Of a stretch of DNA of 57,395 bases, positions 1-57,395 are shown piece by piece. Position numbers and translations under genes: made by a program. The notes below the pieces were generated by a model. That model saw only the letters and a program-made list of their open reading frames with translations. It made no database searches and was not told where the DNA came from. This stretch comes from a bacterium (GTDB lineage Bacteria; Acidobacteriota; Aminicenantia; Aminicenantales; Aminicenantaceae), in the NCBI GenBank assembly GCA_018335295.1, contig JAGXKI010000002.1:66643-124037 (forward strand). Reading direction: 5' to 3'. The first letter of the stretch is position 1; each line of letters starts with the position of its first letter.

Positions 1-1793
1 TTGGTGGGAGGCCAAATAGCTCCCCGCCAGTATTGCTGATCTACAAATGCTGGATCTCCCCTGGATATAGTAGGAATCACATAATCTCCCCAAAATTCAT
101 CAGGATTGAGGAGATGTTTGACCATCCGCATGGCCTGGTCTTCATCCGGGATTCGGGCCAGTAAAGGATAGAAGTTGGAGGCTGCCTTCCGGTAGGATAA
201 TCTTCCGTCCCAGTGCTGATCAAAATAAAACCCCTTTCGATCATCCCAAAGATTGTTGTTGATGAGTTCTTTCATCTTTTTGTATTCTTGGAGGTAGGAT
301 TCATATTCGTATTTGCGGTTGAGAGCATTGGCGATTTGAGCTAAGCACCAAGAGTCCAGTGCATAAAGGGAATTCAAGTCCACACAATTCATGGTCATGG
401 TATCCGTTTCCTCATTGAACGAGGCCTCATCCCAGTTGGGCAGATCATCTTGTCCGGATTCCCACATAGCTCTCTTTATTCCAGGCACATCCTTCTCCCA
501 AGGAGGCACATTGGAAGAAACCAGTTCTGTATCACTCCCCCACTCCAAGAGTCCATCCCTGTTCCCATCTCTTCTCGGCTGTCCACTTTCATCTTCAGCT
601 TTCCAAAAATCATGCCACTTCTTCAAATAGGGATAAGCATACTTTAACATCTCCATATCTCCGGTCTTCAGGAAAATCTTCAACACCACATAGGAACCTA
701 CCGGAGGTTGTGAGCGATCCTGAGTCCCCCCATAAAAACCCCTCCAGTTAGGAATGTTTCCATTTGGATACTGAGTATTCAGCACAGCCTTCAGGATTTC
801 TTTGGCATGGAAAGGGCTTTCTATGGAAACTTCCAGAGCATTGAAAAAAGAATCCCACTCAAATATTGTCCAAAAATCAGTTTTTCCCTCTGAACGGGGG
901 AAAATCCATCTTCGTCCGGCCGGGGTATAGAGCCTGTGCTTTCCTGATTGATAAAGGATCATCCAGAACAGGTTGTTGGTTACAGCCTTGGGAACTCCCT
1001 CATAAAGCCCATCGACTCTCACTCGCCTCTTTTTGTACCTTTTTTCTTCCTCTTCCAAGAGGGAGTCAATGGTTTTTTCATTCTTATACCGGTAAATATG
1101 ATTCCGTAATATCTTTGGATCTTCCCCCACTCCAGCAACAAAATAAAGTTTTCTCTCATCCGTAGAAAAGAATTGAGTCAATTCTTGACCTTGAGAGGGA
1201 GAAATCACTTCTCCTTTCCGGCTTGTCCAAAGCAGATAATGATATTTTTTGAGAGTTTGACTCTCTCCCTTAACATGACCATCTGAGAGATGCTGGTATT
1301 TTCCTTCAAAATTCCAGGGAAAATAGTGAAACAGGCGGAGTTGGATGTATTGAGGCGCTTGAATTTTCCCAACGACAGTTCCCTCATCCTGACGGGACCA
1401 CTCCAGAACCAGACGGTCCGATTTTGAAGCTGGTTTCTGAAGGATAGGAGTCTTTTTCCCTTTATCAAAGGGCAAACTCATATCAAATTTCATTCGGGCA
1501 TACTGTCCATCCGGAGAATGAGGCCCTACCTCTGAAACCAGGTAAAAAAGATCCATCCCATCGGCAAGAGTATCCTCCTTCTTGACCTGAATCCTGAAGG
1601 CAAAGCCACTGTCCCTTCGGGGAACAAACACCATCCCTGACCAAGCTTGAGCTTGAAGAGCTCCCATATAGACATTATCCCAGGGATAATCAATCTTCCC
1701 CCTTACTCCCTGGACTAGAACCATTCCCATGATGAGAAACAAAAAGATACCCTTGAGACTCCTGAAAGGAAGCTGAATGGTTTTTTCTTTCAT
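1..1793 (-). CDS. Exported GH63/MGH1-like glycoside hydrolase, 3' end missing
   Basis: The reading frame is open from an ATG at 1793 to the left edge (597 codons), so the C-terminus lies outside the window. Residues about 10-30 form a hydrophobic signal segment (IFLFLIMGMVLVQG), implying export. The central part contains a WDSFFN stretch and the last visible residues read YWRGAIWPPT. Both are typical of the (alpha/alpha)6 barrel of GH63-type glucosidases, trehalases and mannosylglycerate hydrolase-like enzymes. Family knowledge points to hydrolysis of an alpha-linked oligosaccharide or glycoside; the substrate cannot be read from the sequence. It starts 43 bp after the radical SAM gene on the same strand and may be the last gene of that operon. 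The fold is fairly secure, the exact family less so. Confidence 0.75.
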   Translation of the reverse strand, partial: MKEKTIQLPFRSLKGIFLFLIMGMVLVQGVRGKIDYPWDNVYMGALQAQAWSGMVFVPRRDSGFAFRIQVKKEDTLADGMDLFYLVSEVGPHSPDGQYARMKFDMSLPFDKGKKTPILQKPASKSDRLVLEWSRQDEGTVVGKIQAPQYIQLRLFHYFPWNFEGKYQHLSDGHVKGESQTLKKYHYLLWTSRKGEVISPSQGQELTQFFSTDERKLYFVAGVGEDPKILRNHIYRYKNEKTIDSLLEEEEKRYKKRRVRVDGLYEGVPKAVTNNLFWMILYQSGKHRLYTPAGRRWIFPRSEGKTDFWTIFEWDSFFNALEVSIESPFHAKEILKAVLNTQYPNGNIPNWRGFYGGTQDRSQPPVGSYVVLKIFLKTGDMEMLKYAYPYLKKWHDFWKAEDESGQPRRDGNRDGLLEWGSDTELVSSNVPPWEKDVPGIKRAMWESGQDDLPNWDEASFNEETDTMTMNCVDLNSLYALDSWCLAQIANALNRKYEYESYLQEYKKMKELINNNLWDDRKGFYFDQHWDGRLSYRKAASNFYPLLARIPDEDQAMRMVKHLLNPDEFWGDYVIPTISRGDPAFVDQQYWRGAIWPPT

Positions 1794-1836
1794 TTTCAGT
1801 CGGTTTCGTCCATCACAAAATTGGCTGATGGCTTGA

Positions 1837-2856
1837 TTAACTTGCAAGCCGGGTAAGTCCGTATTCTTTAGCCCATCCCAGGGCTTCCGCATATTCACTT
1901 CTCTTCAGACGCCGGTCAATTTTTGGATATTCGGATGCTTTGTACTCGGGTCTATACTGGCTCATTAAATTCAAATAAGTATTTGAAGGTAGATTTTTGG
2001 AAACAAACCTTAAAAATTCTTTTGTCCCCGAAACTTCATTGGGAAGTACCAAATGTCTAAGTGCCAACCCCTTGACCGCCACTCCTCGGTTATTGATCCG
2101 TAAAGGTCCCACCTGACGGTTCATTTCCTGAACAGCTAATTGAGCATAATGAGGATAATTGTAGGCTTCATCGGAGCACCTGGCCGCTTGTCGGGGATCC
2201 ATGTATTTCAAATCCGGAAGATATATATCCACAACGTTGTCCAATAATTTTAAAATTTCCACCCTTTCGTATCCTCCAGTATTGTAAACCAGGGGTAAAC
2301 GCAAACCTTGAGGTATAGCCTTCTGCAAAGCATTGAGAATGCTGGGGAGATAATGGGTGGGAGTAACCAAATTGATGTTGTGGGCCCCCATTTTTTGAAG
2401 TTTCAGCATGGAATCTGCTAAGCGTTTATCTGAAATCTCCACTCCTTCTCCCTCAATACTTACCGAATAATTTTGACAGTAAATGCATCTCAATCCACAA
2501 TTAGAAAAAAATATAGTGCCGGACCCTTTCCTTCCCACTAGAGGCTTTTCCTCCCCAAAATGAGGAAAGGCACTGGAAACTTTCACTTTGGAGGTTGCCT
2601 GGCAGTTCCCTTTCTCCCCTTTTCGCCTGTTCACACGGCAATCCCGGGGACAGAGACGGCAGTTTTCATAAATTGAGTAGAGTTCTTTCACTCTCTCGGA
2701 AAGCTTCCCCTCCTCATAAACCTTCAGGTAAGAAGGATAAGTTTCCTTTTTTTCTTTGTTCATGAACAAAGAAACTTTTTTCCCCGAAACAGGAATCAAC
2801 ACTCCCCCCAATAAGACAGCCTCATAGAGAAATTGACGTCGGGACAATCGATTCAA
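1837..2856 (-). CDS. PflX-like radical SAM protein with twin-arginine leader
   Basis: A 339-residue radical SAM protein of the PflX/COG1313 type, related to pyruvate formate-lyase activating enzymes. The SAM-cluster motif CxxxCxxC is at C120, C124 and C127 (NCGLRCIYCQN). An N-terminal cysteine set C66, C69, C73 and C85 (CRLCPRDC plus GNC) is the usual second motif of this family. Unusually the protein begins with SRRQFL and a hydrophobic stretch, which looks like a Tat signal or anchor. Most radical SAM enzymes are cytoplasmic because they need SAM and a low-potential reductant. It follows the kynureninase-like gene by 29 bp and is probably co-transcribed. The physiological substrate is unknown; the family call is firm. 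Confidence 0.85.
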   Translation of the reverse strand: MNRLSRRQFLYEAVLLGGVLIPVSGKKVSLFMNKEKKETYPSYLKVYEEGKLSERVKELYSIYENCRLCPRDCRVNRRKGEKGNCQATSKVKVSSAFPHFGEEKPLVGRKGSGTIFFSNCGLRCIYCQNYSVSIEGEGVEISDKRLADSMLKLQKMGAHNINLVTPTHYLPSILNALQKAIPQGLRLPLVYNTGGYERVEILKLLDNVVDIYLPDLKYMDPRQAARCSDEAYNYPHYAQLAVQEMNRQVGPLRINNRGVAVKGLALRHLVLPNEVSGTKEFLRFVSKNLPSNTYLNLMSQYRPEYKASEYPKIDRRLKRSEYAEALGWAKEYGLTRLAS

Positions 2857-2885
2857 TATCTTTTCCTTTGTCTCTATTTTATATT

Positions 2886-4106
2886 TTAAAACTCAGAAGA
2901 ACGGTAAATCGTGTCAATTTCTTTGAATAAATATTCGATTTCTTCATCTGTGGTGTAGAAGTGAGGAGCTATCCTTAGGACATCAGGGTCCTTGTCCTTT
3001 CCTGGCCTGAAGTCCACTTTGATTTGCTTTCTTTCCAAACCTTGGTAGACCTTAGAAGCTTCGGGTAAACCCAAAGATACGGCTCCTCCTCTAAATCTTT
3101 CCTTTTCCGGTGAAAATAATTGAAACCCTCTATTTTTGGCCGCCTTTATAATCATTTCCGTTTGACGGAGAGATTTTTTTCTTATTTGAGATATTCCAAC
3201 TTCCCGGATGATTCCGAGTCCCGCCTTAGCTGTATACAGAGAAGGCACGGGAGGAGTCCCGCTCATAAATTTGTAGGATCCATTGGCATAGTCCATGGAA
3301 AGCTTGAACGAAAACGGCTCCTCATGAGCCACCCATCCTGTTAGATAAGGTTCCAGTGAAGAAGCCAATTGAGGCCGAACGTATAAAAACGCATTTCCAG
3401 GCCCCCCACACAGCCATTTTAAACACCCTCCCACATAAAAATCAATCCCTAAATCTTTCACATTAACCGGAACCGTCCCCGGAGCATGGTATCCATCAAT
3501 GAGAGTCAAAGCTCCCATTTCCCGAGCCTTCTGGCTTATTCGGGAAATATCCTGTATGTAGGCTGATTTAAAATAAACATGAGAAGTGGCTACCATAAGG
3601 GTTTTCTCATCGATACGCTCCCGGATCTTCTCAACCGGAATCCCCGCCTTCCCTTCACTCTTAACCAAATCGACTTCCCAACCTATAAACTCAGAAATCC
3701 GGGACACCGCATACAGGATGGAGGGAAAATCATGATCGGTCATCACGATTTTCCTTCTCTCTTTGTCTGGATTCCTAAATTGAGTAGAGAGTGCGACCCA
3801 ATGGCATTGGGTAGCATGGGGCATCATGGTCACTTCATCGTTCCCGGCGCCTAAAATTTCGGCGACCTGATTCCCCACTTCTCCAGACAAATCCCACCAC
3901 TCTTTCTCCCAAGCACTCACACCTTCCTGGGTCCACATCAAATAATATTTAGAAAGCTCCACACATGTGTCTTTGGGAACAGCCCCTAAAGAATTGCTGA
4001 TGAGATAGGTGCATTCCTTCAAAACAGGAAATTCTTCCCGAATCTCAGGCAAATCCTTTTCCAGGTTGAAATTTCCTTTTCCATCCGGTTTTTTATTCAT
4101 TCTCAA
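2886..4106 (-). CDS. Kynureninase-like PLP-dependent enzyme (class V aminotransferase fold)
   Basis: A 406-residue fold-type I PLP enzyme. The stretch IDGYHAPGTVPV followed by GGCLKWLCGGPG matches the PLP aspartate and the Schiff-base lysine region of kynureninases (GCTYKYLNGGPG in typical members). Kynureninase cleaves kynurenine to anthranilate and alanine with PLP. No other kynurenine-pathway gene is present here, so another C-C or C-S lyase or an epimerase activity is possible. The start at 4106 overlaps the stop of the upstream class V gene by four bases, which suggests translational coupling; an ATG two codons further in is an alternative. Unlike its upstream neighbour it has no signal peptide and should be cytoplasmic. 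Confidence 0.75.
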   Translation of the reverse strand: MRMNKKPDGKGNFNLEKDLPEIREEFPVLKECTYLISNSLGAVPKDTCVELSKYYLMWTQEGVSAWEKEWWDLSGEVGNQVAEILGAGNDEVTMMPHATQCHWVALSTQFRNPDKERRKIVMTDHDFPSILYAVSRISEFIGWEVDLVKSEGKAGIPVEKIRERIDEKTLMVATSHVYFKSAYIQDISRISQKAREMGALTLIDGYHAPGTVPVNVKDLGIDFYVGGCLKWLCGGPGNAFLYVRPQLASSLEPYLTGWVAHEEPFSFKLSMDYANGSYKFMSGTPPVPSLYTAKAGLGIIREVGISQIRKKSLRQTEMIIKAAKNRGFQLFSPEKERFRGGAVSLGLPEASKVYQGLERKQIKVDFRPGKDKDPDVLRIAPHFYTTDEEIEYLFKEIDTIYRSSEF

Positions 4107-5428
4107 CTGGGTAATCCTTTGTGTATATAATGAGAGACAGCTTCATTAAATTCATCCAACTCCTTAAGGGTAGTGTAGACACTGGGAGTTACCCGCATTC
4201 CGGTGACCCTCTCATTCTTTCCCGCTGTAGGGGGTATCCCCACATTGATGGTGTATATCTTATGTTTTTTAAAAAGAACATGGCACAGTTGAGCCATATC
4301 CATATTCTTCACCGTAAAGGTTCCGATCCCACAAGATTGAGCCGGATCATAAGGGGTTAAAATTTTTACTCCCGGTAATTTTCCGATGCTCTGAGCCCAA
4401 TAATTCCTCAAATAGCGGAGACGCTCCTCTTTCCTCGCGGCCCCGATCCCGTGATGAAAGGTAAGGGCTTCCCCGATGGCACATTCCAAATATTCCGGAT
4501 GAGTGCCGATATGTTCAAATTTCCGGATATCCTCACCCAATGGATTGGGAGCGGGAAATAAAGGCCAGATTTTTTTTATCTTATCCTTTCTCACATAAAG
4601 AAATCCTGTCCCTATGGGAGCCATCATCCATTTGTGAAGGTTAGCTCCATAGATCCCACAATTTAAATCTTTTTGTTTAAACTCAAAATGTCCAAAGGCA
4701 TGAGCTCCATCGATAACCACCTCAATTCCCTTTTCTCGAGCCAAACGGCAGAGTTCTTTGATAGGGAATATTTGCCCTGTGAGATTGGTGATGTGACAAA
4801 CAAGAATGAGTTTGGTCCGCGAAGTTATGTTCTTTTTAAAGAAATCGAGCAGGACCTTTCTGTTTTGGGGAGGATAAGGGAAATCAAATTTTTTTACTCG
4901 AATCCCTTCTCTTTTCTGACGCTGATAAAGAGCATTCTTCATGGAGGGATAATCATGGGAAGTCGTGAGGACTTCGTCTCCTTTGTGAAGTTCAAGTCCC
5001 AACAGAGCTATCTGCATGGCCTCAGTCACATTCCGGGTTAAAGCGATTTCTTCTGGAGAACACCCAAAAGTGCTGGCCAATCTTTTCCGGATGTATTCCT
5101 TTCGAGGTCGAAGAATCCTCCACATGTTGTAAGGGGGAGCACCGTTGGAAAAGTTCAAATATCTGTGTACCGCTTTCATCACCACTCGAGGAGCCGGATG
5201 AACCCCGCCATTATTCAAGTTGATGAAGCTTCGGTCAATATCGAAAGCCTTCTGGACCTGAAACCAAAAACTCTCATCTCTGGCGGCTTGATAAGGAGTC
5301 AATTTTTTTATTTCTTTTAACTTCTCTTCAAACGCGGAGTGAGCTTTTTTGGCCGTAACTCCCATAAGTCCTAAACTTCCCAGTCCCAAACTTAGATTCC
5401 TTAAAAAATCTCTCCGGCTTGAGGACAT
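4103..5428 (-). CDS. Tat-signal class V aminotransferase fold protein (isopenicillin N epimerase-like)
   Basis: A 441-residue PLP enzyme. Residues 1-30 are a clear twin-arginine leader (SSRRDFLRN followed by a glycine/leucine-rich segment), so it is probably exported folded with its cofactor. The PLP aspartate lies in VIDGAHAFGH and the internal-aldimine lysine in ANLHKWMMAPIGTG, the arrangement of the CefD/isopenicillin N epimerase-like group. Members include epimerases, desulfurases and lyases; the substrate is not predictable. AAGGAG lies 7 nt before the ATG and fixes the start. It is the first gene of the minus-strand operon, with a TTGACA/17 bp/TATGGT promoter upstream. Confidence 0.8.
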   Translation of the reverse strand: MSSSRRDFLRNLSLGLGSLGLMGVTAKKAHSAFEEKLKEIKKLTPYQAARDESFWFQVQKAFDIDRSFINLNNGGVHPAPRVVMKAVHRYLNFSNGAPPYNMWRILRPRKEYIRKRLASTFGCSPEEIALTRNVTEAMQIALLGLELHKGDEVLTTSHDYPSMKNALYQRQKREGIRVKKFDFPYPPQNRKVLLDFFKKNITSRTKLILVCHITNLTGQIFPIKELCRLAREKGIEVVIDGAHAFGHFEFKQKDLNCGIYGANLHKWMMAPIGTGFLYVRKDKIKKIWPLFPAPNPLGEDIRKFEHIGTHPEYLECAIGEALTFHHGIGAARKEERLRYLRNYWAQSIGKLPGVKILTPYDPAQSCGIGTFTVKNMDMAQLCHVLFKKHKIYTINVGIPPTAGKNERVTGMRVTPSVYTTLKELDEFNEAVSHYIHKGLPS

Positions 5429-5467
5429 ATACTATCTCCTTTCATCCCTTCATCATTATTTAACATA

Positions 5468-5496
5468 ACCATATATTTTTTAATAAAAAGTGTCAA
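5468..5496 (-). promoter_or_regulatory. Candidate sigma-70-type promoter for the class V aminotransferase operon
   Basis: Read on the minus strand, TTGACA (5496-5491) and TATGGT (5473-5468) are separated by 17 bp. The predicted start of transcription is near 5461, giving a leader of about 33 nt that contains the AAGGAG ribosome site. The -35 is perfect and the -10 matches four of six bases. It lies in the 190-bp divergent spacer. Confidence 0.5.
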
Positions 5497-5566
5497 ACAA
5501 TTCTCCAGGAAGGTTTGGCCAATTTTACTGAAAACAGTGAAAACGGAATCCCGATTGACCGATATT

Positions 5567-5595
5567 TTGTCTCAAAGTTTTCTTTCTTCTATAAT
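5567..5595 (+). promoter_or_regulatory. Candidate sigma-70-type promoter for the DUF362/ferredoxin gene
   Basis: TTGTCT (5567-5572) and a perfect TATAAT (5590-5595) are 17 bp apart. Transcription would start near 5602, only about 17 nt before the GTG at 5619. It shares the divergent spacer with the promoter of the minus-strand operon, about 70 bp away. Confidence 0.5.
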
Positions 5596-5618
5596 AGAAT
5601 ACGTTTCCGGAACACAAG

Positions 5619-6821
5619 GTGCCAAAATTGAATAAGAAATCCAGGGTTCCATCCAAAGTTTCCATGGTGAAATTGGAGGATTATCATGGTCCCCACATTT
5701 CCAAGGCTCTCCAAAAGTGCTTTGACCTGTTGGGAGGAATCCAGAATATTATTTCTCCTCGAAGCAAAGTCTTCGTGAAAATCAACCATCTCAGTCCTCC
5801 CTCACCCCCTTCGAAAGCCATAATCACCCATCCCTATCTGACCAGAGAAGTTCTGCGGTTCTTGAAGAACCTGGAATGTCAGATCACAGTCGGAGACGAT
5901 ATTCAATCTTTCCAAAAAAACGGCACCACTGTATCGGGTTACCGGCAGATGTGTGAGAAAATGGGAGTGGATCTGGTCAACTTAAAAGAAGTAGGATTTC
6001 AGGAAATTTCCTGTTCAGGGGCAAAGCTCAAGAGACTCCATCTATCCCCTCGGGTCCTCGAAGCCGACTGCCTCATAAATCTCCCCAAGCTAAAAACTCA
6101 CTCTTTTACTGTGTTTACTGGAGCGGTGAAAAATATGTACGGTATGATTCCATACGGACGGCGTCTTCACTACCACCGTCAATTCTCTCTTCCCGATGAT
6201 TTTTCCCAGATGCTTGTGGATATTTACGCCTCCATCCCCCCAAATTTAACCATCATGGATGCGGTAGTGGCTATGGAAGGGGAAGGACCTTCCGCCGGAC
6301 AGCCTCGAAAAACAAAGACCCTCTTAGCCAGTGAGGATGGAGTGGCTGTGGATGCCGTATCTTCCAAAATGGTGAGATTCCATCCCATGGATATACCCAC
6401 TACCTATCACGCCCATCAAAGATTTCTGGGCAATGGAGATATGAATTGGATTCAGGTCTTAGGAGAGGATCTCAACCATCGGATCGTGAAAGATTTTAAA
6501 CACTCTGAAGCTGCCACTGGAATGTTCCGCCGAAGGACCCCCCAACTCCTTTATGCCTTAATCCAAGGTCAGCTCACCCTTATTCCTGAAATCATTCCAC
6601 AAAGCTGCACTGGGTGCCAAGAATGCATCCGGATATGCCCTACTGGTGCCGCCCGATGGTTTAAAGGTAAAGCCTGGATCCATCCAGGTCCCTGTATTCA
6701 CTGCATGTGCTGTCACGAAGTCTGTCGATTTCAAGCGATTAAATTAAAAATGCGTCCGGTGGGCAAAATTGTCCGAAAAGGGATCTCCTTAACCCATCGA
6801 ATCCGAAGTTTATGGAAATAG
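5619..6821 (+). CDS. DUF362 protein with C-terminal 2x[4Fe-4S] ferredoxin domain
   Basis: A 400-residue protein with an N-terminal DUF362 domain (KVFVKINHLSPPSPP, then INLPKLKTHSFTVFTGAVKNMYG) and a bacterial ferredoxin domain. The cysteine motifs are CTGCQECIRICP and CIHCMCCHEVC, enough for two [4Fe-4S] clusters. Such fusions are frequent in anaerobes; their role is unknown but the ferredoxin part implies electron transfer. The first possible start is a GTG at 5619 with no clear ribosome site; an ATG at 5664 just before VKLEDYHGP is the main alternative. It is divergent from the class V aminotransferase operon and convergent with the small membrane protein gene. Confidence 0.85.
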   Translation: MPKLNKKSRVPSKVSMVKLEDYHGPHISKALQKCFDLLGGIQNIISPRSKVFVKINHLSPPSPPSKAIITHPYLTREVLRFLKNLECQITVGDDIQSFQKNGTTVSGYRQMCEKMGVDLVNLKEVGFQEISCSGAKLKRLHLSPRVLEADCLINLPKLKTHSFTVFTGAVKNMYGMIPYGRRLHYHRQFSLPDDFSQMLVDIYASIPPNLTIMDAVVAMEGEGPSAGQPRKTKTLLASEDGVAVDAVSSKMVRFHPMDIPTTYHAHQRFLGNGDMNWIQVLGEDLNHRIVKDFKHSEAATGMFRRRTPQLLYALIQGQLTLIPEIIPQSCTGCQECIRICPTGAARWFKGKAWIHPGPCIHCMCCHEVCRFQAIKLKMRPVGKIVRKGISLTHRIRSLWK

Positions 6822-6830
6822 GAGGGAGAA

Positions 6831-7106
6831 TTATTTCTGGTGAGGAGAAATCAGATTCAAAAAAGCCACAAACAGAGCCGCCCCGATCACGGCCCAGAGG
6901 ATGGGAAAAGGTTGAGAACCGAATCCAATCCACGGGAATAGAGGCAGATTCAATTGTCTGGCTATAAAAGTTCCGATCAGAGCACCAATGAAACCCAAAA
7001 CAATGGAACTCAAACACCCTAATTTTTTCCTTCCTGCCAGACTCCCGCCTATCGATCCTGTAATAAAGGCAATCAACACAAGGAATAAAAATGACAGAAT
7101 ACTCAT
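6831..7106 (-). CDS. GlsB/YeaQ/YmgE (transglycosylase-associated) small membrane protein
   Basis: A 91-residue hydrophobic protein with three predicted membrane segments and the glycine-rich pattern GSIGGSLAGRK...LGFIGALIGTFIARQL. That pattern is characteristic of the GlsB/YeaQ/YmgE family, small inner-membrane proteins often linked to stress responses and of unknown biochemical role. It follows the outer-membrane barrel gene by 6 bp on the same strand and is probably co-transcribed with it. Confidence 0.8.
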   Translation of the reverse strand: MSILSFLFLVLIAFITGSIGGSLAGRKKLGCLSSIVLGFIGALIGTFIARQLNLPLFPWIGFGSQPFPILWAVIGAALFVAFLNLISPHQK

Positions 7107-7112
7107 TTTTTC

Positions 7113-7727
7113 TTAAAAAAAATATTTGAGTCCGATCCGCAGCAGAAAAGAATTCAAGCTTACAGAAAAGTGTTCCTTCCTTGTCCCAAAATTCATATCA
7201 GTGATGGTGGTGGTTCCCTTTCCTTGTTTGTGTAAATATTCAAATTCTCCATACAAGGCCAACCGCTGGTTTATTTTCAGAAGAGCCCCACCCCCTGTCT
7301 GCCATCCCAATCCATCATCCACCTCTTGTCTAATAGTTATCTCAGGAATTCCTATTATATCCTCCTTTTTAAAACTCGTAAAAACCAACCCACCTCCAGC
7401 AAAAACATAGGGAACGAACCTGGCCTGAGGCCACAGATGGTAATGGATTGAGAAATAGAAAGGAGTTATAGTCAGAGACCCATCCAAAAGCTGATTTTCT
7501 CTTTGATGAACTTCATTTTTCCAGTATCCCACATCAAAGGCGAAAGCTATCCGTTTGGTGAAAGGGACCGAAAAGCCAAACCCGGATTCCAAACCCGCAT
7601 CTATGTTTTTTTCCCACAAATAGGAATAACCGATGTGGCCCCGAACATTCATTTTCACATTTTGTGCTAAGAGAGGATAAACCACGAATCCCGCCATTAA
7701 GAGGAAAATAGTCATTCTGCGAATCAT
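7113..7727 (-). CDS. Outer-membrane beta-barrel protein (OmpW/opacity-like)
   Basis: The ATG at 7727 is chosen because it opens directly onto a signal peptide (MIRRMTIFLLMAGFVVYP, probable cleavage after LLAQ); the frame extends upstream to 7763 without coding character. The mature part alternates polar and aromatic residues in strand-like blocks and ends LLRIGLKYFF, with the terminal phenylalanine used by the BAM machinery. These features indicate an eight-stranded-type outer-membrane barrel of about 180 residues. Function unknown. It is divergent from the M20 peptidase gene. Confidence 0.7.
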   Translation of the reverse strand: MIRRMTIFLLMAGFVVYPLLAQNVKMNVRGHIGYSYLWEKNIDAGLESGFGFSVPFTKRIAFAFDVGYWKNEVHQRENQLLDGSLTITPFYFSIHYHLWPQARFVPYVFAGGGLVFTSFKKEDIIGIPEITIRQEVDDGLGWQTGGGALLKINQRLALYGEFEYLHKQGKGTTTITDMNFGTRKEHFSVSLNSFLLRIGLKYFF

Positions 7728-7825
7728 TTTTTTTATCTTCCCTAAATCCGGGTTAAAAGTCAATGAACTTGGTTTAAAACAAGGGATGAATTTCTTCTCC
7801 AGTTGTGATAAGTATAGACTGTTCC

Positions 7826-8965
7826 ATGAAACAAATGATTCCAGACCTTCAAAAGTATTTCCAATCTCAAAAACAGAATATAGTTGATTTTCTCCAAGCT
7901 GTAGTGAACCTTGAATCTCCCTCCCTCAACAAGAAAGCTGTGGATACCTGTTCCGATTTTGTGGTTAAAGAAATGAAAAAGGAAGGAGCCTCAGTCACCT
8001 GTTTTCCTCAAAAAAAAATAGGAGACATCCATCTCATAGAATATCCTTCATATCACAAAAAGGAAGAATCCATGCTCATCCTCGCTCATATAGATACTGT
8101 TTTTCCGGTAGGCCGAATCAAAGAAATGCCCTTTCGATGGGAAGGAGAAAAAATCTACGGTCCTGGAGTGCTGGACATGAAGGCCGGACTGGCTATGGCT
8201 CTATTTTCTTTGAAAGCCATCAACGCATTCAATCTCCAGACTAGGAAAAATATTTTTCTTCTTATCAATTCGGCTGAAGAAATATCCAGTGAACACTCCT
8301 ACAAACTTATCCAGGAATGGTCCAAGAAGGCCTCCTTTGTTATCTGTCTTGAACCTGCCCTGCCGGGAGGGAATGTAAAAATACAGAGAAAGGGACGTTT
8401 GGTGGTGAATCTGGCTGCTTCAGGGAAAGCGGCTCATGCTGGAACTCCGGAGAAGGGAATCAACGCCATAGAAGAACTCATTTTTCACTTGGAGAAAATA
8501 AAAAATATTCGAGGTCAAGGGGTCACTCTCAACATCGGAACCATCCAAGGAGGAGAAAGAATCAACATCGTCGCAGACAGAGCCCAGGCCAATCTGGATA
8601 TCCGCTTTTGGAAAAAGGTCCAGAAACCCAAAATCCTCCAGTCTTTTTATCAGCTCCATCCTCTTCCCAAAGGAGCTTCTATCCACTGGAAGGTCACAAG
8701 TTTCACTCCTCCTATGGAAAGAACAAAGGAATCCGAAAGGCTTTTCTTCCGCATTCAAAATCTGGCCCAATCCTTAGGATTATCCCTGGAAGCAGGAAAA
8801 ACAGGGGGAGGATCGGATGCCTCTATTGCATCCAGTTTGGGTATTCCCACCTTAGATGGTCTAGGGCCGGATGGAGAAGGAATTCATTCTGCCGATGAAC
8901 ATCTTCTTCTCCCCTCTCTTTTGGAGCGCAGTTCCCTTTTAACTAAAATTTTATGTGAGATTTAA
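7826..8965 (+). CDS. M20 family zinc peptidase, glutamate carboxypeptidase (CPG2)-like
   Basis: A 379-residue M20 peptidase. Two-zinc site residues are visible: H88 and D90 (AHIDTV), D117 (GPGVLDMKAG), the EE pair at 151-152 (NSAEEISSE), E176 and a C-terminal histidine in GIHSADEH. The central part contains the dimerisation (lid) domain. The motifs GPGVLDMKAG and TGGGSDAS resemble CPG2-type carboxypeptidases that remove C-terminal glutamate from peptides or folates. No signal peptide, so cytoplasmic. The ATG at 7826 is preferred over an in-frame GTG at 7805. It probably acts downstream of the secreted proteases elsewhere in the window. Confidence 0.8.
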   Translation: MKQMIPDLQKYFQSQKQNIVDFLQAVVNLESPSLNKKAVDTCSDFVVKEMKKEGASVTCFPQKKIGDIHLIEYPSYHKKEESMLILAHIDTVFPVGRIKEMPFRWEGEKIYGPGVLDMKAGLAMALFSLKAINAFNLQTRKNIFLLINSAEEISSEHSYKLIQEWSKKASFVICLEPALPGGNVKIQRKGRLVVNLAASGKAAHAGTPEKGINAIEELIFHLEKIKNIRGQGVTLNIGTIQGGERINIVADRAQANLDIRFWKKVQKPKILQSFYQLHPLPKGASIHWKVTSFTPPMERTKESERLFFRIQNLAQSLGLSLEAGKTGGGSDASIASSLGIPTLDGLGPDGEGIHSADEHLLLPSLLERSSLLTKILCEI

Positions 8966-9099
8966 TCCATGTTGACTGGAAAAATAAATTCTGTTAGCTT
9001 AAATTTTGTATTAGAATAAATGTTTAGAGAGGGGCTCAATGGTTCATCAACCTCTATTATTTTCTTTTTCCCAACCCATTCATTTAAAGGAGGATTTAT

Positions 9100-10245
9100 A
9101 TGATTAAAAAATATTATTTACTTTCACCTGGCCCCACTCCGGTGCCTGAAGAAGCTCTTTCAGCAGCGGCTGAACCCATTATTCACCACCGGACTCCCCA
9201 ATTCTCGGATATTTTCATGGAGGTCACGGAAGGTTTGAAATACACCTTCCAAACCCAGGAGGATGTATTCACTCTGGCTTCCTCTGGGACAGGAGCCATG
9301 CAAACAGCGGTCATCAATACCTTAAGTCCCGGAGACAAAGTTATTTCTCTGAATGGAGGAAAATTCGGAGAGCGTTGGGGCGAAATATGTCGGGCTTTCG
9401 GTGTGGAAGTCAAGGAAATCAAACTGGAATGGGGCAAAGAGTACACTAAAGAACAACTCTCGGAAGAACTCAACTCCAATCCGGACACCAAAGCTGTTTT
9501 CAGCACCCTATCAGAAACCTCTTCGGGTACGGTTTTTGATATTCAAGGTTACGGAGAGGTCGTCTCTAAAACCGACGCTCTTCTGGTCGTAGATGGAATT
9601 TCAGGCTTAGGGGCCACTCCCTGCCCCATGGATGACTGGAATGTGGATGTCATGGTTGCAGGCTCACAAAAATCGTTTATGATCCCTCCGGGTCTTGCTT
9701 ACATTGCCCTGAGTCAGAAAGCATGGAAGTTTGTAGAAAATTCCACCTTACCCAAATACTATTACGACCTCAAGAGATACAAAGAAAGCCTCGGAAAACG
9801 CACTACTCCATGGACTCCTGCCGTCTCTCTGGTAATCCAACAGAAAAAATCTTTAGATATCATCCGCAATATGGGATTAAAAAGACTTTTTGACCACCAC
9901 CGCATTCTGGGAGAAACCACTCGAGCTGCGGTTAAGGCCATTGGTTTGGAGCTTCTATCTGAAAGACCCGGAAATATCCTCACTGCGGTCAAAGTCCCTG
10001 AAGGAGTGGATGGAAACAAATTAAAGAAAATTATGCAGGAAAAGTACAATGCCTACATTGCTGGAGGCCAATCTTCTTACAAAGGAAAAATATTCCGGAT
10101 CGCTCATTTAGGATATATGGGAGCATTCGATATCATTACCGCCCTCTCTGCTCTGGAAATGACTCTTTCGGAACTGGGCTATGAATTTGATAGAGGAAAG
10201 GCTATCAAAGCGGCCCAAGATATATTAAAGGAGAATTGGCAATGA
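9100..10245 (+). CDS. Class V aminotransferase (serine-pyruvate / phosphoserine-type)
   Basis: A 381-residue PLP aminotransferase with the N-terminal LSPGPTPVPEE motif and SQKSFMIPPGLAY carrying the Schiff-base lysine, as in alanine-glyoxylate/serine-pyruvate aminotransferases. AAAGGAGG precedes the ATG. It overlaps serA by four bases (ATGA). In Thermotoga and many archaea the same pair (class V enzyme plus short SerA) supplies serine, so the likely job is amination of 3-phosphohydroxypyruvate or hydroxypyruvate. No classical SerC or SerB is present nearby. The class is certain, the substrate inferred from context. Confidence 0.85.
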   Translation: MIKKYYLLSPGPTPVPEEALSAAAEPIIHHRTPQFSDIFMEVTEGLKYTFQTQEDVFTLASSGTGAMQTAVINTLSPGDKVISLNGGKFGERWGEICRAFGVEVKEIKLEWGKEYTKEQLSEELNSNPDTKAVFSTLSETSSGTVFDIQGYGEVVSKTDALLVVDGISGLGATPCPMDDWNVDVMVAGSQKSFMIPPGLAYIALSQKAWKFVENSTLPKYYYDLKRYKESLGKRTTPWTPAVSLVIQQKKSLDIIRNMGLKRLFDHHRILGETTRAAVKAIGLELLSERPGNILTAVKVPEGVDGNKLKKIMQEKYNAYIAGGQSSYKGKIFRIAHLGYMGAFDIITALSALEMTLSELGYEFDRGKAIKAAQDILKENWQ

Positions 10246-11150
10246 AAAAAGTTTTAGTGGCTGACCCTCTTCATCCCGATGCCTTTGAGGAGCTCAAATC
10301 CCTCCCCGGTTTGGAGGTCACTCTGAAAACAGGGATGGACGAACAAGAATTGATCAAAACCATTCCCGATTACAATGCTGTGGTGGTCCGGAGTGCTACC
10401 AAAGTCACCCGGAATGTGATCAATGCCGCTTCCAATTTGGAACTCATTATCAGAGCCGGCATCGGTCTGGATAATATCGACCTTCAAGCCGCCAAAGACA
10501 AAGGGATTGAGGTAAGGAACACTCCCCAAGCCACCTCCATTTCAGTTGCTGAACATACCTTTGGTTTGATGCTCGCTGCGGTTCGCAATCACGGAAAAGC
10601 CAATCTGTCAATGAAAGCTCATAAATGGGAGAAAAAACTTTTTAAAGGGACAGAACTTTACAACAAAACGCTGGGAATCATAGGATGCGGACGGATCGGA
10701 CTGGAAGTGGCTAAGCGCGCTCTTGTTTTTGGAATGAATCCTCTCATCTATGATGTTATCCAAGTCAAATGTGACCTGGATGTTCAGCAGGTCTCGTGGG
10801 AAAACCTTCTTTCACAATCGGATCTCATTACTCTTCATCTCCCTCTAACAGATGAGACCCGTCATATGATTTCCCATGAGGCCTTCCAGAAAATGAAAGA
10901 TGGAGTGGTTTTCATCAATGCTTCCAGAGGAGGTGTGGTCGATGAAAAAGCTCTTCTGGATGCTCTTGAATCCGGCAAAGTCCGAGCCGCAGCCGTAGAT
11001 GTCTATGAAAAAGAACCCCCCGATGATTATTCCCTCATCGACCACCCCAATGTCCTCGCCACACCGCACATCGGAGCCGCTGCCAAAGAAGGACAGAAAA
11101 GAGCCGGTTTTGATGTGGTTAAAATTCTGAAAGAAACCATGAGCTCCTAG
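10242..11150 (+). CDS. serA: D-3-phosphoglycerate dehydrogenase, short form without ACT domain
   Basis: A 302-residue D-2-hydroxyacid dehydrogenase. It shows the NAD-binding GxGxxG (GIIGCGRIGLEVAK) and the catalytic Arg/Glu/His set: NASRGGVVDEKAL, VDVYEKEPP and TPHIGAAAKEGQ. It ends directly after the catalytic domain, lacking the regulatory ACT domain of longer SerA proteins, so feedback control by serine is not expected in the usual way. The ATG at 10242, not the TTG six bases upstream, is the start: AAGGAG sits 8 nt before it and the ATG overlaps the aminotransferase stop. It probably oxidises 3-phosphoglycerate at the head of serine synthesis. Confidence 0.85.
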   Translation: MKKVLVADPLHPDAFEELKSLPGLEVTLKTGMDEQELIKTIPDYNAVVVRSATKVTRNVINAASNLELIIRAGIGLDNIDLQAAKDKGIEVRNTPQATSISVAEHTFGLMLAAVRNHGKANLSMKAHKWEKKLFKGTELYNKTLGIIGCGRIGLEVAKRALVFGMNPLIYDVIQVKCDLDVQQVSWENLLSQSDLITLHLPLTDETRHMISHEAFQKMKDGVVFINASRGGVVDEKALLDALESGKVRAAAVDVYEKEPPDDYSLIDHPNVLATPHIGAAAKEGQKRAGFDVVKILKETMSS

Positions 11151-11247
11151 TTCTTTAGGTTCATTGAACGGGTTTCACGATTACCTCCCCAAAATGAGTG
11201 AACTGCTGTGGAAAGAGAAATAATTCTACATAATAAAGGATGAGCCA

Positions 11248-12396
11248 ATGATCTATCTGGATAATAATGCAACCACACCGGTGGATCCAGCCGTGAGTGA
11301 AAAAATGTGCCAGTTCCTCAAAGAAAATTTTGGAAACCCATCTTCTCTCTACCCCCTTGGAAAACAAGTGAACAAATTCCTTACAGAAGCACGAGAGAGT
11401 GTGTCCAAAGCTCTGGGGGCAGAACGCAGTGAAATATTTTTCACGGGTTCGGGTACTGAATCCGACAATTTTGCCATTCGAGGAATCTTGGATGCCCATC
11501 CGGGTCAAAATGAATTTATCACCTCTTCTATTGAACATCCTGCCATCCTGTACACTGCTGCTTACCTGGAAAAAAGGGGGATTAAAGTCACTTATGTTCC
11601 TGTAGATGAATACGGAACCATAGATCTAGATTTCCTGAAACAGGCCATCACTCCCAAGACAGCCCTTATTTCTATAATGCTCGCCAACAACGAAATCGGC
11701 ACCATCCAACCTATAAAAAAAATAGCCAAAATAGCCAAGGAAAGGAATATCCCTGTTCACACCGATGCAGTTCAAGCCTTAGGGAAAATGGATTTGGATG
11801 TGAACGATTTAGGCGTCGACCTTCTCTCTCTCTCTGCTCACAAAATCTATGGTCCCAAAGGAATCGGAGCCCTGTACATTCGAAAAGGAACTCAAATCGT
11901 TCCTTTCATTCACGGAGGCCATCAAGAAAGCGAGATGAGAGCTGGAACGGAGAACACAGCAGGGATTGTAGGATTTGGTGAAGCGGTCCGGCTGCTGAGA
12001 GAAAAGGGAAACAAGGAAAAAAAGCGGATTGAGAAACTCGCAGAGGAGTTGAAAAAGGGTGTGGAAGAAAGGGTGGATAAAATCCGTTTCAACGGCCATC
12101 CTAAAACCCGATTAAAGGGCACTCTGAATTTTTCCTTTTACGGTTTGGAAGCAGAAGCCATTCTTCTTGCTTTGGCCACCAAAGAAATATATGTGTCTAC
12201 AGGCTCGGCCTGCAGTGAAGGGGAAGAGGAGAGCTCTCCTGTCCTCAAAGCGATTGGATTGGAACCTGATGTGGCCCGCTCCAGCATCCGAATGTCTTTA
12301 GGACGGTTCAACACTGAGGAAGATATCCAAACTGTGTTAAAAGAACTTCCAGAGATAATCAACAATCTCAGGGAAATCTCAGAGGAAGAAGAATAA
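11248..12396 (+). CDS. nifS: Cysteine desulfurase, NifS/IscS family
   Basis: A 382-residue PLP enzyme that removes sulfur from cysteine for Fe-S cluster and thiocofactor assembly. Diagnostic elements are YLDNNATTPVDP at the N-terminus, the lysine in LSAHKIYGPKG, and the active cysteine in the extended loop STGSACSEGEEESSPVL. AAAGGA precedes the ATG. No scaffold (IscU/NifU) or regulator is adjacent, although the genome region is rich in Fe-S enzymes (AOR, radical SAM, ferredoxin) that need it. Whether it is functionally NifS or IscS cannot be decided. Confidence 0.92.
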   Translation: MIYLDNNATTPVDPAVSEKMCQFLKENFGNPSSLYPLGKQVNKFLTEARESVSKALGAERSEIFFTGSGTESDNFAIRGILDAHPGQNEFITSSIEHPAILYTAAYLEKRGIKVTYVPVDEYGTIDLDFLKQAITPKTALISIMLANNEIGTIQPIKKIAKIAKERNIPVHTDAVQALGKMDLDVNDLGVDLLSLSAHKIYGPKGIGALYIRKGTQIVPFIHGGHQESEMRAGTENTAGIVGFGEAVRLLREKGNKEKKRIEKLAEELKKGVEERVDKIRFNGHPKTRLKGTLNFSFYGLEAEAILLALATKEIYVSTGSACSEGEEESSPVLKAIGLEPDVARSSIRMSLGRFNTEEDIQTVLKELPEIINNLREISEEEE

Positions 12397-12466
12397 AACT
12401 CATTGAAAATGGGGTTAGACTTTTCGTTATTATTTATAGTTTTAACACTCTTGGTTCCAACCTTTC

Positions 12467-12994
12467 CTACTTTGAGGCCAAGTAAATTTTTCTAACCTTC
12501 CAAAAAAACCTTTGATACTCTTCGGTCTTAAAATCAGGATACGTCCATGACAAGGTCTCTACGTGGTTTTTCTTGAACATCAATTCCAAATGGGCATAAA
12601 TCCCGTGCTGAAGAGGAATTCGATGGGAATAATCCTTAGCTGTGGCCATAATCAAAGCTGACGAAGTTAAATAACCGGGGTCTAGGTTCACTACCCTTCT
12701 TTTTGCACGGAATTCGCTCTTTATCTTTTCTTCCAATCCATTAGTTTGGATTTTGATTTCACTTATTTTTTCCGGAGAAATCAATTGAGTAAAACTGAGG
12801 AAGGTTCTTTTTAATCGGGGCCCCATCTGTTTTTTATAATAATCTGTAAAATCAAAAGGAAACCGTTCACTGGAAGCATCCACCGAACCGAAGAGATGGA
12901 TCAGGTGCTCCTGGGATTTTTCAAAAACTCCCTCTTGGTTAGCAATGATTCCACAGATGAGTTTGACTTGAGAAAAAGGTTTGATTTCAGCCAT
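12467..12994 (-). CDS. DUF4416 family protein
   Basis: A 175-residue protein that matches the DUF4416 pattern as I know it: an opening VKLICGIIANQEGVFEKSQEHLIHLFG, FPFDFTDYYKKQMG, and LDPGYLTSSALIMATAKDYSHRIPLQHGIYAHLEL. Function unknown; predicted soluble and cytoplasmic. The start at 12994 (MAEIKPFSQ) is preferred because upstream residues are not typical and a promoter-like TTGAAA/17/TACACT ends 13 nt before it. It is convergent with the nifS gene and divergent from the ureohydrolase gene. Confidence 0.8.
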   Translation of the reverse strand: MAEIKPFSQVKLICGIIANQEGVFEKSQEHLIHLFGSVDASSERFPFDFTDYYKKQMGPRLKRTFLSFTQLISPEKISEIKIQTNGLEEKIKSEFRAKRRVVNLDPGYLTSSALIMATAKDYSHRIPLQHGIYAHLELMFKKNHVETLSWTYPDFKTEEYQRFFWKVRKIYLASK

Positions 12995-13007
12995 AGTTTG
13001 TTTTTTT

Positions 13008-13036
13008 AGTGTAAAGAGAGTGGGACCTTTTTTCAA
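13008..13036 (-). promoter_or_regulatory. Candidate promoter placed almost on the DUF4416 start codon
   Basis: On the minus strand TTGAAA (13036-13031) and TACACT (13013-13008) are 17 bp apart. The ATG at 12994 follows the -10 by 13 nt and there is no Shine-Dalgarno between them, so the transcript leader would be only a few bases. Confidence 0.4.
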
Positions 13037-13119
13037 GAAGGAACTCCAGGTTTACTTTTCTTTGGAACCTTCAAGATTTATGATAATATACTCAAGGAAA
13101 TGAAAGAAGGGTGCACCCT

Positions 13120-14076
13120 ATGAATCTTTTCGAAATGACCCAAAGGCCTAATCCGGAGCTGTTTCATCAAGGGCATGATCCCCATGACCCTCGAATGGGT
13201 CAGAAGGTTTATCGAGAACCCCCAGACCTCAAAACTTCTCCCGTGGTGATCCTGGGTTCTCCTCAGGATGAAGGGATCAGGAGAAACCATGGGAGACCCG
13301 GAGCCCGGAAGGGCCCTCAAGAAATCCGGCGGGCTTTTTACAAATTATCTCCGACCCCCTTGTTAGACTCTCTCCGCATTTTCGACCTCGGAGACGTTCC
13401 GGTCGGAGATACCCTAGAAGAAACTCACCGTATTCAGGAAGCTATCGTTCACCAAATCCTCAAACAGGGTAAACTGGTTGTCATCTTGGGGGGAGGAAAT
13501 GACATTTCCTATCCGGACTGTGCGGCTTTAGCTAAAATCAAAACAGATATTCTTGTATTCAACATCGATAAGCACTTTGATGTCCGTGACCTCACTCCTC
13601 GGAACAGCGGCACTCCCTATCGTCTTCTGCTGGACCAAGAGCTCATTGACCCCCAAAAATTTTATGAAATGGGCTCAGAACCTTTTTCTAATTCTCCAAT
13701 CTACAAACAATATCTTCAAGATAAAAAAGCCCATGTGATCTCCCTTCAAAAAATGCGTGACCAAGGCATTTCTTCTCTTTTCCAGGATATCTTGGGGAAA
13801 CATTCCTCCTCCATAGAAGCCATATTCTGGGGGTTTGACCTGGATTCAGTGAGAAGTTCGGATGCCCCCGGAGTCAGCGCCAGTTATCCCACTGGATTGA
13901 CTGCTTCTGAAATATGCCAGATTGCCCAAATTGCGGGAAAAGAAACCTCCCAAGGGATCATCGAATTCACTGAAATCAATCCAGAAACGGATGTGGATCA
14001 TCGGACCAGCAAATTAACCGCAATCCTGCTTCACACCTTTCTTTCTTCTTATTCTAAAAATAGGTTCGGTAAGTGA
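13120..14076 (+). CDS. Formimidoylglutamase-like ureohydrolase (arginase superfamily)
   Basis: A 318-residue member of the arginase/agmatinase/formimidoylglutamase superfamily. Metal-ligand motifs are D150, H152 and D154 (NIDKHFDVR) and D240, D242 (GFDLDSV), followed by DAPGVSA and EINPETDVDHRTSK. The first canonical ligand, histidine of GGxH, is replaced by N127 (LGGGNDISYP), so one manganese site is altered. GRPGARKGPQEIR near residue 60 is typical of the hutG branch. Together with ftcD at 31976 it could belong to histidine/formiminoglutamate metabolism. GAAGG before the ATG at 13120 decides the start; a GTG nine bases upstream is the alternative. Confidence 0.7.
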   Translation: MNLFEMTQRPNPELFHQGHDPHDPRMGQKVYREPPDLKTSPVVILGSPQDEGIRRNHGRPGARKGPQEIRRAFYKLSPTPLLDSLRIFDLGDVPVGDTLEETHRIQEAIVHQILKQGKLVVILGGGNDISYPDCAALAKIKTDILVFNIDKHFDVRDLTPRNSGTPYRLLLDQELIDPQKFYEMGSEPFSNSPIYKQYLQDKKAHVISLQKMRDQGISSLFQDILGKHSSSIEAIFWGFDLDSVRSSDAPGVSASYPTGLTASEICQIAQIAGKETSQGIIEFTEINPETDVDHRTSKLTAILLHTFLSSYSKNRFGK

Positions 14077-14113
14077 ATGACTCCCCACTCCAGTAAACTG
14101 CAGGCCCCACACT

Positions 14114-14989
14114 TTAATGGTGCTTGGAGAAAAATTTTTTTAACTGAGGCAGAGACTCCTGAGCTTTCTGTTTCCCTTGATTGATAACCTCGGAAGGATG
14201 GGAAAAATCGAGGATGGCGGTCTCCAGGTCAATCCTGAGAACAAAATCTGCTTTTTTAACCCTCTCTTCATTTGATTTTACCAGAATCGCTTCCGCCGTT
14301 CTTTGAAGAAGCTGGAAAGCATTCCTGATCTTCTCGGGTTCCATCTTTTTAAAAGACCGGTGAATATCCACAACCAAGGTCAAATCCGCTCCCATTTTTC
14401 TGGCAAGCTCCACAGGGGCATTGTCGACAAGACCTCCGTCTACGAGAAGCATATCATCGGCTCTTATGGGCTCGAAAACTAAGGGTAAAGACATGGAAGA
14501 GCGGAGTGCTTTGTACAGTTTCCCTTGAGTAAAAACAATCTCCTGACCTGAAATCAAATCCAGAGCGTTACAGGCGAAAGGAAAAGGTAAATTTTCTATA
14601 CACACCTCTCCCACCACATTTTTTAAATACTCTTCAATCTTATCCTTTTGACTGAATCCTATTTTGTTCAAAAGTTTGGTCTTGTAATTCTCCACCATGA
14701 AATAATCAAAAAAGTTGTGGGCCCTTCGGGCAAAGAAAGGAATGTTAGGTCTCTCGAAATACTCCTCAAGCCAAGGATCATGAGCCATCTTTCTCATCTC
14801 CAATGGGGAAACACCACAAGCATAAAATCCTCCCACAATCGCTCCCATCGAAGTTCCGGCCACCAAGTCAGGCTTCAAGTTATACCTTTCTAAAACTTCA
14901 AGAACCCCTACATGAGCCAATCCTCTGGAACCTCCTCCCATAAGCACAAGCCCTTTTCTTGATTTCTTCTCATTAAATAGCTTTTTCAT
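14114..14989 (-). CDS. Patatin-like phospholipase (RssA/NTE type)
   Basis: A 291-residue patatin-domain lipid acyl hydrolase. The oxyanion-hole motif is GGGSRG (residues 18-23), the nucleophile S47 lies in GTSMG, and the aspartate of the dyad is D184 in VDGGLVDNAPV. There is no signal peptide or membrane segment, so it probably acts on the inner face of the membrane. Such proteins hydrolyse phospholipids or lysophospholipids. It is divergent from the P-loop NTPase/AOR operon. Confidence 0.9.
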   Translation of the reverse strand: MKKLFNEKKSRKGLVLMGGGSRGLAHVGVLEVLERYNLKPDLVAGTSMGAIVGGFYACGVSPLEMRKMAHDPWLEEYFERPNIPFFARRAHNFFDYFMVENYKTKLLNKIGFSQKDKIEEYLKNVVGEVCIENLPFPFACNALDLISGQEIVFTQGKLYKALRSSMSLPLVFEPIRADDMLLVDGGLVDNAPVELARKMGADLTLVVDIHRSFKKMEPEKIRNAFQLLQRTAEAILVKSNEERVKKADFVLRIDLETAILDFSHPSEVINQGKQKAQESLPQLKKFFSKHH

Positions 14990-15224
14990 TCTTTTTCTCT
15001 CAATCCTTTCTTTAGGAAAACTCTTCCTCGAATGGAACCCAGTCTTAATATAAAGGGAACAGGTATAAATTTCCAGGAGACTCTCCCAAATCAGTTGAGG
15101 GGTACCAAGGAGATATGTCCCTTTGGTGGCAGGACAAGAGGAATTCCTGTCCGTTAAGGGGAGTCAGCGAGCAAAGCGAACGTTGGAAGTTGACTTTACC
15201 TTCCATATTATTTATCTTTTTCCC
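14990..15224. other. 235-bp divergent spacer with imperfect inverted repeats and a promoter
   Basis: No coding sequence is convincing here, although a frame runs into the NTPase gene from 15123. An imperfect inverted repeat at 15132-15152 has outer arms GGACA/TGTCC around GGAATTCC. Just downstream is a GGGGAG...GCGAGCAAAGCGAA stretch, similar in flavour to the element at 18902-19049. Confidence 0.35.
15190..15218 (+). promoter_or_regulatory. Candidate promoter for the NTPase-AOR-aldolase operon
   Basis: TTGACT (15190-15195) and TATCTT (15213-15218) are separated by 17 bp. The ATG at 15225 begins only 6 nt after the -10, so the transcript would be leaderless. No Shine-Dalgarno precedes that ATG. 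Confidence 0.45.
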
Positions 15225-15740
15225 ATGATATTCATCCTGACGGGTCCGGTTCATTCAGGAAAAACAACTTTTCTTTGCCATCAAACCCACATATGGAAAA
15301 AAAAGAAACTCCAGGTGGATGGATTTCTCAGTGTGAGAAGAGGGAAAGGCCAAACCCATCTGGGTTATGACCTTTACGACTTGAAAAAAGAAAAGTCCCT
15401 CCCTTTCATCCGCAAAAACGGAGAACCTGAATGGCCCCGGGTGGGACCTTATTATTTTATACCTCAAAGCCTGAAAGAAGCTCAAAACATTATTTTCAGA
15501 GGAGAAGAATCCTTTCTGGTGGTAATCGATGAATTGGGTCCTCTGGAACTTAAAGGTCAAGGATTATGGCCTTCTTTGGAACAGGCTCTTTTTCAGAGAA
15601 GAAACCGATTCCTTCTGGTAGTGAGAGAATCCATACTGGATGGTATCATCCATAAATTGGATAATATAAATACGGAGGTATCGGAGGTGTTTGTCCCCTC
15701 CCCTTCCACACAGATTACTGAAAAAGTATGGAGACTCTAA
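15225..15740 (+). CDS. P-loop nucleoside triphosphatase of the THEP1 / DUF2478 type
   Basis: A 171-residue NTPase. The Walker A motif GPVHSGKT is at residues 7-14, the Walker B-like segment is VVIDELGPLEL, and GYDLYDLKKEKS matches the conserved GYDl region of the THEP1 family. These are small cytoplasmic NTPases of uncertain role; DUF2478 relatives occur near molybdenum/tungsten genes. The start is taken as the ATG at 15225, directly before the P-loop strand; the frame is open further upstream but reads as spacer. It lies 9 bp upstream of the AOR gene, which suggests a service function for that tungsten enzyme (inference). Confidence 0.75.
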   Translation: MIFILTGPVHSGKTTFLCHQTHIWKKKKLQVDGFLSVRRGKGQTHLGYDLYDLKKEKSLPFIRKNGEPEWPRVGPYYFIPQSLKEAQNIIFRGEESFLVVIDELGPLELKGQGLWPSLEQALFQRRNRFLLVVRESILDGIIHKLDNINTEVSEVFVPSPSTQITEKVWRL

Positions 15741-15749
15741 CCTGGAAAA

Positions 15750-17591
15750 ATGAGGATGCCTTCTGAATACGGCTTTTACGGAACTCTTCTTGAAATCAAC
15801 CTCACAGAGGGAAAAATTAACCAAAAAAAACTGACTCCGGATTTGATTGAGAATTACTTAGGGGGAAGAGGGCTGGCCACCCGTATTCTATACGAAAACA
15901 TTGATCCTTCCTGTGATCCTCTGGGAGAACACAATGTTTTGGTTATCGCCACCTCTCCTCTGTTGAAAACCAAAGCTCCTACAGCCTGCCGGGGACATAT
16001 GGTTTTCAAATCTCCCCTCACCGGAATGCTGGGAAGCTCTAATTGTGGAGGAACCTGGGCCAGCCGTCTCAAATCCACGGGTTATGATGCTTTAATGATC
16101 AAAGGCAAAGCCTCTCAACCAGTTCAGGTGGACATCCAGAGGGAAAAAACAGAGATTCGTCCCGCCGCAGAGGTATGGGGAAAAGATGTTCATCAAACCA
16201 CGGACATTCTCAGTTCTCAAAAAAACTCCTCCCCTTCTCCCGGCATACTGACTATCGGTCCCGCTGGAGAAAATCTGTGTTTATACTCAGCGGTCATGAA
16301 TGATAAAAACAGGGCCTACGGACGCTCTGGCCCTGGAGCTGTCTTTGGGAGTAAGAACCTCAAAGCCATCACAGTTACCGGAAAGATGTCTCCTCCCTTA
16401 AAAGATAAGGAACGCTTCCAATCTGGTCTGGATCAAGCCCTTTACATGATGAAAGCCGCTCCCATCACCAAAAGACTTCTTCGAGAGCTGGGAACTTCGG
16501 GATTGCTTAAACTTATCCATCTCATGGATATGCTCCCCCATCAGAACTTCCAAGACAATCTTCATAATATGAAGGAGTTGGATAAAATATCGGGAGAAAC
16601 TCTACGCGAGAGTATTCTGGAAAGGGTGGGAGCCTGTTATGGGTGTCCTGTGGCCTGTCAGACACACACTCGGGTAGGGGAAAAAAAGGGAGAAGGACCG
16701 GAATACGAGACTTTGGTGATGATAGGCCCTAACTGCGGAATCTATAACCTGAAAGCTGTGGCCTTGGCTAACTACCGGTGCAACGAATTAGGCTTGGATA
16801 CCATTAGTTTGGGAGGCACTTTAGCTTGTGCTATGGAACTTTATGAAAAGGGAATTCTGGATAAAAAAACAACGGGAGGAATTCCTTTGAACTTTGGAAA
16901 TGAGTCCCTTCTTCCCCGTTTGGTTGACCTGATAGCTTACCGGAAAGCCTTTGGTGAAAAGTTGGCTGAAGGCTCCTTCCGTCTAGCCTCTGACTTTCAC
17001 CATCCCGAACTCTCCATGACCATAAAGAAAATGGAAATCCCTGCTTACGACCCCCGCTCTTCCTTCACTCAAGCCCTTGGCTATATGACTTCTCCTACGG
17101 GAGCCTGTCATTTGAGAGGAGGATACGCTGTGTCTTTAGCTTTTTTTGGAGGAACCAAAGAAATTCCTCGATTCAGCATTCAACAATCCCCATTGGCCAT
17201 CCGAAATATGCAGAATTTGGGCATCATCCAGGATAGCCTAGGAATCTGTCGTTTCACAGGGTTCGCTTTTTCCACTGAACCGTGGGCTCGGATGATGAGC
17301 GGAGCCACAGGTATGGATTTTTCAACTTCCCAACTCCAGAAAATTTCTCATCGAATTGCCTCAATGGAAAGAGCTTTCAACCTTCAGGCTGGTCTCAAAG
17401 AGGAAGATGACTGTCTGCCGGACCGCTTTTCTCATGAATCCATTGGAGTGGAAGGAAAGGATAAGCTCATTTCCCCTGAATTGATCCAAAGAATGCGCCG
17501 AGACTATTACCAATCCCGGGGATGGAGCCCAAAGGGTAAACTTTCTACTCTTATTCGGGCTGATCTCCAGCTAAACAAGAGATATACATGA
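15750..17591 (+). CDS. Aldehyde:ferredoxin oxidoreductase family tungstoenzyme
   Basis: A 613-residue protein of the AOR family. The N-terminal domain has LGGRGLATRILYENI and TGMLGSSNCGG, followed by GPAGENLCLYSAVMND and GRSGPGAVFGSKNLKAI, which bind the bis-tungstopterin. The [4Fe-4S] ligands are C296, C299 and C303 (GACYGCPVACQTH) with the distal C500 (DSLGICRFTG). The family oxidises aldehydes to acids with ferredoxin, or runs the reverse in some anaerobes; the substrate is unknown. The neighbouring aldolase-like protein could supply or consume an aldehyde. The ATG overlaps nothing and follows the NTPase by 9 bp; its stop overlaps the aldolase start (ATGA). Confidence 0.93.
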   Translation: MRMPSEYGFYGTLLEINLTEGKINQKKLTPDLIENYLGGRGLATRILYENIDPSCDPLGEHNVLVIATSPLLKTKAPTACRGHMVFKSPLTGMLGSSNCGGTWASRLKSTGYDALMIKGKASQPVQVDIQREKTEIRPAAEVWGKDVHQTTDILSSQKNSSPSPGILTIGPAGENLCLYSAVMNDKNRAYGRSGPGAVFGSKNLKAITVTGKMSPPLKDKERFQSGLDQALYMMKAAPITKRLLRELGTSGLLKLIHLMDMLPHQNFQDNLHNMKELDKISGETLRESILERVGACYGCPVACQTHTRVGEKKGEGPEYETLVMIGPNCGIYNLKAVALANYRCNELGLDTISLGGTLACAMELYEKGILDKKTTGGIPLNFGNESLLPRLVDLIAYRKAFGEKLAEGSFRLASDFHHPELSMTIKKMEIPAYDPRSSFTQALGYMTSPTGACHLRGGYAVSLAFFGGTKEIPRFSIQQSPLAIRNMQNLGIIQDSLGICRFTGFAFSTEPWARMMSGATGMDFSTSQLQKISHRIASMERAFNLQAGLKEEDDCLPDRFSHESIGVEGKDKLISPELIQRMRRDYYQSRGWSPKGKLSTLIRADLQLNKRYT

Positions 17592-18904
17592 ATGAAAGAA
17601 AATGGAGGATTCCCTCCCAAATTATCCGTCTGTTTCAGGCGGTAGGACGAGCCTCTTTGCTTTATGACATCCAGGACAGCCACAGTGGGAATATGGCTCT
17701 CAAACACAGAGATAAAAAGGGAAGGGAACAACTCATCATCACCGCCTCAGGGTCCCAAAAGGGAGATCTGGAACCCCAACATCTCTGTGCTCTCTCTCCA
17801 AACAAAACCGATTTTGGGTATTATAAAGCCTCATCTGAAACAGATATCCATTCTCGAATTCTTAACCTAAAAGGAATCAATGCCTCCCTCCATGCTCACA
17901 CTAAGGATTTGGTTATTGCCACGTTAGACCCGGAGAGAAAACCCAATCATCCCGCTCCATTCATTCCCGCGGATCCTTTGGGGTATCAGGCTCTCGGAAT
18001 CATCCCTGTAGACTGGTTCCGGGTCCCCAGTGGATCTCCTGAAATGATCCAAAAAATCCCCCAACGCCTGAAAGATCATTCCGCCACCGTGATCCAGGGC
18101 CATGGAGTGATGACCAGGGCCCGAACTCTTCAGGAAGCTTTTTTTCTGGCTTGTGTGGCTAACAATTCGGGGTACATCTTCCGTCTTCTGGAAAAACACG
18201 GAGTGGAAATAGAGCCTTTGCGGAAAAAGATTGTTTCGGATTCTTATTCCTGTTTCTCTTTTCCCGCTCCTTATACTCTTCAGGATGATCACTCGTGCGA
18301 TTTTTCTCACGAGGAAGAATTGGTTAAGGAATTCCAAAAGACCGGAGCTCGAATTTTTGAATCCCGTCTCTCTCCCTTCCATACAGGGTCATTTTCACTC
18401 CGGGGAGTCAAAACGATGTTTTATGCTCCCAAAGCTTCCATGCCCCGAGAATTGGGAGGCCCTCTCCTGGAGAAATCTTTAGAGAAAAAAAATTCAGATG
18501 GGTATGAAGAAAAGATTCATAAAGAAATTTACAGTCAAAGCAATTTCCAAACCGCCATGCACTGTTATATCCCCGAAGCCGAAGTCCTAACCCATATAAG
18601 TCCCCCCGGTACAAATTCACCTCCGGACCGCCTTGTGCCCGTCGATGCGGAAGGAAGCTTCTTTTACCTGGTGATTCCCATTCTCTCTTCTCCCCCTGAA
18701 ATGGACTCATTTCTTCAACTTCTCCATGATTACAAAGTCGTGATCGTACGCGGAGGGGGAGTCTGGGCTGTGGGTGAACAATCTCTCTCCGAAGTCCTTC
18801 ATCATCCTTCCTCAGTCCGGGAAATCTGTCTTTACCGTTTGGGAGCCCGGGAACGAGGACTGGATTTAGGCAAAATGGAACCCGCCAAAGCGAAAAAATG
18901 GTGA
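17588..18904 (+). CDS. Tandem class II aldolase/adducin-domain protein
   Basis: A 438-residue protein made of two class II aldolase-like units. Unit 1 (about 1-225) keeps a full active site: E84 in SSETDIHS, H102 and H104 in LHAHTKD, and H172 in GHGVMTRA, the zinc triad of fuculose- or ribulose-phosphate aldolases. Unit 2 (about 240-425) follows the same pattern but is degraded: AMHCYIPEAE replaces the HxH pair and RGGGVWAVG replaces GHGV. The second unit is probably structural or regulatory. Translational coupling to the AOR gene (ATGA) implies that the two act together, perhaps producing and oxidising an aldehyde. Substrate not predictable. Confidence 0.8.
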   Translation: MNERKWRIPSQIIRLFQAVGRASLLYDIQDSHSGNMALKHRDKKGREQLIITASGSQKGDLEPQHLCALSPNKTDFGYYKASSETDIHSRILNLKGINASLHAHTKDLVIATLDPERKPNHPAPFIPADPLGYQALGIIPVDWFRVPSGSPEMIQKIPQRLKDHSATVIQGHGVMTRARTLQEAFFLACVANNSGYIFRLLEKHGVEIEPLRKKIVSDSYSCFSFPAPYTLQDDHSCDFSHEEELVKEFQKTGARIFESRLSPFHTGSFSLRGVKTMFYAPKASMPRELGGPLLEKSLEKKNSDGYEEKIHKEIYSQSNFQTAMHCYIPEAEVLTHISPPGTNSPPDRLVPVDAEGSFFYLVIPILSSPPEMDSFLQLLHDYKVVIVRGGGVWAVGEQSLSEVLHHPSSVREICLYRLGARERGLDLGKMEPAKAKKW

Positions 18905-19049
18905 GGAAAAGAGTGCGGGATTCGTCACACGCTCGATTTCCCAGCGAGAAATCTCGCTCCCATTCGGGCTTCGCTCCCCTCTCTTTCCGAGAGGAACCAT
19001 GCCCACTCAGCCCTCATAGGGGATTCCTCATCCCACACTCTTTTCCTCA
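18902..19049. repeat. 148-bp element bounded by a 20-bp inverted repeat
   Basis: The left arm at 18902-18921 and right arm at 19030-19049 are complementary over 20 bp with one mismatch (core GAGGAAAAGAGTG). The left arm overlaps the stop codon of the aldolase gene. Inside are two further perfect hairpins: AGCGAGA/TCTCGCT with a 2-nt loop (18943-18958) and CCTCTC/GAGAGG with a 5-nt loop (18978-18994). There is no T-run after the right arm, so it does not look like a simple terminator. It could be a non-autonomous palindromic repeat or a structured 3' UTR. Confidence 0.6.
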
Positions 19050-19103
19050 TTAGACAGATAAATTCTATCTTGGATAATGAAGGTTTACTGTGAAGTTAAA
19101 GGT

Positions 19104-19132
19104 TTGATTTTGAGCCGCTTATCTATTATAAT
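19104..19132 (+). promoter_or_regulatory. Candidate promoter for asnS
   Basis: TTGATT (19104-19109) and a perfect TATAAT (19127-19132) are exactly 17 bp apart. The ATG at 19142 begins 9 nt after the -10, so the leader would be about 0-3 nt. No Shine-Dalgarno is present before the ATG. Confidence 0.6.
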
Positions 19133-19141
19133 CGATGAACT

Positions 19142-20434
19142 ATGAAATGGGTTTATATTGAAGATATTGCTGAGTATTTAGATCAAGAAGTTGAACTCAG
19201 AGGGTGGGTCTACAACACCCGGTCCAGCGGAAAAATCCGGTTTATCCTCTTAAGGGACGGGACGGGAATCATCCAGTCCACTCTTTTCAGCCCTGAAAAA
19301 GACAGCCCTCTCTTCCAAAAATTTGACCAACTCACTCAAGAATCCTCCATCATTGTCCAAGGCCAGGTTCAAAAAGAAAGCCGGGCCCCGGGAGGATACG
19401 AAATATCCATCCAAGATATTCAAATCATTCAGATCGCCCAGGATTATCCGATAACCCCCAAACAGCACGGCACCCCCTTCCTCATGGAAAACCGTCACTT
19501 ATGGCTGCGGTCTCAAAAACAGCACGCCATCCTCCAAATCCGCACAGAGCTGATCAAAGCCATCCGGGACTTCTTTGATGGACGGGGTTTTCGAAATCTG
19601 GACACCCCCATTTTAACCCCCAGTGCGTGTGAAGGAACCACCACTCTGTTTGAAACCGAATATTTTGACCAAAAAGCCTATCTCAGTCAAAGCGGACAGC
19701 TCTACAACGAAGCCACGGCCATGGCTTTTGGCAAAGTTTACTGTTTTGGCCCCACTTTTAGGGCTGAAAAATCCAAAACCCGAAAACACTTGATGGAGTT
19801 CTGGATGGTGGAACCCGAAGTCGCTTTTGCCACCTTAAAGGACATCATTAAATTGGGAGAAGAACTGGTGGTTTTCATCATCGGTCGGATACTTGAGAAA
19901 AATAAAAAAGAGCTGGACATTTTGGAAAGAGACACCCAACCGTTAGAAAAAGTCCAAAAACCTTTTCCTCGGATTACTTATGAACAGGCTCTCCATAACC
20001 TCAAAGAACATGGATCTCAAATCCAATGGGGAGATGACTTTGGAGCTCCTGAAGAAACGCTTTTATCCAAAATATATGATTCACCGGTGTGCATCACTCA
20101 TTTTCCGGCCCAAACCAAGGCCTTTTACATGCAGCCTGATGAGGAAAATCCGGAGGTGGTCCTGGGCCTTGACGTTCTCGCTTCGGAAGGGTTCGGTGAA
20201 ATCATCGGGGGAGGACAGCGCATCCATGACCTCAAACTTCTGGAAAAAAAAGTCTCTGAATACAACCTTCCCAGAAAGGATTATGAATGGTATCTGGATC
20301 TCCGCAAATATGGTTCAACCCCTCACTCTGGTTTTGGTCTGGGGATTGAACGTACTCTTGCTTGGATCTGCAACATAAAACATATAAGAGAAACCCTCCC
20401 CTTTCCCCGCCTTCTCCATAAACTTTATCCTTAA
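19142..20434 (+). CDS. asnS: Asparaginyl-tRNA synthetase
   Basis: A 430-residue class IIb aminoacyl-tRNA synthetase. The N-terminal OB-fold anticodon-binding domain spans about residues 1-105 (VELRGWVYNTRSSGKIRF). Motif 2 is FGPTFRAEKSKTRKHLMEFWMVEPE, typical of AsnRS rather than AspRS, and motif 3 is GFGLGIERTLAWI. The C-terminus ETLPFPRLLHKLYP is the usual ending of the enzyme. It charges tRNA-Asn with asparagine using ATP in the cytoplasm. The start follows a promoter directly and lacks a ribosome site. It lies 53 bp upstream of rimO. Confidence 0.95.
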   Translation: MKWVYIEDIAEYLDQEVELRGWVYNTRSSGKIRFILLRDGTGIIQSTLFSPEKDSPLFQKFDQLTQESSIIVQGQVQKESRAPGGYEISIQDIQIIQIAQDYPITPKQHGTPFLMENRHLWLRSQKQHAILQIRTELIKAIRDFFDGRGFRNLDTPILTPSACEGTTTLFETEYFDQKAYLSQSGQLYNEATAMAFGKVYCFGPTFRAEKSKTRKHLMEFWMVEPEVAFATLKDIIKLGEELVVFIIGRILEKNKKELDILERDTQPLEKVQKPFPRITYEQALHNLKEHGSQIQWGDDFGAPEETLLSKIYDSPVCITHFPAQTKAFYMQPDEENPEVVLGLDVLASEGFGEIIGGGQRIHDLKLLEKKVSEYNLPRKDYEWYLDLRKYGSTPHSGFGLGIERTLAWICNIKHIRETLPFPRLLHKLYP

Positions 20435-20450
20435 ATGGAATTCCCCCATC

Positions 20451-20479
20451 TTTACTCTTAACCTCTGACTGTTTACAAT
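20451..20479 (+). promoter_or_regulatory. Candidate promoter for the rimO operon
   Basis: TTTACT (20451-20456) and TACAAT (20474-20479) are 17 bp apart. The rimO ATG at 20488 follows the -10 by 8 nt with no Shine-Dalgarno, again pointing to a leaderless or nearly leaderless transcript. Confidence 0.45.
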
Positions 20480-20487
20480 CATAGGTT

Positions 20488-21804
20488 ATGAAAAAAATTG
20501 CTCTCATCACGTTGGGCTGCGCTAAAAATCTGGTTGACAGTGAAGTGATGCTCGGACATCTGGACAAAAAGGGCTATGAATTTGTAAATTCCCCCAAAGA
20601 AGCGGACGTGGTGATTATCAACACATGTGGGTTCATTCAGCCCGCCAAAAAAGAATCCAGAGACACCTTAAATCATGTCTTAAAGTTAAAAAAAGCTCAT
20701 CCGCCCAAAAAAATCATTGCCGTAGGCTGTTATGTTCAAAGGGACAGAGAAAGACTTCAAAAAAAATTCCCTGATGTAGACGCCTGGTTAGGAGTCAATG
20801 ATTTTGACAAAATCGTTCCTTTGGTTGAAGGCAAAACTTTTTCCCACTCCCCTCGTTGTTTTCTCTACGACCATAATTCTCCTCGAATCCTTTCCACTCC
20901 TTTGGCCTGGACTTATGTCAAAATATCCGAAGGCTGTTCTCATCAGTGTTCTTTTTGTTCCATACCTCTGATTAAGGGGCCTTATCAATCACGAACCATT
21001 TCCTCTATCGTGGAAGAAGTCCAAAACCTTACTTCCCAGGGGATCAAAGAAATAAACCTCATATCCCAAGATTCAACCTACTACGGACGGGATCTGGGAT
21101 TAGAGAAGGGAATATCTCTTCTTCTCAGGGAATTGGTTTCCATTCCTCAATTAAAATGGGTTCGCCTCTTGTATGGTTATCCAGAAGAAATAGATGACTC
21201 TCTGCTGGAAGTCATGCAGGAAGACAAGGTATGTTCTTATATAGATATTCCACTCCAGCACTCAGAAAAAAAAATACTCAACAGGATGAACCGGTCCATG
21301 GACGGTCCCAGAGCTCTTAAACTTCTAGAGAAAATCCGCAAGAAATTACCGGATGTAACCCTTCGAACCTCTTTGGTAGTGGGCTTCCCAGGAGAAAGAA
21401 AAAAGGAATTCCAAAACTTGGAATCATTCGTCCGGAACGCTCGGTTTGATCATCTGGGAGTTTTCACTTACTCTCCCGAAGAAAGAACTTCCTGTTTTCC
21501 CCTGGGAGACCCGGTCAAAGAAACAGTCAAAAAAAGGAGAAAAGACAGGCTTATGGAAGCCCAAGTGGAAATATCCTTCCAGAACAACCAAAAATATCTG
21601 AATCAACAGATTGATGTTCTTATCGAAGGAAACCTCAAAGAAAATCCGGAAGTCATGGTCGGACGAGCTCCTTTTCAAGCCCCTGAAGTGGACGGAGTGG
21701 TACTCATCTCCCCCTCCGAAAACATCTCTGAAAGAGCTAATTCCATTCAAAAAGTTGAAATCTTTGAGACGGATATATATGATTTATATGGAACGTGGGT
21801 TTAA
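20488..21804 (+). CDS. rimO: Ribosomal protein S12 (aspartate) methylthiotransferase
   Basis: A 438-residue methylthiotransferase. The UPF0004 domain carries cluster cysteines in LGCAKNLVDSE, NTCGF and GCYVQR. The radical SAM motif CxxxCxxC is in SEGCSHQCSFCSIP, and a C-terminal TRAM domain spans roughly 370-438. LGCAKNLVDSE and YGYPEEIDDSLLEVM distinguish RimO from MiaB. It adds a methylthio group to a conserved aspartate of ribosomal protein S12, using SAM and Fe-S clusters. It leads a seven-gene operon. Confidence 0.94.
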   Translation: MKKIALITLGCAKNLVDSEVMLGHLDKKGYEFVNSPKEADVVIINTCGFIQPAKKESRDTLNHVLKLKKAHPPKKIIAVGCYVQRDRERLQKKFPDVDAWLGVNDFDKIVPLVEGKTFSHSPRCFLYDHNSPRILSTPLAWTYVKISEGCSHQCSFCSIPLIKGPYQSRTISSIVEEVQNLTSQGIKEINLISQDSTYYGRDLGLEKGISLLLRELVSIPQLKWVRLLYGYPEEIDDSLLEVMQEDKVCSYIDIPLQHSEKKILNRMNRSMDGPRALKLLEKIRKKLPDVTLRTSLVVGFPGERKKEFQNLESFVRNARFDHLGVFTYSPEERTSCFPLGDPVKETVKKRRKDRLMEAQVEISFQNNQKYLNQQIDVLIEGNLKENPEVMVGRAPFQAPEVDGVVLISPSENISERANSIQKVEIFETDIYDLYGTWV

Positions 21805-21814
21805 AAAGAATTTC

Positions 21815-22255
21815 ATGAGTAAGATCGTTTCAACTTTCTTGGGTCTGGGCTATTTCCCCCTAGCTCCCGGAACTTTCACCAGTCTGGTGGTTCTCCTCCT
21901 CTATAAATATTTTCTCTTCACTCTGAACCGGCCTGTTTATCTTGCGTTCCTTCTCATTTTTTTCTTGGGAGGAGTGATTTCTTCTTCTCGTCATTCCAGC
22001 CGTCTCAATCAAAGTGATCCTTCCTGTATTGTGGTGGATGAAGCGGGAGGGCAACTTTTGGTTTTTTTCGGGCTGAACCCTTCTTGGATTCTTCTTGCCT
22101 TGGGGTTCTTTCTGTTCCGTTTCTTTGATATTATAAAACCTTATCCCATAAGAAAAGTGGAAACACTCCCCAAAGGCTGGGGGATCATGCTGGATGATAT
22201 CCTGGCTGCTGTCTACGCGGGAATTTTGGTTAACGTTTACCTGCTTTTAAAATGA
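21815..22255 (+). CDS. pgpA: Phosphatidylglycerophosphatase A
   Basis: A membrane phosphatase of about 146 residues that dephosphorylates phosphatidylglycerol phosphate. The N-terminal GLGYFPLAPGTFTSL and the acidic IVVDEAGGQL match PgpA, and three to four hydrophobic segments follow. The C-terminal region RFFDIIKPYPIRKVETLPKGWGIMLDDILAAVYAG is the family hallmark. The ATG at 21815 gives the usual short N-terminus; ATGs at 21779 and 21788 inside the rimO 3' end are possible. Its stop overlaps the cinA start (ATGA). Confidence 0.88.
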   Translation: MSKIVSTFLGLGYFPLAPGTFTSLVVLLLYKYFLFTLNRPVYLAFLLIFFLGGVISSSRHSSRLNQSDPSCIVVDEAGGQLLVFFGLNPSWILLALGFFLFRFFDIIKPYPIRKVETLPKGWGIMLDDILAAVYAGILVNVYLLLK

Positions 22256-23514
22256 TAGATTCAAAGGAAAAAAAGATCGAAATCATGGCTGTGGGGTCTG
22301 AACTCCTCACTCCCTATTTTCAGGATACCAATTCTCTTTATCTCACCCAGCGTTTGAATGATTTGGGAATGAAGGTGAATTCTAAATCCATAATTGGAGA
22401 CAATTGGAACGATCTGCTCTATTCCATACAAAAATCCCTGCCCCACTCTGATCTTATTTTTGCGATCGGAGGGTTGGGTCCCACCCAAGATGACCTCACC
22501 CGAGAAGCTTTTTCCTGGGTTCTCAAGAAGGATCTGATTTTTAAGAAAGAACTCTACCGGAAAATCGAGCAGAGATTTCAAAAAAGAGGGCTTCCCATGC
22601 CCCCAGTGAACAAAAAACAGGCTTACATTATCCAAGGCGCTGAGGTGCTGAATAATCAAAACGGAACTGCCCCCGGATTGTGGGTCCAATCAGATTCAAA
22701 AGACATCGTTCTCCTTCCCGGTCCTCCCCATGAATTCAAGGCTATGTTCGAACAATCAGTATGGCCGAGGCTCCAGGAATACAAGCAGGGATATCTCAGG
22801 AGAAAAATTCTCAAAATCACAGGGCTGACCGAATCCAGGGTAGAATCTCTCCTTTCAGATATCCATGTCCGTACGCCCAACCTGAACCTTTCTCTGGTGG
22901 CTTATCCGGGTCAGATTGAAATCCATTTGACCGGTTTTTCCCAAAAGAAGGTTGAAGAATTGAAAGATTCCATTTTAAACCGCCTTCAGGACAATGTTTT
23001 CTCCACAGAGGGAGAGGAACTGGAGGAAATCGTAGGAAACTTACTGGTTCAAAAAGAAAAATCTTTGGCTGTGGCTGAATCTTGTACAGGAGGACTGCTG
23101 GCTCACCGGATAACCAACATTTCCGGAAGCTCTCGATACTTTATGGATGGGGTGGTGGCTTACAGTAATGAGGTTAAGAAAGAACTTTTAGGATTGAATC
23201 CTGAACTCATAGACAAACACGGAGCGGTAAGCCCCCAAGTGGCGGAGGCTATGGCTAAAAGAATCAGAGAAAAGTCAGAGGCTGACTTTGCTCTTTCCAC
23301 AACCGGAATTGCAGGGCCTACGGGAGGAACTCCTCAAAAACCAGTAGGACTTACCTATATCGGTCTTTCCTGGAAAGGGGGGACCCAAGTCACCCGGAAT
23401 TACTTCCTTGGAACTAGAGAAATCATCAAGTTTCAAACCACTCAAAAAGCCTTGGATATGCTCTGGAGATATCACTATCATAGAGGAAATTCAAGGGGAA
23501 AGGATACAAAATGA
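22252..23514 (+). CDS. cinA: CinA: competence/damage-inducible protein, NMN amidohydrolase
   Basis: A 420-residue two-domain protein. The N-terminal COG1058/MoCF-like domain (about 8-175) has IFAIGGLGPTQDDLTREA and LLPGPPHEFKAMF. The C-terminal PncC domain (about 265-415) has AVAESCTGGLLAHRIT, containing the catalytic serine, and STTGIAGPTGGTPQKPVGLTYIG. Known activities of the family are ADP-ribose pyrophosphatase and nicotinamide-mononucleotide deamidase, recycling pyridine nucleotides. ATGA overlaps join it to both neighbours. In many bacteria cinA-thpR is followed by recA; here it is followed by plsY. Confidence 0.94.
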   Translation: MIDSKEKKIEIMAVGSELLTPYFQDTNSLYLTQRLNDLGMKVNSKSIIGDNWNDLLYSIQKSLPHSDLIFAIGGLGPTQDDLTREAFSWVLKKDLIFKKELYRKIEQRFQKRGLPMPPVNKKQAYIIQGAEVLNNQNGTAPGLWVQSDSKDIVLLPGPPHEFKAMFEQSVWPRLQEYKQGYLRRKILKITGLTESRVESLLSDIHVRTPNLNLSLVAYPGQIEIHLTGFSQKKVEELKDSILNRLQDNVFSTEGEELEEIVGNLLVQKEKSLAVAESCTGGLLAHRITNISGSSRYFMDGVVAYSNEVKKELLGLNPELIDKHGAVSPQVAEAMAKRIREKSEADFALSTTGIAGPTGGTPQKPVGLTYIGLSWKGGTQVTRNYFLGTREIIKFQTTQKALDMLWRYHYHRGNSRGKDTK

Positions 23515-24068
23515 GAACGTTTATTGCCATCGATCTGGATGAAGAAATCAAAAAAAATCTAAACCAGTTCATAAAGAAACTGGATAAAGGGAATCCAAGC
23601 ATAAAATGGGTTAAAAAAAATGGAATGCACTTAACCCTCAAATTCTTAGGTAATGTTTCTCCAGAAAAAGTCACTTCCATACAATCATCTTTAAATAAGG
23701 CTGCTCAGGAATTCTCTTCTTTCTCCTTGAATTTGAAAGGAACCGGTTCCTTTCCCCCAGGAAAAAAAATTCCCCGAGTTTTATGGGTGGGAATTGAAGA
23801 AAAGGAACCTGTGCAATCTCTCCAGGCTCGGATAGAAGAAGAAATGGAAAAACTTCATTTTCCAAAGGAAAAAAGAAAATTTCATTCTCATCTCACTTTG
23901 GGAAGAATCAAAAAAAAGTCAAACCTGGATTTTGTTCTCAGAGAATTCCATCAGTATGAAGAAGCTGATTTTGGGAAAATGAAAGTAGAGAAATTAACTT
24001 TTTTCCAGAGCACTCTGAAACCATCCGGAGCCGAGTACACAGTCCTCTCTGTGCATCCACTCAAATGA
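23511..24068 (+). CDS. thpR: RNA 2',3'-cyclic phosphodiesterase (2H phosphoesterase)
   Basis: A 185-residue 2H-phosphoesterase. The two catalytic HxTx motifs are HLTL near residue 43 and HLTL near residue 126, with RTFIAIDLDEEIK at the N-terminus and GAEYTVLSVHPLK at the C-terminus. The family opens 2',3'-cyclic phosphates and can ligate tRNA halves in vitro. It starts inside the stop of cinA and ends inside the start of plsY (ATGA on both sides). Confidence 0.92.
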   Translation: MRTFIAIDLDEEIKKNLNQFIKKLDKGNPSIKWVKKNGMHLTLKFLGNVSPEKVTSIQSSLNKAAQEFSSFSLNLKGTGSFPPGKKIPRVLWVGIEEKEPVQSLQARIEEEMEKLHFPKEKRKFHSHLTLGRIKKKSNLDFVLREFHQYEEADFGKMKVEKLTFFQSTLKPSGAEYTVLSVHPLK

Positions 24069-24655
24069 AAATATTGTTTGCAGTTCTCGCTTATTTATTT
24101 GGTTCCATTCCTTCGGGTTACCTCTTTTTCTACTTCACAGAGAAAAAGGATATCCGTGATTTTGGGAGTGGAAACACGGGAGCAACCAATGTTCTTCGGT
24201 TAAAAGGGTGGAAGCTGGCTCTTCCTGTGCTTGTCATCGATTTATTAAAAGGAGCTCTTCCCGTATTTCTGGCCCTGATGCTCTTCCCTCAGAAAAATTT
24301 CGCTGTGGTGTGTGCTTTTCTGGCCGTCCTCGGTCATTGTTACCCTATTTATATCCGGTTTGTAGGAGGAAAAGGTATCGCCACCACTTTTGGAGCCTTT
24401 TCTGTTCTGGCCTTTCTGCCGTTCCTTTTTAGCCTGGCAGTGTTTTTTTCGGTTATCGGAATAAGCAGATATGTATCTTTAGGATCCATCCTTTCTGTAC
24501 TGAGTTTCCCTCTTTTTATTTTTCTTTTTAAAGGAAAGACGGAAGTGATAGGGCTTGGCTTCATCCTTTTTTTTCTGATCCTATGGAGACATCGAGAAAA
24601 CATCAAGAGAATCCTGAAAGGACAAGAGAGAAGAATAGGAGAAAGGCCCCAATGA
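24065..24655 (+). CDS. plsY: Glycerol-3-phosphate acyltransferase PlsY
   Basis: A 196-residue integral membrane acyltransferase that transfers the acyl group from acyl-phosphate to glycerol-3-phosphate. The three PlsY motifs are present: FGSIPSGYLF with GSGNTGATNVLR, GHCYPIYIRFVGGKGIATTFG, and LILWRHRENIKRI. About five membrane segments. It directly precedes gpsA, which makes its acceptor substrate, with an ATGA overlap. PlsX, which makes acyl-phosphate, is not in the window. Confidence 0.94.
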   Translation: MKILFAVLAYLFGSIPSGYLFFYFTEKKDIRDFGSGNTGATNVLRLKGWKLALPVLVIDLLKGALPVFLALMLFPQKNFAVVCAFLAVLGHCYPIYIRFVGGKGIATTFGAFSVLAFLPFLFSLAVFFSVIGISRYVSLGSILSVLSFPLFIFLFKGKTEVIGLGFILFFLILWRHRENIKRILKGQERRIGERPQ

Positions 24656-25656
24656 AAGCAAGTGTCATCGGAGGAGGGTCCTGGGGAAGTGCTTTTGCCC
24701 TTCATCTAGGAAGTTTGAACATCCCCACAAAGCTGTGGATCCGAGAGAAGGACATTTATGAAAAGGCTCTCCGGGAAAGAGAAAACAAAACATTCCTTCC
24801 TGGATTTCGTTTTCCTTCATCTGTCTCTTTTTGCCATCACCTTAAAGAGGCTGTGAATTCCTCTTCCATTGTTTTTATCGCGGTTCCATCTAAATTTTGC
24901 AGAGAGGTTTATAAAAAACTCGCTCCTCTTCTTTCCTCTGAGCAGATGATTGTCAGCCTGACCAAAGGGCTGGAGGAGAATTCAATTTCCAGGATGAGTG
25001 AAGTAATGAACCAAGAATTTTCTTCCTTTTTTAATCCTCGCCTGTCTGTGATCTCAGGTCCCAGTTTTGCGAAAGAAGTGGCTAAAAAATACCCCACGGC
25101 TGTAGTCATCGCTTCCAAAGACCTGCAGATGGGGAGAAAAATCCAGCATTTGGTTTCCAGTCTGGATTTCCGCGCCTATCTTTCCGATGATGTAATCGGA
25201 GTGGAACTGGGAGGCTCCATAAAAAATGTGATTGCTATTGCGTCGGGAATTTCTGATGGATTAGGCTTTGGATCCAATGCCAAAGCAGCTCTCATAACCA
25301 GAGGGCTAACAGAGATCACCCGTTTGGGAATCCAAATGGGGGCGAAATCCGAAACTTTTTCCGGTCTTGCCGGAGTGGGCGACCTGGTTCTCACTTGTAC
25401 AGGGAAATTGAGTCGAAACCGTTATGTAGGATCTCAACTGGGGGAAGGAAAAAAACTGGATGAAATTGTTCAAAGAATGAAAATGGTGGCTGAAGGTATT
25501 TCTACCACCCATTGTGTTCGTCAATTGGCTCGAAGGGAGTGCGTGGAAATGCCCATCACAGAGCAGATTTACCAGACCCTGTATGAACACAAAGATCCTA
25601 AAAAGGCCCTTTCGGATTTGATGTCCAGAAAATTGAAACATGAATACAATGTATAA
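24652..25656 (+). CDS. gpsA: Glycerol-3-phosphate dehydrogenase [NAD(P)+]
   Basis: A 334-residue dehydrogenase reducing dihydroxyacetone phosphate to sn-glycerol-3-phosphate. The nucleotide-binding GGGSWGSAFALHL is at residues 7-19, SGPSFAKEVAKKYPTAVV is the second signature, and GSIKNVIAIASGISDGLGFG contains a catalytic lysine. The true start is the ATG at 24652 overlapping the plsY stop; the frame extends upstream through plsY only as a shadow. Together with plsY and pgpA it forms a phospholipid module. Confidence 0.94.
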   Translation: MKASVIGGGSWGSAFALHLGSLNIPTKLWIREKDIYEKALRERENKTFLPGFRFPSSVSFCHHLKEAVNSSSIVFIAVPSKFCREVYKKLAPLLSSEQMIVSLTKGLEENSISRMSEVMNQEFSSFFNPRLSVISGPSFAKEVAKKYPTAVVIASKDLQMGRKIQHLVSSLDFRAYLSDDVIGVELGGSIKNVIAIASGISDGLGFGSNAKAALITRGLTEITRLGIQMGAKSETFSGLAGVGDLVLTCTGKLSRNRYVGSQLGEGKKLDEIVQRMKMVAEGISTTHCVRQLARRECVEMPITEQIYQTLYEHKDPKKALSDLMSRKLKHEYNV

Positions 25657-25672
25657 ACCAAAGGGGGCAACA

Positions 25673-26449
25673 ATGAAAAAAAAATTGAACCCGGAAATGC
25701 AGTGGATTTTTATCCTGCTCATTTGCTTGAGTTTCTTTTTCTGTGCGTCTCCACAAAAAAAGATGGAAAAGGCTAAAAATAAGGATCCTCAATACCAATA
25801 CAATATGGGATTGTTCCATTTGAACAGCAATCAACTGGACAAAGCCATTCAGTATTTGAATAAATCACTCGATTTGGAACCCGGTTTCTATCTAGCCCTG
25901 AATGCTATGGGCCTCGCTTATTCCATGAAAGGAAACTTGGATAAGGCCGCTCATTACTACAAAAAATGTCTGGAATCCAATCCCTTATTCACAGAAGCCC
26001 GCAATAATCTCGGATCTGTCTATCAAGAGATGGGAAAGCTGGATAAAGCAGAGAAAGAATTTAAAAAAGTAGTTTCAGATAAAAATTACAATGGCCGCGA
26101 ACTGGCCTATTACAATTTGGCTCGTTTATACTTGGTTCAAAACAAGACGGAAGTAGCTCTTGAATATATCAAGAAATCTATCGATTTGGATAAAGAACTA
26201 GCTATGGCTCATAATTTAAAGGGAATCATATGTGAGAGATTAGACAAACTGGAAGAAGCGATCCAAAGTTATAATCGAGCCTCCCAACTCGTACCTGAAG
26301 AACTCAACTTTAAATTCAATCTGGCTGTGGCCTACTATAAGAACAAACAATTTGATGAGGCAAAAAAAATATTTAAAAAGCTCTCCTCTCAGACCACTGA
26401 TCCGAAATTAAAACAAAAGATCAACCAATATCTGGAATCGATGAAATAA
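25673..26449 (+). CDS. TPR-repeat protein, probable lipoprotein or secreted
   Basis: A 258-residue protein with an N-terminal hydrophobic segment (WIFILLICLSFFFCAS) whose cysteine could be a lipobox, although FFFC is not a standard one. It is followed by about six tetratricopeptide units from residue 40 on (for example YNMGLFHLNSNQLDKAIQYLNKSLDLEP). The closest general resemblance is to PilF/PilW-like outer-membrane TPR lipoproteins, but no pilus genes are nearby. AAGGGGG before the ATG at 25673 fixes the start, 16 bp after gpsA. It ends the operon and converges on ahcY with a 3-bp gap. Confidence 0.8.
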   Translation: MKKKLNPEMQWIFILLICLSFFFCASPQKKMEKAKNKDPQYQYNMGLFHLNSNQLDKAIQYLNKSLDLEPGFYLALNAMGLAYSMKGNLDKAAHYYKKCLESNPLFTEARNNLGSVYQEMGKLDKAEKEFKKVVSDKNYNGRELAYYNLARLYLVQNKTEVALEYIKKSIDLDKELAMAHNLKGIICERLDKLEEAIQSYNRASQLVPEELNFKFNLAVAYYKNKQFDEAKKIFKKLSSQTTDPKLKQKINQYLESMK

Positions 26450-26452
26450 GAA

Positions 26453-27709
26453 TCAAGTTCCTTCCTTCCATCCAGATAAATATTTTCTCTGTTCGGGAGT
26501 CAGCTTATCTATTTTCACTCCCATTGTTCGGAGTTTCATAAAAGCGATCTCTTCATCTATCTTCTTGGGCACAGGATAAACTTCCTTTCTCAACTTCTTC
26601 CCTTCGCTGGAAAGATGCATGGCACTCATGGCCTGGTTTGCAAAACTCATGTCCATGACCATAGCCGGATGTCCCTCTGCTGAAGAAAGATTGATCAACC
26701 GCCCTTCAGCTAATAAGTGGACCCGTTTGCCTTCCTTCAGGGTATATTCTGTCACAAATTCTCGAATTTCTCTTTGATTCTGAGATAATTCTTTTAAAGC
26801 GGGGATATCAATTTCTACGTTAAAATGCCCTGCATTGGCAATGATAGCTCCATCTTTCATTCGAGAAAAATGATTTTTGGTGATGACATTTTTATCTCCG
26901 GAGACCGTGATAAACACATCTCCAATCGGGGCTGCTTTTTTCAAGGGCATTACTTGAAATCCATCCATGACCGCTTCCAAGGCTCTGAGAGGATCCACTT
27001 CACAGATAATCACTTTCGCTCCCGCCCCTTTGGCTCTCATAGCCACTCCCCGACCGCACCATCCGTATCCCGCCACGACCACATTCAGTCCTGCTAAAAG
27101 AATATTGGTGGCTCTAAGGATGCCATCAATGGTACTCTGTCCTGTTCCGTACCGGTTATCAAAAAGATATTTGGTTTTAGCATCATTGACAGCAATAATG
27201 GGATAATGGAGGACTTTTTCCTGGGCCATACTCCTCAATCGGATGACTCCAGTGGTGGTTTCTTCGGTACCCCCAATAAGGTGCCCTAGAAGTTCTTTTC
27301 TTTCAGAATGAAGCGTACATACCAGGTCAGCTCCATCATCCAAGGAGAGATGAGGCCTGTGCTCAAGAGCCTGATGGATATGCGTGTAATAGGAGTCATT
27401 GTCTTCCCCTTTGATGGCAAAAACAGGCACTCCATAGTCTTCGACCAAAGTCGCAGCAATGTCATCTTGAGTGCTCAAGGGATTGGATGCCGTAAGACGC
27501 ACCTGAGCTCCTCCCAATTTGAGGGCTTCCATCAGATTGGCTGTTTCGCTGGTGACATGAAGACACGCCGAAATCTTTATTCCTTGGAAAGGCTTCTCCT
27601 TGGAAAACCTTTTTTTAAGGCTTTCCAGTACAGGCATGAACCGACCGGCCCATTCCATTCTGAGCTTTCCTTTTGGGGCTAATTTCAGATCTCTCACATC
27701 ATATTCCAT
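26453..27709 (-). CDS. ahcY: S-adenosylhomocysteine hydrolase, short (thermophile/archaeal) form
   Basis: A 418-residue NAD-dependent enzyme splitting S-adenosylhomocysteine into adenosine and homocysteine. The segments HVTSETANLMEAL, NDAKTKYLFDNRYGTGQSTIDGI, VVAGYGWCGRGVAMRAKGAGAKVIICEVDP and NAGHFNVEID are diagnostic. It ends KYLSGWKEGT and lacks the C-terminal extension with KPDHYRY that most bacterial and eukaryotic enzymes use to close the partner NAD site; this resembles Thermotoga and archaeal enzymes. AGGGAG before the ATG at 27709 sets the start. It lies 51 bp downstream of metK, so SAM synthesis and SAH removal are coupled. Confidence 0.94.
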   Translation of the reverse strand: MEYDVRDLKLAPKGKLRMEWAGRFMPVLESLKKRFSKEKPFQGIKISACLHVTSETANLMEALKLGGAQVRLTASNPLSTQDDIAATLVEDYGVPVFAIKGEDNDSYYTHIHQALEHRPHLSLDDGADLVCTLHSERKELLGHLIGGTEETTTGVIRLRSMAQEKVLHYPIIAVNDAKTKYLFDNRYGTGQSTIDGILRATNILLAGLNVVVAGYGWCGRGVAMRAKGAGAKVIICEVDPLRALEAVMDGFQVMPLKKAAPIGDVFITVSGDKNVITKNHFSRMKDGAIIANAGHFNVEIDIPALKELSQNQREIREFVTEYTLKEGKRVHLLAEGRLINLSSAEGHPAMVMDMSFANQAMSAMHLSSEGKKLRKEVYPVPKKIDEEIAFMKLRTMGVKIDKLTPEQRKYLSGWKEGT

Positions 27710-27760
27710 TTCTCTCTCCCTTTCTTGGAAAACCATCAAAGGAAATTCAGAATTCTCGAC

Positions 27761-28927
27761 TCAGATTCCAGCATCCCTTTTCAAGGCTTCCACTTTATCC
27801 GTCTTTTCCCAGGTAAATTCCTGTTCAGTTCTCCCAAAATGCCCGTAGCAAGCTGTATTCCTGAAAACAGGACGATGAAGTTTCAGGTGGTTGATCATTC
27901 CTCTCGGTTTGAGATCAAAATGAGATCGGATCAATTCCTTTATTTTATCTTCTGATATTTTGGCTGTGCCATAAGAATCCACCATAACAGAAACAGGCTC
28001 CACCACTCCGATAGCATAAGAAATCTGGACCTCCAGTTGATCCGCTACTCCAGCTGCCACCAGGTTTTTGGCGATATAACGAGCCATGTAAGAGCCTGAA
28101 CGGTCCACTTTTGTGGGATCCTTTCCCGAAAGACAACCTCCTCCATGACTCCCTACCCCTCCGTAGGTATCAACAATAATCTTGCGGCCGGTGACTCCAG
28201 AATCGGCATAAGGGCCTCCCAATTCAAATCTCCCTGTCTCATTGACAAAAATATGAGTGTTTTTATCCATCATTTCAGGGGGAACGACTTTCCGGATAAC
28301 TTGTTGATTTATATCTTGTCTTAAGTCAGACATTTTAACCTTAGGACTGTGCTGAGCCGCGATCACCACAGCCTCAATCCGTTTGGGACGGGCTCCTTCA
28401 TATTCCACTGTGACCTGAGATTTTCCATCGGGCCGGAGGTAATCCAAAACTTTTTCTTTTCTCACCTGTGAAAGCCTTCTCACCAACTTATGAGCGAGCA
28501 TTATGGGCAAGGGCATAAGCTCTTTGGTTTCTCTGCATGCATAGCCAAACATCAATCCCTGGTCCCCAGCTCCCAGCTCTTCATTCTCAGGTCTATTCAC
28601 TCCTCTGGCAATATCTGGGGACTGCTCATGAATGGAAGAAATCACGCAACAGGTTTTGGAATCAAACCCATACGTAGCCTTGACATAACCGATATCTTTC
28701 ACGGTATTCCGAACAATTGTCTGGAAATCACAATATCCCTGACTGGTTATCTCACCCGCAATGAGGACCAATCCCGTGGTCACCAGAGTTTCACAGGCCA
28801 CCCGGCAGTTGGGATCCTGTCTGATGAGATCATCGAGCACAGAGTCAGAGATCTGGTCACATATCTTATCTGGATGACCCTCGGTCACAGATTCCGAAGT
28901 GAAAAAATGCTTTCCCGCTTTACTCAT
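27761..28927 (-). CDS. metK: S-adenosylmethionine synthetase
   Basis: A 388-residue enzyme making SAM from ATP and methionine. Signatures are [24 protein letters not shown] at the N-terminus, [12 protein letters not shown], and [27 protein letters not shown] near the phosphate site. AAGGAG lies upstream of the ATG at 28927, which is preferred to an in-frame ATG at 28951. A perfect 14-bp inverted repeat at 28954-28992 lies in its leader or promoter. Co-transcribed with ahcY. Confidence 0.95.
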
Positions 28928-28953
28928 GGCACATCTCCTTGATTTATCCACTT

Positions 28954-28992
28954 GAATTATTCATAAATAGAGGTCATCTTTATGAATAATTC
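28954..28992 (-). promoter_or_regulatory. Perfect 14-bp inverted repeat upstream of metK
   Basis: GAATTATTCATAAA (28954-28967) and its exact complement (28979-28992) flank an 11-nt spacer. The repeat begins 27 bp upstream of the metK start. No T-run follows it, so it is not an intrinsic terminator. It may be a dimeric regulator's operator or a leader hairpin. The sequence does not resemble any SAM riboswitch I know. Confidence 0.6.
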
Positions 28993-29176
28993 AGACCCCG
29001 TAGGGAAAATATAGGTTCCATGGATAACATAATTGAGGATTATTTTCAAATTGATTTCCATTCTGGATGGATTTTTATTTCCGAACCCCTACCGGAAGAG
29101 TAGGCACAAACCTCACTTTGATTTGAATTTCTTCTCTCAATTATGTTATTTTTAGAAATCATAAACTCTAAATAAT
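28993..29176. other. Divergent intergenic region between metK and the M16 gene
   Basis: This AT-rich spacer must hold promoters in both directions. On the plus strand TTGAAT (29123-29128) with TTATTT (29146-29151) 17 bp on is a weak promoter candidate for the M16 pair. I see no coding sequence and no recognised RNA element. Confidence 0.3.
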
Positions 29177-30508
29177 ATGTCCATAAAAAATCTTCTCATT
29201 CCCTTCAACCTAGTTTTTTTCATACTGGCAGGACTTTCATCTCCTCTTTCATCTCAAGACCAAGGGTCTCTCTTTCCTGTGGAACACCATGAACTCCAAA
29301 ATGGACTCCAAGTGATTTTATCGGAAGATTATTCGGTTCCTGTCGTCTCAGTGGTAATCGCTTACCAAGTGGGTTCGATTCACGAGAAACCAGGAAAGTC
29401 AGGGATTGCTTATTTGTTAGAAAATTTAATGTTCCAAGGATCTGAAAATGTAGGCCCCATGCAGCACATCAATTTTATTCACCGGATGGGAGGAAATTTG
29501 AATGCGGTAACCACCGAAGACCAAACTCTGTTTTACCAAAAAGTTCCTTCCAATCAGCTGGCTCCAGTGCTCTGGCTGGAAGCAGACCGGATGAAATCGC
29601 TCAAAATCACTTCTTCCAAAGTAAAAAAGGCAAAAACCGCCCTCATACAGGAAATCCAGCAAAGAAAAAACAAGGATCCTTACCTGGAAAGTTCTTTATA
29701 CTTCGACCGACTCCTCTATCCCCATTTTATCTACCATCATCCTATATTTGGCAATGAATCATCCATACGAGAAATAACCCCTGGGGATGTCAAGGAATTT
29801 TACTCCTCTTATTACACTCCTAACAATGCTGTGCTGTGCATTGTGGGCCACATAAATAAAAAGAAGTCTATGGAAATGGTGAAAAAATACTTCGGAACCA
29901 TTCCCAAAGGGAAAGAAATTCCCAGTATGGCTCTCCGCAACTTTTCCCTGGAGGAGCAAACAACCCGAACAGTGGAAAATCCTTTAGCTTCCTCACCTGG
30001 ATTTTATCTTGGATACAGACTTCCTTCTCCGTATTCCGATTATTATTATCCCCTTAAAATCATCGAGTATATTTTAATCAAGGGAGACAGTTCCCGGTTA
30101 CATGAAAGACTGATAAAAAAGGAACATATCGCCACCCATCTTCATGGAGAAATCGAAAAAAAGAAAAATTTAGCCGCGTTTAAAATTTTTGTTCTCACCA
30201 ACAACCAAATCACCAGGAAAATGAGCCGAAAAGCTATATTTTCAGAAATAAATAAACTTAAATCCACGGCTATCTCCGAAGACGAACTGAGAAAGGCAAA
30301 AAATCTGCTGAGAAGGAATTATACCTATCAATATTCGTCTACTCTGAACAAAGCCATTTTCCTTTCTGAAAAATTTTTAGAAAGAAAAAAGCTTAACTTT
30401 CAGGTAGAATTGGAGAAATATCTTTCGGTCACTCCGAACCAAATAACCAGGATCATGAACAAATATTTCGGTCCCCATTACTTCCTGCTAAACGTGAATA
30501 TCAAATGA
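29177..30508 (+). CDS. M16 family peptidase-like protein lacking the zinc motif (first of a pair)
   Basis: A 443-residue exported M16 (insulinase-like) protein with a signal peptide in residues 1-26. The position of the inverted zinc motif HxxEH reads YLLEN: both zinc histidines are replaced (Y79 and N83), while the general-base glutamate E82 and the distal glutamate E159 (ALIQEIQQR) remain. Each replacement is one base away from a histidine codon. The fold is otherwise typical: QVGSIHEKPGKSGIA, LEADRM, and YPHFIYHHPIFGNESSIREIT. It overlaps the second M16 gene (ATGA). It is probably a substrate-binding or chaperone-like pseudopeptidase, unless another metal or mechanism is used. Confidence 0.85.
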   Translation: MSIKNLLIPFNLVFFILAGLSSPLSSQDQGSLFPVEHHELQNGLQVILSEDYSVPVVSVVIAYQVGSIHEKPGKSGIAYLLENLMFQGSENVGPMQHINFIHRMGGNLNAVTTEDQTLFYQKVPSNQLAPVLWLEADRMKSLKITSSKVKKAKTALIQEIQQRKNKDPYLESSLYFDRLLYPHFIYHHPIFGNESSIREITPGDVKEFYSSYYTPNNAVLCIVGHINKKKSMEMVKKYFGTIPKGKEIPSMALRNFSLEEQTTRTVENPLASSPGFYLGYRLPSPYSDYYYPLKIIEYILIKGDSSRLHERLIKKEHIATHLHGEIEKKKNLAAFKIFVLTNNQITRKMSRKAIFSEINKLKSTAISEDELRKAKNLLRRNYTYQYSSTLNKAIFLSEKFLERKKLNFQVELEKYLSVTPNQITRIMNKYFGPHYFLLNVNIK

Positions 30509-31989
30509 GCTCACTCTTCCAGATACCCCCGAAATTAAAAATTATTTTAACCCTTTTACTTTTTTTCCTCCTTTGGGGAAGCATTCCTTCATTTAGTCAG
30601 GAAAAATTCAGAAAATCTCCCCCACCCCCGGATCCTCTTCCCCAACTCAATCTTCCTGAGATCAAATCGGCTGTTCTTTCCAATGAACTGAGTGTTTCTG
30701 TGGTCCAACAAAAAGGCCCGCCTATTATCACCCTTCAACTCATGGTTCTCTCTGGAGAAAAATCATCTCCCCCTGATTTGCCTGGTCTGGCCAGCTTCAC
30801 CACCCGTATGCTTCCCAGAGGTACAGCCGCTTTTTCTTTTTCTGAAATCCAAGAAAGGATCGAATCCATCGGAGGGGATTTTTCCACCTCTACCCACATG
30901 GATTATTCCCTCATAAATTTTTCTTTTTTGGAACAATATCTAGACGAAGCCCTCCAACTTCTCAGCCGCATGATTCTGCATCCTGATTTCAACAAACAAG
31001 AAATCGCCAATCTCAAAAGATCCATAAATTATGAATTGATGGACAATTCCACCAACCCAAAATTCCTCTCCAAAAGGCTTCTCTACCATATTCTGTTCCA
31101 AGATCACCCTTATCAAAACATGGCCTACACCAAGGAAGATATAAATCAAATCACTCAAAAAGATATTTCTGAATTTTTTGAGAATCATTACAGACCTAAT
31201 AATGCCAAAATAACTTTGGTTGGAAACCTGAGCCTTTCCACAGCCACCAGAAAAGTCAGCCATTATCTCAATACATGGAGAAACCAAGATGTAAAAAAAA
31301 TCCCTCCTTCTTTCCCTGAACTTAACAAAAAATTAAAAATATGTTTTATGGATGTTCCCCGTGTCAAAAATCCCATTATCCTCGTGGGCAACCTTGCTTC
31401 TCCCATAAATCACCCTGACTTCTTTCCTTTTACGGTTTTAAACCAGGTCTTAGGAGGCACTCCCACCAGCCGCTTGTTCATGAACTTGAGAGAATCCAAA
31501 GGTTATGCCTTTTATTCTTTCAGCCGCTTGGAATTATTTAAAAGTTGTGGAGTTTTTTCCATCGAATCCAAAGTAAGACCTCAAGTCATCTTTGATTCGG
31601 TCCAAGCAGTGTTGAATGAAGTAAAAAAAGTAACCCAAGAGCCCATTCCCAGCGATGAAATTGAGCAGGCTAAATCCTATTTGATCGGAAATTTTCCTCT
31701 AGCTCTGGATCACTTCCGCAGTTTGTCTCTTCAACTGGCAAAAATCCAAGCCTATAATCTGGGTCAATATCACTGGGAAGATTATTATGAAAAAATCAAG
31801 CCCATCGGAGCCGAAGGAGTTTTCAAAGTCGTCAAAAAATACCCTCTTTCCAAACCTGTAGTGATCATCGCTGGAGAAAAAGAAGAGACTTTTGATTACC
31901 TCCAGAAGTTTGAAGAAATCTACGTTTATGATTCCAAGGGAAAACTGAAGTATGTGCAAAGGAAAAAGGAAAAAGATGAAAGTTATTGA
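30505..31989 (+). CDS. M16 family non-catalytic subunit (second of the pair)
   Basis: A 494-residue exported M16 protein with a hydrophobic leader (LKIILTLLLFFLLWGSIPSFSQ). At the zinc-motif position it reads LASFTTRMLPRGT, so no HxxEH exists, as expected for the non-catalytic partner of M16B heterodimers. The C-terminal half keeps TSRLFMNLRESKGYAFYSFS, similar to the Arg/Tyr substrate-gripping motif of such subunits. Translational coupling to the first gene indicates a 1:1 complex in the periplasm. The last 14 nt overlap ftcD. Confidence 0.85.
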   Translation: MSSLFQIPPKLKIILTLLLFFLLWGSIPSFSQEKFRKSPPPPDPLPQLNLPEIKSAVLSNELSVSVVQQKGPPIITLQLMVLSGEKSSPPDLPGLASFTTRMLPRGTAAFSFSEIQERIESIGGDFSTSTHMDYSLINFSFLEQYLDEALQLLSRMILHPDFNKQEIANLKRSINYELMDNSTNPKFLSKRLLYHILFQDHPYQNMAYTKEDINQITQKDISEFFENHYRPNNAKITLVGNLSLSTATRKVSHYLNTWRNQDVKKIPPSFPELNKKLKICFMDVPRVKNPIILVGNLASPINHPDFFPFTVLNQVLGGTPTSRLFMNLRESKGYAFYSFSRLELFKSCGVFSIESKVRPQVIFDSVQAVLNEVKKVTQEPIPSDEIEQAKSYLIGNFPLALDHFRSLSLQLAKIQAYNLGQYHWEDYYEKIKPIGAEGVFKVVKKYPLSKPVVIIAGEKEETFDYLQKFEEIYVYDSKGKLKYVQRKKEKDESY

Positions 31990-33034
31990 ATGCATTCCCA
32001 ATTTTAGTGAAGGAAGAGATTCCCAAAAAATCAAATCCATTGTCGATGAAATTCAATCTTCTTCCCGATTGGGGGTCCTGGATGTCTCCTCTGGAAAAAC
32101 AACCAACCGCACCGTGGTGACCTTCATCGGCACTCCTCAAGGGGTCAAAGAAGGAGCCTTTCGAGGGATTAAAAAGGCCTCCCAGATCCTTGATATGAGA
32201 AAACATCACGGAACCCACTTGCGCATGGGAGCTACAGACGTCTGCCCTCTGGTTCCAGTCCAAGGAATGAATATGGAGGAATGCATCCAAATTTCCTTTG
32301 AATTAGGCGAAAGAGTGGCTCATGAATTGAATATCCCTGTCTTCCTGTATGAAAAATCAGCCCAACTCCCTGAGCGTCAAAGCCTGGCTCACATCCGGAA
32401 AGGTCAATGGGAAGGGCTCTGTGAAAAAATAAAAGACCCTCACTGGACTCCGGACTATGGAGGTCCTATATTCAATGCTAAAACAGGAGCCACCGCTATC
32501 GGAGCCAGAAAGTATTTGATCGCTTTAAACATCAATCTCAACACTCAAGATAAAAACACAGCTCATCGAATTGCCGTTCGTCTAAGGGAAAGCGGGGGAA
32601 TCCAAAAAGATCATAGAGGAAACATCGTTAGGGATAAATATGAAGACCCCGTCCTCCTTCATGGAAAATTCAAAGCAGTCAAGGCCATGGGATGGTATGT
32701 GGATGATTTCAAGATAGCACAAATCTCCATCAATTTCACAGACTATCAAACCACCCCTCCTCATATTGTTTTTGAAGAAGCCAAAAAAGAAGCAAAAAAG
32801 TACGGGGTGAAAGTGACCGGTTGTGAGCTGGTGGGATTGATTCCTAAACAGGCCCTCCTTATGGCCGGGAGGTACTACCTAAAAGAATCAGATAAAAACT
32901 CCCAAATCCCTGAAAAAGAAATCATAAACACAGCCATCGGCCATTTAGGATTGAATGATGTCACTCCTTTTAACCCCTCTAAAAAAATCATCGAATATCA
33001 AGTTCAAAAATATAAAAAAATCCTTTATCCCTAA
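31976..33034 (+). CDS. ftcD: Glutamate formimidoyltransferase
   Basis: A 352-residue enzyme transferring the formimino group of N-formimino-glutamate to tetrahydrofolate, a step of histidine and purine fermentation. Conserved elements are IECIPNFSEGRD, DVSSGKTTNRTVVTFIGTP, HHGTHLRMGATDVCPLVPV and GATAIGARKYLIALNINLNT. Only the N- and C-terminal transferase subdomains are present; there is no fused cyclodeaminase. The ATG at 31976 within the M16 3' end is the start, with an AAGGA-type site upstream. With the ureohydrolase at 13120 it suggests histidine catabolism. Confidence 0.93.
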   Translation: MKVIECIPNFSEGRDSQKIKSIVDEIQSSSRLGVLDVSSGKTTNRTVVTFIGTPQGVKEGAFRGIKKASQILDMRKHHGTHLRMGATDVCPLVPVQGMNMEECIQISFELGERVAHELNIPVFLYEKSAQLPERQSLAHIRKGQWEGLCEKIKDPHWTPDYGGPIFNAKTGATAIGARKYLIALNINLNTQDKNTAHRIAVRLRESGGIQKDHRGNIVRDKYEDPVLLHGKFKAVKAMGWYVDDFKIAQISINFTDYQTTPPHIVFEEAKKEAKKYGVKVTGCELVGLIPKQALLMAGRYYLKESDKNSQIPEKEIINTAIGHLGLNDVTPFNPSKKIIEYQVQKYKKILYP

Positions 33035-33091
33035 AGAAAATCGGCTATCAGAGAGCCATTTTCTATGATAAATCTTTCCTGATTCCTCCTA

Positions 33092-33901
33092 TCAAAGCAT
33101 TCGTTTTTCCTTTCTAAAAAAATAGAAGATCCCAAACAGAAAAAAGGAAAAAAGGACGATCGTTCCTGATGCAGGAAAATCCAAATAAAAGGCAATCAAC
33201 ATCCCCCCAACTACGGAGGAAACCGCCACGATTACAGAAAGAAAGAGGGCCTGCTTGAAATGAGTGGCTACCTGCAGTCCGGCAGCTCCTGGAATAACGA
33301 TCAGGGCAGAGACCAGGATGATTCCCACCAATTTCATAGCCAAAACCACAGTCACCGCCGTAAGAACGGTTAAAAGCGTTTCTAAACTTCGGACCTTTAT
33401 CCCTGAAACTCTAGCTGATTCCCGGTCAAAAGTTATATACATAAACTTGCGAAAATGGAAAATCATCGTCCCGATAATTACCCCAGCCAGCCCTATAGAA
33501 ATCCAAACTTCCAGAAGCTCAATAGCCAGAATCTCCCCGAACAAATAGGCAAAAATATTCACATTCATACTCTGGGCTAAAGTGGCGAACAATATCCCCA
33601 CAGCAAACCCCACACTGCTGAAAATAGCTATGGCTGTATCTCCATACAATCCAGCTCTTTCTTTAATCCTCATGATTAAAAGAGCTGTCAGAACAGCCAC
33701 CCCCAGGGCCGTAGCCAAAGGCAGTATGTTCAGGAATAATCCGAGAGCTACCCCTGCAAAAGTCACATGGGCCAATCCGTGGCCGATCATGGAATCCCGT
33801 TTCAAAATAAGAAAAACACTCAAAAACGCACAGGCTACAGCAACAAAAATTCCCGCTATAAATGCCCTTTGAAGGAATTCATAGGTAAGCAGTCCTTCCA
33901 T
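33092..33901 (-). CDS. znuB: Zinc/manganese ABC transporter permease (ZnuB/MntB/TroC family)
   Basis: A 269-residue ABC-3 family integral membrane protein with about eight to nine hydrophobic segments. DSMIGHGLAHVTFAGVALG near residue 36 and KLVGIILVSALIVIPGAAGLQVA near residue 195 are typical. It forms the transmembrane channel for Zn2+ or Mn2+ import. It is the third gene of a znuA-znuC-znuB-like operon, 56 bp after the ATPase gene, and converges with ftcD. Confidence 0.88.
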   Translation of the reverse strand: MEGLLTYEFLQRAFIAGIFVAVACAFLSVFLILKRDSMIGHGLAHVTFAGVALGLFLNILPLATALGVAVLTALLIMRIKERAGLYGDTAIAIFSSVGFAVGILFATLAQSMNVNIFAYLFGEILAIELLEVWISIGLAGVIIGTMIFHFRKFMYITFDRESARVSGIKVRSLETLLTVLTAVTVVLAMKLVGIILVSALIVIPGAAGLQVATHFKQALFLSVIVAVSSVVGGMLIAFYLDFPASGTIVLFSFFLFGIFYFFRKEKRML

Positions 33902-33957
33902 TTGGAAAAAGTTTTCCTTATAAAAAAATTAAACTCTCATCTTTCCTTTTGCCTCTG

Positions 33958-34725
33958 TCAATGCTGGTGAGAAATGACATGATGGCCTTCGGCTAGCCAT
34001 TTCTTGAAAGTCTTAGATTGGCAGAATTCAGCATGGGACCCGTGATAGGTCAACCTCTGGTTAAGGCAGGCAACCCGGTTCACATGTTTATTTAGTATCC
34101 CTATTTCATGAGTAATTAGGACCACAGTGATTTCCTGCTTCTTGTTGATATATCCCAGCATATCGTAAAAATGTCCCTGAGTCTCTGCATCCACTCCGGT
34201 GGTTGGTTCATCGAGAAAAAGAATATGGGGTTGATTGACAATAGCCCGAGCAATAAAAATCCTTTGCTGCTGCCCTCCGGATAACATCCCTATACGCCTA
34301 TTCTTAACCTCTTCCATCCCTACCATTCTCAGCGCTCTTTGGATGTAGGACTTTTCTTCTTCCTTATTCATCCGGGATGATTTTTTAGAAGACAACAATC
34401 CCATAGATACAACTTCTCTGGCAGATACAGGAAAAGAAGGGTCAATATGAGTGGCTTTTTGAGGAACATACCCAATCTTCTGCCACTGGCTGAATTCATT
34501 CAAATCTTTCCCCATAATTTGAATTCTTCCCCGAGAAGGCTTCAGCAATCCTAAGATGACTTTTAAAAGAGTGGTCTTGCCAGATCCATTGGGTCCGATG
34601 ATGGCTAAAAAATCACCATGACGGATGTCAAAGCTGACTTCTTTCAAAACCGGTCCCCTACCGTAATTAAACCAAACATCCTTTACCTGAATCATAACTT
34701 GAGAATCATTTGCAGTTGAGGCCAT
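33958..34725 (-). CDS. znuC: Zinc/manganese ABC transporter ATPase
   Basis: A 255-residue ABC ATPase. Walker A is GPNGSGKTT, the signature is LSGGQQQR, Walker B is ILFLDEPT, and the switch histidine lies in VVLITHEIG. KEVSFDIRHGDFLAIIGPNGSGKTTLLK and the Q-loop IGYVPQKATHIDPSFPVS fit metal-transport ATPases. The C-terminus is histidine-rich (GHHVISHQH). The start at 34725 overlaps the end of the binding-protein gene by 20 bp; an internal ATG ten codons in is an alternative. Confidence 0.9.
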   Translation of the reverse strand: MASTANDSQVMIQVKDVWFNYGRGPVLKEVSFDIRHGDFLAIIGPNGSGKTTLLKVILGLLKPSRGRIQIMGKDLNEFSQWQKIGYVPQKATHIDPSFPVSAREVVSMGLLSSKKSSRMNKEEEKSYIQRALRMVGMEEVKNRRIGMLSGGQQQRIFIARAIVNQPHILFLDEPTTGVDAETQGHFYDMLGYINKKQEITVVLITHEIGILNKHVNRVACLNQRLTYHGSHAEFCQSKTFKKWLAEGHHVISHQH

Positions 34726-35647
34726 TTTTCAAACTCTCCAGATTTTTTTCCATGATATCTATAAAAGTCACCCCCGATTTGTACTGACTCCTGGTCAAAC
34801 TGGCCCCCGGATTCAAGACCATAGTCCTGCCCTCTATTTCTTCGGCAATTACTTTTGCCAATTTATCGCTGACATTTATTTCAAAAAAAACGACTTTGAT
34901 ATTATGTTTTTCAGCCAGCTTCACTACCTTCACCAGCTGCTGGGGGGTAGGTTCAGAGTGGGGATTCACTCCGTATAAAGAAATCTGATTCAAATTATAC
35001 TTTTCAGCCAAATAACCAAAAGCGGCGTGCCCGCCCAGGAGAAAGGTTCGATGTTCACACTCTTGAAGACTTCGTTTGTACTTCTTGTGAAGGTTCTGGA
35101 GCTTTTGCTTGTATATCCTGGCATTCTTTTTGAATACATGAGCTCCCTCTGGATCGACCTTTGAAAAAAGCCGACTCATTCTATCCACTAAAATCTGGTC
35201 CTTGCCAAAGTCCAGCCAGATATGAGGATCCAGTCCCGGAGATTCATGTTTTTTGTGGGGTATATTTTTTTTTATCAGAGATAAACCTTCACTGGCCTCC
35301 ATAACCCGAAGGCTTTTTTTCTGGACACTTTTCAAAATATCATGGGCCCATGGTTCCAAATGAGCCCCCACATATATAAATACATCCGCCGAAGATAGAG
35401 AGAAGATATCACTGGGACGAGGCTGCCATGTATGAATTTGGGCTCCAGGAGGGAGAAGGAGGCTCACCTTTCCTCTGGAACCGCAGACAGCCTGAGCAAA
35501 TTCTTTCAAAGGAAAAATACTGGTCATTACTCGGAGCTTGGAAGAAGCCTGATTTTTTTGAGACGCCCCTATCACTCCACTGCACAACAGAACAACCCCC
35601 ATCAAAAAGGAAAATTTATATAAGCAGTGAGCTCTACGGCAAATCAT
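34706..35647 (-). CDS. znuA: Zinc/manganese ABC transporter substrate-binding protein
   Basis: A 313-residue cluster A-I metal-binding protein with an N-terminal signal segment (FSFLMGVVLLCSGVIGA). Metal-ligand histidines are likely in GAQIHTWQPRPSD, DPHIWLDF and GGHAAFGYLAEKY, with an acidic ligand nearer the C-terminus. Only a short histidine/lysine loop (PHKKHESPG) precedes DPHIW, unlike the long His-rich loop of many ZnuA proteins, so manganese remains possible. It leads the operon. The upstream region has TTGACA and TATAAT but with a 12-bp gap. Confidence 0.9.
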   Translation of the reverse strand: MICRRAHCLYKFSFLMGVVLLCSGVIGASQKNQASSKLRVMTSIFPLKEFAQAVCGSRGKVSLLLPPGAQIHTWQPRPSDIFSLSSADVFIYVGAHLEPWAHDILKSVQKKSLRVMEASEGLSLIKKNIPHKKHESPGLDPHIWLDFGKDQILVDRMSRLFSKVDPEGAHVFKKNARIYKQKLQNLHKKYKRSLQECEHRTFLLGGHAAFGYLAEKYNLNQISLYGVNPHSEPTPQQLVKVVKLAEKHNIKVVFFEINVSDKLAKVIAEEIEGRTMVLNPGASLTRSQYKSGVTFIDIMEKNLESLKNGLNCK

Positions 35648-35820
35648 TGTCTTTCTTTTTATTATATATACCAGAGACTGTCAACAAATCCAGTCAAGTC
35701 CAGATTTTTTTAATTTTGATTCTTAAAGAAAAAAAGGTTAGTTCAGCCTCGGTCTCTCCCCTCTTTTACTCACCCTTTTCTCATTCATCTTCCCAAGGCC
35801 CCTTAAGCCCGAAGCTTAAA

Positions 35821-36984
35821 TTATTCATTTGAAAACATACGGACAGCTGCTCCTCTTCCGATTTCTGTTACATAAAATTCGGGAATGGGAAAATTCATTT
35901 TACGAGCTTCTCTGAGAAGTTTCTTTTCAAAGGCTCTTATCCCCTTCTTTTCCAGAAGAGCAAACCCAGATCCTCCGAAACCAGCTCCCGTTAAACGGGC
36001 CCCCAAACAGTCTTTAAATTCTTTGGCCGACTCATAGAGAAGATCCAATTCCGGACAAGAAACCTCATAATCATCCCTTAAGCTCTGGTGAGACTGAAAA
36101 ATTAAGTTGCCTAAAGTGGAGAAATCATCATCTTTCAAAGCCTTCACAGCCCTTTTCACTCTCTGATTTTCCCTCATCACATGTTTAGCTCTTTTATAAT
36201 AAATTTCCCCCATTTTTTTTCTTTCCTTTTCTAAAACATCCAGTCTGTCCTGTTTGTAACTTTGAACCCCCCTAGTACTTAAAATCTTTAGGGCTACCGC
36301 AGATTCTTCTCTTCTCTTATTGTATTCTGAAGAGGCCAGTTCTCTCTGAACCTTACTGTTATAAATGAGGATTCGCAAACCTCTATTTTGGAAATGAACA
36401 GGAATCATTTGTTTTTCCAAAGTTTCACAATCCAAAAAAAGAGCTTTATCCTTCTCTCCAAGAACAGAAATAAACTGATCCATTATCCCGCAGCGCACTC
36501 CCACAAAATCATTTTCGGCTCTTTGAGCATAAAGGGCTATTTTTTCAAGAGAAATGTCCATTTGGAAAAGATAGTTTAGACAGTAGAGAGTGCTTACCTC
36601 CAAAGCTGCAGAAGAGCTCAAACCAGCCTCTAGAGGAACCTCTCCCTTAATGAGTGCATCAATCCCCTGGAGCTTGAAGCCTTCCTGTTGAAGAACCCCA
36701 TATACCCCTTTAATATATTTCATCCAATTCTTATTTACTGGAGAATTCATTTCCTTGATGGAAAATTCCTCTTTTTCCTGGAAATCTTCGGCCCATACTT
36801 GAACTTTCTCATCTGACCGCAGAGCAGCCAAAAAATATACGTTCAAATTTAAGGCTACAGGTAAAACATACCCATCATTGTAATCGGTATGTTCTCCAAT
36901 CAGATTGATCCGGCCAGGAGCAGAGGCTGCAATTTGAGGGGAGGAGCGAAAGATTTTCTGGAACTTTTCGGCCAGTTTCTCCAT
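35821..36984 (-). CDS. galK: Galactokinase
   Basis: A 387-residue GHMP kinase phosphorylating galactose at C1. The galactokinase signature GRINLIGEHTDYNDGYVLP is at residues 24-42, the ATP loop GEVPLEAGLSSSAALEVS follows, and GARLTGAGFGGSGFALL is motif 3. No other Leloir gene is adjacent, so galactose-1-phosphate processing must be encoded elsewhere. AAAGAG precedes the ATG. The gene stands alone between the metal transporter and the dipeptidase. Confidence 0.95.
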   Translation of the reverse strand: MEKLAEKFQKIFRSSPQIAASAPGRINLIGEHTDYNDGYVLPVALNLNVYFLAALRSDEKVQVWAEDFQEKEEFSIKEMNSPVNKNWMKYIKGVYGVLQQEGFKLQGIDALIKGEVPLEAGLSSSAALEVSTLYCLNYLFQMDISLEKIALYAQRAENDFVGVRCGIMDQFISVLGEKDKALFLDCETLEKQMIPVHFQNRGLRILIYNSKVQRELASSEYNKRREESAVALKILSTRGVQSYKQDRLDVLEKERKKMGEIYYKRAKHVMRENQRVKRAVKALKDDDFSTLGNLIFQSHQSLRDDYEVSCPELDLLYESAKEFKDCLGARLTGAGFGGSGFALLEKKGIRAFEKKLLREARKMNFPIPEFYVTEIGRGAAVRMFSNE

Positions 36985-37188
36985 TGGGCAAATCTCTTTA
37001 TATAATTCTAAACAATTCTATTGAGAAAACAAAATCAAAAAAATGATTTAACAACTCCCGAATTCTCGCTAAGAAAAATTAACGGGCTCACAATTCCCCC
37101 TCCCTCACCTTTTCATAAATATTTATACTGGAATGTTTAGTCGGACAGCCTTGATTCGATTTCTCTTGATTCCCGGGTATATTTGTGT

Positions 37189-37205
37189 CATTATTTCAAA
37201 TAATG
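37189..37205. promoter_or_regulatory. Perfect palindrome upstream of the dipeptidase gene
   Basis: An 8-bp inverted repeat with a single central base (arms CATTATTT and AAATAATG) lies 56 bp upstream of the pepD-like start, in the 276-bp spacer after galK. A second AT-rich palindrome, ATAAATATTTAT, is at 37115-37126. These are possible operators; no consensus promoter is clear. The rest of the spacer shows no gene. Confidence 0.35.
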
Positions 37206-37260
37206 TTTCATAAGTTTGGATTATTTACTAAGCAAGAGCGTTGAAGAAGGGAGGCATAAT

Positions 37261-38715
37261 ATGGCATCAATATTGGAAGGTCTAAACCCTCCATCTCTTT
37301 GGAAACACTTTGAACAAATCCTTCAAATTCCCCACTGCTCTGGGAATGAAAAAGCTTTGGGCGACTACATTATTTCTACGGCTGAACAAAACAATCTCCA
37401 ATGGAATAGGGACAACGCTGGAAACATCGTGGTGAGAAAGAACGCTTCTCCAGGTTTTGAAAGCTCCAGCGGAGTAATTCTCCAAGGCCATACAGATATG
37501 GTTTGTGAAAAGAATTCGGATGTAGAGCATGATTTTTCCAAAGACCCTATCCCAGCACAACTAAAAGGAGAATGGGTTCAAGCTGAAGGCACCACCCTCG
37601 GTGCAGACAACGGAATCGGCTGTGCCGCGGCCTTGGCCCTTATGGAAGAACAGAAATTATCCCACGGTCCCCTGGAATTTCTTTTCACCGTAGATGAAGA
37701 AACAGGACTAACCGGAGCCACCAAAATAGAACCCGGGTTTCTTAAAGGAAAAAAACTCCTCAATCTAGACAGTGAAGACGAGGGAGAATTTACCATAGGC
37801 TGCGCAGGGGGTGCCGATTCAGAAATATCTTTTCCTTTAAAAAGAGATCCCCAAAGAAATGGAAATCCCTTTACCCTTAAAATTTCAGGATTGAAGGGAG
37901 GTCATTCGGGAATCGATATTGATAAGGAAAGAGGAAATGCCATCAAATGGCTGGCTCGAATGCTTTGGGAATCCATGAAAAAGTTTTCCTTTAGGGTGGT
38001 GAAAATCGAAGGGGGTAATAAACGCAACGCGATTCCTAGAGAATCTTGGGCGGCACTCCTGGTTGACCCGGGAATCAAAAACGACTTATCCAATTATTTC
38101 CAAGAATCATTCGGAAGAATCTACCAAGAGTTTAAGGCTGTCGAAAAAAAAGCTCAATTTTCATTCGAAAAATCCAACCAGGAGGAACAGAATCCTCTGG
38201 ATTCAAGTAACCAGAAGAATTTGATCCGTATGCTCTATGCTCTTCCTCACGGAGTGATGTCCATGCATTCGGAAATGAAAGATTTGGTGGAAACATCCAC
38301 GAATATGGCCATCGTTCATACTCACCAAAACCAAGCTGAGGTGGTGTGCAGCACTCGGAGTTCCATAGGTTCAGCTCTGGAAGCCACTCGGAATATGATC
38401 GCTTCGGTCTCAGAGCTCTCAGGAGCTGAAATCAACCAAGCTCAAGGATATCCAGGCTGGACTCCCAACCTTCAATCCTCAGTTCTCAAGACTCTGAAAG
38501 AAGTTTACCAAAAAAAATTTCAAAAAGAGCCTAAAGTGGGAGCCGTTCATGCCGGCCTGGAATGCGGCATAATCGGAGAAAAACATCCAGGCATGGACAT
38601 GATTTCCTTCGGTCCTACCATTGAACACCCTCATTCCCCTGATGAGCGAGTTCATATAGGCTCGGTGGAGAAATTCTGGGAGCTTTTAACTTCGATTCTG
38701 CCTGAATTAGCCTGA
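37261..38715 (+). CDS. pepD: Aminoacyl-histidine dipeptidase / PepD (M20 family)
   Basis: A 484-residue cytosolic M20 dipeptidase of the PepD (beta-Ala-His dipeptidase) type. Metal-site motifs are ILQGHTDMVCEKN, GTTLGADNGIGCAAALA and FTVDEETGLTGA, with HAGLECGIIGEKHPGMDMISFGPTI at the C-terminus. It cleaves Xaa-His and other dipeptides. GGGAGG lies 8 nt before the ATG at 37261 and decides the start over an ATG 45 bases upstream. It may release histidine for the ftcD-linked pathway (inference). Confidence 0.92.
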   Translation: MASILEGLNPPSLWKHFEQILQIPHCSGNEKALGDYIISTAEQNNLQWNRDNAGNIVVRKNASPGFESSSGVILQGHTDMVCEKNSDVEHDFSKDPIPAQLKGEWVQAEGTTLGADNGIGCAAALALMEEQKLSHGPLEFLFTVDEETGLTGATKIEPGFLKGKKLLNLDSEDEGEFTIGCAGGADSEISFPLKRDPQRNGNPFTLKISGLKGGHSGIDIDKERGNAIKWLARMLWESMKKFSFRVVKIEGGNKRNAIPRESWAALLVDPGIKNDLSNYFQESFGRIYQEFKAVEKKAQFSFEKSNQEEQNPLDSSNQKNLIRMLYALPHGVMSMHSEMKDLVETSTNMAIVHTHQNQAEVVCSTRSSIGSALEATRNMIASVSELSGAEINQAQGYPGWTPNLQSSVLKTLKEVYQKKFQKEPKVGAVHAGLECGIIGEKHPGMDMISFGPTIEHPHSPDERVHIGSVEKFWELLTSILPELA

Positions 38716-39049
38716 GAACAGGATTTCTAACTCAACCGGAACCTTTAGGAAAAAAGCTTTTTTTCTGGAATATCTCATACATTTCCTCAGCTATCTGTTC
38801 GATCATCTTGGTGTTTTCCAATTTTAACACCCATTTTTTTGGTATAGAATCTCATCTCAATCCTTTTAATTTGCTCGGAGAAAATTCCTTTCTATTGAAA
38901 GGAATTAATATGAAGAAGATAATTTGTCAATAAATTTTCGGCTCACCGCTGTATATTTTTTGACTTCGTGTTTTCACTCTGGTATAAAAATGAAACAGGC
39001 TCAGATGGGTGGATCAAATTTGGCACTTCATTTTGCTTTTTACTGAAAA
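38716..39049. other. 334-bp intergenic region with stem-loop and promoter
   Basis: Between the dipeptidase and the PAS/GGDEF gene no coding sequence is convincing. A perfect 10-bp hairpin AATTCCTTTC/GAAAGGAATT with a 4-nt loop lies at 38883-38906, without a following T-run. A strong promoter at 38960-38988 serves the next gene. Confidence 0.5.
38960..38988 (+). promoter_or_regulatory. Strong sigma-70-type promoter for the PAS/GGDEF gene
   Basis: TTGACT (38960-38965) and TATAAA (38983-38988) are exactly 17 bp apart, and the -10 is preceded by TGG, an extended -10. Transcription would start near 38995, leaving a leader of about 55 nt before the ATG at 39050. Confidence 0.6.
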
Positions 39050-39979
39050 ATGAAAAATTTTAACAACCAATACATTGAAAATTTACTGAACAATATTCAC
39101 GATGGACTTTTTATAACAGATGTTCACAAGAAAATTTCTTTTTGGAATAAAGGGGCTGAAAACATCACTGGATTTAAAGAGTCTGAAATGAAGGGAAAAC
39201 CCTGCTCAACCAGTTTTCTGTGTCCTATAGATGAGAAAGGAACTTTTCTTTGCCAAGAAAACTGCCCGGCTCAACAGGCCCTAACAGATGAAAACATCCA
39301 TCAAACCAAGGCTTATTTTCACCACAAGGAAGGTTTCCGAATTCCTGTCTCCCTCCGGGCTATTCCTCTTTTGAATAAAAAGGAGCATTTGATAGGAATC
39401 GCCTGTGATTTTGTGGACATTTCTCCCAAGGTCCTAATGCCACAAAAAACTCGGGAACTGAAACGAATGGAGCTTATAGACCCTCTCACTCAAGTGGGAA
39501 ACAGAAGGTACATGGAAATGCAGCTCCATTCCCGACTTAATGAAAAGAAATGGTACAATCTTCCTTTTGGGACGATTTTTGTGGACCTGGATCACATGGA
39601 GAAAATCAATGAAACTTACGGCCAAAAGGTGGGAGATAGAATACTTCGTATGATTTCGCAAACTCTGTCTAAAAACATTCGCTTCTTCGACACCATAGGA
39701 CGCTGGGAAGGAGAGAAATTTCTGGTGGTCATTCTAAACGTGGATGAACCTATACTGGACTTTGTGGCCAATAAACTCCGTTTACTGGTAGAAGAATCCA
39801 ACATTTTGGTAAATGCCACCTTCGTTGGGACCACTATCTCCTTGGGTGCTACTTTGGCTCGAGTTACAGACTCCCCAGAAAAACTGGTGAAAAGGGCGGA
39901 ATCCCTGATGTACCACAGCAAATGGATGGGCCGGAATCGGGTAAGCTTGAAACTGGAAAAAGAAGAAAGTGAATATTGA
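39050..39979 (+). CDS. PAS-domain protein with degenerate GGDEF domain
   Basis: A 309-residue cytoplasmic signalling protein. A PAS domain (about 8-125) contains four cysteines, C52, C58, C68 and C72, a pattern seen in many PAS-diguanylate cyclases and able in principle to hold a metal or cluster. A GGDEF domain follows (about 143-300; DPLTQVGNRRYME, VDLDHMEKINETYG). The catalytic signature reads EGEKF (220-224) instead of GGDEF, so the usual cyclase activity is doubtful. It may bind c-di-GMP or GTP or act by protein contact. It converges with the SH3b gene and is expressed from its own promoter. Confidence 0.85.
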   Translation: MKNFNNQYIENLLNNIHDGLFITDVHKKISFWNKGAENITGFKESEMKGKPCSTSFLCPIDEKGTFLCQENCPAQQALTDENIHQTKAYFHHKEGFRIPVSLRAIPLLNKKEHLIGIACDFVDISPKVLMPQKTRELKRMELIDPLTQVGNRRYMEMQLHSRLNEKKWYNLPFGTIFVDLDHMEKINETYGQKVGDRILRMISQTLSKNIRFFDTIGRWEGEKFLVVILNVDEPILDFVANKLRLLVEESNILVNATFVGTTISLGATLARVTDSPEKLVKRAESLMYHSKWMGRNRVSLKLEKEESEY

Positions 39980-40017
39980 TTTTCTGAATAATTAGAGAGT
40001 CCCCTTAAAATCAAGAA

Positions 40018-40890
40018 TTAAAGAAGGGAAAGCAGACTATTCTGGGCGGCTTTTCTGGCAAGTTCTTTATACTGAATTCCTCTGTATTCTATTTTCAGGT
40101 TCACCTGGCCTTTTCTTTTATAAAGATGAAGGAAAATTTCTGTTTTAGGGGTTTGCCAGGAAGCTCTATACTTTAATTCCTCCGAAATCCCGGCTTTTTC
40201 CTTGGGAACAGTCTGCCTCTCAGAAGAATCATCCCCTTTGACTTCCTCTTTAAGAGGCTTTCCATACTTCTGAATGAGAATCTTCTTTATGGACTTATAG
40301 TCTTGGATAAGCTGATTTTCCTGGGAAGAGGACAGGATAAAATCATATTTAGCTGCAGCCAATTTGTCCTGCGCAAACATGTATTCGAGCACACAATCCC
40401 TATTCATCCACCTCTGTTTGTAAGTAATTACATCCAGCTCTCCGGACCTTTTCTGGCTTTGAGGTGAACCTTCCGCCTCTATGACTTCTTTCTGACTCAT
40501 CCCCCAATAAGTTTGTCTAAACTGTGAATCCTGCTTTTTTCCTTGTTGAGTTTCTTCTCCTTTCAAGGTCATGACCTGAGTGACTTGATACAGTTTTTTG
40601 ACAGAGGTATCCAACATATATCCGGAACGAGTGATCTCTGAACTTTCGGAAGAAAAGTACACATAAAACCAGCATTTCTTTACTTTTGTAGAACATCCTA
40701 AAGTGACCCTCTTTCCTTTCTCTAATTTTTCCAGGACAGGGCTGTTCTCATTGGGTTTGAGATAAACTGTGGCTTTTTCTGTGGTCACTTCTAACTTCTT
40801 TCCATACGTTCCCCCCCAATGCGGGAGAAACAAAATCAGAATAAAAACCAGAAAAACAATATGATTCAATCCTTCTGCTTTCTTTCCCAT
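40018..40890 (-). CDS. Exported protein with bacterial SH3 domain
   Basis: A 290-residue protein. The start at 40890 follows a GAGGATAAG site and opens onto a signal segment (HIVFLVFILILFLPHWGG). Residues about 32-105 form an SH3b-like domain (TTEKATVYLKPNENSPVLEKLEKGKRVTLG). The remainder has a WGMSQKEVIEAEG-type motif, and the lysine-rich C-terminal half is likely alpha/beta. SH3b domains commonly bind cell-wall peptides. Function unknown. Confidence 0.65.
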   Translation of the reverse strand: MGKKAEGLNHIVFLVFILILFLPHWGGTYGKKLEVTTEKATVYLKPNENSPVLEKLEKGKRVTLGCSTKVKKCWFYVYFSSESSEITRSGYMLDTSVKKLYQVTQVMTLKGEETQQGKKQDSQFRQTYWGMSQKEVIEAEGSPQSQKRSGELDVITYKQRWMNRDCVLEYMFAQDKLAAAKYDFILSSSQENQLIQDYKSIKKILIQKYGKPLKEEVKGDDSSERQTVPKEKAGISEELKYRASWQTPKTEIFLHLYKRKGQVNLKIEYRGIQYKELARKAAQNSLLSLL

Positions 40891-41114
40891 CTTATCCTCT
40901 TTTGTTGCCGAGAATTTCATTTTTTTATCATCACAAGAATTTATCCATCTGGCAATCCTCTTTCCTGATGATTTTTCTTCTCTTTTTTCCACCGCAAATG
41001 ATGAGAACTTCCTCACCTCTCTCACGGAATTAGAGAGGCTTACCTTTCCAAAAAATTAATTTGACAACCCTCTTTTTCTCTATTAACTTAAATAGCGACC
41101 GGATTTTTGGGAAT

Positions 41115-41456
41115 ATGGGAAAAACAAAACAAAGAATAAAGTTCGTTTTATCAGATTCTTTTCTTTTTCTCACTATCGGCGGGATTGGATATATCATCAT
41201 TCAGCTTTTAAAACTCCTGGTCGAATCCGAACAGCATACGAAAATACTGGAAACTCTTCACTTCGGGTGGCTCCTGTTGGTGGTAGTTATCTTTCTTCTG
41301 GATTCTCTCATTCGAATTGCCTTGTCTACCTATCTGGAGCTCCATCAAGATTACTCCATCGATATAAAAAAATTTTCAGTTGAAGCCAAGCCAAACCAAA
41401 AAAAGAATCAAAAGAAATCTTCCTCACAAGAAAAATCGGTTGACGAGTCTTGTTAG
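41115..41456 (+). CDS. Small two-segment membrane protein, unknown function
   Basis: A 113-residue protein with two hydrophobic segments (SFLFLTIGGIGYIIIQLLKLLV and WLLLVVVIFLLDSLIRIAL) and a lysine/serine-rich hydrophilic tail. The ATG at 41115 is used because the upstream frame begins with a TTG that is part of a TTGACA promoter-like hexamer at 41061. It precedes the helical-repeat/HD pair on the same strand. I do not recognise the family. Confidence 0.55.
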   Translation: MGKTKQRIKFVLSDSFLFLTIGGIGYIIIQLLKLLVESEQHTKILETLHFGWLLLVVVIFLLDSLIRIALSTYLELHQDYSIDIKKFSVEAKPNQKKNQKKSSSQEKSVDESC

Positions 41457-41460
41457 ACTC
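41445..41460 (+). terminator. Small hairpin overlapping a stop codon
   Basis: GAGTCT-TGTT-AGACTC forms a perfect 6-bp stem covering the stop codon of the small membrane protein gene and is followed by CTGTTTTC. It could be a weak terminator or attenuate read-through into the helical-repeat gene 30 bp on. Confidence 0.3.
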
Positions 41461-41489
41461 CTGTTTTCAAAGAAAACTTCTTCTGAACG

Positions 41490-43409
41490 ATGAAAGAAAA
41501 ACTTATCCAAGATTTTCTTCAAAATCTAAACTTATCTTTAAAAAATGCATCCATTTATCATCATCAACATCCCGCTTTTAAAAATTCTGTTCAAGAGTTA
41601 AAAAACACATTGGAACATCTCCTTGAACAGGTCCATCCCTTAAAAATCGGATTCACTCCCCGAGCTCTTCTGATTGAAAACCAATACTGGGATCAAGATA
41701 ATCTTCACCTGAGATTAGCCCGGTTCTTTCACCGGCGAAAAATCAAGAATATCCAATTCCATAAAGAAATCACTCCTGAAGAATTAATGTTCTTTATCTC
41801 CAACCTATCCCTTTCTCCTCAGAATATCATTCAAAAGGGAGGTCTCAGGAATATTATTCCTTCCGATCAACTCACTCACATCCGATTCGAAGATTTGGAT
41901 TATTCTCAACTACTTAAAGGAGAAGGAAAGGAGGTCAAAGATATCTGGTCCTACCTTTTAAAGGAAGCTGTGGAAAAAGAGGATGCCCAAAAAATTGGAG
42001 AAGTGACCCAAAGTTTTCAAAAAGCGGCTAAAGAACTCAATTCCGAAGACCTTTTGAATAATTCCGAACTTCACCAGAACCTCAGCAAACTTTTCCATCA
42101 CCTCAATCATAATCAAAAGGAGACGTTCAGAAAATGTGGAAAAGAACTGGTTAAAGCAGCGGTGAGAAATAAAGATATTTCTCCTGACGCGAACCTGGAT
42201 AACTTAAAATCTTTAATCTCGGATTTAAACCCAGAAGACCTGGCAGCAACCCTCAAAGAGGAGATTCTGGATGATCCGGAATTCGATTCATTCAGCTTTA
42301 CCTTATTTTCTAAACTTTCGGATAAAGAGAAACATCATCACATTGCTTCTTCCCTCAAAGATATGTTTTTAAAGTCCAATTCTCTCCAATCCCATCCTCA
42401 GGCCCAAGAAAAAATCAAACAAACCTTATCTCGCTCCTCCTCCCCTGTGATATCGGAAATCTACAGAGACACTCTGCTCAATCTAATCGAAGGAACCTCT
42501 GGGGGGCAGGAGCTCAGCTTAAATCTTTCTTTCCTCTCTAGGAATTACCGGTACCTTCTTCTCAATCTGTTTGATAATGAAAAAGAAAGAGACGAGCAGA
42601 TTTCTTTTCTTGAAAGAATCTCGGAAGAAATGGAAGAAATTACCAAAGAAAAGGACTTGCAATATTTAAAATCTCTGATCGATAGTTTGAACCAAAAGGG
42701 TAAAGAACTTCTTTCAGACCCCGTTCTGTTGAACATCAATAACTATGTTTCAAATTTAATTGAAGATCTCGTCTTGGACGGAGAAAGCTTGCCGGATTTG
42801 GATTACTTTCTTGGTTTTTTAAAAGAAAGCCGCGTGGGAATGGATGCCTACTTGGAAAAAATATTCTCACAAAATAATATGAATCCCTCTCTATTAAGGT
42901 TATTCTTTAAACTTTTTCCTGGTTATATTTCCACCTTTAAGGAAAGAATTAGAGATAAATCCGAAGATTATTCTTTTCTCTCCCAGATGGCTCAAAGTTT
43001 AGGGGAATTGGATTTCTCTGTATCTCTGGAGCTCCTGAAATTTATCTTCCATTTGGGCGATCATTCTGTCAAAATCAAGACTCTCAGAGCTATGAAAGAG
43101 CTCTCCACTTATGATGAAAACTTCCTTCTGTATAACTTGAAAAAAGGGAGTTTCGGCCTAAAAAAAGAAGCCCTGAAAAATTTAAAGAGAAGTGAAATCA
43201 CCAAACACAAAGCTGTGGAGACTTTGTTTTCTATCCCTTCTCCCCTCGGTTTTCACAACAAAGAATTGATAGAAAACATAGAGATTGCTCAAGCCAGTGG
43301 TCTAAAGGAATCCCGGACTTATCTGGTTTCTTTCACCCAAAAAAAATTTTTTTGGAATAAAAAACTCCGAAAACAAGCTCTTCAGGCTCTTTATAATTTA
43401 AATGAGTGA
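41490..43409 (+). CDS. Large helical (HEAT-like) repeat protein with HD-partner N-terminal domain
   Basis: A 639-residue soluble protein. Residues about 1-135 (SIYHHQHPAFKNSVQEL, LKIGFTPRALLIEN, RKIKNIQFHKEITPEELMFFISNLS) are homologous by eye to the N-terminus of the next gene's product. The rest is almost entirely amphipathic helices in irregular HEAT-like repeats, most regular near the C-terminus (DHSVKIKTLRAMKELSTYDENFLLYNLKKG). No catalytic motif is seen. It overlaps the HD gene by 8 bp, so the two are co-translated and probably bind each other. No ribosome site is evident. Confidence 0.7.
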   Translation: MKEKLIQDFLQNLNLSLKNASIYHHQHPAFKNSVQELKNTLEHLLEQVHPLKIGFTPRALLIENQYWDQDNLHLRLARFFHRRKIKNIQFHKEITPEELMFFISNLSLSPQNIIQKGGLRNIIPSDQLTHIRFEDLDYSQLLKGEGKEVKDIWSYLLKEAVEKEDAQKIGEVTQSFQKAAKELNSEDLLNNSELHQNLSKLFHHLNHNQKETFRKCGKELVKAAVRNKDISPDANLDNLKSLISDLNPEDLAATLKEEILDDPEFDSFSFTLFSKLSDKEKHHHIASSLKDMFLKSNSLQSHPQAQEKIKQTLSRSSSPVISEIYRDTLLNLIEGTSGGQELSLNLSFLSRNYRYLLLNLFDNEKERDEQISFLERISEEMEEITKEKDLQYLKSLIDSLNQKGKELLSDPVLLNINNYVSNLIEDLVLDGESLPDLDYFLGFLKESRVGMDAYLEKIFSQNNMNPSLLRLFFKLFPGYISTFKERIRDKSEDYSFLSQMAQSLGELDFSVSLELLKFIFHLGDHSVKIKTLRAMKELSTYDENFLLYNLKKGSFGLKKEALKNLKRSEITKHKAVETLFSIPSPLGFHNKELIENIEIAQASGLKESRTYLVSFTQKKFFWNKKLRKQALQALYNLNE

Positions 43410-44730
43410 AAAAATCAAATCTGTATTAACTGACTTGATGTCCGCTATTCAGGCTGGAAAGATCTACACAACTAGCCATCCTCGGTATAAGGATTTTATA
43501 GAAAAGGCCTATTCTAGTCTCCAGAATATTTTAAAAACTCAAAAAGAACTGGCTATTGGCATTTTAGATGAAGAAATAGCTTCGGAGAATGAAATATTTT
43601 TTGATTTGAGTCAGAAATTAAAGCCTCTCATACTCTATCTTCAAGAAAGGAACATCCAACGGATTACTTTTTACTCAGGACTGAGACACAACGAGCTAAG
43701 CCAATTCATTTCATTCCTCCTTACCCCACCGAGCGAACTCCCTGCGGACACCTCGGGTGCGCTTATCCGATGGGGAATCCGAAACATAAAGACCGGTAAA
43801 ATAAAAGCACCTTCCTCCAGCCCAAAAGAAATGAAATCTCCAGAAAATCTCTCTCAATATTATGAAAACTCTCTCTATTTCATCTCCCGGTATGCCCAAT
43901 CCATCCTCAAGGGAGAAAATATTGATTATATGGACCTGAAGTTCAATACTTTGAACTTCATAGAAAATTTTGTAGGCCAATATCATCAACTGTTAAACCT
44001 GGAACGGAAGAGTGAGAATGAAATATTCGATCATATGCTGAATGTCTGTATCCTTACTATGCACATCTCATCCCGCTCCGGTTCAGAAAGGGAAGATGTC
44101 CTGGAATTGGGCATCGCCGCCCTCTTCCATGACATTGGAAAAATGTCCTTACCGGCTGAGGATCTTCCCAATCAATCCAAAGTCACTAGGAATAAATCCC
44201 AAATACAAAAGAATCATCCTGTTTTGGGAGCCAAAGTACTTCTCAACTACAAGGAGAGTCTCGGTGTTCTGCCTGCTGTGGTGGCCTTTGAGCATCATCT
44301 CCGGTATGATTTAAAAGAATCCTCTCATTTATCCTTTCCCTATCCCCCTCATGCGGTTTCCCAAATCGTCTCTCTATGCAACACCTACGACCACCAGGCT
44401 TCTCCAAGAAGCCCCCGCCATTTCAATCCCCCCGACCAGATCTACCGTTTTATGAGCAAAGAAAAAGGAGAACAGTTCCACCCTCAATTGATCCAAAATT
44501 TTTTTCAAATCATCGGAGTTTGGCCTCTAGGAACTCTTGTTTCTCTGAGTGACGGACGAACGGCCGTGGTCCGGGGCATTAATGAAGAGGATATATTTTC
44601 CCCCAAGGTTGAAGTGATTTCTTCACCCGAAGGAAAAAAATTCATTGACCTGAGTCAAACGAAAGACATTCGAGTGGAACGGGCCTTAAATCCTCGAGGG
44701 GAAGGAAAAAAATACACTCATCTTTTGTGA
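43402..44730 (+). CDS. HD-GYP-like phosphohydrolase with N-terminal partner domain
   Basis: A 442-residue protein. The N-terminal domain (about 1-130) matches that of the preceding helical-repeat protein (KIYTTSHPRYKDF, LAIGILDEEIASEN, ERNIQRITFYSGLRHNELSQFISFLL). An HD-GYP-like domain follows (about 195-400): H243/D244 in LFHDIGKMSLP, H272, H298/H299 and D303, with D330 in SLCNTYDHQ. Metal residues are kept, but the HHExxDGxGYP loop is altered to HHLRYD...SFPYP, so c-di-GMP cleavage is uncertain. A small beta-rich C-terminal segment (PLGTLVSLSDGRTAVVRG) is usual in HD-GYP proteins. Confidence 0.8.
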   Translation: MSEKIKSVLTDLMSAIQAGKIYTTSHPRYKDFIEKAYSSLQNILKTQKELAIGILDEEIASENEIFFDLSQKLKPLILYLQERNIQRITFYSGLRHNELSQFISFLLTPPSELPADTSGALIRWGIRNIKTGKIKAPSSSPKEMKSPENLSQYYENSLYFISRYAQSILKGENIDYMDLKFNTLNFIENFVGQYHQLLNLERKSENEIFDHMLNVCILTMHISSRSGSEREDVLELGIAALFHDIGKMSLPAEDLPNQSKVTRNKSQIQKNHPVLGAKVLLNYKESLGVLPAVVAFEHHLRYDLKESSHLSFPYPPHAVSQIVSLCNTYDHQASPRSPRHFNPPDQIYRFMSKEKGEQFHPQLIQNFFQIIGVWPLGTLVSLSDGRTAVVRGINEEDIFSPKVEVISSPEGKKFIDLSQTKDIRVERALNPRGEGKKYTHLL

Positions 44731-44750
44731 TCGAACTGTAGAAAGATAAT

Positions 44751-47030
44751 TCATTCAGGCTTTTCTTTTTCTTCTTTAGACCGGACCATGATTACAGAAA
44801 CCGAAGTCCTGTCAGCGACCTGATCGGGGATAGACCCAAAAAGCCACCGCCTCACCGCCCACTCTTCAGAAGCTCCCATCACGATGAGGTCATGGTCTAA
44901 AGACTCCTTAACGATAGCAGAGACGATATCCGTATTTAAAACCACTCTTTCCTCAGCAGGAACATTGACTTTGTCCAGAGTTTCCCTGACAAATTCTCGA
45001 GCTTTATCCTGAAATAAATTCAGACTTTCTCGTTCAAACTCAGAGCTGGAAGCTGCCATCCCTTTTCCTACCTGAACGTTCAAAGCAGTCAAGGATGCCC
45101 CCCATTCTTTGGCCAGTTCAAAGGCAAGTTCCAACCCCAGCAATGCGTGGGGACCGCCGCTTACGGGAACCAGAATACGCCGGATGTTCTGTAATCCTCT
45201 GTCTTTGAGAACCACCACATTTTCTTTGGCGATTCTAATGACCCCTACCACATTGGGGCGACGTGCTGAAGACATCCGGGCTTCCCCTTTCCATCCCATC
45301 ACGATAAGGTCAGGGTTCTCCATATCCACGACCCCCAGGATAGCGGAGGGAATGTTGTGAGCCACGATGGCACTGGGACGGGCTCGAACTCCTTGTTCAG
45401 ATGAATGCTTGGAAGCCACATCCAAGAGAGATTTTTTTTCTTTTCTCAGATCTTCATACTCCTGCCGACCTGCTTCCAACGGAGTTTGCATAGGCACACT
45501 GATCACGTGAATCAGCCTCAACAGAGCTCCCCTATTTTTTGCAAAAATCGTACTTATTTTCAGAAGAGAACGTTCGGTTTCGGGATTGGCTAAAGGAACC
45601 AATACCTTAGGAAAGGTTTCTCTCCGGGCCGCTATGTATTCTTCCGCTCTGGCCACAAGAGGCTTAACTAATTTCTGTTTCAGAAGAATAGAAGAAGCCC
45701 CTACCAGCTGCTTCTTTTTGCGCATGAACAAAACATACCAGATTAAGCTTACCGCTATGATCAAATATCCTACAATCAAAGTCATCCGAGTGGTATTTAC
45801 AATCACAAACACACACCCGGACATTCCAGCTAAAGGAACAAGGGGAAACAGAGGAGTTCGAAAGCTGGGTCGGTACCAATCTAATCTGGCATATCTCATC
45901 ACCATAGAAGCTAAAGCAATGAGTAAATAAAGAATAAGGCTTAAAAATCCTGCCACTTCAGCTAAAAACTCCAGGTGATTCCCTAAAATTAGCACCAGTA
46001 AAGCTGTCACTCCCATGGTGACTGAAATAGAGCAGTAAGGGGTTCGGAAACGAGAATGAATCTGATTGAACCACTCAGGCAGCAGTTGGTCTCTTCCCAT
46101 AGCAAAACTCACTCTAGATGCCGCCATCACACTGGCATTGGCGGATGAGACCGTGGCTAAAATTCCCCCTAACAGCACCAATAAATAGCCTCCTCTTCCA
46201 ATAAGCTCTTTGGACAACTGCATCAACACGGTCTCTTGGGCCATACTGGGATCGCTGTAAGATTTCAATCCCAATATGCAAAAAACCACCAAACAGTAAA
46301 TTAAAGTGACGAGGATCACAGATCCCACCAGTGATACCGGTAAATTTCGGTTTGGATTCCGGATTTCTTCAGAAACAGCTGAGATCTCAGCAAAACCCAA
46401 AAATGTGACAAAAAGAATAGGCAGGGTTATCAAAACACCTTGGAAACCGATTTCCGGAGGCACAAACGGAGAAAGATATTCCAATTTTATTGAAAAAACA
46501 GCAAACAGAATAAATGTGACCAACACAAACAAAAGCAAACCCACTATGAGGGTTTGGGTTCCTCCTGTTTCTCTTGCCCCGATGAAATTCAACAACCCCA
46601 AAAGGGCGATCATGATTAAAGCAATCAAAGTGGGAGAACCTCCCAGCACATCTCCCATATAATGACCGAATCCGATCATATAGAATGCGGAAGCAAACAT
46701 AAGGCTCAACCACAAAGCCCATCCAATAATGGAACCAACCAGGGGTCCAAAGGCCCTCACTACAAAAAGATACCCACCCCCTGCATACGGCATACCCGTG
46801 GATAATTCTGCCATACACAGAGCAATCAAAACAGCAATAAAACCGCAAATCACAAAAGACAACAGAACCGCGGGACCGGCTTTGTTGGCGACAATTCCTG
46901 GAAGAATGAAGATGCCGGCACCGATCATAGTGCCGATACCCACCGAAATGGCTGCTCCCAGACTTAAATCCCGGTGCAGACGAGCGGAAGATCTGGAAGA
47001 AACTTTTTTATTATGGGGATTTTTAGACAT
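44751..47030 (-). CDS. APC-family amino acid permease fused to two UspA domains
   Basis: A 759-residue membrane protein. Residues about 20-445 form a twelve-segment APC transporter; the first segment has the family motif GIGTMIGAGIFILPG. Two universal-stress-protein domains follow (about 470-615 and 620-755), with NPDLIVMGWKG in the first and HDLIVMGASEEWAVRRWLFGSIPDQVADRTSVSVIMV in the second. The second domain shows the ATP-binding type glycine pattern. The tandem Usp module probably senses nucleotide or energy state and adjusts uptake. It fits with the proteases of the region, taking up the amino acids they release. Confidence 0.9.
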   Translation of the reverse strand: MSKNPHNKKVSSRSSARLHRDLSLGAAISVGIGTMIGAGIFILPGIVANKAGPAVLLSFVICGFIAVLIALCMAELSTGMPYAGGGYLFVVRAFGPLVGSIIGWALWLSLMFASAFYMIGFGHYMGDVLGGSPTLIALIMIALLGLLNFIGARETGGTQTLIVGLLLFVLVTFILFAVFSIKLEYLSPFVPPEIGFQGVLITLPILFVTFLGFAEISAVSEEIRNPNRNLPVSLVGSVILVTLIYCLVVFCILGLKSYSDPSMAQETVLMQLSKELIGRGGYLLVLLGGILATVSSANASVMAASRVSFAMGRDQLLPEWFNQIHSRFRTPYCSISVTMGVTALLVLILGNHLEFLAEVAGFLSLILYLLIALASMVMRYARLDWYRPSFRTPLFPLVPLAGMSGCVFVIVNTTRMTLIVGYLIIAVSLIWYVLFMRKKKQLVGASSILLKQKLVKPLVARAEEYIAARRETFPKVLVPLANPETERSLLKISTIFAKNRGALLRLIHVISVPMQTPLEAGRQEYEDLRKEKKSLLDVASKHSSEQGVRARPSAIVAHNIPSAILGVVDMENPDLIVMGWKGEARMSSARRPNVVGVIRIAKENVVVLKDRGLQNIRRILVPVSGGPHALLGLELAFELAKEWGASLTALNVQVGKGMAASSSEFERESLNLFQDKAREFVRETLDKVNVPAEERVVLNTDIVSAIVKESLDHDLIVMGASEEWAVRRWLFGSIPDQVADRTSVSVIMVRSKEEKEKPE

Positions 47031-47115
47031 TATTTTTTCTCTAACTGGAGTTTGGAATACTCAACAGGAAACCAAATTTAACTTCGTTCTCTCTGGGTCT
47101 AAAACCCAATCATTT

Positions 47116-50100
47116 TTATTTCTTTTTCACAGGATAAGGAGGTCTTTCCAATTTCCTTGGAGGATTTTCTTTGAGTTTTTTTAGGACAACCTGAATAGCT
47201 TTTTCCAACTGAGGATCCCTTCCTTCAATCACCTCTTTAGGAGTCTGATTCACTTCGATATCCGGAGGAACTCCTTCATTTTCCACCACCCAACCTTTCT
47301 CTGTCCATATGGCCAGGTTAGGAGCAGTAACATACCCTCCGTCCATCAATACCGGAAACCCCAGAGTTCCCACTAATCCTCCCCAGGTTCTCTTCCCGAT
47401 CAATTCTCCCATATTAAGCTTTCGGAACATCCATGGAAGCAAATCTCCTCCAGAGCCGGCGGTTTCATTAATCAACATGACCTTGGGTCCCTGAATGGAG
47501 GCACTGGGAGTTTTAAGGTCAGCTCCATACCTCATCGCCCAATAACAGATAAAGGGGCGCCGGAGAATATCAATGTAATAATCCGCTACCTGACCGCCTC
47601 CGTTAAACCGCTCATCAATGATGATGGCCTCTTTATGAGATTGAGGGAAAAAGTACCTTTTGAAATAGGTATGTCCTAAAGTGGTGGTATTGGGCACATA
47701 CACATAGGCCACCCTTCCATCGGTAGCTTCATCCACCTTTTCAATATTCTTTTCCACCCAATACCGGTTGCGAAGAGCACTCTCACTCTCAACAGGAACC
47801 ACCTGGACGGTTCGAGAGCCACTTCCATCCGGATGGGGCCCTACTCTCAGTTCCACAATTTTTCCTGCGGTGTTCTCAAATCGGCTAAAAAGATTGGTGG
47901 GGGGACGGATTTCCTTCCCTTCCACAGCCAACAGATACTCTCCTTGTTTTACAGCTACTCCGGGTTCTGTGAGAGGGGAACGCAAATGGGGATTCCAGTT
48001 CAAACCACCGTAGACCTTTTTGAACCGATAGCGTCCGTTCTCCACAGAATAATCAGCTCCCAGGAGGCCTCCCGGAACTTTCTGGGGCTCTCCCGCTGTA
48101 TCTCCTCCGCCCACTCGATGGTGTCCCACTCTCAATTCACTGCACATCCACTGGATGAGGCGGTTCAAATCACTCCGGCAGGAAAGATGAGGGAGAAATT
48201 GGGAATACTTCCGGCGCATGTCCTTCCAATCGACTCCATGCATATTGGGAGCATAGAAATAGTCCCGGTTGATCCGCCAGGCTTCATGGAAAATCTGTTT
48301 CCATTCTTTTCGGGGTTCAATGTGTACTTCCACAGCCTCTGTTTCCATCTTTCCTTCTCCGGGCTTGATCTTTTTTCCTGAAGGAACAATTCCCCATGTT
48401 TTTCCTGAATGATAAAGAACCTTCTTCTTGTTGAAACTCACTTTATAACTGTCCACCTGAGAAAGAATCACTTCATCCTTTCTCTCGTCCAGATTAAAAT
48501 AATGGAGTTTGGTCCCTTTGGCTTTGGGTCCTCCGCTCATGGGAGGAGCTTCCATGTAATACAGTCTTCCTTCCTCCCCTACTTGGAGGTCAAAATAATT
48601 TCCTTCGGGAATAGGAAGAGAAAGAATCCGGAAATTCAGCCGGTCAAAGTGGATTTCACACTTCTTTTCAGGTTCTTTTTCTGAGGAGTTCTCTTCCTTC
48701 TCGAGAACTTCCTCTTCATCACTCTCCTTGGCTAACGGAGAGGGAATATCCTTCCTTAATACGGCCAGGTAGATGGAACGGGTCATCTCCATATCCGCGC
48801 TGGACATAGCGAACCAATGTTTGACCGGGCCCGCGTCAGTAGAAGAGAAAAAGTAAAGATATTTTCCACTCTTATCGAAAACAGGGTCGCTGACATCGCT
48901 CATCCCATCGGTCACGGCATAGGATTTGTCTTTTTCTAAAGAATACACATAGACTCTTTGAATATAGGCCTGAGTGTTCAGAGTGTAGGCAATCCACCTG
49001 GAATCCGGAGACCATACCCCTCTGAGGGTTTTCATGCCGCTGGGTCCATACAGGTATTCGGAAGCAATTTTTGTCACTTCTTCACTCGCAATGTCCACCC
49101 AGTAAAGAGACCAGGAATTATCGGTAAAAGTCAGTTTTTGACTATCCGGAGACCATACCGGGTCTTCATAAAATCCAGCTCCGTTGACCTCAATCTTTTT
49201 GACTTCTCCCTCTTCTAAATCTTTAATATGCAATTGATACTCTCTGGACTCATCTGAAAAATAAGCCATGTGTTTCCCATCGGGCGACCAGGAAGGGGAA
49301 CATTCATGGACTCCTGGAGAAGAGGTCAAATTCCGGGGATCCCCTTTTTCTGCAGGGACAGTCACAATTTCTCCCCTGAACTCAAAAACCCCTCGGGCTC
49401 CAGAGGGAGAAATGGAGGAATCACGTATATAACGGGAACCTTTAACATAGCGGGAACGAACTTCCTGCAAATCGGCAGCCGCTCCTATGGTTAGTCTGCG
49501 GCTTTTTTTCTGGGGGATATCGTAAATATGGAGGTATCCCCCTTTCTCAAACACAATGGCTTCTTCTCCAGCTCCCGCATTTAAAACTGGAAAATCAGTG
49601 AAAAAAGTGAGCTGTTGGATCTTTTGAGAATTCAAATCATAACAGAAAAGGTTGAACTCCCCGTTGCGGTCGGAACGGAAGTATATTTTATCTCCAATCC
49701 ACATGGGATCCGTATCGTTGCAGCGTCCTTCGGGTTGAGGAATCATCCGGACAGAATAATCCTCGAACCTGAAGATTTTTATCTTGGACACGGTCCCGCC
49801 TCGGTAGTACTTCCACTGATGGAAAGCTTCATACAAAGGGGTGTAAGCCAGTTGAGAGCCATCCGGGGAATAGGCGGCTTTATAAGCCCGGGGCAGCTTG
49901 AGTTTCTGGGGAAATCCTCCCTCCATCGAAACGGTAAATAACTGGCTGTGCCTCCGGGTAAAACTAAAACGGGAAGAAATAAAAAGAACTGATTCCCCAT
50001 CGGGAGTGAACCCTCGGACGATATCCCTTTGAGGATGCCAGGTCAAACGCTGGGGAACTCCTCCTTCAGCCGGAACGATATACACATCCGTATTTCCATC

Positions 50101-50370
50101 GTATTGAGCGCTGAATGCAACCCATTTCCCGTCCGGCGAAAATACAGGATGGGACTCCACCCCTTCATCAGAGGTCAAACGCTGAGCTTTATTTCCGTTT
50201 ATATCTGTTATCCAGAGGTCTTCGGCGTACACAAAGGCCACTTGATTCTCACTCATAGCCGGTTGATTGAGCATCCGAGTGTCATGGATATTAACCCCAT
50301 TCAAAGAAAGAGGAAAAATATTAAGGATCAAAAATAAAAAACTAAGAATAAAGGGGAATGATTTTTTCAT
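47116..50370 (-). CDS. Tricorn-type protease, secreted
   Basis: A 1084-residue protein with a signal peptide (FILSFLFLILNIFPLSLNG). Order: a WD40/TolB-like beta-propeller (SDEGVESHPVFSPDGKWVAFSA, repeated SPDGK/SPDS motifs), a second propeller, a linker rich in Glu/Lys (about 565-590), a helical C1 domain, a PDZ domain, and an S41 catalytic domain with the nucleophile serine in NETAGSGGDLLPW. Tricorn cleaves oligopeptides produced by other proteases; here it is exported. GGAGGCGGCT before the ATG at 50370 fixes the start. It lies 62 bp downstream of the BNR-repeat gene in the same direction. Confidence 0.93.
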   Translation of the reverse strand: MKKSFPFILSFLFLILNIFPLSLNGVNIHDTRMLNQPAMSENQVAFVYAEDLWITDINGNKAQRLTSDEGVESHPVFSPDGKWVAFSAQYDGNTDVYIVPAEGGVPQRLTWHPQRDIVRGFTPDGESVLFISSRFSFTRRHSQLFTVSMEGGFPQKLKLPRAYKAAYSPDGSQLAYTPLYEAFHQWKYYRGGTVSKIKIFRFEDYSVRMIPQPEGRCNDTDPMWIGDKIYFRSDRNGEFNLFCYDLNSQKIQQLTFFTDFPVLNAGAGEEAIVFEKGGYLHIYDIPQKKSRRLTIGAAADLQEVRSRYVKGSRYIRDSSISPSGARGVFEFRGEIVTVPAEKGDPRNLTSSPGVHECSPSWSPDGKHMAYFSDESREYQLHIKDLEEGEVKKIEVNGAGFYEDPVWSPDSQKLTFTDNSWSLYWVDIASEEVTKIASEYLYGPSGMKTLRGVWSPDSRWIAYTLNTQAYIQRVYVYSLEKDKSYAVTDGMSDVSDPVFDKSGKYLYFFSSTDAGPVKHWFAMSSADMEMTRSIYLAVLRKDIPSPLAKESDEEEVLEKEENSSEKEPEKKCEIHFDRLNFRILSLPIPEGNYFDLQVGEEGRLYYMEAPPMSGGPKAKGTKLHYFNLDERKDEVILSQVDSYKVSFNKKKVLYHSGKTWGIVPSGKKIKPGEGKMETEAVEVHIEPRKEWKQIFHEAWRINRDYFYAPNMHGVDWKDMRRKYSQFLPHLSCRSDLNRLIQWMCSELRVGHHRVGGGDTAGEPQKVPGGLLGADYSVENGRYRFKKVYGGLNWNPHLRSPLTEPGVAVKQGEYLLAVEGKEIRPPTNLFSRFENTAGKIVELRVGPHPDGSGSRTVQVVPVESESALRNRYWVEKNIEKVDEATDGRVAYVYVPNTTTLGHTYFKRYFFPQSHKEAIIIDERFNGGGQVADYYIDILRRPFICYWAMRYGADLKTPSASIQGPKVMLINETAGSGGDLLPWMFRKLNMGELIGKRTWGGLVGTLGFPVLMDGGYVTAPNLAIWTEKGWVVENEGVPPDIEVNQTPKEVIEGRDPQLEKAIQVVLKKLKENPPRKLERPPYPVKKK

Positions 50371-50432
50371 AGCCGCCTCCACCTAAGAAGAATTTTCATT
50401 TATGTGAATAGTTTTAAGAATTTCCCTGCCGT

Positions 50433-53150
50433 TCAATGAGATGATCTCAATCCCGGCATCTCCAATATCTTGAACTTTTTCTTCATTTTCTTTCCTTTCA
50501 CTTCCAGTATAGCCAGGTACTCTCCGGGGGATACTTTTTCCCCAAATTTTCTTCCAAAAAGTCGGCCGTACTTTTCCAACATCCTCTTCTTTCTTTCCTT
50601 TTCTTTTTTTGTCAATTCCATCCGCATATCCCATACCACTCTGTTGAATCCCTTGTTGGTGGAACCCTCTAGAGTGCGGATTTCCTTCCCATAAGGATCG
50701 GTGATGAGGATTTTTATCTTTCCCTCCACATCATTTTTCAGATAATAATTGACAACTATCCCCTGGGCATCGTTGGGGGCTCTGAAATGTCGATCCCCAT
50801 ACAAACCTCCGCTTTTCTGGGATTCCCACTGGATTTGGGGGTCAATGGCAAAAAGATAAGCATCCTGGGAAAGGATTTTGGAATTTATCTCCTGCAGAGG
50901 AGAGATATCAGTAATGAATAGGCCTCTTCCATGGGTGGCGACAACCAAATCATTTTCCCGGGGATGGATGCGCAGGTCATGCACCGCGTTGGTGGGCATG
51001 TTGTTTTCCATCCGAACCCATTTTCGGCCGCCATCTATGGAAACATAAACGGCCATGTCTGTTCCTATAAAAAGTAGATTGGGGTTCTTCCGGTCTTCTC
51101 TGACAACGTTGATCGATTCATCTGGAAGATTCCCGGATATATCGGTCCAGGTTTCTCCATAATCGGTGGTTTTGTAGAGAAACGGCCGGAAATCATCCCT
51201 TCTGTATCCGGTTTTGCACACATAAGCTGTGCCTTCTTTATGAGAAGAAGAGACCACCCGGCTCACCCAGTAGTTTCCGGGGGCTCCTGCCTCTTGGAGA
51301 TTCTTCGTCACATCAGTCCAGTTCGCTCCCCCATCCTTTGTCACATGCACTTTTCCATCATCTGTTCCCACCCAAATGAGGCCGGGAGTTAACGGGGACT
51401 CAGAAATGGTGGTTATGGTGCAGTACTGGATATTTCCTTTCCCCGCAATCTTAACCGGATCATTGGTGGTCAAATCAGGGCTGATTTCCTGCCAGCTGTC
51501 TCCCTGATTCATGGATCGAAACAGCACGTTTCCTCCGAAATAAATCACATGCGAATTATGGGGAGAAATCAGGATCGGAGAATTCCAGTTAAACCGGTAG
51601 GAATTTTCACCTTCTTTTTGGGGACGGATGCTTTCTCTCACCCACATTTTTTGATCCACGATTTGGATATTTCCAAACTGGGACTCATTGTAGAGCCAGC
51701 GGCTGTTTTGGGGATCCACTTGATTATAAAATCCATCTCCCCCTCCAACTTTTACCCAGTCATCCAGAGTAATCTCTCCTGAAAGGCTGTTGCTAGGTCC
51801 TCTCCAGGACCCATTATCCTGGAGGCCGCCGTAGATTCGATAAGGTCTTTCCATATCCAATCCCACGGCATAATACTGGGCCAGAGGAAGGTTGTCATAA
51901 AAATCCCATGTTTTTCCTTTATCATAAGTGACACACAACCCTCCATCATTTCCCAGAATCATATGTTTCGGGTTCTGAGGATCAATCCATAGGGCATGCT
52001 GGTCCGCATGAACACTGTGGGCCAGATTCTGAGGCCTTTCCTCTCCCCAGGTTTTTCCTCCATCGGTGGAGTGATAGAGCACGATACTGAGGACATAAAT
52101 GTTTTGATCATCTTGAGGGTCGATGCGGATCTGTCCGTAATAATAACCCGGATGTCCTCCAATATCATCATCCTTGGCGTTCATTTTCTTCCAGCTTTTT
52201 CCTCCATCTTCTGAACGGTAGACCTCTCCTCCAATCTTTCTTTTCTGAGGCTCTTTCCCCTGATTGCGGTCCTGTTCAGCCTCTTCTTTGGTGGGGGGTC
52301 TCTTATTGCAGTTTTCCACGGTGGCATAAACAATATCCGGATTTTGAGGATAAACATCCAGCCCGATGCGTCCAATCTTTCCACCGGGAAGACCTCCACC
52401 CAGTTTGGTCCAGGTCTCTCCGGCATCTGTGGATTTGTAAATATCACTTCCTTCCCCTCCGGCTTCAAAATGCCAGGGCAACCGTTGTTTTTCATAAGAA
52501 GCGGCATAAAGGATATCCGGATTGGATGGGTCCATGGCCACATCCACCACTCCTGTTTTTTCATTGACATAAAGCACTTTTTCCCAGCTCTCTCCACCGT
52601 CTGTGGTTTTATACAATCCTCTCTCTGGATTAAATGAATACAAATGTCCCAAAGCAGCCACATACACGATATCCGGGTTTTGAGGATGGATCACGATCCT
52701 CCCTACGTGGTGGGATTCTTTCAATCCCATATGTGTCCAGGTCTTTCCTTGGTCTGTGGACTTATAAACTCCATTTCCCCAGTAGACACTCCGGGAATTA
52801 TTGGCTTCTCCCGTTCCTGCCCAAATGATACCGGCATCAGAAGGAGCCACCGCGATATCTCCGAGAGAAATCACACTCTGATCATCAAAAATGGGCTGGA
52901 ATGTGGTGCCATTATTGACTGTCTTCCATAATCCTCCAGAGGCTGCAGCCACGTAAAAAGTGTTTTTCTGTTGGGGAGAGACCGCAATATCTACAATTCT
53001 TCCGCCTTGACGAGCGGGTCCGATCGCCCGATAGCTGAAAAATTTGAGCATATCTTCATCAAAAACTGGAGTGTTTTCTTCAAATCCATATCCGAGTGAA
53101 AACACCAAGCCCAAAATAAAAACCATACTGAGAACAAAATTTTTTTTCAT
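50433..53150 (-). CDS. Secreted VPS10/sortilin-like BNR-repeat protein
   Basis: A 905-residue protein with a signal peptide (FVLSMVFILGLVFSLGYG). About eleven Asp-box/BNR motifs of the S-x-D-G-G-x-T-W type (KSTDQGKTW, KTTDGGESW, HSTDGGKTW, VTKDGGANW and others) form a ten-bladed-type propeller like sortilin VPS10 domains. A C-terminal beta-sandwich region starts near 790 (YYLKNDVEGKIKILITDPYGKEIRTLEG). Proteins of this type are abundant in Acidobacteriota-like and Bacteroidota genomes and are usually annotated only as glycosyl hydrolase; no sialidase active site is visible. AGGAAT precedes the ATG. Role unknown, possibly binding extracellular polymer. Confidence 0.85.
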   Translation of the reverse strand: MKKNFVLSMVFILGLVFSLGYGFEENTPVFDEDMLKFFSYRAIGPARQGGRIVDIAVSPQQKNTFYVAAASGGLWKTVNNGTTFQPIFDDQSVISLGDIAVAPSDAGIIWAGTGEANNSRSVYWGNGVYKSTDQGKTWTHMGLKESHHVGRIVIHPQNPDIVYVAALGHLYSFNPERGLYKTTDGGESWEKVLYVNEKTGVVDVAMDPSNPDILYAASYEKQRLPWHFEAGGEGSDIYKSTDAGETWTKLGGGLPGGKIGRIGLDVYPQNPDIVYATVENCNKRPPTKEEAEQDRNQGKEPQKRKIGGEVYRSEDGGKSWKKMNAKDDDIGGHPGYYYGQIRIDPQDDQNIYVLSIVLYHSTDGGKTWGEERPQNLAHSVHADQHALWIDPQNPKHMILGNDGGLCVTYDKGKTWDFYDNLPLAQYYAVGLDMERPYRIYGGLQDNGSWRGPSNSLSGEITLDDWVKVGGGDGFYNQVDPQNSRWLYNESQFGNIQIVDQKMWVRESIRPQKEGENSYRFNWNSPILISPHNSHVIYFGGNVLFRSMNQGDSWQEISPDLTTNDPVKIAGKGNIQYCTITTISESPLTPGLIWVGTDDGKVHVTKDGGANWTDVTKNLQEAGAPGNYWVSRVVSSSHKEGTAYVCKTGYRRDDFRPFLYKTTDYGETWTDISGNLPDESINVVREDRKNPNLLFIGTDMAVYVSIDGGRKWVRMENNMPTNAVHDLRIHPRENDLVVATHGRGLFITDISPLQEINSKILSQDAYLFAIDPQIQWESQKSGGLYGDRHFRAPNDAQGIVVNYYLKNDVEGKIKILITDPYGKEIRTLEGSTNKGFNRVVWDMRMELTKKEKERKKRMLEKYGRLFGRKFGEKVSPGEYLAILEVKGKKMKKKFKILEMPGLRSSH

Positions 53151-53454
53151 GATAATTTATTCCTTTCTTCATAAAGATAAAAGGGGCAACCAAATGAAAT
53201 GAAAAGCTCCACCTTTCTCCTCGAAATATGTTCATTCATCTTTATACGCAAATTATTCCAAAACATTATCACGATTTCAGAGTCAAAAGCAAGATTTAAT
53301 AACGGGAATAGTTCAGGCTAAATTCATATTGAAAATTTATAAATGAATCGGGGAAGAGAGATTCGTTCTCTAGATACCTAATGATCCAAATGATACTGGA
53401 ATCAGTAAACTTGTTTTTATATAATAGGCCCAAATAAATTAAAAAGAGGTAATC
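53151..53454. other. 304-bp divergent intergenic region
   Basis: The spacer separates the BNR-repeat gene from the RidA gene and is AT-rich without coding sequence. On the plus strand a perfect TATAAT occurs at 53420-53425 but its -35 is poor. On the minus strand TATAAA occurs about 80 bp upstream of the BNR gene, also without a good -35. No strong palindrome was found. Confidence 0.35.
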
Positions 53455-53919
53455 ATGAAAAGAAGAGAAGCCCTCATGGCCTTAGGGAGTGTGGCCCTGA
53501 TAGGCCCCCATCTTTTCTGCACTAAAGAAAGGAGCAATCCAATGAAAAAAGAGATCAAAACCAATAAGGCCCCTCAGGCTATAGGCCCTTATTCCCAAGC
53601 CATCGAAGCCAACGGGTTCGTTTTTGTCTCAGGGCAAATCGCTCTGGATCCTTCCACAGGAAAATTGATTCAGGGAGGAATCAAAGAACAAACCCAACAG
53701 GCCTTAGCCAATGTCAAAGCCATCCTGGAAGAATCAGGAAGTTCCCTAGAAAAGGTCGCTAAATGCACGGTATTCCTCAAGGACCTCAACGATTACGGCT
53801 CCATGAATGAAGTTTATGGAAAATTCTTCTCTCCCCCATATCCCGCCAGAGCCGCGGTTCAGGTAGCCCGACTTCCTAAAGATGTTAAAGTGGAAATTGA
53901 AGCTATGGCCACTAAATAA
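53455..53919 (+). CDS. ridA: RidA family enamine/imine deaminase with dual start
   Basis: A 154-residue RidA protein. Residues 30-154 are a complete RidA domain (APQAIGPYSQAIEANGFVFVSGQ, VKCTVFL-like region, PARAAVQVARLPKDVKVEIEA) with the catalytic arginine in PARAAV. The N-terminal 25 residues (KRREALMALGSVALIGPHLFC) look like a Tat or lipoprotein leader, unusual for RidA. A second start at 53542 opens exactly on the cytosolic form and has its own strong site AAAGGAG 7 nt upstream; the outer start has AGAGGT. It lies upstream of hydantoinase genes whose products could release reactive enamines or imines. Confidence 0.88.
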   Translation: MKRREALMALGSVALIGPHLFCTKERSNPMKKEIKTNKAPQAIGPYSQAIEANGFVFVSGQIALDPSTGKLIQGGIKEQTQQALANVKAILEESGSSLEKVAKCTVFLKDLNDYGSMNEVYGKFFSPPYPARAAVQVARLPKDVKVEIEAMATK

Positions 53920-53986
53920 CTGAAATCCCGGATTTTCCTTTCGAAACAATTCTATGAAAACAGAGTGGAAAAGCAGATAGATTCTG

Positions 53987-55981
53987 ATGGAAAATGAGAT
54001 TCGCGTAGGCGTAGATACCGGGGGAACGTTTACTGATTTCGTATTCGAAAAAAAGGGTGAAATTTCTATAGATAAAATCCCCTCCACCCCTCACAACCCT
54101 TCTCTCTCCATTCTCAAAGGTATCCAAAAGTTTTTCCCCAAGGAATCTTCGTTGGTGGTCATCCACGGAACCACGGTAACTACCAATGCTCTTTTGGAAA
54201 GAAAGGGAGGACGCATTGCCCTTATCACCACCCGGGGATTCGAGGATGTCCTTACCATCGGTCGCCAAACTCGACAAAATCTTTACCTTTTAAGAGGAGA
54301 ACAGCGCACTCCCCTTCTCTCCCGAAGCTCCTGTTTTTCGGTCGACGAAAGAACCACCTCTTTCGCAAATATAGAAAAAAAAGTGTCCCTCCCAGAGCTG
54401 GAGAATATTTTAGAAAGAATTAAAAAAAAGAATATTGAAGCTGTAGCGGTTTGCCTTATCCATTCTTACACTAATCCAAACAATGAACAATTCATTCATG
54501 AACAGCTGAAGAAAGAACGCATTCCTTCCTCTATTTCCACCCACCTCCTCCCCGAACACCGGGAGTATGAAAGAACGGCCGTGACCGCCGTGAATGCTTA
54601 CCTTATTCCGGTGATGAATCGTTATTTAACGGATCTCCAGAAAAAAATCCCCTCTAAAAATCTTCGCATCATGCAGTCCAACGAAGGACATATTTCCCCC
54701 TCAACAGCCAAAGAAGAACCCATAAGAACCACTCTCTCTGGCCCTGCCGGAGGAGTTGTGGGGGCTTTCCGCCTGGGAGAAACAGTGGGATTTAAGAATA
54801 TCATAACCTTTGATATGGGAGGAACTTCCTGTGATGTCTCCTTGGTGGATGGTCAAATCAGACGCACCCACGAAAGTTTCATCGGTGATTTCCCTATCCG
54901 GCTCCCTGTGATAGACATCCATTCGGTCGGTGCAGGCGGTGGGTCGATCGCTTATATGGACAAAGGAGGCTCCCTCCGGGTAGGCCCTCAAAGTGCGGGA
55001 GCTTACCCCGGCCCCGCTTGCTATGGGAACTCCCTTTCCCCTACAGTTACGGACGCAAACCTTGTCTTGGGACGGTTGGCCCCAGACCTATTTTTAGGGG
55101 GAAACATGTCCATTTACCCTCAAAGAAGCCGCCAGGCCGTCCAAAAAGTAGCCCGAAATATAAATAGATCTGTCGAAGAAACCGCCCAGGGAATCATCGA
55201 TATCGCCAATGCCAATATGGAAAAAGCTTTACGGGTGATATCGGTGGAAAGAGGTTTCGACCCCCGGAATTTCTCCCTTTTTTCTTTCGGAGGAGCTGGG
55301 GGGATGCACGCTGTAGACATAGCTTCTCATCTTCATATGAAACAGGTGATCGTTCCTAAAAATGCAGGAGTTCTCTCTGCTCTGGGCCTTCTTCTTGCTG
55401 ATTCAATTAAGGATTATTCTCTCTCCCTCTTGAAATCCGTCCATCGTATTCCCAAGACAGAATTAGAAAAACACTACGCTCAGCTGAAACAAAAAAGTTC
55501 GGAGGATATGCAAAAAGAAGGCTATACCAAAGAAAACATCCATATCCAGCCTCTTATTGACCTTAGGTATGAGGGACAATCCTACGAAATCACCATCCCC
55601 TACCGAAACCATCACTCCCTCTCTTCCGATTTCCACCAGGCTCATGAAAAACTATATTCCTACCATCATCCCCATCGGTCTGTGGAGATCGCGAACATCC
55701 GAGTGAAAGCTGTAGGGGCAGGAAAGAAATTAAGACTTAAAAAATACCCTCTGGAGTCCTCCTCAGCCAAGGGAGCTGTCTTGAAGAGCCAATCTCTTTA
55801 TTATAAAGGAAAAAAATACCAGGCTCAGGTATATGACCGCATTCGTTTGAAACCTGGAAATCAAATCATCGGTCCGGCTTTGATTGTTGGCTATGAGTCC
55901 ACCACATTTCTCCCCCCTTTTCATTCCCTCCGGGTGGATGGTTATTTGAATTCAATCATCCAAAAGGTTAAAAATGGATAA
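53987..55981 (+). CDS. hyuA: Hydantoinase/oxoprolinase subunit A
   Basis: A 664-residue ASKHA-fold ATPase subunit. The phosphate-binding VGVDTGGTFTDFVFE is at residues 7-21, TFDMGGTSCDVSLVDG is the second nucleotide motif, and SFGGAGGMHAVDIA the third. The family hydrolyses hydantoins or 5-oxoproline with ATP, or carboxylates ketones, together with subunit B. Substrate cannot be decided. It overlaps hyuB by 8 bp. Confidence 0.92.
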   Translation: MENEIRVGVDTGGTFTDFVFEKKGEISIDKIPSTPHNPSLSILKGIQKFFPKESSLVVIHGTTVTTNALLERKGGRIALITTRGFEDVLTIGRQTRQNLYLLRGEQRTPLLSRSSCFSVDERTTSFANIEKKVSLPELENILERIKKKNIEAVAVCLIHSYTNPNNEQFIHEQLKKERIPSSISTHLLPEHREYERTAVTAVNAYLIPVMNRYLTDLQKKIPSKNLRIMQSNEGHISPSTAKEEPIRTTLSGPAGGVVGAFRLGETVGFKNIITFDMGGTSCDVSLVDGQIRRTHESFIGDFPIRLPVIDIHSVGAGGGSIAYMDKGGSLRVGPQSAGAYPGPACYGNSLSPTVTDANLVLGRLAPDLFLGGNMSIYPQRSRQAVQKVARNINRSVEETAQGIIDIANANMEKALRVISVERGFDPRNFSLFSFGGAGGMHAVDIASHLHMKQVIVPKNAGVLSALGLLLADSIKDYSLSLLKSVHRIPKTELEKHYAQLKQKSSEDMQKEGYTKENIHIQPLIDLRYEGQSYEITIPYRNHHSLSSDFHQAHEKLYSYHHPHRSVEIANIRVKAVGAGKKLRLKKYPLESSSAKGAVLKSQSLYYKGKKYQAQVYDRIRLKPGNQIIGPALIVGYESTTFLPPFHSLRVDGYLNSIIQKVKNG

Positions 55982-57395
55982 ATTTGACCCCATTGAGCTG
56001 GAGTTTTTTAAAAATATTTTCGTCTCTATATCTGAAGAAATGGGAGCTGTACTGGGCCGGACTGCTCTCTCTCCGAATATTAAAGAAAGAAAAGATTTTT
56101 CTTGTGCTCTGTTCACCAAAAAGGGAGATACTTTAGCCCAAGGATCCCATATTCCTGTCCATTTGGGAGCTATGCCTCTCTCTGTTCAAGCAGCCTTAGA
56201 TTCAATGCACCTGGAAGAAGGAGATTTAGTGGTTCTCAATGACCCTTACCACGGCGGAACTCATCTCCCGGATATAACCTGTATTTCTCCTGTATTTCTA
56301 GAAAAGAGGCTGAGTTTTCTCGTGGCTAACCGAGCTCATCACTCGGATGTAGGAGGAATGACCCCGGGTTCCATGCCCTTAGCCACCGAACTTTTCCAGG
56401 AAGGCTTGATCATCCCTCCTTTGAAATTGGTGAAAAAAGGTAAAACCAACCAACCCCTTCTTCAATTCATCCTCTCCAACGTCCGCACCCCCGATGAACG
56501 GGAAGGAGATCTTCACGCACAGATGGCTGCAAACAATAAAGGGAAACAAAGAATCAAGGAAATCATCGATAAATATGGAATTAAAAAAATCAACCGATAC
56601 TCATCTTACATACAGGATTATACAGAGAAAATAATGCAGGAAACCATCAAAGAAATCCCGGATGGAAGCTATGAATTCACCGACTACCTGGATGGAGACG
56701 GCATCCAGAACAAGCCCATCTCCCTCAGTGTTCGGTTGAGCATTGAGGGTTCCCAAGCCATTATCGATTTCAGTTCTTCCTCCCCCCAAGTGGAAGGGAG
56801 TGTCAACGCCAATTATGCGGTGACCTATTCCGCTGTACTCTACGTTTTCCGCTCTTTGATTGAAGAAAATATCCCTTTCAACACCGGTTTGATACGGCCC
56901 CTGAATATCATCGCTCCCCTGGGTACAGTAGTGAACGCCCGATTTCCTTCTGCTACCGCTGGAGGGAATGTGGAAACCTCCCAAAGGATCGTGGACGTCC
57001 TCTTAGGAGCCCTCTCTCAAGCCATTCCCGAAAAAATACCGGCTGCCAGTTCAGGGACGATGAACAATGTGGCATTTGGAGGGTTCCATCCCCAAAGCAG
57101 CACCAACTTTGCTTATTACGAAACCATCGGAGGAGGAATGGGAGCTTCAGCCCGCTCTCCCGGATTAAGTGGAGTTCACACTCACATGACCAATTCTCTC
57201 AATACTCCCTTGGAAGCTCTTGAAAACTATTTGCCCATAAAAATCAATCAGTACTCACTCCGTCGAGGTTCAGGAGGAAAGGGAAAATACAAGGGAGGGG
57301 AAGGAATCATTCGAGAGTATCAATTTCTGGTGCCCACTCAAGTGACGATCATTTCAGACCGCCGAAAATTCGCTCCTTACGGTCTTCAAGGAGGA
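55974..57395 (+). CDS. hyuB: Hydantoinase/oxoprolinase subunit B, 3' end missing
   Basis: The frame is open from the ATG at 55974 to the right edge (474 codons). Diagnostic elements are DFSCALFTKKGDTLAQGSHIPVHLGAM, VVLNDPYHGGTHLPDITCISPVF, ANRAHHSDVGGMTPGSMP and the YETIGGGMGASARSPGLSGVHTHMTN block. It forms the catalytic partner of subunit A. Subunit order A then B with overlapping ends is the standard arrangement. The missing C-terminus is expected to be roughly 40-100 residues from usual family lengths. Confidence 0.92.
   Translation, partial: MDKFDPIELEFFKNIFVSISEEMGAVLGRTALSPNIKERKDFSCALFTKKGDTLAQGSHIPVHLGAMPLSVQAALDSMHLEEGDLVVLNDPYHGGTHLPDITCISPVFLEKRLSFLVANRAHHSDVGGMTPGSMPLATELFQEGLIIPPLKLVKKGKTNQPLLQFILSNVRTPDEREGDLHAQMAANNKGKQRIKEIIDKYGIKKINRYSSYIQDYTEKIMQETIKEIPDGSYEFTDYLDGDGIQNKPISLSVRLSIEGSQAIIDFSSSSPQVEGSVNANYAVTYSAVLYVFRSLIEENIPFNTGLIRPLNIIAPLGTVVNARFPSATAGGNVETSQRIVDVLLGALSQAIPEKIPAASSGTMNNVAFGGFHPQSSTNFAYYETIGGGMGASARSPGLSGVHTHMTNSLNTPLEALENYLPIKINQYSLRRGSGGKGKYKGGEGIIREYQFLVPTQVTIISDRRKFAPYGLQGG

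Follow-up and report, generated by a model that had tools for sequence, protein, structure and literature searches.

A tungsten-type aldehyde oxidoreductase paired with a tandem class II aldolase as the probable end of an L-rhamnose pathway in Aminicenantes and other uncultured bacteria

The window analysed here is a stretch of 57,395 nucleotides from a 2.54-Mb metagenome-assembled genome (MAG) of 107 contigs, 93% complete, whose closest named relatives are Candidatus Aminicenantes bacteria. Three linked open reading frames of its forward strand encode a P-loop NTPase (15225..15740, with the ATG at 15225 as the most likely start), a 613-aa tungsten-type aldehyde:ferredoxin oxidoreductase (AOR, 15750..17591) and a 438-aa tandem class II aldolase (ALD, 17588..18904), for which a rhamnulose-1-phosphate specificity is proposed below. 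The AOR stop codon and the ALD start codon overlap in the tetranucleotide ATGA (17588..17591), as in translational coupling; the three frames and this overlap, already noticed in a preliminary description of the locus, are real. A 148-bp repeat element with 20-nt inverted-repeat ends (inverted repeat 95%) occupies positions 18902..19049. An Rfam scan of the window found no Moco-type riboswitch and no other RNA family. Near the operon, positions 5619-6821 encode a DUF362 + 4Fe-4S protein, conserved in some relatives.

The AOR is complete, as had been claimed from the letters alone. It carries both Pfam domains of the family, AFOR_N and AFOR_C (PF02730 and PF01314), three cluster cysteines in a CxxCxxxC motif at residues 296-303, the fourth within DSLGIC (495-500), and the pterin motifs; among 50 homologues, the cysteines of the cofactor motifs and the pterin motifs vary little or not at all. 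Its nearest solved structure is 1aor, the Pyrococcus AOR (E 7.6e-141). These domains and motifs assign the protein to the tungsten AOR family and predict the use of a tungsten-bispterin cofactor and of ferredoxin. The domains, cluster cysteines and pterin motifs are those of the archaeal-type homodimeric enzyme, from which the ALD-linked AORs differ in forming a separate clade (59 rows, support 100) with most members encoded beside ALD. Characterised AORs have a broad substrate range, as illustrated by the Aromatoleum enzyme (PMC6365974, with no mention of lactaldehyde). No AOR besides the locus copy was found in the window genome. In two relatives, a flavodoxin gene stands directly after ALD (L083, 11366-11842; L095, 1307-1783), and its product is a possible electron acceptor for the AOR.

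The aldolase has PF00596 as its only Pfam content (E 6.9e-26) and is the only class II aldolase, that is, the only PF00596 protein, found in the window genome. Unit 1 (17588..18271) holds the glutamate and the three metal-binding histidines of a catalytic class II aldolase, namely E84 (17837-17839), H102 (17891-17893), H104 (17897-17899) and H172 (18101-18103), none of which varies in the alignments, even in homologues of 28-30% identity. Unit 2 (18272..18904) lacks this set, as H102 corresponds to a kept H325 whereas H104 is replaced by Y327 and H172 by G390, within the motifs H325-C-Y327 and G389-G390-G391. Two motifs of its own, RGGGVW and LHHPSS, show strong conservation across the main clade. 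HHalign matched unit 2 to unit 1 with a probability of 97.8% (E 1e-12, 189 columns), and AlphaFold2 modelled full-length ALD with a mean pLDDT of 91 and the isolated unit 2 with 91.5. The top PDB match in Foldseek was the FucA structure 2fk5, with a TM-score of 0.85 for the whole protein and FucA TM-scores of 0.72-0.76 for unit 2 alone (both normalised by target). Thus, both units have the class II aldolase fold, and the division into one intact unit and one degenerate unit (HCY and GGG) that the preliminary description had proposed is borne out in residues and in structural match. Loss of the histidine ligands together with the conserved motifs and the FucA-like fold indicates that unit 2, as judged from sequence and model, is a conserved metal-less and non-catalytic aldolase domain. 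FucA-type enzymes draw residues from the neighbouring subunit, so that unit 2 plausibly builds the subunit interface for unit 1 within a FucA-like assembly.

The association of the two genes is conserved. Among 78 named loci encoding ALD, 71 had room for a neighbour to be seen, and an AOR adjoins ALD in 65 of these (our count), in reversed order in L130. Of 64 measured pairs, 41 have the exact 4-nt overlap, with the start nearest the stop taken where several were possible. The subclades of the AOR tree reappear in the ALD tree, among them one of four Planctomycetota. Across 99 genomes, 59 hold ALD with a close AOR, six ALD only, three AOR only and 31 neither (Fisher p 2e-16, kinship not corrected for). 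The pair spans at least three phyla and dozens of uncultured bacteria, a recurrence far beyond chance; an initial view that it is confined to Aminicenantes was rejected. The organism labels of several loci look doubtful, as with L074, labelled "Clostridiales" and grouping among Aminicenantes. Near-universal adjacency, frequent 4-nt overlap and congruent trees together give good support to the earlier suggestion that an aldehyde from aldol cleavage passes from the aldolase to the oxidoreductase. The two conditions named beforehand as able to refute it, rare adjacency and a second unit unlike an aldolase, both turned out in its favour for AOR and ALD. In Atribacteria, an AOR gene is followed by a gene for a single-unit class II aldolase of 204 aa, also with a 4-nt overlap (L146, 9995-14148; L148; L149), and downstream lie a glycyl-radical activase and a PFL-like glycyl radical enzyme; this locus possibly encodes a related deoxysugar route.

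The preliminary description had named no pathway with this gene set, and it is the neighbourhoods in relatives that place the pair with genes of L-rhamnose utilisation. The same-strand order RhaI-RhaB-AOR-ALD is found in a member of the Planctomycetota (L126) and in a MAG labelled "uncultured delta" (L127), RhaB and RhaI adjoin the pair in a member of the Phycisphaerales (L110), and L141 has the order AOR-ALD-RhaB. On a single-contig chromosome (L083 of genome G024), AOR-ALD-flavodoxin is followed by RhaA, RhaB and a GH78 rhamnosidase, and L095 is similar; RhaA, RhaB and GH78 stand beside an ALD with no AOR in L112, and RhaA-RhaB beside the pair with no GH78 in L104. These identities come from Pfam and NCBIfam models: RhaA by TIGR01748 above cut-off, RhaI by TIGR02635 (E 5.5e-159), the rhamnulokinase by TIGR02627, and the GH78 rhamnosidase. 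A rhamnose isomerase (RhaA or RhaI) and a rhamnulokinase are thus linked to the pair in Aminicenantes, in Planctomycetota and in the delta-labelled MAG. In different phyla, two non-homologous isomerases are thus tied to the same AOR-ALD pair.

Distribution among genomes with RhaAB adds to this picture. RhaAB clusters elsewhere in the order contain GH78 and no aldolase among the entries listed, and in six RhaAB-bearing genomes (G002, G012, G024, G033, G064 and G073) no class II aldolase other than ALD was found. Another genome (G075) combines RhaAB with a single-unit class II aldolase and is without ALD. Two high-quality genomes (G044 and G050) hold RhaAB without ALD, and both carry in its place a microcompartment locus (L186, 3129-9496, and L187, respectively), which in G044 encodes a BMC shell protein, a PduL-type PTAC, an aldehyde dehydrogenase and a class II aldolase. 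The PVM-type bacterial microcompartment for fucose and rhamnose is a known alternative for dealing with lactaldehyde (PMC4207490). There too, a class II aldolase makes lactaldehyde that is then oxidised, whereas the AOR-ALD locus comes without shell, PduL or CoA-aldehyde dehydrogenase; BMC shell genes were not found among the window genes scanned.

The pair most likely catalyses the two closing steps of L-rhamnose breakdown. We infer the substrate from the neighbouring genes: unit 1, as a divalent-metal class II aldolase, would split L-rhamnulose-1-phosphate into dihydroxyacetone phosphate (DHAP) and L-lactaldehyde, unit 2 would complete the subunit interface, and the AOR would oxidise lactaldehyde to lactate with reduction of ferredoxin. 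That the two proteins form such a module of rhamnulose-1-phosphate aldolase and L-lactaldehyde:ferredoxin oxidoreductase, orphaned in the window genome and nevertheless intact, is the reading that we favour with reasonable, not full, confidence. Its known counterpart is RhaEW, a rhamnulose-1-phosphate aldolase fused to an NAD-dependent lactaldehyde dehydrogenase (PMC3870299). Both systems would couple the aldolase to lactaldehyde oxidation, yield DHAP and lactate, and follow RhaA or RhaI and RhaB. They differ in that ALD has a second, dead unit and no fused short-chain dehydrogenase domain (only PF00596), and in that oxidation falls to a tungsten AOR encoded by a separate, overlapping gene. 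The output would be that of RhaEW, with the toxic aldehyde removed, but the electrons would stay at ferredoxin potential.

Several observations count against the rhamnose reading: ALD is nearer in sequence and fold to FucA than to RhaD, the window genome is without detectable RhaA, FGGY kinase or FucI, and ten genomes at least 90% complete, the window's included, keep ALD without RhaA or RhaB. In a first hypothesis, the pair is a general module for the disposal of deoxysugar phosphates, fed by MtnA in the window genome. Here 5'-deoxyadenosine or methylthioadenosine would be converted to 5-deoxyribulose-1-phosphate or methylthioribulose-1-phosphate, then to DHAP and acetaldehyde or methylthioacetaldehyde, which the AOR would oxidise. 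The model is the DHAP shunt (MTA/5dAdo phosphorylase, MtnA and Ald2) for 5'-deoxynucleosides (PMC10986504, PMC12632272), in which a class II aldolase likewise splits a 1-phospho-deoxyketose into DHAP and an aldehyde; the AOR-ALD pair differs from it in lacking linkage to mtn genes and in handing the aldehyde to an AOR. An MtnA-family protein is present in the window genome, ALD is the sole class II aldolase available there, and unit 1 weakly matches methylthioribulose-phosphate dehydratase, with fold matches to 6btd/6btg; these points and the ten genomes without RhaAB speak for disposal. However, MtnA is equally present in genomes without ALD, its gene adjoins tsaD rather than ALD, and neither mtnP nor mtnA turned up next to any of the AOR-ALD pairs, where rhamnose genes recur. 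The hypothesis was therefore downgraded, and we regard it as unlikely. Scarcely better placed is a more elaborate proposal that we offer tentatively: in a ferredoxin-reducing branch of deoxysugar catabolism, AOR and ALD would form a complex that channels lactaldehyde straight from the aldolase to the tungsten site and so conserves low-potential electrons, and the module would have been re-used for other 1-phospho-deoxyketoses (for instance from 5'-deoxyadenosine) in lineages that lost their rhamnose genes, the window's among them. The AOR cofactor would then be assembled with no recognisable MoeA.

The rhamnose reading also has to account for the window's own copy. RhaA, the type of rhamnose isomerase that the genome search covered, was not found in this 93%-complete MAG, no FGGY kinase (RhaB) scored above cut-off, although an assembly gap could hide one, and FucI was not found; absence from a MAG is in itself weak evidence. 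In close relatives (L073, L078, L095 and L132), rhaA lies between ALD and AsnRS, in the order ALD-RhaA-(UroD-like)-AsnRS, and in G002 (L172) RhaA-RhaB stand immediately before AsnRS. In the window, 237 bp separate the end of ALD from AsnRS, and this gap holds the 148-bp element, which begins at the ALD stop codon, at the relatives' rhaA (and rhaB) site. The element has 26 matching places in the window genome, many of them partial, and resembles a MITE- or REP-like family. Its presence in place of rhaA indicates that rhaA was probably lost or moved in this lineage. Considered with the undetected RhaA, RhaB, FucI, MoaD and MoeA, it suggests that the window pair is probably an orphaned, intact member of the module whose upstream rhamnose genes appear to have been lost, a point that the preliminary description had not noticed. 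The window also encodes a HutG-like arginase-family protein (13111-14076), a formiminotransferase (FTCD, 31952-33034), several peptidases, an amino acid permease and a hydantoinase-family protein, so that the organism looks amino-acid-using, which fits the loss of a sugar pathway.

An orphaned pair could be fed by another isomerase and kinase or by another phospho-deoxyketose, as MtnA is present, or it could be a young relic. A decaying relic, in which rhamnose catabolism is lost and AOR-ALD not yet degraded, would agree with the repeat element at the syntenic rhaA site, with the undetected RhaB, MoaD and MoeA, and with a window branch that is long relative to the nearest relatives (0.44 versus 0.17-0.31 for AOR, 0.55 versus 0.15-0.35 for ALD). 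These branch lengths are suggestive of relaxed selection, not conclusive. Yet both frames are intact with all catalytic residues kept, window-unique changes at otherwise invariant positions number none in ALD and three in AOR, and some housekeeping genes (NifS) are similarly accelerated; decay appears distinctly unlikely. Least probable by far is fuculose-1-phosphate as the main substrate: it would also give DHAP and L-lactaldehyde, the closest solved structures are FucA and class II aldolases are promiscuous, but the linked isomerases are RhaA or RhaI, the linked kinases score far higher as rhamnulokinases than as fuculokinases, and the window genome shows no FucI.

The preliminary description had called the NTPase a THEP1/DUF2478 type and had considered a role in cofactor insertion. 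The first half of the name holds, as the protein, with its Walker A motif GPVHSGKT, matches PF03266 (NTPase_1/THEP1 type) at E 2.8e-18 and 66.8 bits against a cut-off of 23.9; the second does not, DUF2478 (PF10649) reaching E 0.037 and 14 bits, under the cut-off of 22.3. In about 19 loci of relatives, the gene order is NTPase, MoaD-like, AOR, ALD, the MoaD-like protein having PF02597 and a C-terminal GGG. Linkage of a dedicated MoaD to AOR has been reported for other AORs (PMC1779556), and this precedent, together with these operons, suggests by analogy that the NTPase is probably an accessory of cofactor maturation; with the MoaD-like protein of the relatives, it would serve the pterin cofactor. 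The cofactor role is thus plausible, but within the window's own family most loci show no NTPase near the pair, so that it is an optional accessory. MoaD and MoeA_N (PF03453) were not found in the 93%-complete window genome, which counts against the rhamnose reading with respect to cofactor supply to the AOR. MoeA_N was not found in 21 genomes with a close AOR, including the single-contig chromosomes G012 and G024, each with several AORs. In many relatives, a secretin-family gene (PF00263) stands directly upstream of NTPase-MoaD-AOR-ALD (for example L056, 3902-6061; also L049, L051, L058, L060 and L065).

On the best reading, AOR-ALD is a new variant of rhamnose catabolism, a counterpart of RhaEW. 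No report combining an AOR with a class II aldolase, or an AOR with rhamnose and lactaldehyde, was found in the open-licence literature, which is weak evidence of novelty. Lactaldehyde is toxic, and fermenters of rhamnose or fucose must handle it. In some anaerobes, such as Caldicellulosiruptor, the enzyme that does so is unidentified (PMC8579813). If the proposal is true, the reductant-consuming conversion of lactaldehyde to 1,2-propanediol would be replaced by a step yielding reduced ferredoxin, which would change the energy balance of deoxysugar fermentation. The window's lineage, which is uncultured, is common in sediment habitats. Being small, the pair lends itself to direct biochemical work, and it would provide a concrete physiological role for one clade among the many AORs known from environmental genomes.
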